64,000 nt of DNA. Source: a candidate division Zixibacteria bacterium SM23_81. GTDB taxonomy: Bacteria; SM23-81. Below, in pieces: positions 1-64,000 of the stretch. The stretch is from positions 58,461 through 122,460 of the forward strand of contig LJUY01000004.1 of assembly GCA_001304015.1 (NCBI GenBank), given 5' to 3'. The translations under genes and the position numbers were made by a program. The notes beneath the pieces are model-generated. The model made no database searches. It was given only the letters and a program-made list of their open reading frames with translations, and was not told where the DNA came from. The first letter of the stretch is position 1. Every line of letters starts with the position of its first letter.

Positions 1-477
1 ACCTCCAGGGAGACGGCCGGGCAGCTGAGAAAGATACATCCCGACGCCCCGGAGCGTAGCAATGGCTCCATGCGCGCCGACGGCTGGAATCGCATCCCCA
101 TCATCCGGATGACCAATGTCAGCCTGCAGCCTGGCAAGTGGACCCTGGATGATCTCATCGCCGACACCGACGACGGCGTTTACATGATTACCAACAAAAG
201 CTGGAGCATTGACGATAAGCGGCTCAACTTCCAATTCGGCACCGAGATGGCTTACCAGGTTAAGAACGGCAAGCTGGGCCAGATGTACAAGAACGCCACC
301 TACACGGGCATCACGCCTCAATTCTGGGGAGGCTGCGATGCCATCTGCAATGCCGACCACTGGCATGTGTGGGGTACGGCAAACTGCGGAAAGGGACAGC
401 CCGGCCAGGTGGCGCACACCGGGCATGGAGCCGCCCCCGCTCGCTTTCGTAACGTCCAGGTGGGGGTGATGAAGTAA
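1..477 (+). CDS. TldD/PmbA family metalloprotease-like protein, C-terminal part (5' truncated by window edge)
   Basis: Frame 1 is open from base 1. 'SNGSMRADGWNRIPIIRMTNVSLQPG...' and the C-terminal 'WGGCDAICNADHWHVWGTANCGKGQPGQVAHTGHGAAPARFRNVQVGV' match TldD/PmbA. Confidence 0.85.
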   Translation, partial: TSRETAGQLRKIHPDAPERSNGSMRADGWNRIPIIRMTNVSLQPGKWTLDDLIADTDDGVYMITNKSWSIDDKRLNFQFGTEMAYQVKNGKLGQMYKNATYTGITPQFWGGCDAICNADHWHVWGTANCGKGQPGQVAHTGHGAAPARFRNVQVGVMK

Positions 478-537
478 TAATAGGCAGGAGGCAGTTGGCA
501 GGAAGCAGGGGGGGGAACAGGAAAACACGAGGCAAAG

Positions 538-2355
538 TTGGATATAAAGGTAAAACTGTCCCTTTTGGCGATCCTGACCATCTTCGTGATTCATGCCGTG
601 AGTTTGAATTTCACCCAGGATGACGCCTATATTTCCTACCGATATGCTAAGAATTTTTTAAACGGCTGGGGATTGGTCTTTAATCCTGGCGAAAGAGTCG
701 AGGGATATACCAATTTCCTATGGATCATCCTTTTGTCTGTTTTCTCCAACTTGGGCTTGGATATCATAATCGCCTCCAAAATAGTGGGAATTGCATCAGG
801 ATGCATTTCTTTATTTCTTCTTTATAAAATCACCACTTTGCTTTGCCGCCCTCAGAACAGGTCGCGACATCCTTGGTTTTTCTCACTCTTCCCATCCCTG
901 CTTTTGGCCATAAACAGTGCCTTCGCCTATTGGAGCATCAGCGGTCTGGAGACAGCTTTCTTCGTCATGGCAGTCTTGTTATCGGTGTATTACTATTTCA
1001 CCAATGAGAGATTGATGATCATCTCCTCTGCTCTGAGCAGCCTCGTTCGTCCTGAAGGCACTTTGGTATTTGCTATATTCCTTATCCACAAGTTTTTTTT
1101 CAAGAAGTATAACCTTAAAGCCTGCCTGTCGCACCTACTCGGTTTTGCATTACTTTTGCTGCCACACCTCATTTTTAAAATCTCCTATTATGGTGACCTG
1201 CTGCCTAATCCTTTCTATGCCAAAGCAGGCCTCTCGCCCGAATATGTGAAGACAGGTCTTGACTATACCTGGCTCTTCCACAAGCATTATGGTCTCTGGG
1301 GTGTTCTTTATCTGATACCCATCGTTTTCTATAAGGGTATGGGACGCAAATTGAAACTGATCCTGTTGTTGGTATATGTGTACACCCTTTATGTCACGGT
1401 TATAGGAGGAGACGTCCTGCAGGCCCACAGGTTCTTCATGCCCGTTATCCCCTTTTTGTATCTTTTTTTAAGTTTTTCCTTGAGAAAACTCTTTTTAGTA
1501 CTGATGAAGGGATTTGCGAGCCAAAGGATTTCAATGCTTGTTGTTACAGCTTTTTCTGTTTGGACTTTTTTCTGGCCTCGAAGCTGGATAATGAATGTGC
1601 GACGCGCTGAACAAGGCTTGTGTTCTAAGATGTCCTTGTCCGCAAAAAGGTTAAGAGAGACATTTGGAACCGACTTCACCCTGGCCATCAGCACGATAGG
1701 AGCGATTTCTTACTTTACAGAGGCAAGAGTCATCGATATGTTAGGCTTGACTGATCCCTATATTGCCAAACATCCTGAGAAAATTCCTGGAATCAGCTCC
1801 ACATGGAAAGAAAAGAAGTTCAACACCCGATATTTGCTATCTCAAGACCCAGATGTGATCATGTTCTCCACCGGGCTCAAGCCCAGTGCGCCAGCGGAAA
1901 GAGCGCTTTTTCTGTCTTCCAAATTCAGGGAAAATTACTATCCATATTATTTCCCAGAGGGAATTGCCCTTGCTGTTTATAGGAGCAAAGGAGATTATCT
2001 AAAGAAAAACGAAGTTTTTCCAGATGCGAGATTTATCAATTTGTATAATGAAGCTCTGAATTTCGAAAACAGAGTGAACTTTCAGGCAGCTCTGAACAAG
2101 TTTATGGAGACTTTGGAAGCGGGCCCAAAAGATTTTGCATGGGTATATGAGGCAGTGAGCAGATGTCATTATTTGTTGGGTCACATGAAGGAGGCGAAGG
2201 AATTCGCAATAAAAGCAGTGGAGTTGGATGATCATTGCATGTTGGCCCATCTTGCTCTTCACTATATTTATCTCAAAGAGGAAAATACCACCGCTGCACT
2301 GCATGAAAAAAACAAAATCCTTTTACATAATCCTCAAGTGTTGGTAATGAGGTAA
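538..2355 (+). CDS. Polytopic membrane protein, GT-C glycosyltransferase-like, with TPR-like C-terminus
   Basis: Multiple hydrophobic helices; N-terminal 'FTQDDAYISYRYAKNFLNGWGLVFNPGERVEGYTNFLW' motif; C-terminal TPR-like repeats. Confidence 0.7.
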   Translation: MDIKVKLSLLAILTIFVIHAVSLNFTQDDAYISYRYAKNFLNGWGLVFNPGERVEGYTNFLWIILLSVFSNLGLDIIIASKIVGIASGCISLFLLYKITTLLCRPQNRSRHPWFFSLFPSLLLAINSAFAYWSISGLETAFFVMAVLLSVYYYFTNERLMIISSALSSLVRPEGTLVFAIFLIHKFFFKKYNLKACLSHLLGFALLLLPHLIFKISYYGDLLPNPFYAKAGLSPEYVKTGLDYTWLFHKHYGLWGVLYLIPIVFYKGMGRKLKLILLLVYVYTLYVTVIGGDVLQAHRFFMPVIPFLYLFLSFSLRKLFLVLMKGFASQRISMLVVTAFSVWTFFWPRSWIMNVRRAEQGLCSKMSLSAKRLRETFGTDFTLAISTIGAISYFTEARVIDMLGLTDPYIAKHPEKIPGISSTWKEKKFNTRYLLSQDPDVIMFSTGLKPSAPAERALFLSSKFRENYYPYYFPEGIALAVYRSKGDYLKKNEVFPDARFINLYNEALNFENRVNFQAALNKFMETLEAGPKDFAWVYEAVSRCHYLLGHMKEAKEFAIKAVELDDHCMLAHLALHYIYLKEENTTAALHEKNKILLHNPQVLVMR

Positions 2356-2495
2356 CAGAAGATGGAGGAGACAAACTTGCACTGGGCGATTCAAGCTCGG
2401 AAGACCGCCTCTGAAGATGATAGTGGCTCACCGCTTTGGAGGGAAAAATATCAGGGGCGAGCTTCAGACTCATGCAAAATCGCGGGAGAAAGGGA

Positions 2496-3500
2496 ATGAA
2501 AAAAGCATATGTTTTTGGAGCTTTGCTTCTCCATATTCTCATGGGGGGATGCGATGGGCAGAAAACCCGTTTCGTCACCATCGGCACGGGAGGGGTCACG
2601 GGCATCTACTACCCTACCGGCGGCGCCATCAGCAGGATGATCAATAAGAAATTTGATGAGTATAGGATAAAAGCCACCGTGGAATCCACGGCCGGTTCGG
2701 TGTTCAATATCAACGCAGTGCTAAGTGGAGACCTGGAGTTCGGCGTCGCGCAATCAGACAGACAGTACCAAGCCTATAACGGACTGGCGGAATGGTCACA
2801 ATTGGGCGAGCAGACGGATCTGAGAGCTGTGTTTTCCATTCATCCGGAATCCATCACCCTTATCGCCTCAAGCAAGAGCGGTATAAAAAGAGTTCAGGAT
2901 CTTCGCGCCAAGAGAGTCAATCTGGGAAATCCCGGATCGGGGCAACTTCAGAACTCGAGGGATGTGGTGCAGGCCGTGGGCCTTTCTGAAGATAACCTGT
3001 TGGCGGAGTATGTGAAAGCCATCGAGGCGCCTGGATTGTTGCAGGACGAAAGGCTTGACGCCTTCTTCTATACGGTGGGACATCCCAACGGCAATATCAA
3101 GGAGGCCACCTCAGGGAGAATCAAGGTTTTCATCGTGCCCATCGAGGGTCCAGATATCGAGCAAATGCTACAAAAATATCCCTACTACGCAGAATCGATC
3201 ATACCATACTCCTTCTATCCCTATGCTTTAAACAACCGGGACGTTCAAACGGTGGGCGTTAAGGCGACCTTGGTGACGTCAAGGAATGTGGCCTCCGATA
3301 TCGTCTATGCCATCACCAAAGAGGTGTTTGAAAACCTCGAGGAATTCAAGGCTCTTCATCCCGCTTACCAGGTGCTGACCAGGGAAAATATGCTTCGGGG
3401 GCTTTCTGCTCCTATACACCAGGGCGCTTTCAGATATTACCAAGAGGTTGGTCTGGACAAAATCATAGATCCGAGACTTATCGTCCAAGACAAGCCTTAA
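2496..3500 (+). CDS. TAXI-family TRAP transporter solute-binding lipoprotein
   Basis: Lipobox-like 'LHILMGGC'; 'VTIGTGGVTGIYYPTGGAISRMINK' TAXI signature; followed by a TRAP permease gene. ATG at 2496 preferred over the upstream ORF start. Confidence 0.9.
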   Translation: MKKAYVFGALLLHILMGGCDGQKTRFVTIGTGGVTGIYYPTGGAISRMINKKFDEYRIKATVESTAGSVFNINAVLSGDLEFGVAQSDRQYQAYNGLAEWSQLGEQTDLRAVFSIHPESITLIASSKSGIKRVQDLRAKRVNLGNPGSGQLQNSRDVVQAVGLSEDNLLAEYVKAIEAPGLLQDERLDAFFYTVGHPNGNIKEATSGRIKVFIVPIEGPDIEQMLQKYPYYAESIIPYSFYPYALNNRDVQTVGVKATLVTSRNVASDIVYAITKEVFENLEEFKALHPAYQVLTRENMLRGLSAPIHQGAFRYYQEVGLDKIIDPRLIVQDKP

Positions 3501-3607
3501 GGTCACATCTTCCTGACCATCGCGTTTTGAGCTGGTGAACAGCTCATCCCATATCAGTTTTCAAATTTCCCCTCATTTCCCCCTTCGCCTAGTGGCTTGA
3601 GGAAAAT

Positions 3608-5644
3608 ATGGGTAGCGGGAAGAACCTGGAGTTTGCAGAAGAACTGCTCCAGGAGGAGACCGGACGTATTAGAAGAGGGAGAGGCGTCGATAGAGTCGTG
3701 GTCGGCGTCATCTCCATGGCATGGGCTCTTTTTCAGCTAGCCCTGCCTCGATTTATCATCTTAGACAGCGTCACCATTCGGGCAGTCCACCTGGCCTTCG
3801 CCATCACATTGGTGTTTTTGACAATTCCCGCTGCCAAGCGTAAAGGAAAAACGAGGTTCTTTCACGCCACAAAGTACATCCCGATTCTTGACTACCTCCT
3901 GGCCGGCATCGCCTGTATTACCGTGCTCTACATCGTTTTGGACTGGACTGGCATCTCCATGCGGTCCGGCATTCCCATCCTTCGAGATATCCTGATCAGC
4001 GTAATATTGATCGTGCTGGTGCTGGAGGCGTCCCGGCGTGTCATCGGGCCTGCCCTGGCCATCATTGCCGTCGTGTTCACCCTCTATGCTTTTCTCGGTC
4101 CCCATATGCCCTCCATCTTTGCCCTCCGCGGCATCTCACTGCGTAAGTATATCAGTCAGATCGCCCTCTCTACAGAGGGAATTTATGGGATCCCCCTGGA
4201 TGTCTCTGCCAACACCGTTTTTCTGTTCGTGCTATTTGGGTCCATGCTGGACAAGGCTGGGGCGGGGCGCTTTTTTAATGATCTGGCAGTCTCGTTGCTT
4301 GGGCGCTACAAGGGCGGTCCAGCGAAGGCGGCCATCGTGTCCAGCGGGCTTACGGGTTTGGTGTCTGGATCGAGCATCGCCAATGTCGTAACCACGGGGA
4401 CCTTCACGATCCCGCTGATGAAAAAGGTGGGATATCCCGCAAAGATCGCTGCGGCCACCGAGGTCGCCGCCAGCACAAACGGGCAGCTTATGCCCCCGAT
4501 TATGGGCGCAGCGGCTTTTATTATTGCAGAATATTTGGGCCTACCATACCTGGCGGTCGTTAAAGCCGCAGCCATCCCCGCTTTTGTCTCTTATTTCGCC
4601 CTGTTCTACATCACTCATCTGGAAGCCTCGAAGCTGGGCATGCGGGGGTTACCCAGAATAGACACACCGCGGTTTTTCACGGTTCTGAAAAATGGGTTTT
4701 ATTATCTTGTGCCGTTGGTTATCCTGATCTATGAATTGATGGTGATGCGGCACACTCCGAAGTTGGCGGCCTTCAACGCAATCCTTGTGCTCATGGTCAT
4801 CGTCGTCCTGAAGGAAATCCTTCGGGCAAACAGGGACAAAACCGGTCTTCTCGAAGCGGCGGCCAAAGGCTTGAAAACCATCGGCCAGGGAATGATCACC
4901 GGGTCGCGAAACATGCTCTCTGTGGCCCTGGCGACGGCCACAGCGGGCATCGTCGTCGGTGTGGTGACCATGGGGATCGGCAGCATGGTGGTTCAAATTG
5001 TGGAGATCCTCTCCGCCGGCAACATCTTCCTGCTTCTCTTCATAGCGGCCATTGCCAGCTTGGTCCTGGGGATGGGGCTTCCGACCACGGCGACCTATAT
5101 CGTCATGGCCTCTATAACGGTTCCTGTCATCATTAAGCTGAGTTCTGCCAGCGGCGCAATTTTCATTCCCGCCATAGGCGCTCACCTGTTCTGTTTCTAT
5201 TTTGGCATTCTGGCTGATGATACCCCACCCGTGGGTTTGGCCGCTTATACCGCCGCCGCCATAGCGAAATCCGACCCTATATCGACGGGAATAAAGGGCT
5301 TCATGTACGATTTGAGGACTGCCGTGATCCCCTTCATGTTCGTGTTCAATGCAGAGCTTATCCTTTACGGAATTGACAGTCTCCCTCAAGCGCTGCTCAT
5401 TTTTGCCATGGCCACTTTCGGGGCTTGTGCCTTCGCCAACGCCGTTCAGGGGTGGTTTCTTACCAAAAACAAATGGTATGAGGTGCCCCTGTTTCTTGTG
5501 GCAACGCTGATACTTTTTTATCCTACCATCGTTACTAAGATTTTCAATCTCAGCGAGCACCTGAAATATTACATGTACTTCGTGGGAATGGCCGTGTACG
5601 GGCTATCTTATAGTGTCCAAAAATTGAGGCTGAAGATATCATAG
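3608..5644 (+). CDS. TRAP transporter permease, 4TM/12TM fusion
   Basis: Long polytopic protein with 'SGSSIANVVTTGTFTIPLMKK' and 'LGMGLPTTATYIV'; directly downstream of the TAXI receptor gene. Confidence 0.9.
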   Translation: MGSGKNLEFAEELLQEETGRIRRGRGVDRVVVGVISMAWALFQLALPRFIILDSVTIRAVHLAFAITLVFLTIPAAKRKGKTRFFHATKYIPILDYLLAGIACITVLYIVLDWTGISMRSGIPILRDILISVILIVLVLEASRRVIGPALAIIAVVFTLYAFLGPHMPSIFALRGISLRKYISQIALSTEGIYGIPLDVSANTVFLFVLFGSMLDKAGAGRFFNDLAVSLLGRYKGGPAKAAIVSSGLTGLVSGSSIANVVTTGTFTIPLMKKVGYPAKIAAATEVAASTNGQLMPPIMGAAAFIIAEYLGLPYLAVVKAAAIPAFVSYFALFYITHLEASKLGMRGLPRIDTPRFFTVLKNGFYYLVPLVILIYELMVMRHTPKLAAFNAILVLMVIVVLKEILRANRDKTGLLEAAAKGLKTIGQGMITGSRNMLSVALATATAGIVVGVVTMGIGSMVVQIVEILSAGNIFLLLFIAAIASLVLGMGLPTTATYIVMASITVPVIIKLSSASGAIFIPAIGAHLFCFYFGILADDTPPVGLAAYTAAAIAKSDPISTGIKGFMYDLRTAVIPFMFVFNAELILYGIDSLPQALLIFAMATFGACAFANAVQGWFLTKNKWYEVPLFLVATLILFYPTIVTKIFNLSEHLKYYMYFVGMAVYGLSYSVQKLRLKIS

Positions 5645-5657
5645 AAAGGTCACCCCC

Positions 5658-6977
5658 ATGTCGACTCGTCAGCACCGTCAGCTTCTTCTTTCAGTAATTC
5701 TTCTCGGACTCGCGCTCCAAGTCTTCTTGATATTGCGAGCCTGGGTTTTGAGCGATCAACTCTGGTGTCTCCGACTTGGGCAAGAATTCGCTCAAACAGG
5801 TCACTTGCGGCCCTTTACCCTACCTATGTCCGGTGGGGGGATAATGCCCGGGTGTTTGCTGCAGTTTTTGATCGGTTTCCCTCTTAAGCTGTGGGCGAAT
5901 TTCAAGGCACCTAATCTTTTAATAGGCCTCTTTCACTTGGCCGCCATGTTCATTTTGATCGTTACCCTGAGGCAGACAGGAGGCTTAAGGTTCACCGCGA
6001 TTTTCCTGGCTATATACTGGTTATCTCCCTGGAGGCTTTATCATTCAGGTTTTATCTGGGGCACAAATTTTCTTTTTCTACCAGCAGCAGTTCATTTTTG
6101 GGCTTGTTGGAAATTGAAGGATCGCCCGGGGTGGTTTCCATCGGCGGCTCTCCTTGGGGTTTTAGTTCTTGGGTTTCAACTTCACGCGTCTGTCATGATC
6201 CTCGTGGTTGTCACATTTATGCTGCTTGTGAGAAAGCTGATTCGAATAGAATGGCGCGGAGCTCTTCTCGGTGTCGCACTCGGAGCTCTGCCGCTTGTAC
6301 CCTCAATCTCTGCCTTGTTAGAGGGCAGCTTACCTTCTTTTGTTCCCAGAAAAGGATTCATAGGATATGGTTTGTTGAGAGTTCACCCCGTGTTGAAAAG
6401 TATCCTCTATTGGTTTCGATTGGGTTCCTTGGACATTGGCCAGCGGTTCCGACGCACCATTTTTTTTCGACATGAATGGTATCATGGTCACCTTGGTCGA
6501 GAAGTGCTTCGCGGGGGATTAATATTCCTTTACGTTCTGGCGATTTTATCCGTCTTTCTGTGTGTCATCTCTACGTGGTGGTATTTCCGGCAGCGCCGCA
6601 GGTTGGACCTGGACGGCAATCAATCACAGATCTGGATTCGCTCATACGCCATCAGCAGTTTTTTTTCTATCATCATCGCTGCCTGTCTGTCCCCAGTGAC
6701 GATGCAAGGTTGGTATATGGTCGTAGCGCTTCACGCGGCATGTCTGCCTGTGGCTGCTTGGATTGACCACCACTGGAGAGCACCGAAGCGTTGGATAACA
6801 TACATGATTTTTCTCTTCATTCTTCTTCGCATTCCCATCGTCCTTACTTTCGGCTTGGGACATAACATCTATCGAAAAGGTCCCATACCTGAGAAATTTC
6901 ATGGCATTGCTCAAAGAGTGCGTGAGATTCTGCCGGCTGATGTGCTGGAAGATCCTGTCGTTATCGAGGATAAATAA
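5658..6977 (+). CDS. Polytopic membrane protein, possible GT-C/GT39-like glycosyltransferase
   Basis: Hydrophobic 439-aa ORF with about 10 predicted TM segments; weak family recognition. Confidence 0.55.
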   Translation: MSTRQHRQLLLSVILLGLALQVFLILRAWVLSDQLWCLRLGQEFAQTGHLRPFTLPMSGGGIMPGCLLQFLIGFPLKLWANFKAPNLLIGLFHLAAMFILIVTLRQTGGLRFTAIFLAIYWLSPWRLYHSGFIWGTNFLFLPAAVHFWACWKLKDRPGWFPSAALLGVLVLGFQLHASVMILVVVTFMLLVRKLIRIEWRGALLGVALGALPLVPSISALLEGSLPSFVPRKGFIGYGLLRVHPVLKSILYWFRLGSLDIGQRFRRTIFFRHEWYHGHLGREVLRGGLIFLYVLAILSVFLCVISTWWYFRQRRRLDLDGNQSQIWIRSYAISSFFSIIIAACLSPVTMQGWYMVVALHAACLPVAAWIDHHWRAPKRWITYMIFLFILLRIPIVLTFGLGHNIYRKGPIPEKFHGIAQRVREILPADVLEDPVVIEDK

Positions 6978-7109
6978 GCTCCGGTGAAGCTCCGACGAAA
7001 CCTTATCTTATTCATCGGTCTATTTATGACTCATTTTTAGGGAGAGTAAGAAACCGTACTTTCAGAGTTTGAAGGCTGATCTAGTTATTCATGAGGAGAG
7101 AGTTGTGAA

Positions 7110-8819
7110 ATGCGAACTGGAGAAGAACTGAGGAAAATATTGCGCAGAATAGAGGGGCGGGGATACAAGGCCTACAAGGACATAAAGGACTCATATGAAT
7201 TTGAGGATTACCAATTGTTCGTGGACCATGTCCAGGGAGACCCTTTTGCATCCCCCAGCCGGATCAGGGTACGAGTACCCCAGAAGGCCGCCGCATTCCC
7301 TCGGTATACTTACTCAAACAAAAGTCGCGAGATAGCCTTCCGGGATTTTCTCACCAGAAGGTTCTCCCAGGCGACCAGGAAGTTCTGCCGCGGCAATCGT
7401 GGGACCGGCAAGAGCGGGATCATAGCGATAGATAGGCCGGGTCAGGAGATCCTGGAGCGCACCTCGGCCTTTGTCACCGAAGACTATGTGGAGGCTCGGT
7501 TCGTGATGGGTCTTCCGGCTTTTGGGAGAAGCATTGCGGGAAGACAAGCTGAGGCCATGTTCTTCAAGGAGCTTCCCCAGATTGTCAGGAGTTCCCTCTT
7601 TTGCGAAACGGTTGAGGAGGAGGAACTTGGCCAGCATATAGAGACAGTTGAGGACGCAGACTATTTGAGGAATCAGCTAGATCAATTGGGTCTGGTGGCC
7701 TTTGTGGCCGATGGGGCTGTGCTTCCCCGGGCCAGTGGGATTGACCCACAGCCCCTCACCGTGGGTCGGGTGGTGCCCTTCCAATCCCCAGAATCCCTGC
7801 GAGTAGAGGTGGATCTGCCCAACCGGGGCACCGTTTTGGGAATGGGGATCCCTCGGGGCGTCACCCTCATCGTAGGCGGAGGTTACCACGGCAAGTCCAC
7901 TCTTCTTAAAGCGTTGGAGCTAGGCGTGTATAACCACCTGCCGGGAGATGGGAGGGAATGTGTGGTGACAAATCCGGATACCGTGAAGATACGAGCTGAG
8001 GACGGTCGACGCATAGAAAAAGTGGACATCTCCCCCTTCATCGCAAACCTCCCCTTTGGCAGAGACACTCAGGCCTTCGCCACCGAGGATGCCAGCGGTA
8101 GCACTTCCCAGGCGGCGAACATCGTGGAAGCGTTGGAAATGGGAGCACAAGTATTGCTTATAGACGAGGATACCTCAGCCACCAATTTCATGATCAGGGA
8201 TCATCGGATGCAGGAACTGGTGTCTAAGGACAGCGAGCCCATCACCCCGTTTATAGATAAAGTTCGCCAGCTCTATCAGGATCTTGGAGTGTCGACGGTT
8301 TTGGTCATCGGGGGTTCGGGGGACTACTTCGACGTAGTGGATCGCGTCATCTGCATGGTGGAGTATGAGCCACACGATTTTACCGAACAGGCTCGGTCCA
8401 TAGCGGATAAGTACAGGGCTGAGCGCAGACCCGAAGGAGGAAAGCATTTTGGACAGATCGCACCGCGTATTCCCATAGGCCATAGTTTCGATCCCAGCAA
8501 GGGGAACAGAGAGGTGAAGATCTCATCAAAAGGGCTTCAGTCCATCACGTTCGGAATCCACCAGATAGACCTGGGGGCTGTGGAGCAATTGGTGGATATC
8601 AGTCAGACCAGAGCCATCGGAGATGCCATCTACTACGCCACCAAGTTCATGGACGGAAAGAAGACCCTCCAGGAGATCGTCTCTGCAGTGCTGAAGGGGA
8701 TAAAGAAGCAGGGCTTGGACGTGCTCAGTCCCTGGCCCGTTGGGGACTATGCAGCTTTCAGGGGAATGGAGCTGGCCGCGGCCATCAATCGACTGAGGAC
8801 GCTTGTTGTAAGACAATGA
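7110..8819 (+). CDS. ABC-class predicted ATPase (ABC_ATPase family, formerly a DUF)
   Basis: 'GMGIPRGVTLIVGGGYHGKSTLLKALELGVYNHLPGDGRE' P-loop and 'ASGSTSQAANIVEALEMGAQVLLIDEDTSATNFMIRD' Walker B region. Confidence 0.88.
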   Translation: MRTGEELRKILRRIEGRGYKAYKDIKDSYEFEDYQLFVDHVQGDPFASPSRIRVRVPQKAAAFPRYTYSNKSREIAFRDFLTRRFSQATRKFCRGNRGTGKSGIIAIDRPGQEILERTSAFVTEDYVEARFVMGLPAFGRSIAGRQAEAMFFKELPQIVRSSLFCETVEEEELGQHIETVEDADYLRNQLDQLGLVAFVADGAVLPRASGIDPQPLTVGRVVPFQSPESLRVEVDLPNRGTVLGMGIPRGVTLIVGGGYHGKSTLLKALELGVYNHLPGDGRECVVTNPDTVKIRAEDGRRIEKVDISPFIANLPFGRDTQAFATEDASGSTSQAANIVEALEMGAQVLLIDEDTSATNFMIRDHRMQELVSKDSEPITPFIDKVRQLYQDLGVSTVLVIGGSGDYFDVVDRVICMVEYEPHDFTEQARSIADKYRAERRPEGGKHFGQIAPRIPIGHSFDPSKGNREVKISSKGLQSITFGIHQIDLGAVEQLVDISQTRAIGDAIYYATKFMDGKKTLQEIVSAVLKGIKKQGLDVLSPWPVGDYAAFRGMELAAAINRLRTLVVRQ

Positions 8820-8841
8820 AGATTGAATGGAGAGAACCAAT

Positions 8842-8869
8842 GTAGGGGCTCAATATATTGAGTCCCTAC
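8842..8869. repeat. Dispersed palindrome GTAGGGGCTCAATATATTGAGTCCCTAC (copy 1)
   Basis: Near-perfect 28-bp inverted repeat just downstream of the ABC-ATPase gene; second copy at 15988-16013. Confidence 0.75.
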
Positions 8870-8938
8870 AAAGACAATTATCCCCTTGCTCGCTATGTGT
8901 TATCATCCATAGCGTCTCCCGCCCTATTATTTATTATT

Positions 8939-9061
8939 GTCATTCCTGCGAATGCAGGAATCTCGTTTGGGAGCAGAGCCTCAAGACTATATGTACCCTC
9001 CTTCCTAGATACCAGTCCCCGCTACCCGCTTTCGCGGAGACAGGTTGCGCAGGCATGACAG
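8939..9061. repeat. MITE-like intergenic element (copy 1)
   Basis: Begins GTCATTCCTGCGAATGCAGGAATCTCGTTT and ends CGCTTTCGCGGAGACAGGTTGCGCAGGCATGAC, giving imperfect terminal inverted repeats. Matches the reverse complement of 61661-61793. Confidence 0.65.
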
Positions 9062-9406
9062 ATAATTTGCACAGTCGAAGTTCGTTTATCGGTATTTGGA
9101 CTCGTATCGTTATTCGTTGGTTGTAAACCGTTTATCGTGGGGATCTGTGACATTGAATGGCTGCCGCACGGGTTGATGTAACGAGCTTGAAAGCACCAGT
9201 CGACTCATGACGATAGCTTGAGGTGCCGGATAGGGTGCTCAAACGTCTCATCAAACGTGAAAAGTCGTTGAACTGGCTTGGCCAGAATAAGGGCCTTTTT
9301 AATTTGACCTCTTAAGGGGTACTCTTTTGCAGAGAAATCCAGTTATGTGATACAAGAACCATTATAGGCTGAGGGCAAATCTCAGGAAAATTTTTTAAAA
9401 AAATAC

Positions 9407-9446
9407 TTGACAAAACAAAGAGGGTATGTTATTATTAATAATAACA
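9407..9446 (+). promoter_or_regulatory. sigma70-type promoter with -10 inside a 20-bp perfect palindrome (candidate PerR/Fur-type operator)
   Basis: TTGACA (9407-9412), 17-bp spacer, TATTAT (9430-9435); palindrome TGTTATTATTAATAATAACA at 9427-9446. Confidence 0.7.
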
Positions 9447-9561
9447 AAAACGATTACTATTCTTAAATACTTAGCCGACATTGGAGAAAAGGAGGAAATT
9501 ATGCACTAACACTGCCTCTCAAAACTGTTCATTCGCAACTCTCACTGAAAGGAGAAAGGGA

Positions 9562-12500
9562 ATGTCGAAAGGTTCAATCCTCTTATTAGCCGCCACCTTG
9601 CTGCTGACCGTTCCGATGGCAGCTTTTGCCGGCAATGCCGAGCTGCAGGTCATTCACAACGCCGCCGATCCGAACGCGGCCGTGGTCGATGTGTATGTGA
9701 ACGATGATCTTTTCCTCGATGACTTCACTTTCCGTGCCGCCACGCCCTTTGTGGAGGTCCCTGCCGGCGTCAACCTGAATATCGGCGTGGCACCCAGCAA
9801 TAGCGCTGGCCCCGGTGACATCATCGCCGACTTCGATGTCATGCTGGAAGAAGGTTACCGATACGTAGCCATTGCTAATGGAGTGCTGAGTCTGACTGAG
9901 TTTATAGCAAACCCGGATGAGCGCAATATCGCCTTCTCCCTTTTTCTTCAAAGCGACATCCGCTCCAGCGCGCCCGCCAAGCGGGTCAAGTTCGTCGCTT
10001 TTCACGGTGCCACCGATGCCCCCATGGTGGATATCGTCGCCCGGTCAGGGGGAAAGAAACGACGTCTGATCAATAACTTGACCTATGGTGAGTTCTCACC
10101 ATATCGCAATGTTGCTGCTGAGCAGTACATCCTGGATGTGACCACCAACAAAAACAACTCACCGGTGATCGTTTCCTACGAGGCCGATTTGTCATCCTTG
10201 GGTGGTGGCACAGCGGTGGTTTTTGCCTCCGGCTTCCTAAGCCCTGATGATAACCAGAACGGCCCCGCTTTTGGTCTGTTTGTCGCCCTACCAGATGGTC
10301 AGGTGGTGGAACTCCCCCTAGCCGGCAGCAAATCAGTCCAAAGCATAATGGACTCTGGAACAGCCGAGCTCCAGGTTATCCACAATGCTGCTGATCCCAA
10401 CGCCGCCGTGGTGGACATCTATGTTAATGGGAACCTTCTGCTGGACGATTTCGCTTTTCGTGCCGCCACACCCTTTGTGGAGGTCCCAGCTGGAGTCAAC
10501 CTAAATATCGGCGTAGCTCCCCCCAGCAGCACCGGCCCAGGTGACGTGATCGCCGATTTTGATGTAATGCTGGAGGGAGGTAAACGATACGTAGCCATCG
10601 CCAACGGGGTGCTGGACCCCTCGGGGTTTGCCCCCAATCCGGATGGCCAGGACATCTCCTTCAAGCTGTTCGCCCAAGATGACATTCGCGACAGAGGATT
10701 CTTTGGGTTGATCACGGTCATCGCTTTTCATGGTGCCACCGACGCGCCCACCGTGGATATCCTGGCGCAGGGAAGTTGGTTCGGCTGGAAACTGGTGAAT
10801 GATTTGACCTACGGTACGTTTTCCTCTTACAAAATTCTTCTGCCTACCAGCTATCTTCTCAGCGTGACGCCGGGCGGCGACAATTCCACTGTGGTGGCTA
10901 CCTATGAAGCCGATCTGTCCGGATTGAGAAACGGCTCGGCCGTGGTCTTCGCATCCGGTTTTTTGAGCCCTCCGGATAACCACAACGGCCCCGCCTTCGG
11001 CCTTTTTGCCGCTTTGCCAAATGGGCAGGTGGTTGAGTTTCCCCAGGTGATGCAGACAGCCGAATTGCAGGTCATTCACAACGCCGCTGATCCGAATGCA
11101 GCCGTCGTGGACGTTTATGTCAACGGCGGCCTTCTTCTGGACGATTTTGCCTTCCGCACGGCCACACCTTTCGTGGAGGTCCCGGCCGGCGTCAATCTGA
11201 ATATCGGCGTGGCCCCGGGCAACAGCTCCGGTCCCGGCGATGTCATCGCCGATTTCGATGTCACCCTGGAGCAGGGCGAGCGGTATGTGGCCATGGCCAA
11301 TGGGGTGCTGAATCCAGACGATTTTCAGGCCAATCCCGATGGTGAAAGCATCGGTTTCAGCCTTTATCCACAGGATGGCATTCGCGAGCGAGGATACTTC
11401 GGTCTGGTCAAGGTGATCGGTTTTCACGGTGCCACCGATGCGCCCACAGTAGATATCGTGGCCCGGGGAAGCAGAAGATGGCACACGCGATTCGACGACC
11501 TGACCTATGGAGAATTCTCTCCCTATCGGACGCTCTGGCCCAAACGATATCTTCTTGACATAACGCCTGGCAACGATAATTCCACCATCGTGGCCACTTT
11601 CGAGGCCGATCTATCGGGCTTGAGAAACGGTGCGGCCGTGGTCTTCGCATCCGGTTTTTTGAGCCCTCCGGACAATCAAAACGGTCCGGCCTTCGGTCTG
11701 TTCGGCGCACTGCCCGATGGCCAGGTGGTTGAATTCCCGCCGGTGACGACAGCTCGCCTACAGGTCATTCACAACGCCGCCGATCCAGCAGCGGAAGTCG
11801 TGGACGTGTACGTGAATGGAGGTCTATTTCTGGACGATTTCGCCTTTCGGACCGCCACGCCCTTTGTGGATGTTCCGGCTGGGGTGAATTTGAATATCGG
11901 CGTCGCACCAGGCACTAGTTCAGGTCCTGGTGATGTCATCGCAGATTTCGATGTCACTTTGGGTCCCGGGAATACCTATGTGGCCATGGCCAACGGAGTG
12001 CTGAATCCAGACGATTTCCAGGCTAATCCGGATGGCATCGGCATCGGCTTCGCCCTCTATCCTCTAGATGGTATGAGAGAGAGCTCAAAATGGGACCGCG
12101 TCAGCGTCATCGCGTTCCATGGCGCTACCGACGCGCCGACGGTGGACATTCTGAATGCCAACAGTGATTGGCACTGGCCACTGTTTGACGACCTGTCATA
12201 TGGAGAGTTCTCCTCTTACCGTCATCTGAGGGCCAAAAGCTACACGCTCGCTGTAACTCCGGGCAATGACAACTCCACGGTGGTGGCTTCTTTCATCGCC
12301 GACCTTTCAGGTTTGGCAAACGGGGCTGCGGTGGTCTTCGCCTCCGGCTTCTTGACTCCTGACGATGACCAGAATGGTCCGGCCTTCGGCCTGTTCGCGG
12401 CCCTGCCCGACGGCCAGGTGATCGCTCTGCCTTTGGCCAAAGGCAACCAAGCCCTGGCCCAAGCCAAAGAGCTCTCCGACGAAACCACCTTGCTGCCCAC

Positions 12501-12762
12501 CGCCTTCAAGCTGAACCAGAACTACCCCAATCCCTTCAACCCCGAGACCACCATCTCCTTCGCCCTACCCACCACCTCGGAGGTAACCGTTAAGGTGTAC
12601 AACTCTTTGGGACAGCTAGTCACCACTTTGGTCCAGGGCCAGTTGGAGGCCGGGAGGCATGAGGTTCGGCTCAACGCCAGCGAGCTGGCATCGGGCATGT
12701 ATTTCTATCAGATGCAGGCGGGGTCCTTCAAGCAGGTGAAGAAGATGATGCTCTTGAAGTAA
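9562..12762 (+). CDS. Secreted protein with four DUF4397 units and a C-terminal T9SS type-A/FlgD-like sorting domain
   Basis: Signal peptide 'MSKGSILLLAATLLLTVPMAAFA'; four 'ELQVIHNAADPxAxVVDVYVNxxLxLDDFxFRxATPFVEVPAGVNLNIGVAP' units starting near 9637, 10363, 11059 and 11752; C-term 'LNQNYPNPFNPETTISFAL...GMYFYQMQAGSFKQVKKMMLLK'. RBS ggagaaaggg before ATG 9562. Confidence 0.9.
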   Translation: MSKGSILLLAATLLLTVPMAAFAGNAELQVIHNAADPNAAVVDVYVNDDLFLDDFTFRAATPFVEVPAGVNLNIGVAPSNSAGPGDIIADFDVMLEEGYRYVAIANGVLSLTEFIANPDERNIAFSLFLQSDIRSSAPAKRVKFVAFHGATDAPMVDIVARSGGKKRRLINNLTYGEFSPYRNVAAEQYILDVTTNKNNSPVIVSYEADLSSLGGGTAVVFASGFLSPDDNQNGPAFGLFVALPDGQVVELPLAGSKSVQSIMDSGTAELQVIHNAADPNAAVVDIYVNGNLLLDDFAFRAATPFVEVPAGVNLNIGVAPPSSTGPGDVIADFDVMLEGGKRYVAIANGVLDPSGFAPNPDGQDISFKLFAQDDIRDRGFFGLITVIAFHGATDAPTVDILAQGSWFGWKLVNDLTYGTFSSYKILLPTSYLLSVTPGGDNSTVVATYEADLSGLRNGSAVVFASGFLSPPDNHNGPAFGLFAALPNGQVVEFPQVMQTAELQVIHNAADPNAAVVDVYVNGGLLLDDFAFRTATPFVEVPAGVNLNIGVAPGNSSGPGDVIADFDVTLEQGERYVAMANGVLNPDDFQANPDGESIGFSLYPQDGIRERGYFGLVKVIGFHGATDAPTVDIVARGSRRWHTRFDDLTYGEFSPYRTLWPKRYLLDITPGNDNSTIVATFEADLSGLRNGAAVVFASGFLSPPDNQNGPAFGLFGALPDGQVVEFPPVTTARLQVIHNAADPAAEVVDVYVNGGLFLDDFAFRTATPFVDVPAGVNLNIGVAPGTSSGPGDVIADFDVTLGPGNTYVAMANGVLNPDDFQANPDGIGIGFALYPLDGMRESSKWDRVSVIAFHGATDAPTVDILNANSDWHWPLFDDLSYGEFSSYRHLRAKSYTLAVTPGNDNSTVVASFIADLSGLANGAAVVFASGFLTPDDDQNGPAFGLFAALPDGQVIALPLAKGNQALAQAKELSDETTLLPTAFKLNQNYPNPFNPETTISFALPTTSEVTVKVYNSLGQLVTTLVQGQLEAGRHEVRLNASELASGMYFYQMQAGSFKQVKKMMLLK

Positions 12763-12796
12763 CTCACCTCTTGAGACGAGACGACACGGTCACTAA

Positions 12797-12827
12797 GGCG
12801 GACAGGTTATCCTGTCCGCCTTTTTTT
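12797..12827 (+). terminator. Rho-independent terminator of the DUF4397 gene
   Basis: Perfect 10-bp stem GGCGGACAGG-TTAT-CCTGTCCGCC followed by T7. Confidence 0.92.
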
Positions 12828-13111
12828 CTCTCACACCGGAGAGCGAGATAGGTCCATGGCTTGACCGGAACAGCGAATACAACCCTTCGATGACATTGAC
12901 ACTGAGGGTTCAATGTGGTATATTAATGTTTTTGGCCCTTGCTTTTCTACGCAATTTGGCTATATCAAGACCCTTTTTGAAAAGCCATAGGACTGAGGAA
13001 TCGAGAATTCAAGGGTACAGGTATGGCCTGTTTGGCTAAAAACATTTTGATTTTTTTCCTGAACACCAGAATTCTCCAGCTCAATATTTACTGAAACCTC
13101 CAATTATCGCT

Positions 13112-15898
13112 ATGCCAAAATCCCGAAAGCATATCCCTCTGAGCGATGCCATAAAAGTCCGCGGCGCCGGCAAGCACAACCTGAAGGGTATCGACGTGGA
13201 CATCCCCCGAAACAAGCTGACGGTCATCACCGGAGTCAGCGGCTCGGGCAAGTCCTCCCTGGCCTTCGACACCATTTACGCCGAGGGTCAGCGCCGCTAT
13301 GTCGAGTCTCTTTCCACCTATGCTCGCCAATTCTTGGAGAGAATGGAGAAGGCCGAGGTAGATTTGCTGGAGGGCATCGCCCCGGCCATCGCCATCGAGC
13401 AGAAAAACGAGGTCAGGACGGCCAGGTCCACTGTGGGAACGGCCACCGAGATCTACGATCACCTGCGTTTGCTCTTCGCTCGCATCGGCCGGACACAATG
13501 TGCCAATTGCGGACGTTTGGTGCGGGCCGACACGGTGAAAGATGTGGTGGATGCGGTGTTGAAACTTCGGTCCGACAGCAGAGTTCTGCTTACCTTTCCT
13601 CTGGTCTCAGGCCCGAAGGCCTCCTCCCAAGACATAGTACAAAACCTCAGTGCCCTTGGGTTTATCCGGGTGGTAGTGGGCAAAAAAGTCGTCCAGCTAG
13701 AAGAGATCAAAGAGATTCCAGACTTTGCCGAGCATGAGCTGCTGGTGGTGGTTGACCGTCTGGTCGTCCATAGCGGCATGCGCAAGCGGTTGGCCGATTC
13801 CGTTCAGACGGCAATGGAGGAGGGGGGTGGGCATGTGGTGATCTGGCGGGAGAGAGGCCAAAACCTGAGATTCAGCGATCGGTTTCACTGCGCTCACTGC
13901 AATCTGGAGTACCTCACTCCCTCTCCACTCCTTTTTTCCTTTAACAGCCCCTACGGGGCCTGTCCGGAATGCCACGGGTTCGGCAACAAGCTGGAGCTGG
14001 ACTTAGCTCTGATCATCCCGGACCGGAAAAGGACTCTGCGACAGGGAGCCATAGAGCCCTGGACGAAATCTCACCGGCGTCACTTTCTGAGAGAGTTGGA
14101 GGAGTTATCCATGCGCCATGGGGTACGGCTTGATGTGCCCTTCTATAGATTGAGCGACGAAGAAACGGAGATGGTTCTGGAGGGGGCTCCGGGCTTTGAG
14201 GGGGTCTATGACTTCTTCCGATGGATTGAAAGAAAGAAGTACAAGATCGGCAAGCGAGTTTTCCTGCGTCGCTATCAAAGCCAGAAAGAGTGCCCCCGGT
14301 GCCATGGAAGTCGGTTAAGACCAGAAGCCCTTTATGTGAAGGTGGGTCGCAAGACCATTGCTGAGGTCGCCCGGATGAATGTGGCGGAGGCCATAGAATT
14401 TTTCCGTAAACTGAGATTGACGGCCTTCGAGAGAGGAGTGGCCGACCAGATCATCAAGGAGGTTAGATCCCGATTGGACTATCTTCAGCGAATTGGGCTC
14501 TCCTACCTGACCCTGGATCGTCTGACCCGGACACTTTCTGGCGGAGAGGCCCAGCGAATTCACCTGGCCACTTCTTTGGGGCACAGCTTGTCGGGAACCC
14601 TGTATGTTCTGGATGAGCCCACCATAGGGTTACATCCCAGGGACACCCACCGGCTGATCAAGATTCTCCAAAGACTTCGAGACAACGGCAACACCGTCTT
14701 GATGGTAGAGCACGATCGCGAGACGATCCGGGCTGCCGATTGGGTCATCGACCTGGGGCCAGGAGCTGGCGAACACGGGGGTCAGCTCATCTTTCAGGGG
14801 TCCTTCTCGGATCTAAAGAAAAAGGAGAACTCTTTAACAGCCCGATATCTCACTGGCCAGAAACAAATTCCTGTTCCAGAGCGGCGCAGGAAGCTGACCG
14901 GCAGACATCTGGAGGTACGTGGTGCCCAGGAGCATAACCTGAAGAACTTGAACGTGAGGATTCCTCTTGGCGGGCTGGTCTGCATAACCGGCGTCTCCGG
15001 TTCTGGCAAAAGCACCCTGGTGCACGACATCCTCTACCGAGCCTTGGACCGCCGGTTGCATAACGCTGTCGAAAGGGTAGGTGCTCACGATGGGATCACA
15101 GGTTGGGAGCTTATTGGCGATGTCGTTTTGGTAAATCAGGCGCCCATAGGCAGAACACCGCGCTCTAACCCGGTAACCTATATCAAAGCCTTCGCGCCCA
15201 TTCGGGAGCTTTTTGCAAAAACGCGAGAGGCTCGCGTCCGGGGCTATGCGCCAGGCAGATTCTCCTTCAACCTCGCAGGCGGCCGTTGCGAAAACTGCCA
15301 GGGAGAGGGACATCTGCGGGTGGAGATGCACTTCATGGCCGACATCTTCGTTACCTGCGATCAGTGTCAAGGAAGGCGATACAACCCAGAGACTCTGGAG
15401 ATTGTCTTTCAAGGCAAGAATATCGCCCAGGTTTTGGATCTGACTGTGAAGGAAGCACTAGCTTTCTTTGTCAAGTGGCCACGTATCGTTCGTGGGTTAA
15501 AGGTCCTGGCGGATGTAGGTCTGGGCTACATCAGGCTGGGTCAGCCGGCCACGACACTTTCGGGGGGTGAGGCCCAGAGAATCAAGATCGCCCGCGAGCT
15601 GGCCCGTAAAAAGGGTCGAGGGATTTTGTACATCCTTGATGAGCCTACGGTGGGGCTTCACTTTCACGACATCAAAAGGCTGCTGGATGCCCTCAGCGCC
15701 CTGGTGGAAAGGGGCAACAGCGTCTTGATGATTGAGCACAATCTTGAGGTCATCAAGGTGGCCGACTGGATTATCGACCTGGGCCCTGAAGGGGGCCAGG
15801 AGGGTGGATATTTGCTAGCCACTGGCCAGCCGGAGGACATCGCTTGGTGTCAGGAGTCGTATACGGGAAAGTATTTGAAGCAGTATCTGGAGGGATAG
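13112..15898 (+). CDS. uvrA: Excinuclease ABC subunit A
   Basis: Two ABC ATPase modules ('VSGSGKSSLAFDTIYAEGQRRYVESLSTYARQFL', 'LSGGEAQRIHLA', 'LSGGEAQRIKIARELA') and zinc-finger cysteines 'CENCQGEGHLRVEMHFMADIFVTCDQCQGRRY'. Confidence 0.95.
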   Translation: MPKSRKHIPLSDAIKVRGAGKHNLKGIDVDIPRNKLTVITGVSGSGKSSLAFDTIYAEGQRRYVESLSTYARQFLERMEKAEVDLLEGIAPAIAIEQKNEVRTARSTVGTATEIYDHLRLLFARIGRTQCANCGRLVRADTVKDVVDAVLKLRSDSRVLLTFPLVSGPKASSQDIVQNLSALGFIRVVVGKKVVQLEEIKEIPDFAEHELLVVVDRLVVHSGMRKRLADSVQTAMEEGGGHVVIWRERGQNLRFSDRFHCAHCNLEYLTPSPLLFSFNSPYGACPECHGFGNKLELDLALIIPDRKRTLRQGAIEPWTKSHRRHFLRELEELSMRHGVRLDVPFYRLSDEETEMVLEGAPGFEGVYDFFRWIERKKYKIGKRVFLRRYQSQKECPRCHGSRLRPEALYVKVGRKTIAEVARMNVAEAIEFFRKLRLTAFERGVADQIIKEVRSRLDYLQRIGLSYLTLDRLTRTLSGGEAQRIHLATSLGHSLSGTLYVLDEPTIGLHPRDTHRLIKILQRLRDNGNTVLMVEHDRETIRAADWVIDLGPGAGEHGGQLIFQGSFSDLKKKENSLTARYLTGQKQIPVPERRRKLTGRHLEVRGAQEHNLKNLNVRIPLGGLVCITGVSGSGKSTLVHDILYRALDRRLHNAVERVGAHDGITGWELIGDVVLVNQAPIGRTPRSNPVTYIKAFAPIRELFAKTREARVRGYAPGRFSFNLAGGRCENCQGEGHLRVEMHFMADIFVTCDQCQGRRYNPETLEIVFQGKNIAQVLDLTVKEALAFFVKWPRIVRGLKVLADVGLGYIRLGQPATTLSGGEAQRIKIARELARKKGRGILYILDEPTVGLHFHDIKRLLDALSALVERGNSVLMIEHNLEVIKVADWIIDLGPEGGQEGGYLLATGQPEDIAWCQESYTGKYLKQYLEG

Positions 15899-15987
15899 GG
15901 GCGAACAATTGTTGGCTAACAATGAAATGCCATGAAAGGTATTGAGAATTCTCAGAGTGAGGAATACAAACCATAAAGTATGTGTTT

Positions 15988-16013
15988 GTAGGAACTCAAT
16001 ATATTGAACCCTA
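15988..16013. repeat. Dispersed palindrome GTAGGAACTCAATATATTGAACCCTA (copy 2)
   Basis: Same CTCAATATATTGA core as 8842-8869; also just downstream of a plus-strand gene. Confidence 0.7.
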
Positions 16014-16417
16014 TTTGGTTGCGTGGAGTGAAAGTTTCTTTCTTAACTGGGCGCACGAAGCGTTTTCACACGGGCTCTCTTTGGCCAATCGGCAGAGATT
16101 CTTCGGCCATAGAATTCAGATGAATCTCTTGAGCGGAATCTATCATCAGTGAAACGAAGAATTCATCATGGGTCCCTCTGAAACCCGGCCTCAGAATGAC
16201 AGGTGACAGAAAAAGCCCTTCCGGGTCTCCGAGAGGGTCTGCGCAATTCTACGATCAATCACTCTTATTTCAGATACAATATCTTGACGGTCTTCTTAAA
16301 ATCACCTAACCCGAACTAAGGTTCTTTTTCCTCAGACTCCTTTCTAGTTTCCTATGCTGACCCCCTTAATATCTCGCCGAAAGGGCTTTTTCATCTGAGA
16401 GATGGGCGACTAACAGT

Positions 16418-17311
16418 CTACCTCCCAAAGTTATACGTAAAAGACAACCATGGGATGGGAAAACCCTCTTCGATGACTTCTCCGATGAGGATGGCTCCCA
16501 CATCGGCTGCTAGGCGCTCGCCGAAAAACCTGATGGCGAGAGCAAAGGGCTGATTGCCAAATTCGAAATCGCCGCCGGTAATAAGCCAGTTTTCTGAGAC
16601 AAGAGCGGTGCTATTAGAAAGGCGGACATTACCGCCCAACAGGATGACCGGATGATCGCCAAACTCAAGATCCTCATCCTCTAGTTTGGTGTACCCAAGG
16701 CCGAGACCGGCTGTGAAGCTCTTGTCGGGTTGTCCCATGGACGCCACGGCAAAGGCGATGCCTACAGCATCCCTATCCGCAGTTGCGTAGAGCGCGCCAA
16801 AAGACATAGCAAATTCGTCCGATGTCTGGAATCCAATTCTGGGAGCCAGATATAGCAACTGATCTCCAAAATCGACGCCCGGGACAACTGAGAGCCCAGC
16901 CATCAAGCTGAAATTGTCTGTGAACCCCCACGCTACTCCGGGAAAAAGCACATAAGTATCGAAAAAGTAGCCTTCTCCCTTACGCAGAGGTCTCCCAGAG
17001 GGAGCAAACATAAGTCGTGAGTAATTGGGGTCGAAACGGTAGAATTGACCTTCCACCATCCGCCCCCGAAGCGGCTTAATGGAGATGATGGAAGATCTCG
17101 GCACCTCCACTTCAAGTTCTGCCGGGGTTACAACCTTTAAGCTGACCTCATCTTCGTGAACAATTTTACCCGTCAGCGTGGTTCCATCTTTTAAGGAGAT
17201 CGAAACCAGCGAATCAGATGGGACGCCCTGCTCTTGAGCATAAGGCATCTCTGTTGTAAAGAGAAAAACACCCAGAAGCAGGAGTGCTGAGAACAGAAGT
17301 TTATAAGACAC
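16418..17311 (-). CDS. Envelope/outer-membrane protein of unknown function
   Basis: GTG start (17311) preceded by AAAGGAGGTGCTCT; signal peptide 'SYKLLFSALLLLGVFLFTTEMPYAQ'; repeated beta-strand-like segments. The longer ORF start at 17416 is unlikely. Confidence 0.65.
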   Translation of the reverse strand: MSYKLLFSALLLLGVFLFTTEMPYAQEQGVPSDSLVSISLKDGTTLTGKIVHEDEVSLKVVTPAELEVEVPRSSIISIKPLRGRMVEGQFYRFDPNYSRLMFAPSGRPLRKGEGYFFDTYVLFPGVAWGFTDNFSLMAGLSVVPGVDFGDQLLYLAPRIGFQTSDEFAMSFGALYATADRDAVGIAFAVASMGQPDKSFTAGLGLGYTKLEDEDLEFGDHPVILLGGNVRLSNSTALVSENWLITGGDFEFGNQPFALAIRFFGERLAADVGAILIGEVIEEGFPIPWLSFTYNFGR

Positions 17312-17844
17312 AGAGCACCTCCTTTGGCTTTGCGAAAGCCACCTTCTCATGGGAAAAGAGAGATTATCTCTCCTCGATTTACTCCCCAATCTATTAGAGT
17401 GCAGGGTGCTTGTCAAGGATTAAAATTTTCTTACCAGGCTTTTCGTTGGCGAGATTGACGGTCTCTATTTCCCTAAACGAGACGAAGGGTTCACCTTTTG
17501 ACGCCAGGGATCTGAGCTGAAAAGCAGATTCTTCAGGCGTCAACTCCTCCTCAGAATGACAAGAATAGCCCGCGGTAGGTGGTGCAAATCTTCAATCTTA
17601 AATATCCAAATTTCAATGCTTTAATAACAGAGAAGCCCTCCCAATCCCTCGACCCTAGGATCCGAGGATTCAAGGATTCGAGGGTTCAAGGTAAAAACCA
17701 GGTCGAAATCTGACATTATTCAAAAAGAAGTAGAGGGGCGGCCCTCGAACCCTTGGTTTCTCGAATCCTCGCCCCCTTTGCTTTCAATCAAAAAGCCCTC
17801 CCGAACTTCTTAGAGGGCCTTTCCGATCTTGCGGTAATTAGCTT

Positions 17845-20800
17845 TTACTTGAGGAACACCATTTTGATCGTCTTCTCAAAAGCACCCGCCTTCAACCAGC
17901 AGAAATACATACCACTGGCCAGCTCATCGGCATCCCAACGCACTGTATAGAAGTTGGCTTTCTGATGGGCATCCACCAAGGTGGCCACCTCGGCGCCCAA
18001 GACGTTGTATACCTTCAAGGTCACATGCGCGTCTTTAGGAATAGCATATTTGATCTCGGTGGTTGGATTGAAGGGGTTAGGATAGTTTTGATGGAGGGCA
18101 TAGGTTTTCGGCACAGCCGCGCCGCCGGCAGCTGCTGAGCCAACCAGTTCTACAGGCACGGGTGGTTGGGCACAGATGACCACATCATCTATCTTCCAGT
18201 CATCCGCGTAGTCGCCTTGATAGACGAAGGCCAGATAGATGGTCTGCCCTTCGAAAGCCGCCATGCTGATGGGGCCAATCTCCTCCCAAGCGTAGCCGCT
18301 GCCGTAGTCTATTTCCTGTAACTCGATGAAGTCGCCGTATCCGCTGGGGCCTCCGCCAATGCTGGGATCGCCGCTGCCGGCTGAGATCCAGACACCATGA
18401 TAGTGATAGAAGCTGAAGTAGCTCCGGTATTCGTAGAAGTCCAGAGCGTATTCGGCCTTGTCAGCGGGAATGCTTATGGCTGGGGTCACCAGCCAGTCGT
18501 CGCACAGGTTAACTACGTCGTCATCATCATGCCAGGCACAGCAGGCGTCGTCGTGGCCTGAGGTGCTCTTCTGCCAGCCGGCCTGGTCGTATAGCTGATA
18601 TTCGGTCCAGCTGGCGGGCGGGAAGACATCACAGAAACTCTCGCGCAGAAGAGCTGTATCCAGTACCAGGTAGAAATCCTGAATGGTGATCGAATCCTCT
18701 ACAACAGCCACATCTTCCACCGTTTCGGAGTGATAACCACCAGCCTCGAGGGTGACGTCATAATCGCCGATAGGCAAATCATTGAAGGAGTAGTAACAGC
18801 TTGCATCGGTGGTATCGAATATTGTAACCAGATCGCCCACTGCGGTGGCGATGGCGCCGGCGATGGGAGTCTTGGTAGACTCGTACACATGGCCTTCCAG
18901 ATCGCCAGTGGTGAGTGCCTGTCTGGTATAAGCTCGGATCATGAAGTTCGCTGAATCGCCATTGGCATCGGCATACTCCGACCAAACGCCAGTTGTGGGA
19001 TCGCGCTTCCAGGAGCGGTGGGCCATGTCTCCATCTTGGTCCATTTCCAGGGCCTCACACTTGGGAGCCACTGTAATCTGAGCTTTTGCCACGTAAAAAT
19101 CGCCGTTTGTGATAACCAGCGTGGGATGGATGCACACGTAGGCCCAGTCCAGCGTGTACGGCGGTGAAGTACCGCCAGAGGGCAGTCCGCCCACAACGTT
19201 GCCGATGGAGCCAGTTGTGTCGGGACCGTAGATCATGGTTCCCGGCGCGCCGTCCACGCCATCGTCGTCATAGATCTCCACAGCGAGTTGCTGGTGGGTC
19301 TCGTCGGGCCAATCGGTGAAGATGCCCAGCTTTACGGCGTTTAAGGTGCAGGGATAGACCGGTGGTGTGAATTGAACAGCGAACCTTCCATTCTCATAGG
19401 TGGGACTCCAGTAGGTGGCATTCTCAACCGTGCCGTCGTCGTAAATAAGCTCAAGCCCTAAAAATTCCTGGATATCAAAGGAGTAATATTCCCCAGGTGC
19501 GCCGGGCGGATTGGTACTAACCATGCCGGAGTCATCTGTAGCCTGGATGTAGTAATTGATGGTGCCGTAGCTCAACGTTGGTAGTTCGACGCTGTACTCG
19601 TTGCGCAGCACTCCAGCGAGGGACATAGGTGCCTCACTGAAGACCTTGAGAGCCGTCTCGTAGAAGACGCTGGCGGTGAATTCCTCCACATCGGTGATGA
19701 TGGCTGTGATGGTCGGAGTGGTGTCCTCGGTGTCGCCCTTGTGATCGTGGGTGATCTCCGGAGGTTCGTTAACGTAAATGTACTCCTGGACCACCACGTT
19801 GTCCACGGACCACTCGTCGGCATAGTCGCCCTGATAGCGGAAGGCCAGGTGAATGTCCTGACCAGTATAGGCCACCAAGCTGATGTCCTCAACGGCCTCC
19901 CACGTATCCTCGGTGCCAGAACCGATCTCATACAACTCCACGAACTGGCCATCATTGGGATCGCCGCTGCTGGTTGAGATCATAACCCCGTGGTACTCAT
20001 AATAGCTGCTATATTTCTCATACTGCATGAACTCAAGCTTGTAGGCCGACTTTGCCGGCAGGCTCATCTGTGGGGTGACCAACCAATCATCGCAGCCAGT
20101 GGTCACGTTATCATCATCATGGAAAGCGCAGAAGAGGTCATCGCAGCCCGAGGTGCCATGCATCCAACCAGCGGGATCGCCCAGTTGATACTCGGCCCAG
20201 CCTGGAGGCGGGAATATGCCACCGAAATCCTGAAACAGCGTCCCAGAATATCCGTAGCCGGACATGGAAATGTAGCTTTCTACCTTAGCAGCGTCGTGAG
20301 TCACCGTCAGTGTGGCTGTCTCCTCGAGCTCGGCAGTAGGCGTGAAGGTGACGGTTACCACCAGAGAGTCGCCGGGGAGAATCACCTGCGGTATGCCGGG
20401 AAAGTCATGTGTGAAGTGTCCATTATCGGAGTTGATGTCAGATACCGTCAAGTCGATGCCGCCGGTGCTATAGATAATTAAGGGCAGAGAGGCCGAGTCG
20501 CCGATGACTATGGGACCAAAACCAAGATCCTTGGTGTTGAAAGAAATCGCTGGCAGGGGCGGAACCCAGATCTCCGGGCCTTTGAAGTCGTCCAAGTACA
20601 GATAATACTCTTGCACCGAGACGCAACGTACGGCCGCATAGATGTCGTTGCCATCGTATATGTCAAGAGGGATCTTATGCTCTATCCATAAGTTTGGGTG
20701 ATTGAGGTAAGAATACACCATATCAGTGAAGTCACCGATAGTGTTGCCCGTCGTGGAGATCCACAGCTCGAAATCCTCTGGATAATATGAGCTATAAGAG

Positions 20801-21219
20801 TAAGCCCAGAACTTCAAAGTGTCAGCCGTGCCAGCATTGCAGACCAGCTTGGGGGTAACCAACCAGTCGTCACAGCCCGAGGAGTTATGGTGCACGCGAG
20901 CCACATAGTCGCCGCCGTGAGCGCTGGTGGTGGAGTAAACCTCCCACTGGTAGCTGTCGCCGTCCTCGTTGTACACCGTCCAATCTGCGGGGATGACGCC
21001 GCCCTCAAATCCCTCGCTCAGCGGTCGCATCAGCTCGGTCCGGGGTTCACCTAGGAAGGGATTTCCAGAAGGTTGTGAATCTTGTTTGCAGGGCTCCGCC
21101 TTTTTCTCTGCCAACGGAGGGAGCCCGCTTCGCTCAACCATCTGGTGAGCGAAAACCTCTCTAGAGCCGATGAGGGCCAGGACCATCAACAGGAGGGTCG
21201 TCAATCTCTTGCTCATCAT
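17845..21219 (-). CDS. Large secreted protein with choice-of-anchor J/cleaved-adhesin-like modules, a carboxypeptidase-regulatory-like domain and a C-terminal sorting domain
   Basis: Three 'SxxCDDWLVTP' modules; 'GDLEGHVYESTKTPIAGAIATAVGD' Ig-like domain; C-term 'LHQNYPNPFNPTTEIKYAIP...GMYFCWLKAGAFEKTIKMVFLK'. Confidence 0.82.
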   Translation of the reverse strand: MMSKRLTTLLLMVLALIGSREVFAHQMVERSGLPPLAEKKAEPCKQDSQPSGNPFLGEPRTELMRPLSEGFEGGVIPADWTVYNEDGDSYQWEVYSTTSAHGGDYVARVHHNSSGCDDWLVTPKLVCNAGTADTLKFWAYSYSSYYPEDFELWISTTGNTIGDFTDMVYSYLNHPNLWIEHKIPLDIYDGNDIYAAVRCVSVQEYYLYLDDFKGPEIWVPPLPAISFNTKDLGFGPIVIGDSASLPLIIYSTGGIDLTVSDINSDNGHFTHDFPGIPQVILPGDSLVVTVTFTPTAELEETATLTVTHDAAKVESYISMSGYGYSGTLFQDFGGIFPPPGWAEYQLGDPAGWMHGTSGCDDLFCAFHDDDNVTTGCDDWLVTPQMSLPAKSAYKLEFMQYEKYSSYYEYHGVMISTSSGDPNDGQFVELYEIGSGTEDTWEAVEDISLVAYTGQDIHLAFRYQGDYADEWSVDNVVVQEYIYVNEPPEITHDHKGDTEDTTPTITAIITDVEEFTASVFYETALKVFSEAPMSLAGVLRNEYSVELPTLSYGTINYYIQATDDSGMVSTNPPGAPGEYYSFDIQEFLGLELIYDDGTVENATYWSPTYENGRFAVQFTPPVYPCTLNAVKLGIFTDWPDETHQQLAVEIYDDDGVDGAPGTMIYGPDTTGSIGNVVGGLPSGGTSPPYTLDWAYVCIHPTLVITNGDFYVAKAQITVAPKCEALEMDQDGDMAHRSWKRDPTTGVWSEYADANGDSANFMIRAYTRQALTTGDLEGHVYESTKTPIAGAIATAVGDLVTIFDTTDASCYYSFNDLPIGDYDVTLEAGGYHSETVEDVAVVEDSITIQDFYLVLDTALLRESFCDVFPPASWTEYQLYDQAGWQKSTSGHDDACCAWHDDDDVVNLCDDWLVTPAISIPADKAEYALDFYEYRSYFSFYHYHGVWISAGSGDPSIGGGPSGYGDFIELQEIDYGSGYAWEEIGPISMAAFEGQTIYLAFVYQGDYADDWKIDDVVICAQPPVPVELVGSAAAGGAAVPKTYALHQNYPNPFNPTTEIKYAIPKDAHVTLKVYNVLGAEVATLVDAHQKANFYTVRWDADELASGMYFCWLKAGAFEKTIKMVFLK

Positions 21220-21283
21220 GTTCCTCGCAATCTATCGATCTAAATCTCCAAGAAGGGCTTTCTCACTTAAAGCTGATTTCATA

Positions 21284-23059
21284 TCATTTGATGAGAAGCA
21301 TCTTAACAGTTTTCTCAAAACCTCCAACTTTCAACTGGCAGAAGTACAACCCACTGCTCACCTCCAAGCCCCTGTTATTCTCACCATTCCAACTGATCTC
21401 ATAATCTCCAGCTCTTTGAACCGCATCCACCAAAGTCCGCACCTCCTGGCCACGAATATTGAAAATCTTCAGGATTACGTGACAATCCACCGGGATCTGA
21501 TACCGGATCTGCGTGCTTGCGTTGAAAGGATTGGGATAGTTCTGGATCAGCATGAAGGCCTGTGGTAAAAAAATTCCAGAAGTTAATGGCTCTATGGATG
21601 TGCCTTCTACATTAAGCTTGGCCACAAAGATGTCCGCGTAGTTACCAGTGATCGAGGTGCTGTAAGCTCCTGGTGTGGTGGGAAAGTCTGAGGACTTGGT
21701 TTCTCCCGTTGCGTAGATATATCCCCAGCCATCTATGAAGATGTCCCAGCCGAAGTCGACGGCATTTCCTCCCAGGAAGGTAGCATACTCAAGATCACTT
21801 CCTGTGGGGTCGAGCTTGGCCACAAAAGCGTCTGAGTAATAGCCGCTATGAGCGGTGCAATAAGCACCGGCGGTAGCGGGAAAGTTCTCCGACCACGTGT
21901 AACCCGTCAAGTAAGCGCTACCAGAGCTGTCTACGGTGATACTGAGACCTTCATCACCAGCGTTCCCGCCCAGATAGGTGCTGTATTCCAATGCGTTCGT
22001 GGCGTGATGAAGTTTCGTCACAAAGGCATCTGTGCTGGCGACGCCGCCATGTTCGGTGTCGTAAGCACCGGCAGTTGTGGGAAAATCGGCTGAGGACGTT
22101 TTTCCTGTAACGAGTGCATCGCCAAAATTGTCTACGGTGATGGAATAACCATAGTCGGCACCAGTTCCGCCTATGAAGGAGGAATGGATAAGGGTGGCGC
22201 CCATTGGATCAAACCTGGCCACAAAAACATCGTGACCTCCATTATGGGTGGTATCATAAGCGCCCGCGGTGGTGGGAAAATCCGAGGATGCGCTGTTTCC
22301 CGTCACATAGGCATATCCGGAGGTGTCCAAAGCGATATCATGGCCATCATCCACATCTGTTCCCCCCAGGAAAGTGGCATACTCCAATTCACTTCCCGAG
22401 GCATTTAGCTTGGCCACAAAAGCATCCCAATTGCCGCCATTGTAAGTGCTATCGAAAGCCCCCCCTGTGGCGGGAAAGTCCTGAGAGTTTGTGTATCCGG
22501 TCACAAAAGCGCTGCCAGAGTCGTCCACAGCGAGCCCCTTTCCCCAGTCTGAGTTGCTCCCCCCGAGGAAGGTGGCATATTCCAGAAGGCTCCCCGAAGG
22601 ATCGAGCTTGATGAGGGTGACGTCCCGAGATCCATTGTAGATGGCGTCGAAAGCACCATTTGTGGTGGGGAAGTCATCAGAGACGGTGACGCCGACCACA
22701 TAGATGTAACCGTAATGGTCGACGAAGATGTCCTTCCCCTCGTCATCGTCGCTTCCCCCCAGCAAAGTGGCGAAGACGAGTGAGTCACCCAAGGGATGGA
22801 GCTTAGCTAGGACAACATCGCGACCGCCGTGTGTCGTATCGATGTCGCCAGATTTAGTGGGAAAGTCGTCAGAGGTCGTGACGCCGGTCACGTAGATATA
22901 GCCGGTGTCGTCTACAAAGATGCCGTAGCCCAGATCATAATCGCTGCCTCCCAGAAAGGTGCTCCAAGCCAAATCGCTCTTGTCGGCCCAGTTATTATTG
23001 CTGAAGAAAATAGAAGAGAGCGCGACGAACAGAAGGCAAATTTTTATAGTCGATTTCAT
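21284..23059 (-). CDS. SBBP (beta-propeller) repeat protein with C-terminal sorting domain
   Basis: Repeated 'YATFLGGxxxDxGxxIxVDxxGxxYVTGxTxSxDFPTTxGAYDTxxxGGxDxFVAKLxxxG' units; C-term 'IQNYPNPFNASTQIRYQIP...GLYFCQLKVGGFEKTVKMLLIK'. Confidence 0.9.
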   Translation of the reverse strand: MKSTIKICLLFVALSSIFFSNNNWADKSDLAWSTFLGGSDYDLGYGIFVDDTGYIYVTGVTTSDDFPTKSGDIDTTHGGRDVVLAKLHPLGDSLVFATLLGGSDDDEGKDIFVDHYGYIYVVGVTVSDDFPTTNGAFDAIYNGSRDVTLIKLDPSGSLLEYATFLGGSNSDWGKGLAVDDSGSAFVTGYTNSQDFPATGGAFDSTYNGGNWDAFVAKLNASGSELEYATFLGGTDVDDGHDIALDTSGYAYVTGNSASSDFPTTAGAYDTTHNGGHDVFVARFDPMGATLIHSSFIGGTGADYGYSITVDNFGDALVTGKTSSADFPTTAGAYDTEHGGVASTDAFVTKLHHATNALEYSTYLGGNAGDEGLSITVDSSGSAYLTGYTWSENFPATAGAYCTAHSGYYSDAFVAKLDPTGSDLEYATFLGGNAVDFGWDIFIDGWGYIYATGETKSSDFPTTPGAYSTSITGNYADIFVAKLNVEGTSIEPLTSGIFLPQAFMLIQNYPNPFNASTQIRYQIPVDCHVILKIFNIRGQEVRTLVDAVQRAGDYEISWNGENNRGLEVSSGLYFCQLKVGGFEKTVKMLLIK

Positions 23060-23430
23060 CTTTATATCCTCCTGATTCCCGTTTCGTCATCACCTGAGAT
23101 GCTAGAGAGAAACATAGCCATTTTTATTTTATCAGAGAATAGGCTTTTTGTCAAGAAGTTTTCCATTTTCTCTGACTTTTAAGATGAAAGATGTCAAGAG
23201 CTTTATCCGCCAGAGGATCCTTGACTCGAAGGGTAAGTATAAATATTCTAGGATGATTATGATTTGATATTGGGCGAATGCTTTCGATGATCATATTGGA
23301 GGGAGGTTGAATGAGAATCGATAATTTTAGCAAACCATCAATTTTCCCCTGACATTTCCGCTAAAATTCACTATATTACGCTGTGGTGGTAAGGAACTTT
23401 TTGGGAAATATCCTTGGGGAAGATCTTGCC

Positions 23431-25344
23431 ATGAATGATGAAGACAAATCCAAGGTGCAGTTGATCAGAGAACTCGCCGAGCTGCGGCAGCACGTTTTGG
23501 AATTCAAAGCACGTGAAAGGAAACTCCTTCAGGAGGCAAAAGAGGCCCTCAAGGAGAGCGAGGAAAAATACCGCATGGCCTTTGAATGGACGGGCACGGC
23601 CATGATGGTGGTTGACGAGGACACCATGATCTCCATGGCAAACCATAAGGCGGAGGAGGTAACGGGATATCCCGCGGAGGAGGTCAATGAGCGGCGCAGG
23701 TGGCCCGAGTTCATCGTGGATGAAGATCTTCCCAGGATGTTGGAATACCACAAGCAGAGAAGAATAGATCCGGAGTCCGTCCCCAATGAGTACGAGTTCC
23801 GCATGCGCCACAAGAGCGGCGAGATAAGGGACATCTTCATCAACGTCAGCATGATACCGGGCACCAAGAAGAGCCTCATATCCCTCATCGACATCACTCG
23901 GCGGAAAAAGATGGAGAGAGCGCTCAGGGAAAGCGAAGAGCGTTTCCGAAACATCTTCTCTCAGTCTCCCATCGGCAATGCCTTGTTCGGATCAGACGGC
24001 AAGTTAACAGACATGAACGGTGCTTTTCGAAAGCTGTTCGGTATATCCGATGACCTCTCGGAGAAAACGCCCTATGACCTTTTTACGAATTTCAACATCC
24101 CCGATGAGGTGATACGTATCTTAAAAAGAGGGAAGGGCGCCGATCACGAATCTTATTTCGACTTTGGAGCACAGGGCAAAGGGAAAGTCGTTTTTGAGAA
24201 AATGGGGCTCCGTTACCTTCGTTGGCACCTCACCCCCATGGGAATGGAAAGCGAAAAGGACCCGGTGTTTCTGGCTCAGGTCCAGGATATCACCGAGCGC
24301 AAGAAAGCTGAAGAGGCCGAGTTGAAGAAAGTGCGGGCGGCAGCGAACGAGGCCAAGCGGTTGGCCGCCGGGCTGAAAAAGGAGATCATTCGACTCACCA
24401 GTTACCACGATATCATCAGTCGTCATCCGGAGATGAAGAAGATCTTCAACATGCTGCCCGAGGTCGCTCAGACCACAGCTACTGTTCTGATCACTGGAGA
24501 AAGCGGCACCGGCAAGGAGCTCATAGCCAGATCACTTCACGAGTTGGGACCCAGAAAAAAGAGGCCCTTTATAACCATAAACTGCAGTGCGTTGCCGGAT
24601 ACCCTGTTGGAATCGGAGCTGTTCGGCTATAAAGCGGGTGCCTTTACCGACGCCAAAAAGGATAAGCCTGGGAAATTCGCCCTGGCCGATGGGGGGACGG
24701 TTTTCCTCGATGAGATCGGCGATCTCTCTCCATCCGTTCAGGTCAAGCTGCTCCGGGTGCTTCAGGAGAAAGCCTTCGAGCCCCTGGGAGATACGCAATC
24801 CATCACCGTGGATGTGCGCGTCCTCGCGGCCACCAACAGAGATCTTTCCGCTTTGATTAAAGAGGGCAAATTCCGGAAAGATCTCTATTATCGGATCAAA
24901 GTGCTGAGCATTGACCTTCCGCCCCTCCGGGAACGGCGCAGTGACATACCCATTCTGTGCGATGATTTCATAGAGACATTCAACACCCGGTATCAAAAAA
25001 AGATCACCGGGGTCTCCGACGAGGTTCTGGACACCTTGCTGTCTTACGATTTCCCCGGAAACATCCGGGAGCTGGAGAATATCATCGAACACGCCTTCAT
25101 CTTCTGCAAAGGTGATCTCATCGAGATGGAGCACCTCCCTCTAGAATTGGGGGGAGAGGCCAAAGAGCGGGACGTCGTGAAGGCCATGTCGGGCGTGAAA
25201 AATCTCAAGGAGCTGGAGAAGCTTTATCTTCAGAACGTCCTGGCCGAAACGGGCGGGAATAAGACATTGGCCGCTAAGAGACTGAGCATTCACAAGGCCA
25301 CTCTTTTTCGAAAATTGAAACAGCTGGGGATAACTAAAAAATAG
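23431..25344 (+). CDS. PAS-PAS-AAA+ sigma54-dependent transcriptional regulator (enhancer-binding protein)
   Basis: Two PAS-like regions, 'GESGTGKELIARSLHELG', 'ESELFGYKAGAFTDAKKDKPGKF', 'DGGTVFLDEIGDLS', C-terminal Fis-type HTH 'GNKTLAAKRLSIHKATLFRKLKQLGI'. Confidence 0.93.
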   Translation: MNDEDKSKVQLIRELAELRQHVLEFKARERKLLQEAKEALKESEEKYRMAFEWTGTAMMVVDEDTMISMANHKAEEVTGYPAEEVNERRRWPEFIVDEDLPRMLEYHKQRRIDPESVPNEYEFRMRHKSGEIRDIFINVSMIPGTKKSLISLIDITRRKKMERALRESEERFRNIFSQSPIGNALFGSDGKLTDMNGAFRKLFGISDDLSEKTPYDLFTNFNIPDEVIRILKRGKGADHESYFDFGAQGKGKVVFEKMGLRYLRWHLTPMGMESEKDPVFLAQVQDITERKKAEEAELKKVRAAANEAKRLAAGLKKEIIRLTSYHDIISRHPEMKKIFNMLPEVAQTTATVLITGESGTGKELIARSLHELGPRKKRPFITINCSALPDTLLESELFGYKAGAFTDAKKDKPGKFALADGGTVFLDEIGDLSPSVQVKLLRVLQEKAFEPLGDTQSITVDVRVLAATNRDLSALIKEGKFRKDLYYRIKVLSIDLPPLRERRSDIPILCDDFIETFNTRYQKKITGVSDEVLDTLLSYDFPGNIRELENIIEHAFIFCKGDLIEMEHLPLELGGEAKERDVVKAMSGVKNLKELEKLYLQNVLAETGGNKTLAAKRLSIHKATLFRKLKQLGITKK

Positions 25345-25381
25345 CAGTTGTCCTCAATCATCAGAGGTATCATCACCTCGA

Positions 25382-25412
25382 CCCCCTTCCGATCCTGGAG
25401 GGGGGTTTTTTC
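25382..25412 (+). terminator. Rho-independent terminator downstream of the sigma54 regulator
   Basis: CCCCCTTCCGATCCTGGAGGGGG hairpin followed by TTTTTT. Confidence 0.7.
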
Positions 25413-25504
25413 ATATTTAAACAGAGTGTCACAAGACTTTGGCATTGCTCCCTGCACGCTCTTCTTGTGATCTTCGATTATCCTGGACTTTTCTCAGTCA
25501 ACCA

Positions 25505-25550
25505 GTCGCATAGATGCAACCGATACTTCGAGTAGTCGCGTATTTGCGAC
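25505..25550 (+). promoter_or_regulatory. Paired 16-bp palindromic sites (candidate enhancer sites for a sigma54 activator), set A
   Basis: GTCGCATAGATGCAAC (25505-25520) and GTCGCGTATTTGCGAC (25535-25550), start-to-start spacing 30 bp. Confidence 0.7.
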
Positions 25551-25627
25551 CATCCTTGAATTGCATAAATATCTCCGAATCGTTTTAATCCTATAAACAG
25601 CAACTGTTTAATTAGCTGGCCAACACT

Positions 25628-25642
25628 TGGCACGCCATTTGT
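25628..25642 (+). promoter_or_regulatory. sigma54 -24/-12 promoter A
   Basis: TGGCACGCCATTTGT against consensus TGGCACG-N4-TTGC; GG-to-GN spacing of 12. Confidence 0.8.
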
Positions 25643-25692
25643 ATGGTCAACTGAATAGTAACGTCCCATAGACCGCGTTGAAGGAGTTCACG

Positions 25693-26556
25693 ATGTTCCG
25701 CACATTGGCTCTATCAGGTTTCCTGATGCTCTTTGCCGTCACGACCGCATCGGCTCAAGAGCAGGTTTTTTGCTCTGCTCAAAACAGTGATAATCTTCTG
25801 GAAACCTGCTGGGATGAGTTGATACAAGCGGCCAATGGACTCGAATCAGTTCATGTGAATGTCTCGCGTGACGTTGCCAGATCTTACAATTTCAATCCAC
25901 AAACTTCTCCAAAACTTCCCTCACATCCTCATACAAAAACGAGTGAGAGACTATCCCGGCAGGGTAATCCCTTTTTGGAACGGCGGTCTTTTTGGCTCAC
26001 GGAGTTCGGTTACAGCCTCAGGTTTAGAGTTCCCACCAAGGTTCAACAGGTCAAACCTCACAGTTATGGCTATGAATGGATAGGCGCAGAGAGTTATACG
26101 CCAGCAAAACGCAACTTCACCTGGGAAGTGGGGCACATGCGCACCAAGGGCCGTGGTTCCGCCCTGGGGGTGGCTCTGTTTTTCGGCACCGACGCCAACG
26201 ATGTACTGCGATTCGGTGTTAAACCCAGGTACCGCCGCAGGTTGGATAGGAAAACTAGCCTCGATATCGCCCCGGGGATACTGATCAGGGGAAGCGATCC
26301 TCTGGAATCGATCTTTCCAGGATTTACTGCGCACGTGGGGTTGAATTTCGAGGACACTTTTATCCTTTACGGTCAGATGGAAGCGAACCGTACGGAGAAA
26401 TACGGCACCGATGTGGCGTGGTACGGAGGGATAAAATTGGGCTCCTCTCCAGGCCTGATCGCCGGTGCGGTTTACGGCCTCATTAAGGTTATCGGAACAA
26501 TGGACTTCGGGGCGGATACGGGTGGTGGGGGCTCTTTTGGTGGATGCGGTGGGTGA
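25693..26556 (+). CDS. Exported hypothetical protein, probable outer-membrane beta-barrel
   Basis: ATG 25693 with RBS AAGGAG; signal peptide 'MFRTLALSGFLMLFAVTTASAQ'; amphipathic strands. Confidence 0.65.
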   Translation: MFRTLALSGFLMLFAVTTASAQEQVFCSAQNSDNLLETCWDELIQAANGLESVHVNVSRDVARSYNFNPQTSPKLPSHPHTKTSERLSRQGNPFLERRSFWLTEFGYSLRFRVPTKVQQVKPHSYGYEWIGAESYTPAKRNFTWEVGHMRTKGRGSALGVALFFGTDANDVLRFGVKPRYRRRLDRKTSLDIAPGILIRGSDPLESIFPGFTAHVGLNFEDTFILYGQMEANRTEKYGTDVAWYGGIKLGSSPGLIAGAVYGLIKVIGTMDFGADTGGGGSFGGCGG

Positions 26557-26619
26557 TAGGTATTTCTGCAGTCCCCGGTTCGGGAGACGCTGATTTCCGT
26601 TCTGAAAAAGGAGAATACC

Positions 26620-27159
26620 ATGTTGGCCAAAATCTTCAAGATACTGCCTACCGTTGTCATCGCCCTGATGGTGATCCCGGAGGCCAATTGTCAGGCACAG
26701 CCATACAAAGTCTGTTTGGAGAAAACGCTTCTCAAAATCGAGCCCGGTGAGAAAATTAAGATCCTCGATCACGACGGAAATTCAATCAGCGGGCGTCTTG
26801 TAGCAATAAATTTAGACAAGTCCATCGTCACCATGAGCCAAACCGTAACTAGGCATGGAAGGTTCGCATGTCAATCTTTAACTGTCAACGGAAGGGATAT
26901 CTCGGAGATCAAATTCCTAAAAACAGGGAAATTCGATGCCAAGTATATAGGAATTGGATTCGGTGCTGGTGGGTTTGTAGGCATGATTGTGGGCGGTCAC
27001 ATTGGGCAATCGAAAAGTAGCGGGGCTATTGCAGATTTTTCAGGTCTTGAAGGTATGGTATGGGGCGCTGGCATCGGTGCGGGAGTTGGTCTATTGCTGG
27101 GAACTATTTTACCGCCTTTAATTCCTGCGAAATACGAGACCATCAAATGCAAATCGTGA
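26620..27159 (+). CDS. Exported hypothetical protein with glycine-zipper-like segments
   Basis: N-terminal hydrophobic signal; 'GIGFGAGGFVGMIVGGHIG' and 'GAGIGAGVGLLLG'. Confidence 0.6.
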   Translation: MLAKIFKILPTVVIALMVIPEANCQAQPYKVCLEKTLLKIEPGEKIKILDHDGNSISGRLVAINLDKSIVTMSQTVTRHGRFACQSLTVNGRDISEIKFLKTGKFDAKYIGIGFGAGGFVGMIVGGHIGQSKSSGAIADFSGLEGMVWGAGIGAGVGLLLGTILPPLIPAKYETIKCKS

Positions 27160-27204
27160 AACGCTTATTCTGAGGTGAACTTCTCTTTAAGAAAGGAGGC
27201 AGCC

Positions 27205-28605
27205 ATGTTTTCCAAATTCTTTGTGATGATGCTCCTGGTCAGTGCCGCCCTGATGTTTGTCTCCCCAGAATTGGCTCAGGCCCAAGAGGAAGGCCGCATC
27301 ATCGTCATCAGCCCAAAGGTGGGCGAGGTGATCGACCGACAGGAGCGGGATGCTTACCAACTGTTTCAGAGTTTTCCGTCTTTTCAGTCGGCGAATTTCT
27401 GGGAGTTGCCCGATGGCAGCTGCGCCATTCACATCGCCTATCTCGATGGTAAGGCGTCCAGGACTCAGGTTTGGAGAATATCCCGCCACGAGCTGGTGGA
27501 GAATTACCAAAAGGTCATCGATCGACCGGGGTCGAGCAGCGCAACAGGTCGCTGGGATAACCTGGCGAACAATTACCCGCAGGTCATGGATCGGCCCAGA
27601 TCGAAACATAGTATGAGTCGTCGGGAGAGGAACGGCCCCATCGTCGATATTGAAACCACCAATGGCCAAAGGCTGAGAGGAGCTCTTCACGGGTTCAGCG
27701 GCGATTCCATCGCCCTGTCGGGTGCTATCGAAACGTACGGAACCCTGCTTCAGCAAGCATCCCCCGGCAATCCCACGATGAACCTCAACGATGTGTCTCG
27801 TCTCTCTCTGCCCAGGAAATCCTCCTGTCTCAAAGGCATGAAATGGGGACTGATCCCTTTGGGGCTTGGACTTGTTGTTGGAGCGGCAAGCAGCGATGAA
27901 AGCAGCTGGTTATGCCCCAGCCCGCGAAGTATCGTCATGGGATTGGGGGTCTTCTCAGGTGTTATCGTTGCATCCATCGGCGGATCCGTGGGAGCGCTGA
28001 AGGGAGTGGATGTAGATATCCCTTGGGTGGGTAAGTCCGAGATCGAAAAATTGGCCATCCTTTCAAAATTGAGGACGGGAAGGTACCGCTCTCGCAACTA
28101 CTTTAAAGTATCTCCATGGGGGGGAGTAATTTCTCCACCTCAAGGTAAAACCGCTGCGGCTATTGGGGGCAGGCTGCGATATTATTTTACCTCACGATCG
28201 GGGCTAGAACTGGCCTATGGAAGAACCGGCTGGTTTTCCAGAGAGCTTCCATACTACGATCCTTACTGGTCGCGCACAGAGCGCTCCATGGTGAGCTATT
28301 TCTCCGGTGGTTTTTTCATATACCCTATCAGGAAACGGTCAGTGAAGCCATTTGTAGCATGGGGTTGGGGAAGAACCTCGACCGAAACCAAATCGACAGA
28401 AAGTTGGCAATACGGACTTGATGAATATAGCGAATGGGAATGTAATTCCACTGAGAGGTATGTTTCCATAAACCTCTCTGGGGGGGTCGAGATTCCTCTG
28501 ACGAACTATCTCAGTCTGGAGGGGAGACTCGAGGATATCTGGGCGCTGGGGGAAGGACATCATACTGCTTTTCAACTGGCAATGACCCTGGGTCCAAATC
28601 CCTAA
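27205..28605 (+). CDS. Exported hypothetical protein of the 'VISxKVGExIDRxER' family with C-terminal beta-barrel-like region
   Basis: 'IIVISPKVGEVIDRQERDAYQLFQSFPSFQSANFWELPDGS'; RBS GAAAGGAGG before ATG 27205; paralogue at 31178. Confidence 0.65.
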   Translation: MFSKFFVMMLLVSAALMFVSPELAQAQEEGRIIVISPKVGEVIDRQERDAYQLFQSFPSFQSANFWELPDGSCAIHIAYLDGKASRTQVWRISRHELVENYQKVIDRPGSSSATGRWDNLANNYPQVMDRPRSKHSMSRRERNGPIVDIETTNGQRLRGALHGFSGDSIALSGAIETYGTLLQQASPGNPTMNLNDVSRLSLPRKSSCLKGMKWGLIPLGLGLVVGAASSDESSWLCPSPRSIVMGLGVFSGVIVASIGGSVGALKGVDVDIPWVGKSEIEKLAILSKLRTGRYRSRNYFKVSPWGGVISPPQGKTAAAIGGRLRYYFTSRSGLELAYGRTGWFSRELPYYDPYWSRTERSMVSYFSGGFFIYPIRKRSVKPFVAWGWGRTSTETKSTESWQYGLDEYSEWECNSTERYVSINLSGGVEIPLTNYLSLEGRLEDIWALGEGHHTAFQLAMTLGPNP

Positions 28606-28981
28606 CCTCTTCAGGTGAGAGAGGATGCTCTAAATGAGCAGCTCTCAGAATTGTTCTCGATTTTGTTCAATGGTCTTGCGCTACATAGTCAAACCTGGCT
28701 TTTGCCATGGGATTGGTTCCGGTAGGCAGATCCGACCGCGAGATGAAGATTGAAAATTAACGGGAGCTCAACAAGCTCTGCTGGCGATAAAAAGCGCAGA
28801 AAAGGATTGTTTACCATAATTACTTTTCCTATATTGGATTTGTCAAAATAGAGTAATATAAGATTTCTGCTGGTAAAAGCATTATGGACAGTGTTGGTAT
28901 CTTGCTAGCGAAGGCAGTTCTGTTTGAGCTGAGTCTCACCTAGCTTTGACAAATGAAGAACCTTCATCAAGGAGGGAAGTC

Positions 28982-29518
28982 TTGATAAAAGAGATATCTT
29001 GCACGGGGCTGGTGAGTTTAGCAATCTGCTGTCTCCTGTGTGCAGATTGTACAGTACACGAAAGCTCTCAGCCACACCTTTACACTGATCCACAGTTCGG
29101 GTTTCGCCTGGCCAGTCCAGATTCCGGATGGATCCTGACCGACGAGACCGGGATTCCAGAGGTGCTGCTGACTATAAAGTCCAAAAAGATGATCGAGGAT
29201 TTTATCCCCAATGTGACCGTGGCCATTGAACCTTTGTCGATGATGATGACTGCGGAAGAATATGGACAAAGGAACCTGCGGTCTCTGAAATCGCAGGGGT
29301 ATGAGATCATATCCAGTGAGAAGAGGGTAATCCATCACAACCTGTTTTGCGACCTTCACTGCTTACATCAGGATACCCAGCCCATCTTGCGATTTCGACA
29401 TCTGTGTTTGGTAAAAAATAGAGTCGGTTTTATCATCACGTGCACTGCCCCGGAGAACTGTTACCATATGTATGAAAACGATTTTAAGCTCATCGTGAAC
29501 AGCTTTCGTTTTATGTGA
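28982..29518 (+). CDS. Putative exported lipoprotein of unknown function
   Basis: TTG start after AGGAGG; hydrophobic N-term with several cysteines ('LAICCLLCADC'), then 'YTDPQFGFRLASPDSGW'. Confidence 0.55.
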   Translation: MIKEISCTGLVSLAICCLLCADCTVHESSQPHLYTDPQFGFRLASPDSGWILTDETGIPEVLLTIKSKKMIEDFIPNVTVAIEPLSMMMTAEEYGQRNLRSLKSQGYEIISSEKRVIHHNLFCDLHCLHQDTQPILRFRHLCLVKNRVGFIITCTAPENCYHMYENDFKLIVNSFRFM

Positions 29519-29534
29519 AGTAAGCCTCAGATCA

Positions 29535-31142
29535 ATGGGAAGGGAAAACGCCATGGTCGAAAGGTTGAAGCGCTTCGTAGAAGATCTTGAAAACAGCCGG
29601 ATTTCCTTCTGGGCCTACGTGGTGACGATCATCTGCGTTATCTTTCTGAGGAACTTCCTGGAGACCTTCTCCGACGTGGACAACTTCTGGACTCCGGTGT
29701 CCCCGCTGGCCTACTTCGTCCATTACCCCATGTTCTACCTCTGTCTCTTGCTGGCGCTGATCGCCATCTTTCACTGGCTCACAAAAGAGAAAATAACCAA
29801 AATTACCAGAATAACGCTGTGCTTCTTCCCGATCATCCTCCTCGCCCCCATATTGGACCTTCTCGTCTCTGGAGGACAGGGTTATAACATCTCCTACATG
29901 TTCGAGGATTCATCAGCCCTTATTAATAGATTCGTCACCTTCTCCTGGGGCTATCTGGGCCGTGGGATCACCCCTGGAATTCAAATTGAGCTGATGGTTG
30001 TCTTTGTGCTGGTCGCCTGCTACCTGTTCTTAAAAACCGGGAAGATCATCTTGGCGATCATCGGCGTCATCGCCTCCTACATCGCGGGCTTCGTTCTGGG
30101 GTCGCTGCCATCACTGATCACCATCCTCTGGAACCTGAAAGGTTCAGCCACAGTGGGAAGTGAGATTTTTAGCGCCGATGTGGTGCTATATCATTTCTAT
30201 TCGTTCAATCACAAAATGACGCTAGTTCTCTTTCCCATCCTGGTGGTTGAATTGGGGCTCTGGTATCGTCTTTACAACAGGGAGAAATTTCGTGCTCTGC
30301 TGAAAAACCTCCGCGGTCTGCGCGTTTTCCATTATCTGTGCATGCTGTCAATGGGCATGCTCATCGGATACGGGCAAAGACCGCCGGAGACCTTTTTCGA
30401 GTCACCTTTCCCCATCCTCATCCTCATTGTTTCGGCCTGTTCTGTCGTCCTGGCATGGCTGTGGGCTGTGGGGGTCAATGATCTTCATGATGAGGATACC
30501 GACAGGATCACAAATCATTCCCGACCTCTGGTTTCCGGGGTTATCGATGTCGAGGAATATCGCTCTTTGAACCTCGTCTTCTTGGTGTTGTCGCTCATCG
30601 CCGCCGTTCTGGTCCGACACCCATTCTTGGTGACCATTTTGGTGACAGCAGGCCTTTCCTATGTCTATTCGGCTCCACCTTTCCGGTTGAAAAGGGTTCC
30701 CCTTCTGTCCACCTTTATCCTCGCGCTGTGCTCAGCACTTGTCTGTCTGGGCGGTTTCGTGCTTTTCTCCGCAGACTACAGCTTCGTTGGTTTTCCACCT
30801 CGGATTCTCTCTGCCATGCTGGTGGCCTTCACCCTCGGCTTAACCGTCATCGACATCAAAGACCTGAAGGGAGATCAAGCCACAGGAACTGTCACCCTGC
30901 CCATCTTATTTGGTGAGAAGAAGGGAAAGATGATCACCGGAATATTGGTGCTACTGGCATACCTCAGCGTCCCTGTGATTTTAAAGATCTTGGTCTTAAT
31001 ACCCCTCGCTCTGGTTTTTGGAATCCCAACCTATCTTTTGATAAATGGGAAGCAAATGCGGGAGACACCCATTTTCTTACTGTATTTTCTCTTTCTGGGC
31101 GCGACCATATTTTTTATCTACCTCCGAATTCAGGGGGGATGA
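29535..31142 (+). CDS. UbiA-family prenyltransferase-like membrane protein
   Basis: 'GVNDLHDEDTDRITNHSRPLVSGVIDVEEY' and 'GLTVIDIKDLKGDQATGTVTLPILFG' match UbiA aspartate-rich motifs. Confidence 0.8.
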   Translation: MGRENAMVERLKRFVEDLENSRISFWAYVVTIICVIFLRNFLETFSDVDNFWTPVSPLAYFVHYPMFYLCLLLALIAIFHWLTKEKITKITRITLCFFPIILLAPILDLLVSGGQGYNISYMFEDSSALINRFVTFSWGYLGRGITPGIQIELMVVFVLVACYLFLKTGKIILAIIGVIASYIAGFVLGSLPSLITILWNLKGSATVGSEIFSADVVLYHFYSFNHKMTLVLFPILVVELGLWYRLYNREKFRALLKNLRGLRVFHYLCMLSMGMLIGYGQRPPETFFESPFPILILIVSACSVVLAWLWAVGVNDLHDEDTDRITNHSRPLVSGVIDVEEYRSLNLVFLVLSLIAAVLVRHPFLVTILVTAGLSYVYSAPPFRLKRVPLLSTFILALCSALVCLGGFVLFSADYSFVGFPPRILSAMLVAFTLGLTVIDIKDLKGDQATGTVTLPILFGEKKGKMITGILVLLAYLSVPVILKILVLIPLALVFGIPTYLLINGKQMRETPIFLLYFLFLGATIFFIYLRIQGG

Positions 31143-31177
31143 GCTCCTCTTTTTAAGCTAATAGGAGGTGGGATGTC

Positions 31178-32383
31178 ATGCGGTCCTTGAAGGTGGCCAT
31201 TGTGTTCTTGCTGATAGAGAGCCTGTCCGTCTCTGCAGTATTTGAGGCTCTGGCTCAGCGGGAACGGCCTCAGGAAACAGGTGCCGGAAAGGTTATCGTC
31301 ATCAGCGAAAAAGTGGGTGAGACCATCGATCGGGAGGAGCGGAGTCGCTATCGACTCTTCCCAGGATCTTTAAACTTCCTGTCCGCGATTATCCTCCAAC
31401 TGCCCGACAGCAGCTATGCGGCGGAGATCACCGAGGAGAAAGAGGGTATTAAACAAGTACGAACGTTGCCTATCGACCAAGAGACTCTGGAGAAGCTTCG
31501 CGAGCACATTAACTATTATGAAAAACGTCTTCCCATTGATAGTCCATTTCCCGCAATTGTTCCTGCAAAGCCCTCTTCCCCTTCCGAGACGCGTCACCTT
31601 TCTCCGCTAGAGCACATGACGATAAAAGGCAAGGTAAAGGAAGCCAAGAAACAGGCTAAAATAATGATGAAGGAGAAATGGACCAAAGAGCGCTGGCGCG
31701 AGGAGAGTCGTCACGATCGGGCGACGAGCTATCGTAGTGCTGGTGGGGTGCTTGGTTTTGCCTTGGGAGCTACGGCGGGTATGCTCATTGGCAAGGGGCT
31801 TCAGGGAAGAAAAGTGGAGAGAACAGTATACCACCCAGGCGGTTGGGATGATCCGTCCTGGACGGAAGAATTTTACTCTTATAAACACAGACATGCGCCC
31901 ATTTGGGGAGCGGCTATTGGCGGCATCGGTGGGGCCGTTACAGGCTATTACTTCGGCAAGAAAGCCGACAAGGAATACTACATCCTTATCCCTCGTAACA
32001 TCCGCATGATGGAAACCAAACCATCAAGATCGGGGTGCCTATTTGGATTTGGCCTCCTGGGGCCAATTATGGGTGGAGTTGCAGGGTATTCACTGTATAT
32101 GCCCATGTCAGGTGATGCGAGTGAAGATTTTGGGTGGCCTCAATTCGCCTGTGGTTTCCTCGCAGGTGGATTCCTCGGCTCGGCCGTTATATCAAGTTAC
32201 AACAGGAGAGCGAAGTACAAACGGCTTTGGGAAGAATCTCTCCTGGAAGAAAAGCTCGAATCGTCCCTTGACATCCAAATCATGCCTCTGGATCCGACAA
32301 CATTCGCCCTCCGGCCCAGGAGACTGCCTAGCGGAGAAATCATCTACGAATACCATGTGGATATGCTGCGGGTACGTTTTTAA
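31178..32383 (+). CDS. Exported hypothetical protein, paralogue of 27205 ('VISxKVGExIDRxER' family), glycine-zipper
   Basis: 'VIVISEKVGETIDREERSRYRLFPGSLNFLSAIILQLPDSS'; 'GFALGATAGMLIGKG', 'GAAIGGIGGAVTGYYFG'. Confidence 0.65.
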   Translation: MRSLKVAIVFLLIESLSVSAVFEALAQRERPQETGAGKVIVISEKVGETIDREERSRYRLFPGSLNFLSAIILQLPDSSYAAEITEEKEGIKQVRTLPIDQETLEKLREHINYYEKRLPIDSPFPAIVPAKPSSPSETRHLSPLEHMTIKGKVKEAKKQAKIMMKEKWTKERWREESRHDRATSYRSAGGVLGFALGATAGMLIGKGLQGRKVERTVYHPGGWDDPSWTEEFYSYKHRHAPIWGAAIGGIGGAVTGYYFGKKADKEYYILIPRNIRMMETKPSRSGCLFGFGLLGPIMGGVAGYSLYMPMSGDASEDFGWPQFACGFLAGGFLGSAVISSYNRRAKYKRLWEESLLEEKLESSLDIQIMPLDPTTFALRPRRLPSGEIIYEYHVDMLRVRF

Positions 32384-32708
32384 TCGTGATTTCTGATTTG
32401 AAAGCCTTGAGGGTGCAGTGGGCACTTCAAAGGAGAAAATCTAAAAATTGAACTCTTGAACTATCCCGAAAGTCCCAACGTGAAAAGATAATAACAGTGC
32501 TTAGACTTTCGGGACTCTGATACGCATCAAGAGCAGGAATTGACCAATTTTCCGTCGCTTGCCTCGAGGTGGGAAAAGCGAAGAGGGGTTCACTAATCTT
32601 TCGTATATGCCTTGAACAAAACAGGAGGTGGTCATTATGATGCTTTCTGCTCTTTGGGCGGGATTCTGTGAATTTGGACTTCTTGCGACCTGAAAGGGGG
32701 AAGGGAAC

Positions 32709-35285
32709 ATGAAGCGGACCATCATCCTCTTTGCCGCCATAGTTTTGCTGGCCGGCTCAGCTTGGGCAGTGACGGACACCTTGACCATCCTGCACGTCAA
32801 CGACTCCCACTCACACATCGTTCCATACGGCCCCAAGGATGAGTTCGGCGTGGGAAGTCTCGGCGGCATCGCTCGGGCGGCAGCTCTCATCGGCCAGGTG
32901 CAGGCCACCGAGGAGAATGTGCTGTTCCTGCACGCCGGCGATGTGTTCATAGGCGATGTGATGTTCAACAAGTACTTCGGCGTACCGGAGCTCCAGATCC
33001 TGGCTCAGCTGGGGTGCGATGCCATCACCTTGGGCAATCATGAGTTCGACCTCACGCCGTATGTGCTCAAGCTGGCCCTCACCAGTGCGGGATTCCCTAT
33101 TCCCGGATTCGACGTCCTGTCTGCCAACCTTGACGCTACGGCGGATCCCGAATTGGGCGCCCTGGTGCAGCCGTGGGTCATCAAAGATGTAGGAGATGTG
33201 AAGGTGGGCATCTTCGGCCTGACCACCGAGGAGACCAACACCTTTTCAATGCCCTCGCCGGTGGTCATCACATCGTGCATCGATGGCGCCGCAGCGGCCG
33301 TGACCGCGCTGCAGGGCCAGTGCGACATCATCGTCGGCCTCACCCACCTGGGCTTTGAGGTGGACTGCCTCCTGGCCGCCAACGTGCCGGGCATCGACAT
33401 CATCGTGGGAGGACACTCGCATCATGTCCTTGAGGAAGCCGTGGCCGTCACCAATCCAGTGGGCCAGACCACCTGGATTGTCCAGGCCGGTGAGTTTTAC
33501 AGCTATGTGGGCAACCTGAAGATAGCCTGTGGACCTTCTGGCGTTGAGATTCTCAATTATCAATTGATGCCTGTGAATAGCTCAGTGCCCGAGGTTGCCG
33601 AGGTGGCGGCCATGGTCCAGTATCTCGTGGCCGAATTGGAAGCAGACCCGCGGTACGAACCGATGTACAGCGACATCATCGCCGAGGCGGCCGTGGATAT
33701 CGAGCGCGATCGCATATCCGGCTATAAGGACACCCCCATGGGAAATCTGGTCACCGATGCCTATCGGGACATCACCAATACGGACATCGGCCTGGCCGTC
33801 TGGGGTTTCATCAGCCAGAAGCTTTATGCCGGTCCACTGGCCGGTGCCGATATCTTCCAGACCGTCTCCTACGGCTATGATGAGATATCCGGCCACGGAT
33901 TCAGACTGGCGACTTTCGAGCTGTCCGGCATGGAGCTGCTCATGGGTTTGGAGTTCACCACGGAGCAGGCCCAGTACATGCAGGACCTCTACATTCAGGT
34001 CTCCGGGATGCGTTTGGCCTACGATTCCAGCAAGCCTTTGGGCGAAAAGCTTATCTGGGTCCTCGTTGGCGAACAGCCCATCGACCCCTTCGCCATGTAT
34101 ACCGTCACCACCAATTCGGGTGTGGCGGCCTTCCTGTCCATGGCGGGTCTGCAGCCTATCAATCTCCAGGACGCGGGGTGCACAGAATATGAAGCCGTGA
34201 GGGATTACATCGTCGGGAATTCACCCATCAACTATGGAGTTGAGGGCAGAATTCAGGATGTGTCCGAGCCTCTGGTGACCGCGGATCTGCAGGTGATCCA
34301 CAACGCCGCCGATCCGGATGTGGAGCTGGTGGACATCTATGTCAACCGTAACCTGTTCCTGGACGATTTCGCCTTTCGTAGCGCAACGCCTTTTGTCGAT
34401 GTTTTGGCCGGAGTGAATCTCAACATCGGCGTTGCGCCCAGCAACAGCGAGGGTCCTGGCGATGTGATTGCTGATTACAATGTCATCCTGGAACCTGAGG
34501 AGACTTTAGTGGCCATGGCCAATGGCGTGCTGGATCCCGCAGGCTTTGCGGAAAATCCGGACGGATATGATATCGGCTTCACGCTGTTCCTGAGAGACGG
34601 CATGTATAAGGTGGTGAGGCCAGAACGGGTCAAGATCGCTGCCTTCCATGGAGCCACTGACGCTCCCGCAGTGGACATTCTGGCTCGTGGAGATCGGAAC
34701 AGCCGTCGGCTTTTCAATAATCTGAGCTATGGCGAGTTTTCACCATACCGAAATGTCCATGCCGATAACTACATTCTAGATGTTACACCGCGTGATGATA
34801 ATTCGGTGGTCGTCGCCTCTTTTGAGGCCGATCTCTCCGGTTTTGGAGGCCAAACAACAGTGGTTTTCGCTTCCGGCTTCCTGGATCCCTCGGCCAATCA
34901 GGACGGGCCTGCCTTTGGACTCTTCTTGGCCTTGCCAGATGGACAGGTCCTTGAGTTGCCGGCGGTGGGCGCAGGCCACGTGTTGGCAGAGGTCAGTGTG
35001 CCTGAGATTCAATCCATGCCAAACACGTTCAGGCTTGATCAGAACTACCCGAATCCGTTCAACCCGACAACCACTATTTCCTTAGCGCTGCCCGAGGCTT
35101 CACAGGTTACCCTGAAGGTATACAACTCCACTGGGCAGCTGGTGAAAACGCTTGTCCAGAATTACTTGGACGCCGGTGTCCATGAAGTGAGGTTCGATGC
35201 CGGCGAACTGTCTTCGGGCATGTATTTTTACCAGATCAAGGCGGGTGCGTTTACGGAGACCAAGAAGATGGTGCTTATGAAATAG
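32709..35285 (+). CDS. 5'-nucleotidase/2',3'-cyclic phosphodiesterase family protein fused to a DUF4397 unit and C-terminal sorting domain
   Basis: 'LTILHVNDSHSHIVP', 'LGNHEFDLTP', 'IIVGGHSHH', then 'DLQVIHNAADPDVELVDIYVNRNLFLDDFAFRSATPFVDVLAGVNLNIGVAP' and 'LDQNYPNPFNPTTTISLALP...GMYFYQIKAGAFTETKKMVLMK'. Confidence 0.92.
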   Translation: MKRTIILFAAIVLLAGSAWAVTDTLTILHVNDSHSHIVPYGPKDEFGVGSLGGIARAAALIGQVQATEENVLFLHAGDVFIGDVMFNKYFGVPELQILAQLGCDAITLGNHEFDLTPYVLKLALTSAGFPIPGFDVLSANLDATADPELGALVQPWVIKDVGDVKVGIFGLTTEETNTFSMPSPVVITSCIDGAAAAVTALQGQCDIIVGLTHLGFEVDCLLAANVPGIDIIVGGHSHHVLEEAVAVTNPVGQTTWIVQAGEFYSYVGNLKIACGPSGVEILNYQLMPVNSSVPEVAEVAAMVQYLVAELEADPRYEPMYSDIIAEAAVDIERDRISGYKDTPMGNLVTDAYRDITNTDIGLAVWGFISQKLYAGPLAGADIFQTVSYGYDEISGHGFRLATFELSGMELLMGLEFTTEQAQYMQDLYIQVSGMRLAYDSSKPLGEKLIWVLVGEQPIDPFAMYTVTTNSGVAAFLSMAGLQPINLQDAGCTEYEAVRDYIVGNSPINYGVEGRIQDVSEPLVTADLQVIHNAADPDVELVDIYVNRNLFLDDFAFRSATPFVDVLAGVNLNIGVAPSNSEGPGDVIADYNVILEPEETLVAMANGVLDPAGFAENPDGYDIGFTLFLRDGMYKVVRPERVKIAAFHGATDAPAVDILARGDRNSRRLFNNLSYGEFSPYRNVHADNYILDVTPRDDNSVVVASFEADLSGFGGQTTVVFASGFLDPSANQDGPAFGLFLALPDGQVLELPAVGAGHVLAEVSVPEIQSMPNTFRLDQNYPNPFNPTTTISLALPEASQVTLKVYNSTGQLVKTLVQNYLDAGVHEVRFDAGELSSGMYFYQIKAGAFTETKKMVLMK

Positions 35286-35784
35286 CTTGGCTCTGCCGAT
35301 TGTGCGGTGCGAAATGGCACGAGGCGGAAGAGGATATCTCTCGTCCGCCTCGTTGTTTTGTGCTAGCGGCGTGTGGCAGGATCTGAGGTTTTGCACCAAG
35401 AGAAAATAGTGTGTGGGATTAAAAAAATGTGTTGATCGCTCAACACAAACAGGCCCTTCGGGCTCCTGGTCTCTTCCGTCGTGGGTTCTCGTACAAAGCG
35501 TCTCACTAAATTGCCGTATAAGATTTTGATGGGATGGCTATTTCAAAGGGACTTCGCAGCCGCGACAGTGCATTTTTCTCTTGACCAGGGCATCATAGAG
35601 TCATACAATTAAGAAGTGAGCAGATAAATTCGAAGAATAGCAATTGTTTTTAAGTCTGATCGCTAAAAAAAGTTTCTCTTCATGTGTTTGCTTGGTCTTA
35701 CCTGTGAGAGTTCGAAACCTCTTGCAAGATTTTGAACAGTTCTATTTCTCAACCATCTTATAAAACCCTCACGAGGAGGCACAG

Positions 35785-37851
35785 ATGAAGAAGTCCGCGT
35801 TTATTTCAGCAGTTCTCACCATCCTGATCATGACCATGGCATTAGTGGCACCGGTTGAGGTTCTAACCGACGAGACGAGTATGGAAACATCCGCTGCTGA
35901 TTCTCAAAATAGCGCCGTCTATTTGGTCACCAACACAAATGACTCTGGAGCGGGCTCGCTGCGGCAGGCGATGATAGATGCAAATGGCCACGCCGGAGCG
36001 GATACTATCCTGTTTGCCTCAGATGTAAGAGGAACCATCACTCTTTCAAGTACCTTGCCCGATATCGCCGAGGGAGTGGCCATCTTCGGTCCTGGAGCGG
36101 ATCTCCTGACCGTCAGCGGCAATAACTCAAACAGAGTACTGAAAACAATATCGTATTTTCCGGGGACATTGGAGATAAGCGGGCTCACCATCGCCAACGG
36201 CTATTCAGGAAGCGGTGCTGGGGGTGGCATTTATATGTCGGGAGGAACACTTAACCTGTCTTCTTGTGTTATTCGAGATAATACAGTAGGTTATCCAAAT
36301 ATCGGCGGGGGTGGGCTGTATTTGTTCGGTGTTGTGACCAACATCACCGATTGCACCATCAGCGGAAATCAATCCAGCGTTGGCGGCGCGGGTATCTCGA
36401 ACGTAACTACTAGTGAACTTCATATTCAAAACAGCGCCATCACGGGCAATGTGGTCTCGAGCAATCCGGTATATGGGGGTGGAGGCATCTACAACGTAGG
36501 CAGCATTTTCATCATGAACAGCACCATCAGTGGCAACACTCATTCCCAAAGCGGTGGCGGCATTCACAACCGTCTTGCTGGGAAGGTCTATCTGCAAAAT
36601 GTGACCATGACCAGCAACTCGGCCGCGGATGGAGGCGGCATTTCCAATCTTGTGGATGCGACCGAAGGTGATACTGTATCCCTCAGGAACACTATTCTTG
36701 CCGGTAACAGTGCCACTACAGGTGCCCCCGATTTTTCAGGAACGCTGGTCTCAGGAGGCTGTAACCTGATTGGGGATGTCACAGGTGCTGTGATCGTTGG
36801 AAACACCACCGGCAACATCACCGGACTCGATCCTAACCTGGGACCTCTGGCTTACAACACAGGATCGACAAAGAATCATGCCCTGCTTCCGGGGAGCCCG
36901 GCCATAGATGCCGGCGACAACAGCAGCAGCCCCACCAGCGACCAGCGAGGCATCCCTCGCCCTCAGGACGGCGACGATAACGGCACCCAGATCTGTGACA
37001 TAGGCTCATACGAGCTTATGGCCGATGATGATAACGACGGAGTCTCGAATACAGAAGAACAAGGTCCTGATGGAACAGTCACCGATTATGATGGAAATAC
37101 AGACAGCACCCCGGACAACCAGCAGAGCAATGTGGCCTCCTTCCATACATATGATGGACAGGACTACGTGACGCTCGCTTGCCCCGCGGGATTGGAACTC
37201 GCAAATGTGCGGGCCATCGAGAATCCAGCGCCAAATGCCCCCGGCGCCCCGACTCCTGAAGATACTCCATTAGGCTTTTTTGAGTTTAAAATCGTCGGAC
37301 TGGGAGCTGGCGACACCACCACCGCGATGCTCTATCTGCCCGCTGGAGTGTCTTTTGGAACCTATTTCAAATACGGCCAAATCCCGGACCAGACCTTGTC
37401 GCACTGGTATGAATTTATATATGACAACACGACAGGTGCGGAGTTGGGTGGAGATGTCATCACCTTACACTTTGTGGATGGTCTCAGGGGAGATCACGAC
37501 ATTACGGCGAATGGAACCGTCATGGAGCCGGGAGGGCCCGGTGAGCCATTAACGGGGATCTCGACAACTTCAGCGAGCGTTCTTCCTGATAAGTTCATGC
37601 TGGCTCAAAATTATCCTAATCCGTTCAATGCTGTCACAAAGATCCCCTATGATCTACCGGAGAATTGTCATGTCGAGCTGACCATTTACAACCTCCTGGG
37701 CCAAAAGGTAGCCACTGTGCTGCAGGGCAAACAGACTGCGGGGCACAAAACGGTGAGATGGGATGCGAGTTCATTCGCCAGCGGGATCTACTTCTATAGG
37801 TTGCAGGTTGAAGGCTTTGTATACGCCAGAAAGATGATATTACTCAAGTAA
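35785..37851 (+). CDS. Secreted parallel beta-helix (choice-of-anchor Q type) protein with C-terminal sorting domain
   Basis: 'VTNTNDSGAGSLRQAMIDANGHAGADTILF', repeated 'NSTISGN' rungs, 'SPAIDAGDNSSSPTSDQRGIPRPQDGDDNGTQICDIGSYE', C-term 'LAQNYPNPFNAVTKIPYDLP...GIYFYRLQVEGFVYARKMILLK'. Confidence 0.88.
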   Translation: MKKSAFISAVLTILIMTMALVAPVEVLTDETSMETSAADSQNSAVYLVTNTNDSGAGSLRQAMIDANGHAGADTILFASDVRGTITLSSTLPDIAEGVAIFGPGADLLTVSGNNSNRVLKTISYFPGTLEISGLTIANGYSGSGAGGGIYMSGGTLNLSSCVIRDNTVGYPNIGGGGLYLFGVVTNITDCTISGNQSSVGGAGISNVTTSELHIQNSAITGNVVSSNPVYGGGGIYNVGSIFIMNSTISGNTHSQSGGGIHNRLAGKVYLQNVTMTSNSAADGGGISNLVDATEGDTVSLRNTILAGNSATTGAPDFSGTLVSGGCNLIGDVTGAVIVGNTTGNITGLDPNLGPLAYNTGSTKNHALLPGSPAIDAGDNSSSPTSDQRGIPRPQDGDDNGTQICDIGSYELMADDDNDGVSNTEEQGPDGTVTDYDGNTDSTPDNQQSNVASFHTYDGQDYVTLACPAGLELANVRAIENPAPNAPGAPTPEDTPLGFFEFKIVGLGAGDTTTAMLYLPAGVSFGTYFKYGQIPDQTLSHWYEFIYDNTTGAELGGDVITLHFVDGLRGDHDITANGTVMEPGGPGEPLTGISTTSASVLPDKFMLAQNYPNPFNAVTKIPYDLPENCHVELTIYNLLGQKVATVLQGKQTAGHKTVRWDASSFASGIYFYRLQVEGFVYARKMILLK

Positions 37852-37945
37852 CTCTGACACCAGTTGAGGAATTTAAAGGTCGTCCTGCAGGATCTTCGGC
37901 AGGGCGATCTTTTTTGTCTTGAGGTGATTCGAGCGCTCCCGAATG

Positions 37946-37991
37946 GTAGCGTCGTTGCGACCATAACCCACAATAGTCGTATTATTGCAAC
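37946..37991 (+). promoter_or_regulatory. Paired 16-bp palindromic sites (candidate enhancer sites), set B
   Basis: GTAGCGTCGTTGCGAC (37946-37961) and GTCGTATTATTGCAAC (37976-37991), spacing 30 bp as in set A. Confidence 0.65.
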
Positions 37992-38069
37992 TATTAAAAA
38001 GAGTAGTGCCGGAGACACAGATCTCGCAACAAATTACAATTTAATTGATTAAATGAAACACTCATTCTC

Positions 38070-38084
38070 TGGCACAGTGCTTGC
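38070..38084 (+). promoter_or_regulatory. sigma54 -24/-12 promoter B
   Basis: TGGCACAGTGCTTGC: near-perfect -24/-12 with GG-to-GC spacing of 12. Confidence 0.8.
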
Positions 38085-38235
38085 CTGTTTTTTAAATCAG
38101 AATGCAGAAGAAGAAGAGATCCTGGACCTCAGTTACTATGGGGAGTGCTCCCTAATGCTGTCAAAAAGCTGGAAAGGTGAAGACGCCCCCATGATCAAAC
38201 CAGGAATATGGTAAAATCCCATTAAGGAGGTAACG

Positions 38236-38458
38236 ATGACTGTATGTGAGTATGAGTGTATGAGCTGTGGACACCGATTCGAGAAGTTCAAGTGGATGTC
38301 CGAAGAGCCGGTCAAGCGCTGTCCTTGCTGCGGGCATGAAGGTCCGGAAATAGCTGAAGGCTGGTTCTGGTCTCATCTTCAAAGTCCCGGGAGTTCGCGT
38401 GACCGACTATCGAAGAGAGAGCTACAAGGAAGCCACCTGGTTCCATAAGGGAAGATAG
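38236..38458 (+). pseudogene. FmdB-family zinc-ribbon gene, apparently frameshifted
   Basis: Frame of 38236: '[39 protein letters not shown]'. A second frame continues '[32 protein letters not shown]', the typical FmdB C-terminal region. Shift near 38350-38360. Confidence 0.75.
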
Positions 38459-38682
38459 AGGATCTGTCGTGAAGAGTCCGATGTCTTATTGGGGGTAGGT
38501 GTGGTTGATAGGAGATGGGATACGTCATGCGTGATACGTGATACTTAATACGTAATGCGTAAAGATCCAATTCCAGAATCGAAATGTCGGTCTCACGAAT
38601 TACGCATTACGCCGATGGCCATAAAAAAGAGCCCTCCCGACAATCTCAGGAAGGCCCTTCTCACAGCTATGAGCTTCTGATA

Positions 38683-40725
38683 TTACTTCACAAACGTCAT
38701 CTTAATCGTCTTTTCGAACTCACCGGCCTGCAAGGTGCAGAAATACACGCCGCTGGCCAGATCCTCGGCGTTCCAGCTGATGGTGTAGAAACTGGTCGTC
38801 TGGTCGGCATCAACCAATGTAGCCACCTCGGCTCCCTGAACGTTGTAGATCTTCACGGTAACGTGAACGTCCCGGGGAACGGCATAACTGATATTGGTGG
38901 CCGGATTGAAGGGATTGGGATAGTTCTGCCTTAGGACGAAATCGGTGGGCACGGCAGCGCTGGCCGCGGCCGAGACGATCGAGGTCCAGGTCGAACTGCC
39001 GTCCAGGTCGATCTGCTTCAGCTTGTAGTAGTAGGTCACCTCGTGCGTTACGTTCCGATCCACCCAGCGATAGGTGTGGGTTGTCTCAGTGGAGCCATGT
39101 CCGGGCAGCTCGCCGATCTTATCATACTGCCCATCTTCTCTATCGCCACGATGGATTTCCCACCTGTGGCAGTTGAGCTCCGATGCTGTGACCCAGTCGA
39201 GGATGATGCAGCCTTGATCGCCTATGGCCTCGAAGCTAGCTAGCACAACTGGAACGGGATAACCACTTAGATCGAATTTGGCCACGAAGACATCACTGCC
39301 ACCACCATGTGTCGCATCAAACGCTCCTGGTGTGGTGGGAAAATCGTCCGACTCCGTCCACCCAGTCACATAGACATTGCCCCAATCGTCTGTGGCGATG
39401 CCTTTGCCCCAATCATCGTAACTTCCCCCTAAAAAAGTGGCGTATACAAGAGTACTCCCAGTGGGATTTAGTTTGATCACGAATACATCTTCAGCCCCAT
39501 TGTGCTCTGTGTCAAAGGCTTCATCGGTGACTGGAAAACCGGCATCAACATGTCCCGTCACGTACGCGTTATTCTGGTTATCCAGGGCGATATCGATCGA
39601 GCGGTCGAAACCACTACCTCCCAAGAATGTTCCGTAGCTCAAACAACTACCTGAAGCATTCAGCTTTACCACGAAAACTTCGAACCAGCCATTGCTGGTG
39701 GGATCGTAAGCTCCCGATGTGGTCGGGAAATCCGAAGAGGACGTCAACCCGACCACGTAGGCACTGCCTGAATCGTCCACGGCAATACCCCTTGCCTTGT
39801 CTTGCACGCTTCCCCCCAGAAAGCTCGAATATTCAAGCGTACCTCCTGTTGCGCCAATTTTCGCCACTATAGCATCTCGTGCGCCGTCGTAGCTGTCATC
39901 AAAAGCCCCTGGCGTGGTGGGAAATTCGCTGGACTGGGTATTGCCTGCCACATAGGCGTTACCGGAATAGTCAACGGCGATGCATTCTCCATGATCGTCG
40001 CCGCCCGCTCCTAGAAAGGTGGAGTAGTCTAAAGCGTTGCCAGTTGTGTCGAATTTAGTAATGAATATGTCGATGATGCCGTTGAAAGAGGTATCATAAG
40101 CTCCAGGAGTAATCGGAAAATCGGGAGATTTGGTGATCCCGGTTACGTAAGCGCTGCCCCAGCAGTCTACAGCAATGCTCCGACCCTCGTCCTGATAGCC
40201 CCCTTCTAGATAAGTGGAGTAAATTAATCCACTTCCCGTGGCGTTTAGTTTCGTGACAAAGGCGTCGAACACGCCCCCAAAGGTATCGTCAAAGGCACCA
40301 GGAGTTGTGGGAAAGTCTCCTGAAGTGGTATATCCGGTCACATAGGCACAGCCGACGCTGTCTATGGCTATGTCAAAACCCCATTCGCTCGCACCGCCCC
40401 CCAGAAATGTGGAATAATCCAGAGTTGCCCCTGTTGGGTTAAACTTAAACACAAAGGTATCCCAACCGTTCCAGACGACATCGTAAGCTCCGGGCGTAGT
40501 GGGGAAAGCTCCTGACCGCGTTACCCCGGTCACATAGACGTTGCCCGCACAATCTATGTCGATAGCTTCACCTTCGTCGGTATTGGTGTCTCCTAGAAAG
40601 GTGCTCCAGACCAGATCGGTCTCATCGGCGATAGCCATGCCGCAGGACGACAGCAACAAGACCATGAGGATGAGTGGAAAAACTGCCACGCGCGAGCTCG
40701 TTTTGAGCCCTCCTTTCCGTGGCAC
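38683..40725 (-). CDS. SBBP (beta-propeller) repeat protein with C-terminal sorting domain (paralogue of 21284)
   Basis: Repeated 'YSTFLGGxxxxxGxxIAVDxxGxAYVTGxTxSxDFPTTPGAYDxxxxG' units; C-term 'LRQNYPNPFNPATNISYAVP...GVYFCTLQAGEFEKTIKMTFVK'. Confidence 0.9.
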   Translation of the reverse strand: MPRKGGLKTSSRVAVFPLILMVLLLSSCGMAIADETDLVWSTFLGDTNTDEGEAIDIDCAGNVYVTGVTRSGAFPTTPGAYDVVWNGWDTFVFKFNPTGATLDYSTFLGGGASEWGFDIAIDSVGCAYVTGYTTSGDFPTTPGAFDDTFGGVFDAFVTKLNATGSGLIYSTYLEGGYQDEGRSIAVDCWGSAYVTGITKSPDFPITPGAYDTSFNGIIDIFITKFDTTGNALDYSTFLGAGGDDHGECIAVDYSGNAYVAGNTQSSEFPTTPGAFDDSYDGARDAIVAKIGATGGTLEYSSFLGGSVQDKARGIAVDDSGSAYVVGLTSSSDFPTTSGAYDPTSNGWFEVFVVKLNASGSCLSYGTFLGGSGFDRSIDIALDNQNNAYVTGHVDAGFPVTDEAFDTEHNGAEDVFVIKLNPTGSTLVYATFLGGSYDDWGKGIATDDWGNVYVTGWTESDDFPTTPGAFDATHGGGSDVFVAKFDLSGYPVPVVLASFEAIGDQGCIILDWVTASELNCHRWEIHRGDREDGQYDKIGELPGHGSTETTHTYRWVDRNVTHEVTYYYKLKQIDLDGSSTWTSIVSAAASAAVPTDFVLRQNYPNPFNPATNISYAVPRDVHVTVKIYNVQGAEVATLVDADQTTSFYTISWNAEDLASGVYFCTLQAGEFEKTIKMTFVK

Positions 40726-40965
40726 AGGATTTTTTGTACAAATTTATTTAATCATATCGGGGCTTTTCTGTCAAGGTCTTTTTTTAATTTTTTAGAGGTG
40801 GCTGGCTAAGTCGTAACAGGATGTTGTCTGGATTTCTTCCCGGATGCGGCGAAGTTCTGGATCCATTTGACGACCAGATATCAGCCGCTGCGGCGTTTTG
40901 TTTGGTTAGGGTGTAGTTTATGGGGGAGCTGGGATACGACATGCGTGTTGCGTGAAACATCTCTC

Positions 40966-41003
40966 CTTGTCATTCTGAGGGCGCTTCAGCGCCCGAAGAA
41001 TCT
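40966..41003. repeat. Dispersed hairpin TTGTCATTCTGAG-N-GAAGAATCT family
   Basis: cttgtcattctgagggcgcttcagcgcccgaagaatct; related inverted copies at 16094-16203 (longer) and 17526-17564. Confidence 0.6.
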
Positions 41004-41166
41004 CAGCTTATATGTCATGAGACGCCCTCACAGAGATTGCTTCGCGGAGCCTGTTCCTTCATTGCATTCAGATATCGACCGTCGAGGCCGATAAACGATT
41101 CAAGAGCGTAGCCGGTACCGTCGGGTGACCTCACTCGACGATTCGTCAACATACTCACGCTATCCT

Positions 41167-41193
41167 GGATTCCCGCTTTCGCGGGAATGACAG
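41167..41193. repeat. REP-like palindrome GGATTCCCGCTTTCGCGGGAATGACAG
   Basis: Palindrome ATTCCCGC-TTTC-GCGGGAAT; related to the ends of the 8939 and 61661 elements. Confidence 0.65.
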
Positions 41194-41440
41194 TGGAGGC
41201 AAACTGATGAGGGCGAGCACTGAAGTGCTAATTAAGGTTGCGACAAGGTGGAAATAAAATATCCCATCCACAAGTTGATCGGTGCTGGATAGAGCGATCC
41301 AATGCCAACAAATAAGAACTGCCATCCAGCTCAACTTGTTTAATCTGGGGTAGGGTGGAGCCACTTGACCCCTTGAATCCTCGGCCCCTTGAACCCTATC
41401 CTTTCAGACTTCGCAATTGTGTTATAAAGGGGGAAGCCAA

Positions 41441-42394
41441 TTAAAACAAAGACAACTGCTTCTCCGGCAGATGCCGAGCATCGAAGCCCAGATCTCGCAG
41501 GCGGGCGGCGAATTGGGGAAATCCATGAACAGTAAATATCTTGCGGGGATTAGCCTGGTGGACATACTCCACCAGCTCGTTGAAATCAGCATGATCCGAG
41601 AGGGGCAGCACCAGGTCCACACCCAGGGCGAAGCGACGGTCAGGGTCCAAACCCCAGCCGGTGAGATAGGCCGTTCTGCAACGGCCCAGGTCGGCCTGGA
41701 GCTGCTGGCGGTTCATATGAGTGGGTGCCACTACCACTTTTCCTTCTAAATCCGTGCCGGGATACTTCTGGTAGGGCTCGAACTCCACCCCCAGCTTCTC
41801 GTAAATCCTGGCTACCTGGTAGATGGCGTCGTGCACCACGGCTTTATATCCGGCGTCCCCGACGATCTTCAAAGCCTCCTGGCCCTTGCCCAGCGTGTAT
41901 CCCAACACCACGGGAGTCAAGCCCTCGGAGAGGGTCTTCTTGATGAAGAGAATTAGGCGCTCTTTAGTCTTCTCTCGGGGTGGAAAGAGATAATGAGGCA
42001 GCCCGAAAGTGCACTCCATCACCAGGATATCACAGGATTTCACCTCGGCGGGCTGAGCACAGACCCCGGGACGGAGCTTGAAATCTCCGGTGTACACCAG
42101 ACGCTGCTCTCCCTCGACAAGGATCTGGGCTGAGCCCAGGATGTGACCCGCTGGGAAAAGGGTCACCTGATGATCTTTGATGTTCAGGGGCTGGTTGTAC
42201 TCGGCGGGCTTGCCTTGGGTTTTGCCCCGGCGATATTCCAGGAGGGTCAGGGTTTCCGGTGTGGCCAGGACGCGGCGATGGCGGGTGGCGTGGTCTGTAT
42301 GGGCATGGGACACGAAAGAAAAATCCTTCACTCGCCGGGCGTCAAGCCAGAGATCAAGGTCTGGCACGTAAAGGCCATTATTATATTCGATCAT
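41441..42394 (-). CDS. MBL-fold/beta-CASP-type exonuclease-like protein
   Basis: 'FVSHAHTDHATRH', 'LFPAGHILGSAQILVEGEQRLVYTGDFKLRPGVCAQPAEVKSCDILVMECTFG', 'PLSDHADFNELVEYV'. Confidence 0.88.
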   Translation of the reverse strand: MIEYNNGLYVPDLDLWLDARRVKDFSFVSHAHTDHATRHRRVLATPETLTLLEYRRGKTQGKPAEYNQPLNIKDHQVTLFPAGHILGSAQILVEGEQRLVYTGDFKLRPGVCAQPAEVKSCDILVMECTFGLPHYLFPPREKTKERLILFIKKTLSEGLTPVVLGYTLGKGQEALKIVGDAGYKAVVHDAIYQVARIYEKLGVEFEPYQKYPGTDLEGKVVVAPTHMNRQQLQADLGRCRTAYLTGWGLDPDRRFALGVDLVLPLSDHADFNELVEYVHQANPRKIFTVHGFPQFAARLRDLGFDARHLPEKQLSLF

Positions 42395-42611
42395 CTGAGA
42401 AAAACCTCTTCTTCTTCATCCGGAGAGGTCAGGATTTCACTATGAGCTAAGGCAATACAACGTCTCGAGCCAAACACCCAATCTAATCAGGGAACTTGGC
42501 CAAAAAGAAGGGGCGAAAAGAAAATCCGCCCCTTTCGTTTCAAACAGGGGGCTGAAGGCGGCTTTAAGTCACCCTCGCCACTTCGCTGCCTCCTCGGCAA
42601 GGCCCCTTTAC

Positions 42612-42989
42612 CTATCTCGTTGCTTCCAGAGCATCGGTCATATCCGCCACAGAGAGAACCAAGATGGCCTTCTTAGACTCGGTATGGGCTGCCGTGTAGG
42701 CATAGCGGATGTTAACGCCCTGATTGGCGAGTTTTGTGGTTACAGCGGATGCTGAGCCCGGCATGTGGTCTAACTCGAAGGCCAGGACATCTTCGATGGC
42801 GTTATAAATGCCAATCTCGTCCAGAACCGAGCTGGCCTTCTCGGGGTCATCCACCAGCATTCTGACCACTTCGCGAGTGGCCATCATTCCGTTGATGTTG
42901 ATCTTCGCCTCTCCCAAGGCAGAGCAGAGACGATCCAAAGCCCCGATTTTGCCCTTGACAACGACATTGAGCTGCTTAACTTTGGGCAT
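42612..42989 (-). CDS. Tandem ACT-domain protein
   Basis: Two ~60-aa ACT-like units: 'KQLNVVVKGKIGALDRLCSALGEAKININGMMA' and 'LAFELDHMPGSASAVTTKLANQGVNIRYAYTAA'. Confidence 0.88.
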   Translation of the reverse strand: MPKVKQLNVVVKGKIGALDRLCSALGEAKININGMMATREVVRMLVDDPEKASSVLDEIGIYNAIEDVLAFELDHMPGSASAVTTKLANQGVNIRYAYTAAHTESKKAILVLSVADMTDALEATR

Positions 42990-43516
42990 ATAGAATCCTC
43001 CTTAAAAAAGGTAGTTTTTCGTAAAATTGACCATTTTTTCAGGAGTTATCAAGTACCAATTTCTCTCTAGATTAGCACATCTTGAGGCCGTTGTCAACCC
43101 CTTTTTTCGCAAAGAGGGCTTTTTTTTGGTTGCCACACTTCCCATTGGGTCACAAACGGAAGCTTAAACCGGTGGTGTACCTGCGCCTTGGCATAGCATA
43201 CAGCCCACAGTTCTGTCCGGTAATTTATTTGTAATTAGTGAGTTATCATATAGTCACGCTGGACATATAAGATCAATTAAATCTTTCGTTAAGGTGATAT
43301 TAATGGAGAAAAAAGAAGGGAGATTTTGGCAGAATTGAGATTCTGATGCCAAACGGCTCCCTGCGAGAAAAGAATATCTTACGATATATTTAGCGTTGAC
43401 TCAAAGGCAGGATGAATTCAGGCCGGCAAAAGCGCAAAGCTTGCCGGTTACCCAATTAGGCTCTATGGCTATTCAGCTTTCAAAACCGATGCTTCCAGAG
43501 GGCAAGAATCTGAGCA

Positions 43517-44923
43517 TCAGGCGTGCTGGATTGCTGTGTGGTTGGAGATCTCAGAATTCGTGGTGCAGAGATCTTTTATCGAGAGCTTGTGGACGTCGTC
43601 ATTACCGGTGAGCCTGGCGAAACTCTTGAGCTCCTCCGTGGAGATCTTGAGGAAATTCTCCAGCCGTTTGGCGGCTTTTTCTACGTCCAGCTTCGCTCTC
43701 AGCTCGGGATCCTGGGTCGTGATCCCTGTCGGACACTTGCCGGTATTGCAGATCCTGTACTGCTGGCAACCCAGCGCCATGAGCGCAGAGGTTCCGATAG
43801 CAACTGCATCGGCTCCCATGGCCAGTGCCTTGGCGAAATCCGGTGAGATCCGCAACCCCCCCGTGATGACCAGAGACACGTCTTTGGAGTCCTTTATATC
43901 GAGGAACTTTCTGGCCCGGTACAGGGCGAAGACCGAGGGAATGGACGTGGCGGCCTTGATGAATTTGGGCGCGGCCCCTGTAGCTCCAGCACGACCGTCG
44001 ATGGTGATGAAATCCGGCTCCGCATATAAAGCCACTTCAAGATCCGCCTCTATATTTCCTGCCGCCAGCTTCACTCCGATGGGTTTACCACCTGAGGTTT
44101 TCCGGAGCTCGGCGACCTTCTTCTTGAGATCGTCGCTGCTGAGGATATCATCGAAGTGAGAGGGGCTGATGATGTCGGCACCTTCGTCAAAGCCTCTAAT
44201 GGCAGCTATTTCCCCGGTCACCTTTTTCCCAGGAAGATGACCGCCCATGCCCGGCTTCACCGATTGTCCGATTTTGATCTCGATGGCGTCGACCTTTTTC
44301 AGGTTCTCCTCAGTGACGCTGTATTGGTTGGGCACATATTCAAATATGTACCGGTAAGCGTTTTCCAGGGATTCGGGCAAAATGCCGCCTTCCCCAGAAC
44401 ACATGGCGGTTTTAGCGGCGCTGCTTCCCTTGGCCAGGGCGATCTTGGCCTCTCTGGAAAGAGCCCCAAAGGACATGTGCGTCACATATATCGGCGTGCC
44501 GATGATCATTGGCTGTTTAGCGCCAGGTCCTATCACAGTCTCTGAGTTTACAGGCTCACCACGGTTCAGAGGTATTGTCGCCAGCTGAGCCCCTTTGATG
44601 AGTATTTCATCCCATGAAAAGCTAGGGGCTTTCGTCCTCATGGGCTCTATGATGGACTCCCCGGTCTCGGCCATCTGGTGTATATCCGCCATATGGGTCT
44701 CCGTCTCCGAAATCCGCGGGAGCTCCCCGGCAAAACCGGTCGTTTCCTGCGAGAGCCCGCCGGAAATGTCTACCATAGTGGCTGTTTCATCGGCGCGCTG
44801 AAAAAACGATTTACCGGACTCACAGACATGGCAAGCCCAGCCGGCGGAAAGCTCATCCCACTTCTTGCCCTCTTTCTCCTCGTCGAAAATCGTGTCGCAG
44901 ACTGAACATCGGTAGATAGCCAT
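43517..44923 (-). CDS. Rubredoxin-like domain fused to glutamate-synthase-related FMN-binding domain
   Basis: N-term 'YRCSVCDTIFDEEKEGKKWDELSAGWACHVCESGKSFF'; 'SFGALSREAKIALAKGSSAAKTAMCSGEGG', 'IKIGQSVKPGMGGHLPGKKV', 'CNTGKCPTGITTQDPELRAKLDVEKAAKRLENF'. Confidence 0.88.
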   Translation of the reverse strand: MAIYRCSVCDTIFDEEKEGKKWDELSAGWACHVCESGKSFFQRADETATMVDISGGLSQETTGFAGELPRISETETHMADIHQMAETGESIIEPMRTKAPSFSWDEILIKGAQLATIPLNRGEPVNSETVIGPGAKQPMIIGTPIYVTHMSFGALSREAKIALAKGSSAAKTAMCSGEGGILPESLENAYRYIFEYVPNQYSVTEENLKKVDAIEIKIGQSVKPGMGGHLPGKKVTGEIAAIRGFDEGADIISPSHFDDILSSDDLKKKVAELRKTSGGKPIGVKLAAGNIEADLEVALYAEPDFITIDGRAGATGAAPKFIKAATSIPSVFALYRARKFLDIKDSKDVSLVITGGLRISPDFAKALAMGADAVAIGTSALMALGCQQYRICNTGKCPTGITTQDPELRAKLDVEKAAKRLENFLKISTEELKSFARLTGNDDVHKLSIKDLCTTNSEISNHTAIQHA

Positions 44924-45254
44924 ATGGTGCCTCCTCTAGCCTGAGTTATTCGTGAGATTCGATATTCGTGAATCGTTGATCGTGAATCGAGATTCGAGAC
45001 CAGAGACTCGTGAAGAATGCCTACTGTCTGGTTCTCACTGCCCACTTGGCGGCTGTGAGTAGGGGATTACCATTGCCAATTGCTATTCTGATTTTGACGA
45101 ATCACGAGTCTCGAGTCTCGATTCTCCTTACCAGCTTAGCAGCCGCCAAACGAATCACGACTCATTTATCCTTGAGGGGATTCTGCTCCTTCGGCCCTGT
45201 CCGCAGAGGCAGGAGTCACTTTGGGGCAGAAAGCAACTTTATGAATAGATCGGG

Positions 45255-45776
45255 CTAGAAATCGAGGCTTGCCGGCTCGTAATATTCCCGGGGATGCTTA
45301 CAGGACGGGCATTTCGGGGGCGGCTCAGTGCCCTGGTAGGTAAAGCCGCACACGCTGCATTTCCATTTGATGGGTTGTTCTCTCTTGAAGACCGTTCCAT
45401 TCTCCACCATTTCCAAAAGCTTCTTATAACGATCCCGATGGTGCTGTTCTATTTTCCCGATCTGCTTAAACAGGATGGCAGCCTCGGCGCTCCCCTCCTC
45501 TTCAGCCTCTTTGGCAAAGGTGGGATACATATCCACCGTTTCGTAATGCTCGCCGCCAATGGCTTCTTTCAGATTGGCTGCCGTATCGCCAAGGCCCTTG
45601 AGGAGTTTGAAATGATCTTTGGCATGCTGCTTTTCATTATCGGCAGCTTCCTGGAAGATCTTGGCGATGTAATGGTAACCTTCTTCTCTAGCTACCTGGG
45701 CGAAGAATGTGTACTTGTTTCTCGCCTGGGACTCACCGGCGAAGGCCGCCTTCAGATTTTCTTCGGTCTTGGCCAT
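45255..45776 (-). CDS. Rubrerythrin
   Basis: 'TEENLKAAFAGESQARNKYTFFAQVAREEGY...IAKIFQEAADNEKQHAKDHFKLL' diiron motifs and C-terminal rubredoxin 'KWKCSVCGFTYQGTEPPPKCPSCKHPREYYEP'. Confidence 0.95.
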   Translation of the reverse strand: MAKTEENLKAAFAGESQARNKYTFFAQVAREEGYHYIAKIFQEAADNEKQHAKDHFKLLKGLGDTAANLKEAIGGEHYETVDMYPTFAKEAEEEGSAEAAILFKQIGKIEQHHRDRYKKLLEMVENGTVFKREQPIKWKCSVCGFTYQGTEPPPKCPSCKHPREYYEPASLDF

Positions 45777-45827
45777 CAGTGACCTCCTTCTAATTGGGGT
45801 GACCGTTATGGATGAACGATTTGTGAG

Positions 45828-46280
45828 CTATAAGCGCGATTGCTTTGTTCTACATGTATCGCATATTCCTTCCAGCACAACTCTTTTGTTAAGGACGGTG
45901 AATTTTTCTTCCAGGTCTCTCGGAATTTCCAGGTTATCATAATCGTCACTGAAAAAGTCTGTTATTGTACCACACCTCCTGCAGTGAAAGTGATGATGGC
46001 TGCTCATATTCGGGTCAAAACGTCTTGGCTCGCCGCGCCCTTCAACGATGCCAACGACGCCAATTTTAGAGAAAGTGAGGAGCGTTCTATTGACGGTGTC
46101 GTAAGAGATACTTGGAAATTCCCTTTTGATACTCTGGAAAACGCCGTCGGCAGACGGATGCTCTTTGGACTCGGAAAGCAGCACGTAAATAGCCAAACGC
46201 TGAGGTGTTACCCGGAGATGGTGCTCCCTGCATGTGACCATGAAGAAATCGAGAAGCTCTCTATCAGACTCTTTTCGCAT
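45828..46280 (-). CDS. Fur-family regulator, PerR-like
   Basis: 'LRVTPQRLAIYVLLSESKEHPSADGVFQSIKREFPSISYDTVNRTLLTF', 'HHHFHCRRCGTITDFF', 'CDTC'. The Asp in CGTITDF lies where PerR has Asp and Fur usually has Glu. Divides from rubrerythrin by ~50 bp, same strand. Confidence 0.9.
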   Translation of the reverse strand: MRKESDRELLDFFMVTCREHHLRVTPQRLAIYVLLSESKEHPSADGVFQSIKREFPSISYDTVNRTLLTFSKIGVVGIVEGRGEPRRFDPNMSSHHHFHCRRCGTITDFFSDDYDNLEIPRDLEEKFTVLNKRVVLEGICDTCRTKQSRL

Positions 46281-46315
46281 ATTATTATTATATAGTAATA
46301 ATTCTTATTTGTCAA
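46281..46315 (-). promoter_or_regulatory. sigma70 promoter with -10 inside an imperfect 22-bp palindrome (candidate autoregulatory operator)
   Basis: Minus strand: TTGACA (46315-46310), 17-bp spacer, TATAAT (46292-46287). Palindrome ATTATTATTATATAGTAATAAT at 46281-46302 with one mismatched pair. Confidence 0.75.
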
Positions 46316-46446
46316 TGATTTTTTCCTCTGTCGGCTCACAGAGCCAATATTCGAATTGAAACGGTCGAGAGCTTTTGGAAAAAACCCTTGACTCTTCCAC
46401 ATCGATTTTATAGAATGAAAGCGGATATGAACGTTTTTCTTCCCGA

Positions 46447-47718
46447 GTGGCTGAGGAAATGTCCACAATGAGTGCGAATTTCTGGAAAATGGCACCGAAA
46501 CTCTTATTGGTGCTTCTATCAGGGCTATTCTTTCGGTGTTCGGACAATCCGGTTTCGGCTCCAAGGAATTCTTTTTCGTTAACCACTGCAGAAAAGGTAC
46601 TTATCGAATCGGATAACAAGTTTGGACTCAAGCTGTTCCAGAAAATCGCCCAGGCTGAGGGGCATAAAAACGTCTTCATCTCCCCCTTGAGCATTGCCAT
46701 GTCTTTAGGGATGGCGTACAACGGTGCCGAGGGAGGCACAGCAGTGGCGATGCAGGAGGTTCTGGAACTCTCAGGCTTGAGCATCGAAGAGGTCAATATA
46801 TCCTACAAGCGTTTGATGAACGCCTTGACAGAACTCGATCCCTCGGTTCAATTTCAAGTCGCCAACTCTCTCTGGTACCGGGGGGACTTCCAGCAGCCGA
46901 GAACAGGTTTCCTCAACGTTTGTGTTGAGTATTTCAACGCCCTGGTGACCGGATTGAATTTCAACGATCCAAACGCGGCGTCCATTATTAACACATGGGT
47001 TGAGGAGAGCACCGATGGCAGGATCGAGGAAATCGTTGACAACCCCATTAACCCCCGCTATGTGATGGTTTTGATCAATGCCATCTATTTCAATGGCGAA
47101 TGGACATATAAGTTTGACGAAGATCTGACATTTGATGATTGGTTTTACCTGCCAGACGGCTCTCAAACGGCCTGCTCCATGATGCAACAGCGCGGATCGT
47201 TCGAGTACTACTTTCATGAGGACTTCAAAGTCTTAGACTTGCCTTACGGCGACGGTGCCTTCAGAATGACCATCTTCCTTCCGGCTCGCACAGTCGGTCT
47301 CGATTCGTTGATGGCACAATTTGGACTCGAAAACTTCGACCAAGAGCTGATGCGCTATTGGCTAAGCAGTTTTTCGCGCGATTCGTTGGATATCTTCATT
47401 CCCAAGTTTACTCTTGAATACGAGTCGGGATTGAAGGACATATTGGCGACATTGGGAATGGGTGTCGCCTTCACAGAGATGGCTGACTTCACCAAGATGT
47501 ATGCCGATGGCGGGGTGTGGATTGATCAGGTGAAACACAAGGCATTTGTGGAGGTAAACGAAGAGGGCACCGAGGCTGCTGCTGCCACCTCCACCATCGT
47601 AACCAGCGGCATGGACGGTGTCTTTTGGGCTGACCATCCCTTCCTGTTTATGATCCGCGAAAACCACTCCCAGACGATCCTGTTCATGGGAAAGGTCGTG
47701 GATCCAACTGGTGGGTAA
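46447..47718 (+). CDS. Serpin 1 (exported, putative lipoprotein)
   Basis: Serpin fold motifs 'NVFISPLSIAMSLGMAYNGAEGGTAVAM', 'INAIYFNGEWTYKFD', hinge 'NEEGTEAAAATSTIVTSG', 'DHPFLFMIRENHSQTILFMGKVVDP'. Confidence 0.93.
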   Translation: MAEEMSTMSANFWKMAPKLLLVLLSGLFFRCSDNPVSAPRNSFSLTTAEKVLIESDNKFGLKLFQKIAQAEGHKNVFISPLSIAMSLGMAYNGAEGGTAVAMQEVLELSGLSIEEVNISYKRLMNALTELDPSVQFQVANSLWYRGDFQQPRTGFLNVCVEYFNALVTGLNFNDPNAASIINTWVEESTDGRIEEIVDNPINPRYVMVLINAIYFNGEWTYKFDEDLTFDDWFYLPDGSQTACSMMQQRGSFEYYFHEDFKVLDLPYGDGAFRMTIFLPARTVGLDSLMAQFGLENFDQELMRYWLSSFSRDSLDIFIPKFTLEYESGLKDILATLGMGVAFTEMADFTKMYADGGVWIDQVKHKAFVEVNEEGTEAAAATSTIVTSGMDGVFWADHPFLFMIRENHSQTILFMGKVVDPTGG

Positions 47719-47743
47719 AGATTGCCTTCAGGAGGTGATCAAG

Positions 47744-49018
47744 ATGTTCGCCGAGATTTCAAATTCAGGGTGGCGGGGCACTCCTAGAAAGGGGCTGGGA
47801 TTTGTTTTAATGTTTCTGATCGGCCTTCTTTTCTTGCAGTGCTCAGAGAATCCTACGACTGCCCCAACTCGGAGCTTAGATTTGACTGCAGCAGAAAAGG
47901 AGCTCGTCGAATCGGACAACAGTTTTGGGCTCAGGCTGTTCAGAGAGATCAACGAGGCCCAGGGGGACTCAAACATCTTCATCTCTCCCCTCAGCGTGGC
48001 CATGGCCCTAGGAATGACCTATAACGGCGCCGACGGGAGCACAAAAGAGGCCATGCAGCAGACCTTGGAGCTCTCGGGCCTCACTCTGGAAGAGATCAAT
48101 GAATCCTATCGGAATTTGATCGAGCTGTTAACTCAACTAGACTCTAAAGTCCAATTCGATATCGCCAACTCCATCTGGTATAAGTTAAGTATCCCTGAGC
48201 CGGAAGCAGATTTCCTCCAGCGCTGCCAGCAATACTTCGATGCCTTGGTGACCGGCTTAGATTTCAGCGCTCCCGATGCTGCGTCGACCATCAACGCGTG
48301 GGTCGAGGAAAGCACAAATGGAAAGATCGAGGAAATCGTTGACGACCCCATCGATCCCCTCATCTGCATGTTCCTGATCAACGCCATCTATTTCAAAGGC
48401 AGCTGGGTCTACCAGTTCGACGAGAGCCAGACGCAAGATACGCTGTTCTACCTGCCGGATGGAACGACGGCGACTTGCAAGATGATGTCCCAAAAGGCGA
48501 TCCATGGATTTCTGTTTAGCGACGACTTTCAGGCTGTTGATCTGCCCTATGGCGACGGAGCATACAGCATGACTCTGTTCCTTCCCTGGGAGGACGGGGA
48601 TATCAACGCTCTCATCGCCCAAATGGAGCCTGAAAACCTGAACAATTGGTTGAGCCAGTTTTCCAGCGATTCGGTGAACGTGTTCATCCCGAGATTTACG
48701 CTGGAATATGATCGAGAGCTGAAGGCTGATTTGACTGCTTTAGGTATGGGCATCGCCTTCGATCCTGACGAGGCTAATTTTCGAAATATGTATAGCTCCA
48801 TACCACAAGTGTGGATCGACAAGGTGAAACACAAGACTTTCGTGCAAGTGAACGAAGAGGGCACTGAAGCTGCCGCAGTGACGGATGTTGAGATGGGATA
48901 TTCGTCTGTTACGAATCCTGCGTTTCGGGCCGATCGACCGTTTGTTTTTATGATTCGCGAGAATGAGTCGGGGACTATCATGTTCATCGGGAAGATTGTG
49001 GACCCAACTGGTGGATGA
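47744..49018 (+). CDS. Serpin 2 (exported, putative lipoprotein)
   Basis: RBS GGAGGTGATCAAG before ATG 47744; hinge 'NEEGTEAAAVTDVEMGYSSVTNPAFRADRPFVFMIRENESGTIMFIGKIVDP'. Confidence 0.93.
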   Translation: MFAEISNSGWRGTPRKGLGFVLMFLIGLLFLQCSENPTTAPTRSLDLTAAEKELVESDNSFGLRLFREINEAQGDSNIFISPLSVAMALGMTYNGADGSTKEAMQQTLELSGLTLEEINESYRNLIELLTQLDSKVQFDIANSIWYKLSIPEPEADFLQRCQQYFDALVTGLDFSAPDAASTINAWVEESTNGKIEEIVDDPIDPLICMFLINAIYFKGSWVYQFDESQTQDTLFYLPDGTTATCKMMSQKAIHGFLFSDDFQAVDLPYGDGAYSMTLFLPWEDGDINALIAQMEPENLNNWLSQFSSDSVNVFIPRFTLEYDRELKADLTALGMGIAFDPDEANFRNMYSSIPQVWIDKVKHKTFVQVNEEGTEAAAVTDVEMGYSSVTNPAFRADRPFVFMIRENESGTIMFIGKIVDPTGG

Positions 49019-49050
49019 GAATTAGAGGTCTTCGAAAGAAGGTGATCAGA

Positions 49051-50310
49051 ATGTCCGCAAAGAAATCCAATACGGCCTTGAGCATTCTTCTAGTGTTTTT
49101 AATAGGCGTTCTCTTCCTACAATGCTCAAGCAATCCGGTTTCCGCTCCAAAGCAGCCATTTGAGTTGACCACAGCGGAAAAAAACCTCATCGAATCGGAC
49201 AACAGTTTCGGACTGAAGCTGTTCAAAATGGTCAACCAGTCAGAAGCGAGCGGCGAAAACATCTTCATCTCCCCCCTAAGCGTAGCCATGGCCCTGGGGA
49301 TGACCTATAATGGTGCTAACGGGAGCACGCAGGAGGCCATGCAGCAGACCCTGGAGCTGTCCGGCTTGACCCTGGAGGAGGTGAATGAATCCTACCGCCA
49401 TCTCATCGATCTTCTGACACAATTGGATCCCAAGGTCCAATTTGACATTGCCAACTCCATCTGGTACCGGGAGGACTTCCAGCAGCCGGAGGCAGAATTT
49501 CTCACCAATTGCAACGACTATTTCGATGCTTTGGTGACCAGATTGAATTTCACAGATCCCAACGCCGCCGCCATCATCAATGCCTGGGTCGATGAGAACA
49601 CCAAAGGGAAAATCAAAGAGATCGTGAGGCCCCCTATCGATCCTTTAACGGTGATGTTTCTGATTAACGCCATCTATTTCAAAGGCACGTGGACGTACCA
49701 GTTTGATGAAGATCTAACCCGAGATGACATGTTTTTCCTACCGGATGGTTCGGAAACATCTTGTAACATGATGGCTCAAAAGGCACTACACATGTACTAC
49801 TCGAATAACCGTTTTCAAGCCATCGACATGCTATATGGCCAAGGGTCTTTCACCATGACGATTTTCTTACCCTACTGGGAAATCGATCTCGATGCCTTCA
49901 TCGCCACAATGGAACCGGACAGCCTACAGCATTGGATAAGCCACTTCTATAGTGACACCGTGGACGTCTACCTTCCCAGGTTCACACTGGAATATGAGTT
50001 GTCCCTGAACGACGCCCTGACGGCTCTGGGAATGGGCATTGCCTTCACCCCTTATGCGGCTGATTTCACCAAAATGTACCAAGACGCTGATATCTACATC
50101 AGCGCAGTAAAGCACAAAACATTCGTGAAGGTGAACGAAGAGGGAACCGAAGCCGCTGCGGTCACATCAGTGGAGATGGGAGCCACCAGTGTTGATCCCA
50201 TTATGCCCATCACTTTTCGTGCTGATCACCCCTTTGTGTTCATGATCCGCGAGAACGAGTCGGGGACGATCCTGTTCATCGGGAAAATCGTGGACCCTCC
50301 GCAAGAGTGA
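49051..50310 (+). CDS. Serpin 3 (exported, putative lipoprotein)
   Basis: RBS AGAAGGTGATCAGA before ATG 49051; hinge 'NEEGTEAAAVTSVEMGATSVDPIMPITFRADHPFVFMIRENESGTILFIGKIVDP'. Confidence 0.93.
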   Translation: MSAKKSNTALSILLVFLIGVLFLQCSSNPVSAPKQPFELTTAEKNLIESDNSFGLKLFKMVNQSEASGENIFISPLSVAMALGMTYNGANGSTQEAMQQTLELSGLTLEEVNESYRHLIDLLTQLDPKVQFDIANSIWYREDFQQPEAEFLTNCNDYFDALVTRLNFTDPNAAAIINAWVDENTKGKIKEIVRPPIDPLTVMFLINAIYFKGTWTYQFDEDLTRDDMFFLPDGSETSCNMMAQKALHMYYSNNRFQAIDMLYGQGSFTMTIFLPYWEIDLDAFIATMEPDSLQHWISHFYSDTVDVYLPRFTLEYELSLNDALTALGMGIAFTPYAADFTKMYQDADIYISAVKHKTFVKVNEEGTEAAAVTSVEMGATSVDPIMPITFRADHPFVFMIRENESGTILFIGKIVDPPQE

Positions 50311-50374
50311 GAGTTGAAGATCGTCATACAAACCTCATATCCAATTCCTTATAGAATAAGCTCACTTGGTTAAC

Positions 50375-50408
50375 AAAAAAGGCCGGCGGGAACGCCGGCC
50401 TGAAATTT
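50375..50408. terminator. Bidirectional Rho-independent terminator between serpin 3 and the convergent oxidoreductase gene
   Basis: AAAAAA-GGCCGGCG-GGAA-CGCCGGCC-TGAAATTTTTT. Confidence 0.9.
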
Positions 50409-50423
50409 TTTCTGCTCGATGGT

Positions 50424-51035
50424 TTATCTGTCCGCGTATCGCTCCTCCTTCCAGGGATCGCCGTGCATGTGATACCCGTAGTTTTCCCAGAATCCTGCTC
50501 GGTTCTCTTTTATGAACTCCAAGCCATTAGCCCACTTGGCGCTCTTCCAGAAGTACAGTTTGGGCACCACCAAGCGCAGGGGATAGCCGTGTTCCGGGGT
50601 TAAATTTTCCGCATTCACGCGATGCGCGAAGAGGACATCATCATCGAAGAGCTCCTCCAGGGGGAGGTTGGTGGTATATGCTCCCATGGCGTGCACCATG
50701 ACGAATTTGGCCTCTGGCGAGATCTTTGCTAATTTTCGGATTTCAATGGAGCTCACGCCCTCCCAGAGCATGTCCAGCATGGACCATCCGGTGACACAGT
50801 GGATGTCCGAGTAAACCTTGACCATGGGCAATGACCGAAACTGATCGAAGGTCAAGACGACCTCTTCCTCCACCAGGCCAAAGATACGAAAATCCCAGGT
50901 TTTCTCGTTAAAGGACGGTACTTTTCCGGCGTGTAGAACGGGCCAGCTCTGTGTCAGTCTCTGTCCCGGAGGAACTCGGTTTTTCCTCTGGGTGTCGCTG
51001 CTGATGATCACGTCTTCGCCCTCTTTGGGTTTCAT
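50424..51035 (-). CDS. Sulfite oxidase-like molybdopterin-dependent oxidoreductase
   Basis: 'LTFDQFRSLPMVKVYSDIHCVTGWSMLDMLWEGVSS', 'LTPEHGYPLRLVVPKLYFWKSAKWANGLEF'. Confidence 0.9.
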   Translation of the reverse strand: MKPKEGEDVIISSDTQRKNRVPPGQRLTQSWPVLHAGKVPSFNEKTWDFRIFGLVEEEVVLTFDQFRSLPMVKVYSDIHCVTGWSMLDMLWEGVSSIEIRKLAKISPEAKFVMVHAMGAYTTNLPLEELFDDDVLFAHRVNAENLTPEHGYPLRLVVPKLYFWKSAKWANGLEFIKENRAGFWENYGYHMHGDPWKEERYADR

Positions 51036-51051
51036 CTGCTTATCCTTTCCG

Positions 51052-51846
51052 TTACAGAAACGAGAATTCAGCCACTAAAAAAGTGTGATCCGAAGGACGC
51101 TCCAGCTTCCGCGCCTCTAGATCGATCCAGGCGTTGGTGGAACAACGAGCCAAAGGCTCAGTGGCGAAGATCTGATCCACCCGCCAGCCCAGTCCGCGCT
51201 CCATGGCCCCGGCCACTCGATAATCCCAGTAAGTATACTGTCCTGGCTCCCCCTTGTGGTGACGCCTGAAGACGTCCACAAAGCCCCATCGTCGCACCTT
51301 CTCCAAAGCTGCCCGGGCTTCGGGATGAAAGTCCACGTGATCCTTTAGCCTCACGGGGTCGTGCACATCGATGGGCTCTCTGGCGACATTGAGATCGCCC
51401 AGCCAAAGAAGAGGCCTTTGAGGTGAATAGTGCCGTTTAAAAAATGTTCGCATCCGGGCCAGCCACTCAAGTTTATACTGGAAATGCTCCGAATCTGGTG
51501 ACCGCCCTTGAGGAACATAGGTGTTCACAACAGGAATGTCGGCGATGACCGCCCGTATCAGGCGCGCCTCGTCCGGCGGTCCACCATCGTCTAAACCAAA
51601 GGAGACCTCTTGAGGCTCCTTTTGGCTGATGATGGCCACGCCAGCGTACGCCTTTTGTCCTCGGAAGATGACATAATAGCCGGCCTCCCGAATGGGCTCC
51701 GCGGGGAAATCTTTGTCCTGAACTTTCGTCTCCTGCAGGCAGAGGATGTCGGGGTCGTGCTGGTCCAACCAGCTCAACACCAGATCCAATCGGATACGGA
51801 TAGAATTGGCGTTGAAGGTGGCGACCCTCAGGCTGTTCTTAGGCAA
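51052..51846 (-). CDS. xth: Exodeoxyribonuclease III family
   Basis: 'RVATFNANSIRIRL', 'PDILCLQETKVQDKDFP', 'LWLGDLNVAREPIDVHDP', 'PSDHTFLVAEF'. Confidence 0.92.
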   Translation of the reverse strand: MPKNSLRVATFNANSIRIRLDLVLSWLDQHDPDILCLQETKVQDKDFPAEPIREAGYYVIFRGQKAYAGVAIISQKEPQEVSFGLDDGGPPDEARLIRAVIADIPVVNTYVPQGRSPDSEHFQYKLEWLARMRTFFKRHYSPQRPLLWLGDLNVAREPIDVHDPVRLKDHVDFHPEARAALEKVRRWGFVDVFRRHHKGEPGQYTYWDYRVAGAMERGLGWRVDQIFATEPLARCSTNAWIDLEARKLERPSDHTFLVAEFSFL

Positions 51847-52012
51847 CTCGTCAATCCTCCCCGCGCACCTGTAATTTCATATGATCTAAGTTAGATGTCC
51901 TTTGTTATGGCAACTCATCTGCGAGATTTGATCTGATCCGAAGATGAGACCCTCAAAGAAGCGCGAGCCATGCTGCCTGCAGTTGGGCGTGGAGTGATCT
52001 GCCTGCTGTGCG

Positions 52013-53839
52013 TTATGAATCCGGTTTTGAATATTCGTTGATGATCTCCATGGCCTCTCGCGCATTTTGGGCTCGCCGTAGCCGCTCCCTTACTTCCCTG
52101 TTCCGCAGCAGCTTGGCGATGGCGGCCAGCACTTGGAGGTGCAGCTCGTGGGGAGCTGGGGGCGAGAGCACTAGATACATGATATCGACCGGTTGGTCAC
52201 CAGGACCGCCAATTTGAATGGGCTGTCCCTGTGGCATAATACCCATGGCAACGACTGGTTCTCGAAGTTCGGGGATCCGGCCGTGAGGAATGGCGATCCC
52301 GTTTCCCAGCGTGACGCCCCCCTGGCGCTCTCGTTCCATGATGATCTCAAGAACCTGACCGGGATTTTCGATGTATCCCGCCGATTCGAGAGTGCGAATA
52401 AGCTCCCAGACAGCCTCTCCCTTGGAAGACACTTGTAAGGGTACCCGGAGGCAATCGGGAGGCAGGACCTGGCTGACAGTCAGTGGCTCCTTTTGAAGCT
52501 TTTCCCGGATCAACTCCTCTTCGCCGATGAACTCGCCGCCACCCGTCATCCAGGAGCGCCATTTGATCAATGCGCGCTCTGATGATAGCACGCCCACGAT
52601 CTCGAAGAATATGAGTCCGGGAAGTATGATGCTCAGAACTGTCCCTCCGTCTTTGCCCAAGACGGAAGCGACGTAGAATGCCTCCACCGCGGCCACGCCT
52701 GCTTGCGGTAGCATGAGCTTTGGAAGGGTATTGGCAATTCGGCGCTCCACCCCCATGATCCGGCAGCCAAGCCACGACCCCCCCATTTTGCCCATGGCTC
52801 TCGCTCCCACATAGGCGCCGATAAAAAGGAAGTTCTCGGGGTGAAAGGCTTCGATGTCGGCGTTGGCCCCGATAAGGGCGAAAAAGACCAGAGTATATAT
52901 GGAGGTGGCACTTTCAATGCGGAGCGATTGAAATACCTCTCTGGAGTAAAGGTTGGAAATCAGGATGCCGGCGCTGACGGCGGTGATGAGAAAGGGAAGG
53001 TGCCAATGAAGGGCCAGGCCCACCCCAAGACAGACGCATCCGGCCACGATGATGAAGACGCTCACTGCCGGGCCGGGCAACTCAGAGATAAGCCTGGAGA
53101 GAAACTCCGGACCGGGAAGAGCTTTCGTTGTCCCCCTGTCTCCCTCGGGTCTGAGCCAGCGCCGTTCCAGGGTAAGTCGTAAAATGAGGAAGACCCCGAA
53201 TCCAATGAGCAGGGCGAAGATTAATTCCTGAGCTACAGGAAGAGAAAGCCCCGTTAGGGAAAATGATCCTCCCCGCTCGAGCAAAAGAGCCGCCTGGCAG
53301 GTAATGGAGAAAACGATAATTTCGACGACGTCATCCAAAATCACCATTCCACCGAGCATGCTGCGCATGGTACCACCGATATCTAATCTATTCATGATGG
53401 CGAAGGTGGCGGCCGGTGCCGTAGCGATGCCGATGCTGCCGATGAGAAAGGCCACTATGGGCTTGAAGCCTAGGAGCAGGAAGCTAATGGTGACGCATAT
53501 CCAGGTGACGAAGCCTTCTATGAGGGACAGGGCGAGCATCCCTTTCCCGAGGCTTCTAAGCTTGGTGCGATTCAATTCGTCGCCGATGCCAAAAGCGATA
53601 AGGCTTAAGAAGACGAAGGCGAAAAAGTGAAGTGAATTGAGGGCATTCCGGTAGACGGGGAATTCGTGCTCGATAAAGAGCAGAAGTATGGGACCTACGA
53701 CTAATCCCCCTAGGACCTGGCCCACGACCTCCCCTATTTTCAAACGACGGGTTATCTTCGAACAAAAGTGCGCAACCAGCACGAGGAGGCCCAAACAAAA
53801 GATCTGCATGTAAAAAAGATCGAAGGTCATCGCTTTCAA
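52013..53839 (-). CDS. CPA2-type cation/proton antiporter fused to a PTS EIIA(Ntr)-like domain
   Basis: N-terminal 12-TM antiporter region, C-terminal 'VTLGNGIAIPHGRIPELREPVVAMGIMPQGQPIQIGGPGDQPVDIMYLVLSPP'. Confidence 0.87.
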   Translation of the reverse strand: MKAMTFDLFYMQIFCLGLLVLVAHFCSKITRRLKIGEVVGQVLGGLVVGPILLLFIEHEFPVYRNALNSLHFFAFVFLSLIAFGIGDELNRTKLRSLGKGMLALSLIEGFVTWICVTISFLLLGFKPIVAFLIGSIGIATAPAATFAIMNRLDIGGTMRSMLGGMVILDDVVEIIVFSITCQAALLLERGGSFSLTGLSLPVAQELIFALLIGFGVFLILRLTLERRWLRPEGDRGTTKALPGPEFLSRLISELPGPAVSVFIIVAGCVCLGVGLALHWHLPFLITAVSAGILISNLYSREVFQSLRIESATSIYTLVFFALIGANADIEAFHPENFLFIGAYVGARAMGKMGGSWLGCRIMGVERRIANTLPKLMLPQAGVAAVEAFYVASVLGKDGGTVLSIILPGLIFFEIVGVLSSERALIKWRSWMTGGGEFIGEEELIREKLQKEPLTVSQVLPPDCLRVPLQVSSKGEAVWELIRTLESAGYIENPGQVLEIIMERERQGGVTLGNGIAIPHGRIPELREPVVAMGIMPQGQPIQIGGPGDQPVDIMYLVLSPPAPHELHLQVLAAIAKLLRNREVRERLRRAQNAREAMEIINEYSKPDS

Positions 53840-53849
53840 CTCTCTTTTC

Positions 53850-55070
53850 TCAAACTATGACCGGCGGTGTGTCAGATGTCATCTCTGAGAGAAGTTTATA
53901 ACATAGCAAAAGAGCTCTGGGGACGTGAAAGGGTCCCTTCCATGGATTCCCCTTTTGCTGAGACTTCGGTCGCCCGTCCCGGTACAAATAGGGAAACCAT
54001 TCCCCAAATTCGGGGTCTGAGAAGTGGGCGAAGATCCACTCATGGACCTGTTCATACCAATCTAAAAATCTCTTGTCAGCGGTGAGATGATATGCTAATA
54101 GAAGAACATACAGCGCCTCGGCATGAACCCACCATACCTTATCGGACCAGCTTATCCCCTCTTTCTGAAACCATTCCAGCGAATAAGGAGGCTGGCCGGA
54201 GAGGTCGACGAAGGCGAAGATACCACCGTATTTTTGGTCCAATCCTCGTAAATAAGACCACTCGGCCATCTGGGCGGCGCGCCTGATCACCTCCGATTGC
54301 CCTCTGCGCCGTCCCTGATGCATCACAAACCAGGCCGACTCGAAACCGTGTCCTGGATTGATCAGACGGCCCTGGGGTGTATCCAGGGCTTGGAAATCGA
54401 GGCTGAGGTTCTCCAGGATGGCTCCATCTGTCCTTCGGACATGATGGTCGAGAATGGCCTTGAGGCACTCCTCAACGACGTCCTGGAGTCTGGGATCAGG
54501 CGAGATCTCATTCAGCTCTTGGGTGACTTCCAGAAGGATCATCCATAGGGTGTGTCGAGAGAAGTCTCTGGACCCTGGGAATGGGTAGAATGCCTGAAAT
54601 TGAGGATCACGGACTCGTCTGAGAATGCTCCAATAGGTCTCTCTGGCCAGCTCGAGCGTTTTCTCATCGCCCACGGCACGGGAATATTCTGAAAGGCCGT
54701 AGACGGCAAAGAAGTCGGAGTAAATGCTGCCAGGGCCTGTGACAACCTGGCCATCTCGGGTCAAGTGAAAATGCCAATGGCCCTTCCCATCGCGGCCGTA
54801 CTTCTGAAGGAACTGAACGCCCAGCCGGGCCAGGTCGAGCCACTCAGCCCGGGATTCGATGCGATGATACAGGGCCGAGAAGGTCCACACTCCCCTGCCT
54901 TGAAGCCACACGTATTTGTCTCCCCGGATCACAGAGCCGTGGCGATCAAGGCAGGTGAAATAGCCGCCAAACTTTGTGTCGGGAGAATGTGTGGCCCAGA
55001 AGGGAACCACGTCGTCCAGGAGCTGTTGGCGGTAGAAATCCAACAGTTCGGTTGCCCTTGAGCGTTGCAT
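53850..55070 (-). CDS. N-acylglucosamine 2-epimerase (AGE) family protein
   Basis: 'FWATHSPDTKFGGYFTCLDRHGSVIRGDKYVWLQGRGVWTFSALY', 'LINPGHGFESAWF', 'WVHAEALY'. Start at 55070, because a terminator hairpin lies upstream inside the longer ORF. Confidence 0.87.
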   Translation of the reverse strand: MQRSRATELLDFYRQQLLDDVVPFWATHSPDTKFGGYFTCLDRHGSVIRGDKYVWLQGRGVWTFSALYHRIESRAEWLDLARLGVQFLQKYGRDGKGHWHFHLTRDGQVVTGPGSIYSDFFAVYGLSEYSRAVGDEKTLELARETYWSILRRVRDPQFQAFYPFPGSRDFSRHTLWMILLEVTQELNEISPDPRLQDVVEECLKAILDHHVRRTDGAILENLSLDFQALDTPQGRLINPGHGFESAWFVMHQGRRRGQSEVIRRAAQMAEWSYLRGLDQKYGGIFAFVDLSGQPPYSLEWFQKEGISWSDKVWWVHAEALYVLLLAYHLTADKRFLDWYEQVHEWIFAHFSDPEFGEWFPYLYRDGRPKSQQKGNPWKGPFHVPRALLLCYKLLSEMTSDTPPVIV

Positions 55071-55131
55071 TTTCTCTTTATAATACTTCCTTCCAGACTC
55101 GATTTCAAGAAAATAAGTGATCGTTGCCGCA

Positions 55132-55164
55132 TAAAAAAAGCCAGCGAATATCCGCTCGCTGGCT
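55132..55164 (-). terminator. Rho-independent terminator on the minus strand
   Basis: 9-bp stem AGCCAGCGA / TCGCTGGCT with a 7-nt U tract on the minus strand. Confidence 0.85.
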
Positions 55165-55349
55165 CGCTGAGATCTTCGAGCTGAGACATATTGAGACATA
55201 TATTGTGACTTTGACACGAGCTGTGAGCCGCCAGTGTGCCCACTTGGCTTGGCACGTATGGAATAATGCCCACAGGCTTTGCTCGCTTGGATGGGCGGTA
55301 ACCGCCCAGTGTTATCACGGCTACGCCCCTCCCTCAGTCCTCGTGATTA

Positions 55350-55433
55350 TTAATATGGTGATGAACAGTTTGTGAAGCTTAGGAAGCTCAGTAACAGAAT
55401 CAACATCAGCAGCAGAAAGATCAGCTTCTGCAC
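55350..55433 (-). CDS. 27-aa hydrophobic small protein, lipoprotein-like
   Basis: Minus strand AAGGAGGTGTTCGC-GTG; translation (M)QKLIFLLLMLILLLSFLSFTNCSSPY*. Confidence 0.5.
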   Translation of the reverse strand: MQKLIFLLLMLILLLSFLSFTNCSSPY

Positions 55434-55760
55434 GCGAACACCTCCTTTTCCCATTTGATGGTGAGTGCCAGCATGGCTAGAACCAGGGGGCACACGGCGG
55501 TCAACATTTTCTGTTTTACGAAGCCTAGGTTGCTAAACGCTGAGTTTTGGTTATTGATTTTGCGATTCAATTTTGCAAATCTCGCCATATTATCCATTCT
55601 ACTATGGCCGCCATCCGAAGCAGATAGTAATATCGGGATAAATGAATTAGTTTGAACCGATATCTGGGATAGTTCCCTGAAAACTAAGGATAGTTGCTTT
55701 TAAAGTGTCATTACAATTTAAAACAGATCGTGGAAGGCAAAGGCCAGACTGAAAAAATCC

Positions 55761-56267
55761 TCAACCGGCTGCTATTGATTTGTGGAAGTGGATAATAACC
55801 CAAACATTATTACGTTTTTCAAGTACCCATGTGCACCTTACTGGCCACTCGACAGGATCTTCTCCTATCATCGCGTTAAAATTCCACAGCGAGGTAGCCC
55901 AGGCCAGGTTTCCCGAGGGAGCAACTTGAATTGACACATCGCGGGCAGTGATCTTTGTTTGAGATAATGCTTCGTTTTGGCCTGTTATCAGTGTTTCTAG
56001 CGCTTCCCACCCTACAATGGGATCGCCAAAGGCTCCAAAGTTGACCATGTCAGCGTCATGTGACATATTCTGTCCGTAGAGTTCCATGTCTTCGTTTTCA
56101 ATACTCGTTATGTAGTTATCCAAGACGCCCCTTATGGTAACCTTCTCGGCTTCGATATCGACTGGTGGCTGGCAATTCATAATCACCATAGCGGCAAAAA
56201 TGGCGCCAAGAATGGAAATCGTCTTCACAACGTTTCTCCTTCCAGGTTCTGTGAAAAGAGACATCAA
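55761..56267 (-). CDS. Exported SnoaL/NTF2-like (ketosteroid-isomerase-fold) protein
   Basis: Signal/lipobox-like 'AIFAAMVIMNCQPP'; 'VTIRGVLDNYITSIENEDMELYGQNMSHDADMVNFG...GWEALETLI...WVLEKRNNVWVIIHFHKS'. Confidence 0.8.
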   Translation of the reverse strand: MMSLFTEPGRRNVVKTISILGAIFAAMVIMNCQPPVDIEAEKVTIRGVLDNYITSIENEDMELYGQNMSHDADMVNFGAFGDPIVGWEALETLITGQNEALSQTKITARDVSIQVAPSGNLAWATSLWNFNAMIGEDPVEWPVRCTWVLEKRNNVWVIIHFHKSIAAG

Positions 56268-56559
56268 TACGACCTTGTATTCACAATCCTTTAAAAAGGC
56301 ATAAGGCGATTTAATTTTACCTTTGAATTATGGAAGAATTTTCTGTCTACAATGCGGGAAATTTAAACTATGATGCAAAGCTTGTCAAGAGCATTTTCAG
56401 ATTACTACCCAGACCTTTTTATAAAAAGAATTCCTGATATCGGAAAACGACGAAAAAAAGGGAGCCACACTTGCTATTTAAATGGCTCCCTTTATGCGAT
56501 CCGCATTTGGTCTTATCGGTGAGGAACACCTTTAGGGATGCATCCCCTGTCCTATTGAA

Positions 56560-56688
56560 TTATCTCGCCGTTCTTTTCTTCACCTCCTGCATTTTCACCA
56601 GCCCGCACTTTTTGCAGACCCATTTGCGTTTCTTGTGAAAGCTGCGCTTTTGTTCCCTCATCTTGGTTTTGCAGCGAGGACAGATCAT
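56560..56688 (-). CDS. 42-aa zinc-ribbon protein
   Basis: 'MICPRCKTKMREQKRSFHKKRKWVCKKCGLVKMQEVKKRTAR': two CxxC knuckles; lies directly downstream of the M1 peptidase gene. Confidence 0.6.
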   Translation of the reverse strand: MICPRCKTKMREQKRSFHKKRKWVCKKCGLVKMQEVKKRTAR

Positions 56689-56705
56689 AACACTTTCAGA
56701 TGGCT

Positions 56706-59700
56706 TCAGCGCAGCAACAGCATCTTCATGGACTGACGAAATGCGTCGGCCTTCATCTGACAGAAATAGATGCCGCTGGCCACTGCCCTTCCCTGGCTGT
56801 CGGTGCCGTCCCACAGCAGCGTGTAGCTGCCCGCCCCCATCGCATCGTCTAACAGGTTCTTCACCTCCTGCCCGCGGACGTTGAAGATCTTCAGCTCCAC
56901 CTGGGAGGCCCGAGGTACTCGAAAGGTGATCCGCGTAGAGGCATTGAAGGGATTGGGATGATTGTTGGCCAGTGAAAAAGTTTCCGGGTGCGAGAAGGGC
57001 GCCGTTTCGCCTGGTTCCACGGGGGTGGAGCCCAGCACCCAGTTGAGGATAGCATCCATCAGCTCATAAGGGGAGAGCGTGTTGGGATTGTCGCCTCTGG
57101 CGGCCTCCAATCCGAATCCCAAATAAAACACCTTGTACGAGCTTTCGTGCTTGATGGCCCCGGACCCGCCGGTTACATAGTTGAGGCAGCTGGAGGAGCC
57201 CGTTTGCGCATCGGGGGAGAGGACGTCCTGTTCGCCGTCCTGATCAAAGAGCAGCATCAGAGTGCCCTCGGAGATAGGATCACCCGCTACTCCCTGCAAC
57301 ACAGTGGTGGTGGTCTCACCATCCCAGTTCGCGTGCAGGTAATTTCCGTAGAAATCTGTTGACCCGATATCGTTGCCCAGACCAGTGCCGGAAATCAGCA
57401 ATGCACCTCCACTGTCGAGATAGGAGGCCAGGCTCTCCTGATCGGCGGTGGTCAGGGTGTTGCTAACCTGACGGGCCGTGAACCAGATGACCAGGTCGAA
57501 TGCTCCCAGATCATCCAAGCCTGAGCCAGCCTTAGAAACCTCATGCAGAACGTAGATGCGGTCCAGGCTATCCAGAAGCCCCATGTGGAAAAGGTCCTCA
57601 TCGCCTCCGCCATCGTCGTCCACCAGAAGGATAGCGGGGTCGCCGGCGGGGATACGGAGAGCGACGGTGTCCTCAAAGGCCCCATCAGCTCGAATCACCA
57701 GGTCAAGGGTGGCCCAGTGAGGAACCAGATCCGCAGCACAGGACAGAACGAAGGGAGTGGCCTCGTTGCTGCCCGTCTCGTTAAAACGAAGTTCACCATA
57801 ATTGGCTGTGCTGTCGACGACAGTCACAGCCACGTCGTGGGTGCGCAGCACACCCGTCATTCCACGGGCGGTGGCTCCTTGGTTTTCAAGAGAGACGATG
57901 AAATTCACCGTCTCGCCAGGGCTGAGCCAACCATTTTGATTGCCCAATTGGTCGTCTACCATCCATTCTTGCAGGACCAGAATGGGCTCGGTGGCGTGAA
58001 TCTCCTCCTTTTCGCAAAGCAGCCAGTGTTTGGGATCCAACTCTACGCTCAAGGGCTCGTCCTGAATGACGAACTGAAACACCTCAGAGGCCTGGTCTAC
58101 GACTATCGTGTCCATGATCTCCTCTAAGGCAGTGACGATGCGCAACTCCATGGGCATATTGAAGACGGGCGCATTTTCCTGAACCTGAGCCACGGAGACG
58201 TTCACCTCATAGCCTTTCATCCCCTGGCTCTCGAAGCTCCAGACGAATTTATACTCGGGATATCCCTGGTCGTAGATCCACTGGTCAAAAAACCAGTCAA
58301 GGTCTTGACCGCTCTCGACCTCGCAGACTTCCTGGAAATCGTCGGTGATTGCATTGCCATATGCGAAGGTGGTGCCATATGTCCTGAGGATGTCGAAAAA
58401 GTTTGAGTCCCCCACGGCGAAACGCAGCATGTGCAAGACGCAGCCGGCCTTTTCATATTCCGTGGAAGAGAACATGCGTCCGGGGGGCGGGTCATAGATG
58501 GGAAAACGCTCTCCGTAAGCGGAATTTTCCCACCAAAGATAGTAGTCCTGCATTTCGCCCATATATGATCTCAGGCCCCAGTCACCGTAGAGGTACTCCC
58601 ACCATAGGGCCTCGGAATAGGTGGCGAACCCCTCATTGAGCCAAATATCACGCCAATCACCAGGGGACACCCAGTCTCCCCACCACTGGTGGGCCAGCTC
58701 GTGGGCCACCACCCAATCATAGTACTGATTCCCGGGGAGAGGAAAACCCCAGGAGGTGCAGGTTTGGTGTTCCATGGCACCACCCCAGGGAAAGGTGGCC
58801 ATGCCGTACTTTTCCTCTATGAAGGGATAGAGGCCAAACAGCCCGGAGTAACAGGCGAGCATTTCCGGCAGGTTGGCGAAATCAGCGGCGGCATTGGCGG
58901 ATTCGGCCGGAGGAGCATAACAGGCGATTTCCATGGAATCCCCATCGTGGTGGTACCAATAGCTAAAGGTGGCATACTGTGAGATGGCCAGAGAGATCAA
59001 GTAGGTTGCGATGGGATAATCTTCCGACCAATGGTAGATAGTCAGGGGAGTTTTCTCGCTCACCACGGTTTCCACCAGCGTTCCGTTGGAGGCCACGATA
59101 TAGCCGGGCGGCACGCCGATATTCAGGTCCACGGTGGCCTTATCGGAGGGTTTGTCGTAGCATGGGAACCACAGACGGGCTCCCTCGGGCTCGCACATGG
59201 TAAAGGTCACGTCCGGATCGATAACCAGGCCGAAGTAGCCCGGGCTGTAGGGGTGACCGTGATAGTAGACGCCCACCCGAAAGGAATCCCCCTCACTCAC
59301 AGAAGTGCCCAGCGGAACCAAGAGCCGATCCTCCTGGCGTGTATAGCTCATAGAGACGTCGTCCACGGTCACGCTGTCGATGATCATTCCGTAGAAGTCC
59401 AAATCCACTGTGGTCAGGGTGTCTGTCTGGCTACGGCAGTCGATGAACACAGCAGCCATAGACACGCTGTCTGCGGGGATATCGATATGCATGTTAATTT
59501 CGTAATGCAGGACGTCGTATGAGTGCGGCGTATAGGCTTTTTCCGCTCGCAGCAGGGTTTCATATCGAGCTTTTCCTTCGCGCAAGAGCTCCCTGTCCTC
59601 GTGACGAGGGAGTTTTTTTAGGATCTCAGAAGGGGGGAGGTCCTTCACAGGGTCAGAAACTCTGGCAACAGTTGGCGATTGGCTAAGAAGCACAACAAGA

Positions 59701-59732
59701 GCAACCGCTGCTGCCCAAAAACTTCTCCTCAC
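56706..59732 (-). CDS. Secreted M1-family aminopeptidase with C-terminal sorting domain
   Basis: 'WGGAMEHQTC', 'VVAHELAHQWWGDWVSPGDWRDIWLNEGFATYSEALW' (HEXXH-E); C-term 'LANNHPNPFNASTRITFRVP...GIYFCQMKADAFRQSMKMLLLR'. Confidence 0.93.
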   Translation of the reverse strand: MRRSFWAAAVALVVLLSQSPTVARVSDPVKDLPPSEILKKLPRHEDRELLREGKARYETLLRAEKAYTPHSYDVLHYEINMHIDIPADSVSMAAVFIDCRSQTDTLTTVDLDFYGMIIDSVTVDDVSMSYTRQEDRLLVPLGTSVSEGDSFRVGVYYHGHPYSPGYFGLVIDPDVTFTMCEPEGARLWFPCYDKPSDKATVDLNIGVPPGYIVASNGTLVETVVSEKTPLTIYHWSEDYPIATYLISLAISQYATFSYWYHHDGDSMEIACYAPPAESANAAADFANLPEMLACYSGLFGLYPFIEEKYGMATFPWGGAMEHQTCTSWGFPLPGNQYYDWVVAHELAHQWWGDWVSPGDWRDIWLNEGFATYSEALWWEYLYGDWGLRSYMGEMQDYYLWWENSAYGERFPIYDPPPGRMFSSTEYEKAGCVLHMLRFAVGDSNFFDILRTYGTTFAYGNAITDDFQEVCEVESGQDLDWFFDQWIYDQGYPEYKFVWSFESQGMKGYEVNVSVAQVQENAPVFNMPMELRIVTALEEIMDTIVVDQASEVFQFVIQDEPLSVELDPKHWLLCEKEEIHATEPILVLQEWMVDDQLGNQNGWLSPGETVNFIVSLENQGATARGMTGVLRTHDVAVTVVDSTANYGELRFNETGSNEATPFVLSCAADLVPHWATLDLVIRADGAFEDTVALRIPAGDPAILLVDDDGGGDEDLFHMGLLDSLDRIYVLHEVSKAGSGLDDLGAFDLVIWFTARQVSNTLTTADQESLASYLDSGGALLISGTGLGNDIGSTDFYGNYLHANWDGETTTTVLQGVAGDPISEGTLMLLFDQDGEQDVLSPDAQTGSSSCLNYVTGGSGAIKHESSYKVFYLGFGLEAARGDNPNTLSPYELMDAILNWVLGSTPVEPGETAPFSHPETFSLANNHPNPFNASTRITFRVPRASQVELKIFNVRGQEVKNLLDDAMGAGSYTLLWDGTDSQGRAVASGIYFCQMKADAFRQSMKMLLLR

Positions 59733-59965
59733 GGAAATCCTCCTGTTGGGGTGAAAGTCGAAACTTCCTCATTTGTCTCACAATTAGCCCTGAATGCATC
59801 TGAGGTAGTATAACATGGAAATGCTTGTGGAGGCAAGATATTTTTCGACCCTTAAGGACAAAGGGAAGCACCGTATTGGCAATTGGAGAAGATCGACAAA
59901 AGGAACCTTTTCCCACCTGTGCAGATATAAGGATCCACGATTTTTTTTGAAGTCTTCGATAATCC

Positions 59966-59994
59966 TTGACTTCTATGAGAAGTCATGATACAAT
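59966..59994 (+). promoter_or_regulatory. sigma70-type promoter for the permuted phosphoglycerate mutase ORF
   Basis: TTGACT (59966-59971), 17-bp spacer, TACAAT (59989-59994). Confidence 0.7.
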
Positions 59995-60042
59995 TATTCT
60001 AATGGAAGCGAATAAAGGAGTTGTATCCCACTGGAGAAACTC

Positions 60043-61554
60043 ATGAGCTGGAGCAAGTCGACTGAAGGCAAGTCTCCGATGGCTGCCGCGGTGCGGCAAT
60101 CTTACCGTCTCGGTCAGGAGGATGAATCTCTGGAACCCCTGGTGCTGGTGGACGCGGCCGGAAAGCCCATCGGAAGAATCCGCAACGGCGATTATGTCAT
60201 CTTCTATAATATCAGGGGAGAACGAGAGGTGGAGTTGACTCGGAGCTTGATCGAGGATGGATTCGCTGATTTCGCCACGGAAAAGAACCTTCGCGTGAAC
60301 ATGAGCACAATGATCCAATATGCCGATGGGCTGGATGTCCGGGTGGCCTTTCCTCCTGAGCAACAGATCCGCGACACCCTCAGCGAGGTGGTCAGCCGCC
60401 AGGGGCTCAAGCAGGTCAAGGTGGTTGAGTCGGAGAAGGCGGTGCATATCACTTTCTACCTCAACGGAAAGATCAGCGAGCCCTTTCCGGGAGAGGAACG
60501 GGTCATCGTGCCCTCCCCGAAGATCGAGGGTGACTATGATCAAATTCCCGAGATGAATATCGCCCAGGTCTGCCAAAAGACCATCGAGAAAGTCAACGAT
60601 CCCTCTTATGACCTGGTAGTGGCCAACTTCTGCAACACCGACGTGGTTGGCCACGTGGAGAACAAGGCGGCCATCAGGCGGGCCGTAGAGGCGGTGGATA
60701 CGCAGGTGGGCCTGGCCGTGGAGGCGGCCCAAAAGGCTGGGGTACCAGTGCTGATCACCGCTGATCACGGCACGGTGGAGAAGTGGTATTACCCGGACGG
60801 AGCCATCGACACCGGCCACACCAATAGCCCGGTGCCCTGCATTCTAGTGGATCCGGAGCTGCCCAAGGGTTCGGGGGTCACGCTACGCGATGGCGGCGCC
60901 CTGCCGGACTTGGCCCCCACCGCGTTGGAGATCATGGGGCTGGACAAGCCTGAGGCCATGACGGGAAAAAGCTTGCTGGAGAATTATACATGCTCGGAGA
61001 ACGGCAAGCGGAAGCGGCTGTTCCTTCTGATCCTGGACGGCTGGGGCGTGCAGTCTCCTGGTGAGACAAACCTCATCTCCCAGGCGGACACCCCCAACAT
61101 GGACCGGCTGCTGGCCACCTGTCCGAATACCACGCTGAAAGCATCCGGGCCGTCTGTGGGTCTGCCCGAGGGCAAGGTGGGCAACTCCGAGGCCGGGCAT
61201 CTCCACATCGGGGCCGGCCGGAAGATTCTCTCGGATCGAACCAGAATTGATAAAGCAGTGGAGGATGGAACTTTCTTCGAGAATGAGGCCTTTTTGTGGG
61301 CCATGGATGGGGCCCGGAGGGATGGTACCAACCTTCATCTGTTGGGCATCGTCTCCTTCTACAGCTCCCACGGCACCATCCAGCATCTCTTTGCCCTTAT
61401 GCAATTAGCCAAGCGAAAGGGCTTTGAGGCTCTGTTCATCCACGCTATCTTGGGCCGTAGAGGAGAGCTACCGGAGAGCGGGGCGGTAGTGCTACCGGCA
61501 GCTGGTGTATGGGGAGGGGAGGGCGGTGCGTTCAAGTTGATCGGCTTTCCATAG
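60043..61554 (+). CDS. 2,3-bisphosphoglycerate-independent phosphoglycerate mutase-like protein with circularly permuted domain order
   Basis: C-terminal-half motifs come first ('NFCNTDVVGHVENKAA', 'ITADHGTVEKW', 'DTGHTNSPVPCILVDP', 'MTGKSLL'), followed by N-terminal-half motifs ('LFLLILDGWGV', 'ASGPSVGLPEGKVGNSEAGHLHIGAGR', 'LHLLGIVSFYSSHGTIQHLFAL', 'HAILGRRGELPESG'). Confidence 0.85.
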   Translation: MSWSKSTEGKSPMAAAVRQSYRLGQEDESLEPLVLVDAAGKPIGRIRNGDYVIFYNIRGEREVELTRSLIEDGFADFATEKNLRVNMSTMIQYADGLDVRVAFPPEQQIRDTLSEVVSRQGLKQVKVVESEKAVHITFYLNGKISEPFPGEERVIVPSPKIEGDYDQIPEMNIAQVCQKTIEKVNDPSYDLVVANFCNTDVVGHVENKAAIRRAVEAVDTQVGLAVEAAQKAGVPVLITADHGTVEKWYYPDGAIDTGHTNSPVPCILVDPELPKGSGVTLRDGGALPDLAPTALEIMGLDKPEAMTGKSLLENYTCSENGKRKRLFLLILDGWGVQSPGETNLISQADTPNMDRLLATCPNTTLKASGPSVGLPEGKVGNSEAGHLHIGAGRKILSDRTRIDKAVEDGTFFENEAFLWAMDGARRDGTNLHLLGIVSFYSSHGTIQHLFALMQLAKRKGFEALFIHAILGRRGELPESGAVVLPAAGVWGGEGGAFKLIGFP

Positions 61555-61565
61555 ATAGTGAAAAG

Positions 61566-61593
61566 GCGGCCTTGGTTGAGGCCGCTTTTTTTT
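61566..61593 (+). terminator. Rho-independent terminator of the phosphoglycerate mutase-like gene
   Basis: GCGGCCT-TGGTTG-AGGCCGC followed by T8, 11 bp after the stop codon. Confidence 0.92.
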
Positions 61594-61660
61594 ATGAAGT
61601 TAAGAGAGTTGAGAGAATCTGGGGAGTTGAAAGAGTTCGGAGCTCGCTGTTAAGTACCCT

Positions 61661-61793
61661 GTCATGCCTGCGAAGCCTGTCCCCGCGAAGCTTGTCCTCG
61701 CGAAAGCGGGGAGCGGGGAGCAGGCATCTCGTTTGAAAGCATAACATGCAGTATCTGGTAAAAACGAGATTTCGGCATTCGCCGGAATGACAA
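61661..61793. repeat. MITE-like intergenic element (copy 2, inverted relative to 8939-9061)
   Basis: Begins GTCATGCCTGCGAAGCCTGTCC and ends GGCATTCGCCGGAATGAC; its reverse complement aligns with 8939-9061 along most of its length. Confidence 0.65.
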
Positions 61794-61814
61794 GAAGAAG
61801 AATAGTATGTTTAC

Positions 61815-61840
61815 GGCGTCGGGTGAGGCCACCCGACGCC
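61815..61840. repeat. Perfect hairpin GGCGTCGGGTG-AGGC-CACCCGACGCC
   Basis: 11-bp perfect stem; related hairpin CGTCGGGTGACCTCACTCGACG at 41119-41140. Confidence 0.7.
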
Positions 61841-62311
61841 ACGTGAAAACCGAACTTCGTTTGTCGGTTTCGAAGCTCGTTACGGCCGTCGAGAATCGTT
61901 GGTCGTATTTTGTCAGCCTAGATGAATACACGGTTAGGGTTTGAAGACAAACGAAATACGGGAAGCGACAAACGTAACGGATATCGAAACCGATAACCGG
62001 AAGCCGAAAATCGAAATTTTCGTAGGAGGGGTCTCCTGACCCCGATATCCGCAGAGGCGGGAGCCTCTGCGGGACGAAGGTTTAGGATCGCCTTTTTTGT
62101 ATTGTATATCAGGGAACTATAAAGTGCAGCTCGAGGTTGAAATGGACGAACTTATGAATATCGTAAACTCAAATGGCAAATGTTGCCTTGGGGAAAAAGA
62201 AAATTTTAATTGACTTTTCTCATAATTTAATGCTTTTTATTAAATAAAGTTTAACAAGTTCATTAATCAACTCGGAAAATAATCTTACTGGCTTATCAAG
62301 AGGGGAGGCCC

Positions 62312-63823
62312 ATGATGTTTAAAAGAACCATTGTGGCATTCACCTTGATCTGCTTTGTCGCATACTTGCAGGGATGTTACTCCCCACGTCAAATTTCCCG
62401 CGAGCAACTGGAACAACATCCCGATTGTTCTATCGCCAAAGTGGTCACGGTTGATGGGGAGATCTTTGAATTCACGACGTCACCAGGACTTCGAGCCCAT
62501 ATCAGAGAGAACATGATTGAAGGACGCCTAAAAGATGGCACCTTAACACGCATTCCACTCTCGCAGGTGAAGATGGTGTACATTAAAAGGTTTGACGCAG
62601 TCCGATCATGCATATTGGGAATAAGCGTCTTAGTGCTGCTGTTTGTGGGCGGTTTGTCCTATGCATTAACCGAAAAGGGGCTATGTCCCTTCGTGTATTC
62701 CTACAACGCAGATGAATTCATTTTCGATGGAGAACCCTATGGGGGTGCTATTTGTGAAGGTCTTCAGCGAACGGATTTGTGCCGGCTGGAACATCTAAAC
62801 GCCGTGGATGGTGAGTATCGCCTTCTGCTCACCAATGAGGTGAACCAAACACAATACACGGATGAGTTCAAGCTTTTGGTAGTGGACCATCCCCAGGAAG
62901 TGGATGTGATACAGGACGCCGACGGCAACATATATACCGTGGCTGCTCTCCAAAAGCCTCTGCTAGCCGTGGATCATCGTAATGAGGACTTGCAACAATG
63001 GCTCTCCGAAAAGGATCTTCTTTTCTGGGAAAGTGACGTTCTCTCCAAAGACCCCGCTAATCCTGCGGATCTTCGAGATACCCTCTTTTTGACTTTCCCG
63101 AAACCAGCCAACGCTGACAAGGCTAAGTTGGTCGTGCATGGCTGTACCACCCTATGGGGCTCACAAATGCTCAGGAGGATGACAGAAATTCGAGGGGATC
63201 AATTAGAGAATTGGTACGCGGGACTCAACAACGCAGCACAAAAGGAGATGTTAAACGCTTGGAATAAGCGTGAGCAAATCTATAAACTCCAGGTCTATAT
63301 TTGGGCTGCCAATACTTGGGCTCATCGCGGAGAGATCATGGGAGGTGGACCCTTTATAGCGGAAGAGCGGGTTGTGCCGCTAGATTTGGCAGACATTGAA
63401 GGTGACACGCTGAAGATCCGAGTGTCACCGCCGACCGGTTTCTGGCAACTCAATTCTTTCGCGGTGGATTATTCTCAAGATGTCCCATTTGAATTCCACG
63501 ACATCTCTGCCAGTAGCGCTACTGGCCACGATGGAGTAGATCTACGCTCCGTTCTTGAATCCACTGATGCAAACTACTATGTCATGCCAGAAGTTGGTCA
63601 ACGGGCGTATCTAACGTTTCCCGTTCCCCCACCGAAGCTGAACAGTGAACGGACTGTCTTTGCAAAAGTGTCAGGTTATTATGACATGCATCTTAATGCC
63701 AGCGGTAAGCCTAAATCTGAAATAGTTCACCGTATCCTTTCTGAGCCAGGATATGTGACCAAATTTGCCCTCCAAGAGTATTTCAAGTGGCGAAGCGATC
63801 AGTTGGAGAAGGCGGAAAAATAA
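62312..63823 (+). CDS. Exported conserved hypothetical lipoprotein
   Basis: Lipobox 'CFVAYLQGC'; 'CPFVYSYNADEFIFDGEPYGGAICEGLQRTDLCRLEHLNAVDGEYRLLLTNEVNQTQYTDEFKLLVVDHP', which I recall as a recurrent unannotated family. Confidence 0.7.
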   Translation: MMFKRTIVAFTLICFVAYLQGCYSPRQISREQLEQHPDCSIAKVVTVDGEIFEFTTSPGLRAHIRENMIEGRLKDGTLTRIPLSQVKMVYIKRFDAVRSCILGISVLVLLFVGGLSYALTEKGLCPFVYSYNADEFIFDGEPYGGAICEGLQRTDLCRLEHLNAVDGEYRLLLTNEVNQTQYTDEFKLLVVDHPQEVDVIQDADGNIYTVAALQKPLLAVDHRNEDLQQWLSEKDLLFWESDVLSKDPANPADLRDTLFLTFPKPANADKAKLVVHGCTTLWGSQMLRRMTEIRGDQLENWYAGLNNAAQKEMLNAWNKREQIYKLQVYIWAANTWAHRGEIMGGGPFIAEERVVPLDLADIEGDTLKIRVSPPTGFWQLNSFAVDYSQDVPFEFHDISASSATGHDGVDLRSVLESTDANYYVMPEVGQRAYLTFPVPPPKLNSERTVFAKVSGYYDMHLNASGKPKSEIVHRILSEPGYVTKFALQEYFKWRSDQLEKAEK

Positions 63824-63887
63824 TCTAAGATTACGGGCTTCTCTAAATGTGAGCTGGATACATATGGGCTGGAGTAGTTTTCCTCCC

Positions 63888-64000
63888 TCAGCCCGCCCCC
63901 AACTCCTCTCTCTTACGCCTCATGATCTCCTTGAGCTTCTCCCGAAACATCCCCTTAGTCTTCAGGATCCAGCTCTGAAAGTGATCCTCCATCCGGCGGG
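63888..64000 (-). CDS. Partial ORF (C-terminus of a gene continuing beyond the window)
   Basis: Minus-strand frame '...RRMEDHFQSWILKTKGMFREKLKEIMRRKREELGAG*'; family not recognised. Confidence 0.4.
   Translation of the reverse strand, partial: RRMEDHFQSWILKTKGMFREKLKEIMRRKREELGAG

Follow-up and report, generated by a model that had tools for sequence, protein, structure and literature searches.

A predicted paired-dyad enhancer and sigma54 promoter beside the gene of its putative activator, with a second copy about 12 kb away

Does a pair of short dyads standing before a -24/-12 promoter, in the 64-kb stretch of DNA analysed here (the window), form the binding site of the sigma54 activator encoded just upstream, and are the genes that follow its target? 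The original prediction proposed exactly this, with the dyads as the activator's site and the promoter as its target, and we find the proposal supported by the recurrence of the arrangement, by an association between recognition helix and site, and by modules of the same kind in foreign genomes. The locus and its first module (25505-25643) comprise the following features.

23431 to 25344, + strand: sigma54 activator (enhancer-binding protein) of 637 aa, identified by Pfam and alignment
25380 to 25407, + strand: intrinsic terminator-like hairpin 3' of the activator gene, a 12-pair stem followed by a T run (consensus match only)
25505 to 25520, + strand: putative enhancer dyad 1a, GTCGCATAGATGCAAC, from a pattern search of the window
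25535 to 25550, + strand: putative enhancer dyad 1b, GTCGCGTATTTGCGAC, starting 30 bp after the start of dyad 1a
25551 to 25627, + strand: AT-rich spacer (65% AT) from dyad 1b to promoter 1
25628 to 25643, + strand: predicted -24/-12 promoter 1, TGGCACGCCATTTGTA, with a non-consensus T at -12
25693 to 32383, + strand: predicted target operon 1, six genes, operon limits presumed

The activator gene stops at 25344 and the next cluster opens with a gene at 25693; all of module 1 lies in this interval, and it had been correctly placed just downstream of the former and just upstream of the latter, with the right coordinates and sequences for two 16-bp sites 30 bp apart. The sites had been described as palindromes; their dyad form holds, but the symmetry is imperfect, at 12 of 16 positions in each. 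The core -24/-12 match, TGGCACGCCATTTGT at 25628-25642, is likewise present, 77 bp rather than the claimed 78 bp after dyad 1b, and departs from TGGCAC-N5-TTGC once, by C to T at -12, so that it reads TTGT and not TTGC, a departure that could weaken the promoter. The terminator-like hairpin behind the activator gene suggests that the downstream cluster needs a promoter of its own. The spacer is plausibly a bending or looping segment; its best match to the IHF consensus (8/9) is weak, and IHF may have a role there, as it does in the orp operons (PMC3897727). It should be noted that dyad 1a begins about 160 bp after the activator stop, a distance that is near zero in most relatives, which counts against the explanation that we favour.

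A search of the window that allowed one mismatch revealed a second pair with the same geometry, at 37946 and 37976, about 12 kb from module 1. This module (37946-38448) comprises the following.

37946 to 37961, + strand: putative enhancer dyad 2a, GTAGCGTCGTTGCGAC, 1 mismatch
37976 to 37991, + strand: putative enhancer dyad 2b, GTCGTATTATTGCAAC, 1 mismatch, 30 bp from dyad 2a
38070 to 38085, + strand: predicted -24/-12 promoter 2, TGGCACAGTGCTTGCC, pattern match
38236 to 38448, + strand: predicted target 2, a 70-aa zinc-ribbon (FmdB-like) protein, PF09723 match

Promoter 2 contains the TGGCAC-N5-TTGC element (TGGCACAGTGCTTGC), and the start of the second dyad precedes the -24 element by 93 bp in module 1 and by 94 bp in module 2. 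The zinc-ribbon gene has a strong ribosome site, AAGGAGGT, and its product matches PF09723 with an E value of 2.3e-7 and 31.2 bits, slightly below the cut-off of 34.4. The original prediction recognized module 1 but overlooked the second promoter, as well as a link to the DVU2106/orp system discussed below. Imperfect TACGTAATGCG / CGCATTACG-type repeats occupy 38510-38615, between the zinc-ribbon gene and a convergent beta-propeller gene.

The window activator contains two PAS regions, an AAA+ domain with the GAFTDA loop and a Fis-type HTH (IHKATLFRKLKQLGI). Its Pfam matches (PF00158, 3.9e-70; PF02954, 1.3e-9; PAS domains), together with a Walker A motif (GESGTGKE) and GAFTDA loop that are intact in the alignment, identify it as an AAA+ sigma54 activator; it has a profile score of 667 bits, its closest solved structures include ZraR (1ojl) and NtrC1 (1ny5), and the genome encodes RpoN (PF04552 at C46, E 2.0e-63). 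In a tree of 125 activators it falls inside a 59-row set (100% SH-aLRT) and a 40-row set (97% SH-aLRT), both mostly of activators carrying the paired-dyad module; DVU2106 itself is absent from this tree. Its branch is long (0.66), and no close orthologue of the protein or of the GTYGC pair was found in the few genomes of the phylum, the nearest of which are without the pair; therefore its site cannot be footprinted between orthologues. These points, like the TTGT at promoter 1, also weigh against the favoured explanation. Most relatives examined have a single PAS with a Cys-rich motif. This motif was not found in the alignment of the window activator, where the Cys columns of the relatives are replaced. 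The recognition helix is IHKATLFRK, that of the clade being roughly IHKxTLxRK. A PF00158 search of the genome returned 11 strong activator matches, and among the genome's activators with the C-terminus read, the helix IHxxTLxRK occurs in two proteins, that of the window and a paralogue on contig C87 (G000:C87:39057-40427, L049).

The C87 paralogue belongs to the same activator clade, of which it is the conventional member in this genome, and has a Cys-rich PAS and the helix IHPSTLWRKMKR. As the only other activator read with the same HTH type, and 55% identical to the window activator over AAA+ and HTH, it might itself be the main protein bound at the GTYGC pairs, with the window activator acting elsewhere. 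We consider this unlikely, given the sites that accompany it: its gene is followed by the dyads ATTGC-N6-GCAAC / ATTGC-N6-GCAAT, TGGCATACTCCTTGCC and a Nitro_FeMo-Co gene, and a second ATTGC pair (L289, G000:C62:3-48) occurs with TGGCATGCTCCTTGCC and a Nitro_FeMo-Co-like gene. At both loci the dyads are 30-31 bp apart, with a -24/-12 site and then a target gene behind them, and the ATTGC-N6-GCAAY pairs, which differ from GTYGC in their outer base, precede TGGCAT-N5-TTGCC; the C87 paralogue probably has its regulon here. Moreover, its orthologue in another genome (G001) and an activator with an IHQ helix (L047) have A/T-outer sites, whereas activators with IHK tend to have G-outer sites, and both GTYGC pairs lie less than 13 kb from the window activator.

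Assignment of the GTYGC pairs to the window activator can also be weighed against activators from other genomes. We sampled 114 activator genes, chosen through protein similarity alone and irrespective of the site, and left the window out; the helix class was defined as [HD][KR]xT[LF]xR[KR] and the site as a perfect GTYGC-N6-GCRAC dyad in the 500-bp flanks. Such dyads accompany 11 of the 39 activators of the helix class and none of the 75 others (Fisher p = 2.6e-6), while a reversed-pattern control gave no match in the class of 39 and one in the other 75. Examples that came up through protein similarity rather than through the site have the same layout of activator, dyads and promoter.

We also scanned the GTDB genome collection for a dyad pair with TGGCA, the -12 element not being required. 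The scan returned 66 stretches, and GC stands at -13/-12 in 34 of them (p = 3e-17 if a background of 10% is assumed). Some in this set are GC-rich chance matches, and about 30 loci were judged real modules on spacing, dyad form and promoter together. Their dyads are 28-33 bp apart, with a second gap, to the -24 element, of mostly 71-78 bp, and their hosts include Syntrophobacterales, Smithella, Desulfobulbaceae, Chitinispirillaceae, Hydrogenedentes, Treponema, Clostridium and Holophagae. Where the locus is sufficiently long, an activator with a GIHKSTLYRKIK-like (I-H/D-K) helix mostly ends directly before the dyads, and in most such loci the gene directly after the promoter is a Nitro_FeMo-Co, NifU, DUF5320 or multihaem cytochrome gene. 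The window activator shares the GAFTDA loop with these module-carrying relatives, and both window modules have their form: a YGC-N6-GCR core, a spacing within 28-33 bp (30 here) and a position before -24/-12. Right after the genes of many activators of the same clade no pair is detectable; the sites of these are elsewhere or degenerate. No published consensus of the GTYGC-N6-GCRAC pair form was found in the literature searched.

A simple dyad motif and a non-consensus -12 element in promoter 1 would suit operators of an unrelated dimeric regulator next to a coincidental -24/-12 match. This explanation is quite improbable, since the pair and the -24/-12 element occur together twice in the window at the same offset, the roughly 30 modules elsewhere have GC at -13/-12 far above chance, and the sites are associated with a single activator clade.

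How rare the arrangement is was estimated by pattern searches of the 3.07-Mb assembly and by simulating 98 Mb with the second-order composition of the window, a module being counted where dyads 28-33 bp apart, with at most 3 mismatches, had a -24/-12 site 60-90 bp downstream. In the assembly, 30-bp pairs at no more than 3 mismatches are limited to the two in the window and one GC-rich match with 3 mismatches (C28), near which no good -24/-12 site was found. The genome-wide scan called for by the original prediction thus returns the 30-bp pair together with -24/-12 as the two window modules and none elsewhere. No GTYGC pair was found upstream of the other TGGCACN5TTGYW sites of the genome, and the other perfect 16-mers (L001-L007) have neither a partner dyad nor a good promoter nearby. 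Chance assembly of degenerate motifs has a negligible probability: it would fit the single motifs, which show no enrichment in the window (9 one-mismatch 16-mers against 6 expected; 11 two-mismatch -24/-12 matches against 14 expected), but it is contradicted already by the joint statistics (about 0.01 simulated modules per Mb, or about 0.0007 expected per 64 kb, against two seen) and by recurrence of the module in other phyla. The improbable feature is the joint arrangement, not the single motifs. Two other sigma54 promoters of the genome (L011, G000:C22:9263; L020, C92:2466) have different repeated motifs upstream, AGACCTCTCCCAC-like repeats and GTAC dyads, which are probably enhancers of other activators.

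Three independent lines, namely the recurrence of the arrangement in the genome, the helix-site association of 11/39 against 0/75 and the presence of the module in about 30 foreign genomes, lead us to predict that the dyads are the site of the window activator and the promoter its target. We consider it highly probable that they form a cooperative enhancer of the sigma54 activator encoded upstream, that the same activator acts on 37946-38085, and that it belongs, as a divergent member, to the DVU2106 (orp) kind. The analysis demonstrates the architecture in the sequence, its recurrence, and a link between protein and site that extends over other genomes; binding, looping, activation, signal and operon limits are inferred from these, and the proposed course of events is as follows. 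Two activator dimers would bind the dyads cooperatively, on the same helix face and about three turns apart, and, once bound, would assemble the AAA+ hexamer. Looping of the AT-rich spacer of about 77 bp would bring the activator to sigma54-RNA polymerase at -24/-12, which it would remodel, with transcription starting near 25654. Activation would respond to a signal sensed through PAS, and the same activator would also serve the second copy at 37946-38085. The analysis thereby supplies an activator of an uncultured lineage with predictions for its site, two promoters and two target transcripts.

The outer dyad base may be connected with the helix. In 12 modules whose dyads directly follow the activator, IHP/IHQ helices occur with outer A in 4/4, and IHK/IDK helices occur with perfect GTYGC dyads in 6/8, against 0/4 for P/Q. 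These counts are suggestive only of a rule by which the outermost base would track the residue at recognition-helix position 3 (K mostly with G; P or Q with A). A reciprocal scan of 384 genomes for ATTGC pairs returned one site, in this same genome; this supports two site classes here and has no bearing on the helix rule elsewhere. We advance only tentatively, as a possibility that we hold with some reserve, the broader view that one clade in many phyla follows one grammar, in which two YGC-N6-GCR dyads some three turns apart are followed after about 75 bp by -24/-12, that the outer base tracks helix position 3, and that the duplicated activators of this genome are insulated from each other through this change, one having had its sensor and targets swapped. 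A sequence rule leading from helix type to dyad at fixed spacing would allow enhancers to be assigned to activators of the orp type in many phyla, and two paralogues in one genome, with GTYGC and ATTGC sites, offer a compact natural test of the insulation of sigma54 activators after duplication.

Predicted target operon 1 consists of the genes 25693-26556, 26620-27159, 27205-28605, 28946-29518, 29535-31142 (UbiA) and 31178-32383 (Gly-zipper), and is largely lineage-specific; the product of 27205, for example, has weak partial matches only, in 2 of 58 related genomes. The original prediction had called it an envelope-protein cluster. This description is borne out in part: most products have signal-like stretches at the N terminus and belong to no Pfam family, one is a UbiA prenyltransferase and one a Gly-zipper protein, and we regard an envelope role as plausible. 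AlphaFold models made without alignment for target proteins (mean pLDDT 35 and 37) were too poor to use. The products of 27205-28605 and 31178-32383 have an N-terminal stretch in common, with 46% identity over 70 aa, which points to a duplicated domain in the predicted operon. The Nitro_FeMo-Co/Mrp-type domain was not found in the targets at 25693-32383 or 38236; the neighbours of the C87 paralogue have it. Elsewhere in the window, the product of 21284-23059 has beta-propeller (SBBP) repeats, several products within 17845-40725 end in Por_Secre_tail/FlgD_ig-like sorting domains, and 46447-47718 and 47711-49018 are, from reading the translations, two tandem similar serpin-like genes.

Activators of the NtrC/ZraR/NtrC1 type act on sigma54 promoters from paired upstream dimer sites, by looping to -24/-12. 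The window activator resembles them in its AAA+ and Fis-type HTH domains, in paired sites about three helical turns apart and in the predicted looping; however, their receiver-domain members are phosphorylated response regulators, whereas the window protein has PAS instead. With the C87 paralogue it shares the clade and the order of paired dyads, -24/-12 site and target gene, the dyads being 30-31 bp apart in the paralogue's modules, yet the paralogue has a Cys-rich PAS, ATTGC-N6-GCAAY dyads and Nitro_FeMo-Co targets, and the window activator has none of these.

The counterpart that has been studied best, DVU2106 of Desulfovibrio vulgaris, activates the sigma54-dependent orp operons from palindromic sites, with IHF between enhancer and promoter (PMC3897727), and has the GAFTDA loop (PMC4641369); orp targets include Di-Nase/Mrp proteins (PMC6345978). 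Both systems have a one-component sigma54 activator with a GAFTDA loop, palindromes before -24/-12 and an activator gene adjoining its targets, and the relatives with the window-type helix mostly face Nitro_FeMo-Co genes, much as Di-Nase domain genes form part of the orp operons. The orp palindromes are described at -131 (orp1) and -88 (orp2) of divergent promoters (PMC3897727, PMC4641369, PMC6345978), whereas a tight pair precedes one promoter here, and the window activator, without a Cys-rich PAS, faces lineage-specific rather than Nitro_FeMo-Co genes. We draw the kinship with DVU2106, of which the window activator would be a divergent member, from gene context and the loop, not from alignment. 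Overall, the window activator has retained its DNA-binding and AAA+ domains along with the layout of gene, site and promoter, but with another sensor and other targets: the mechanism is known, and the pairing of sensor and targets is new.
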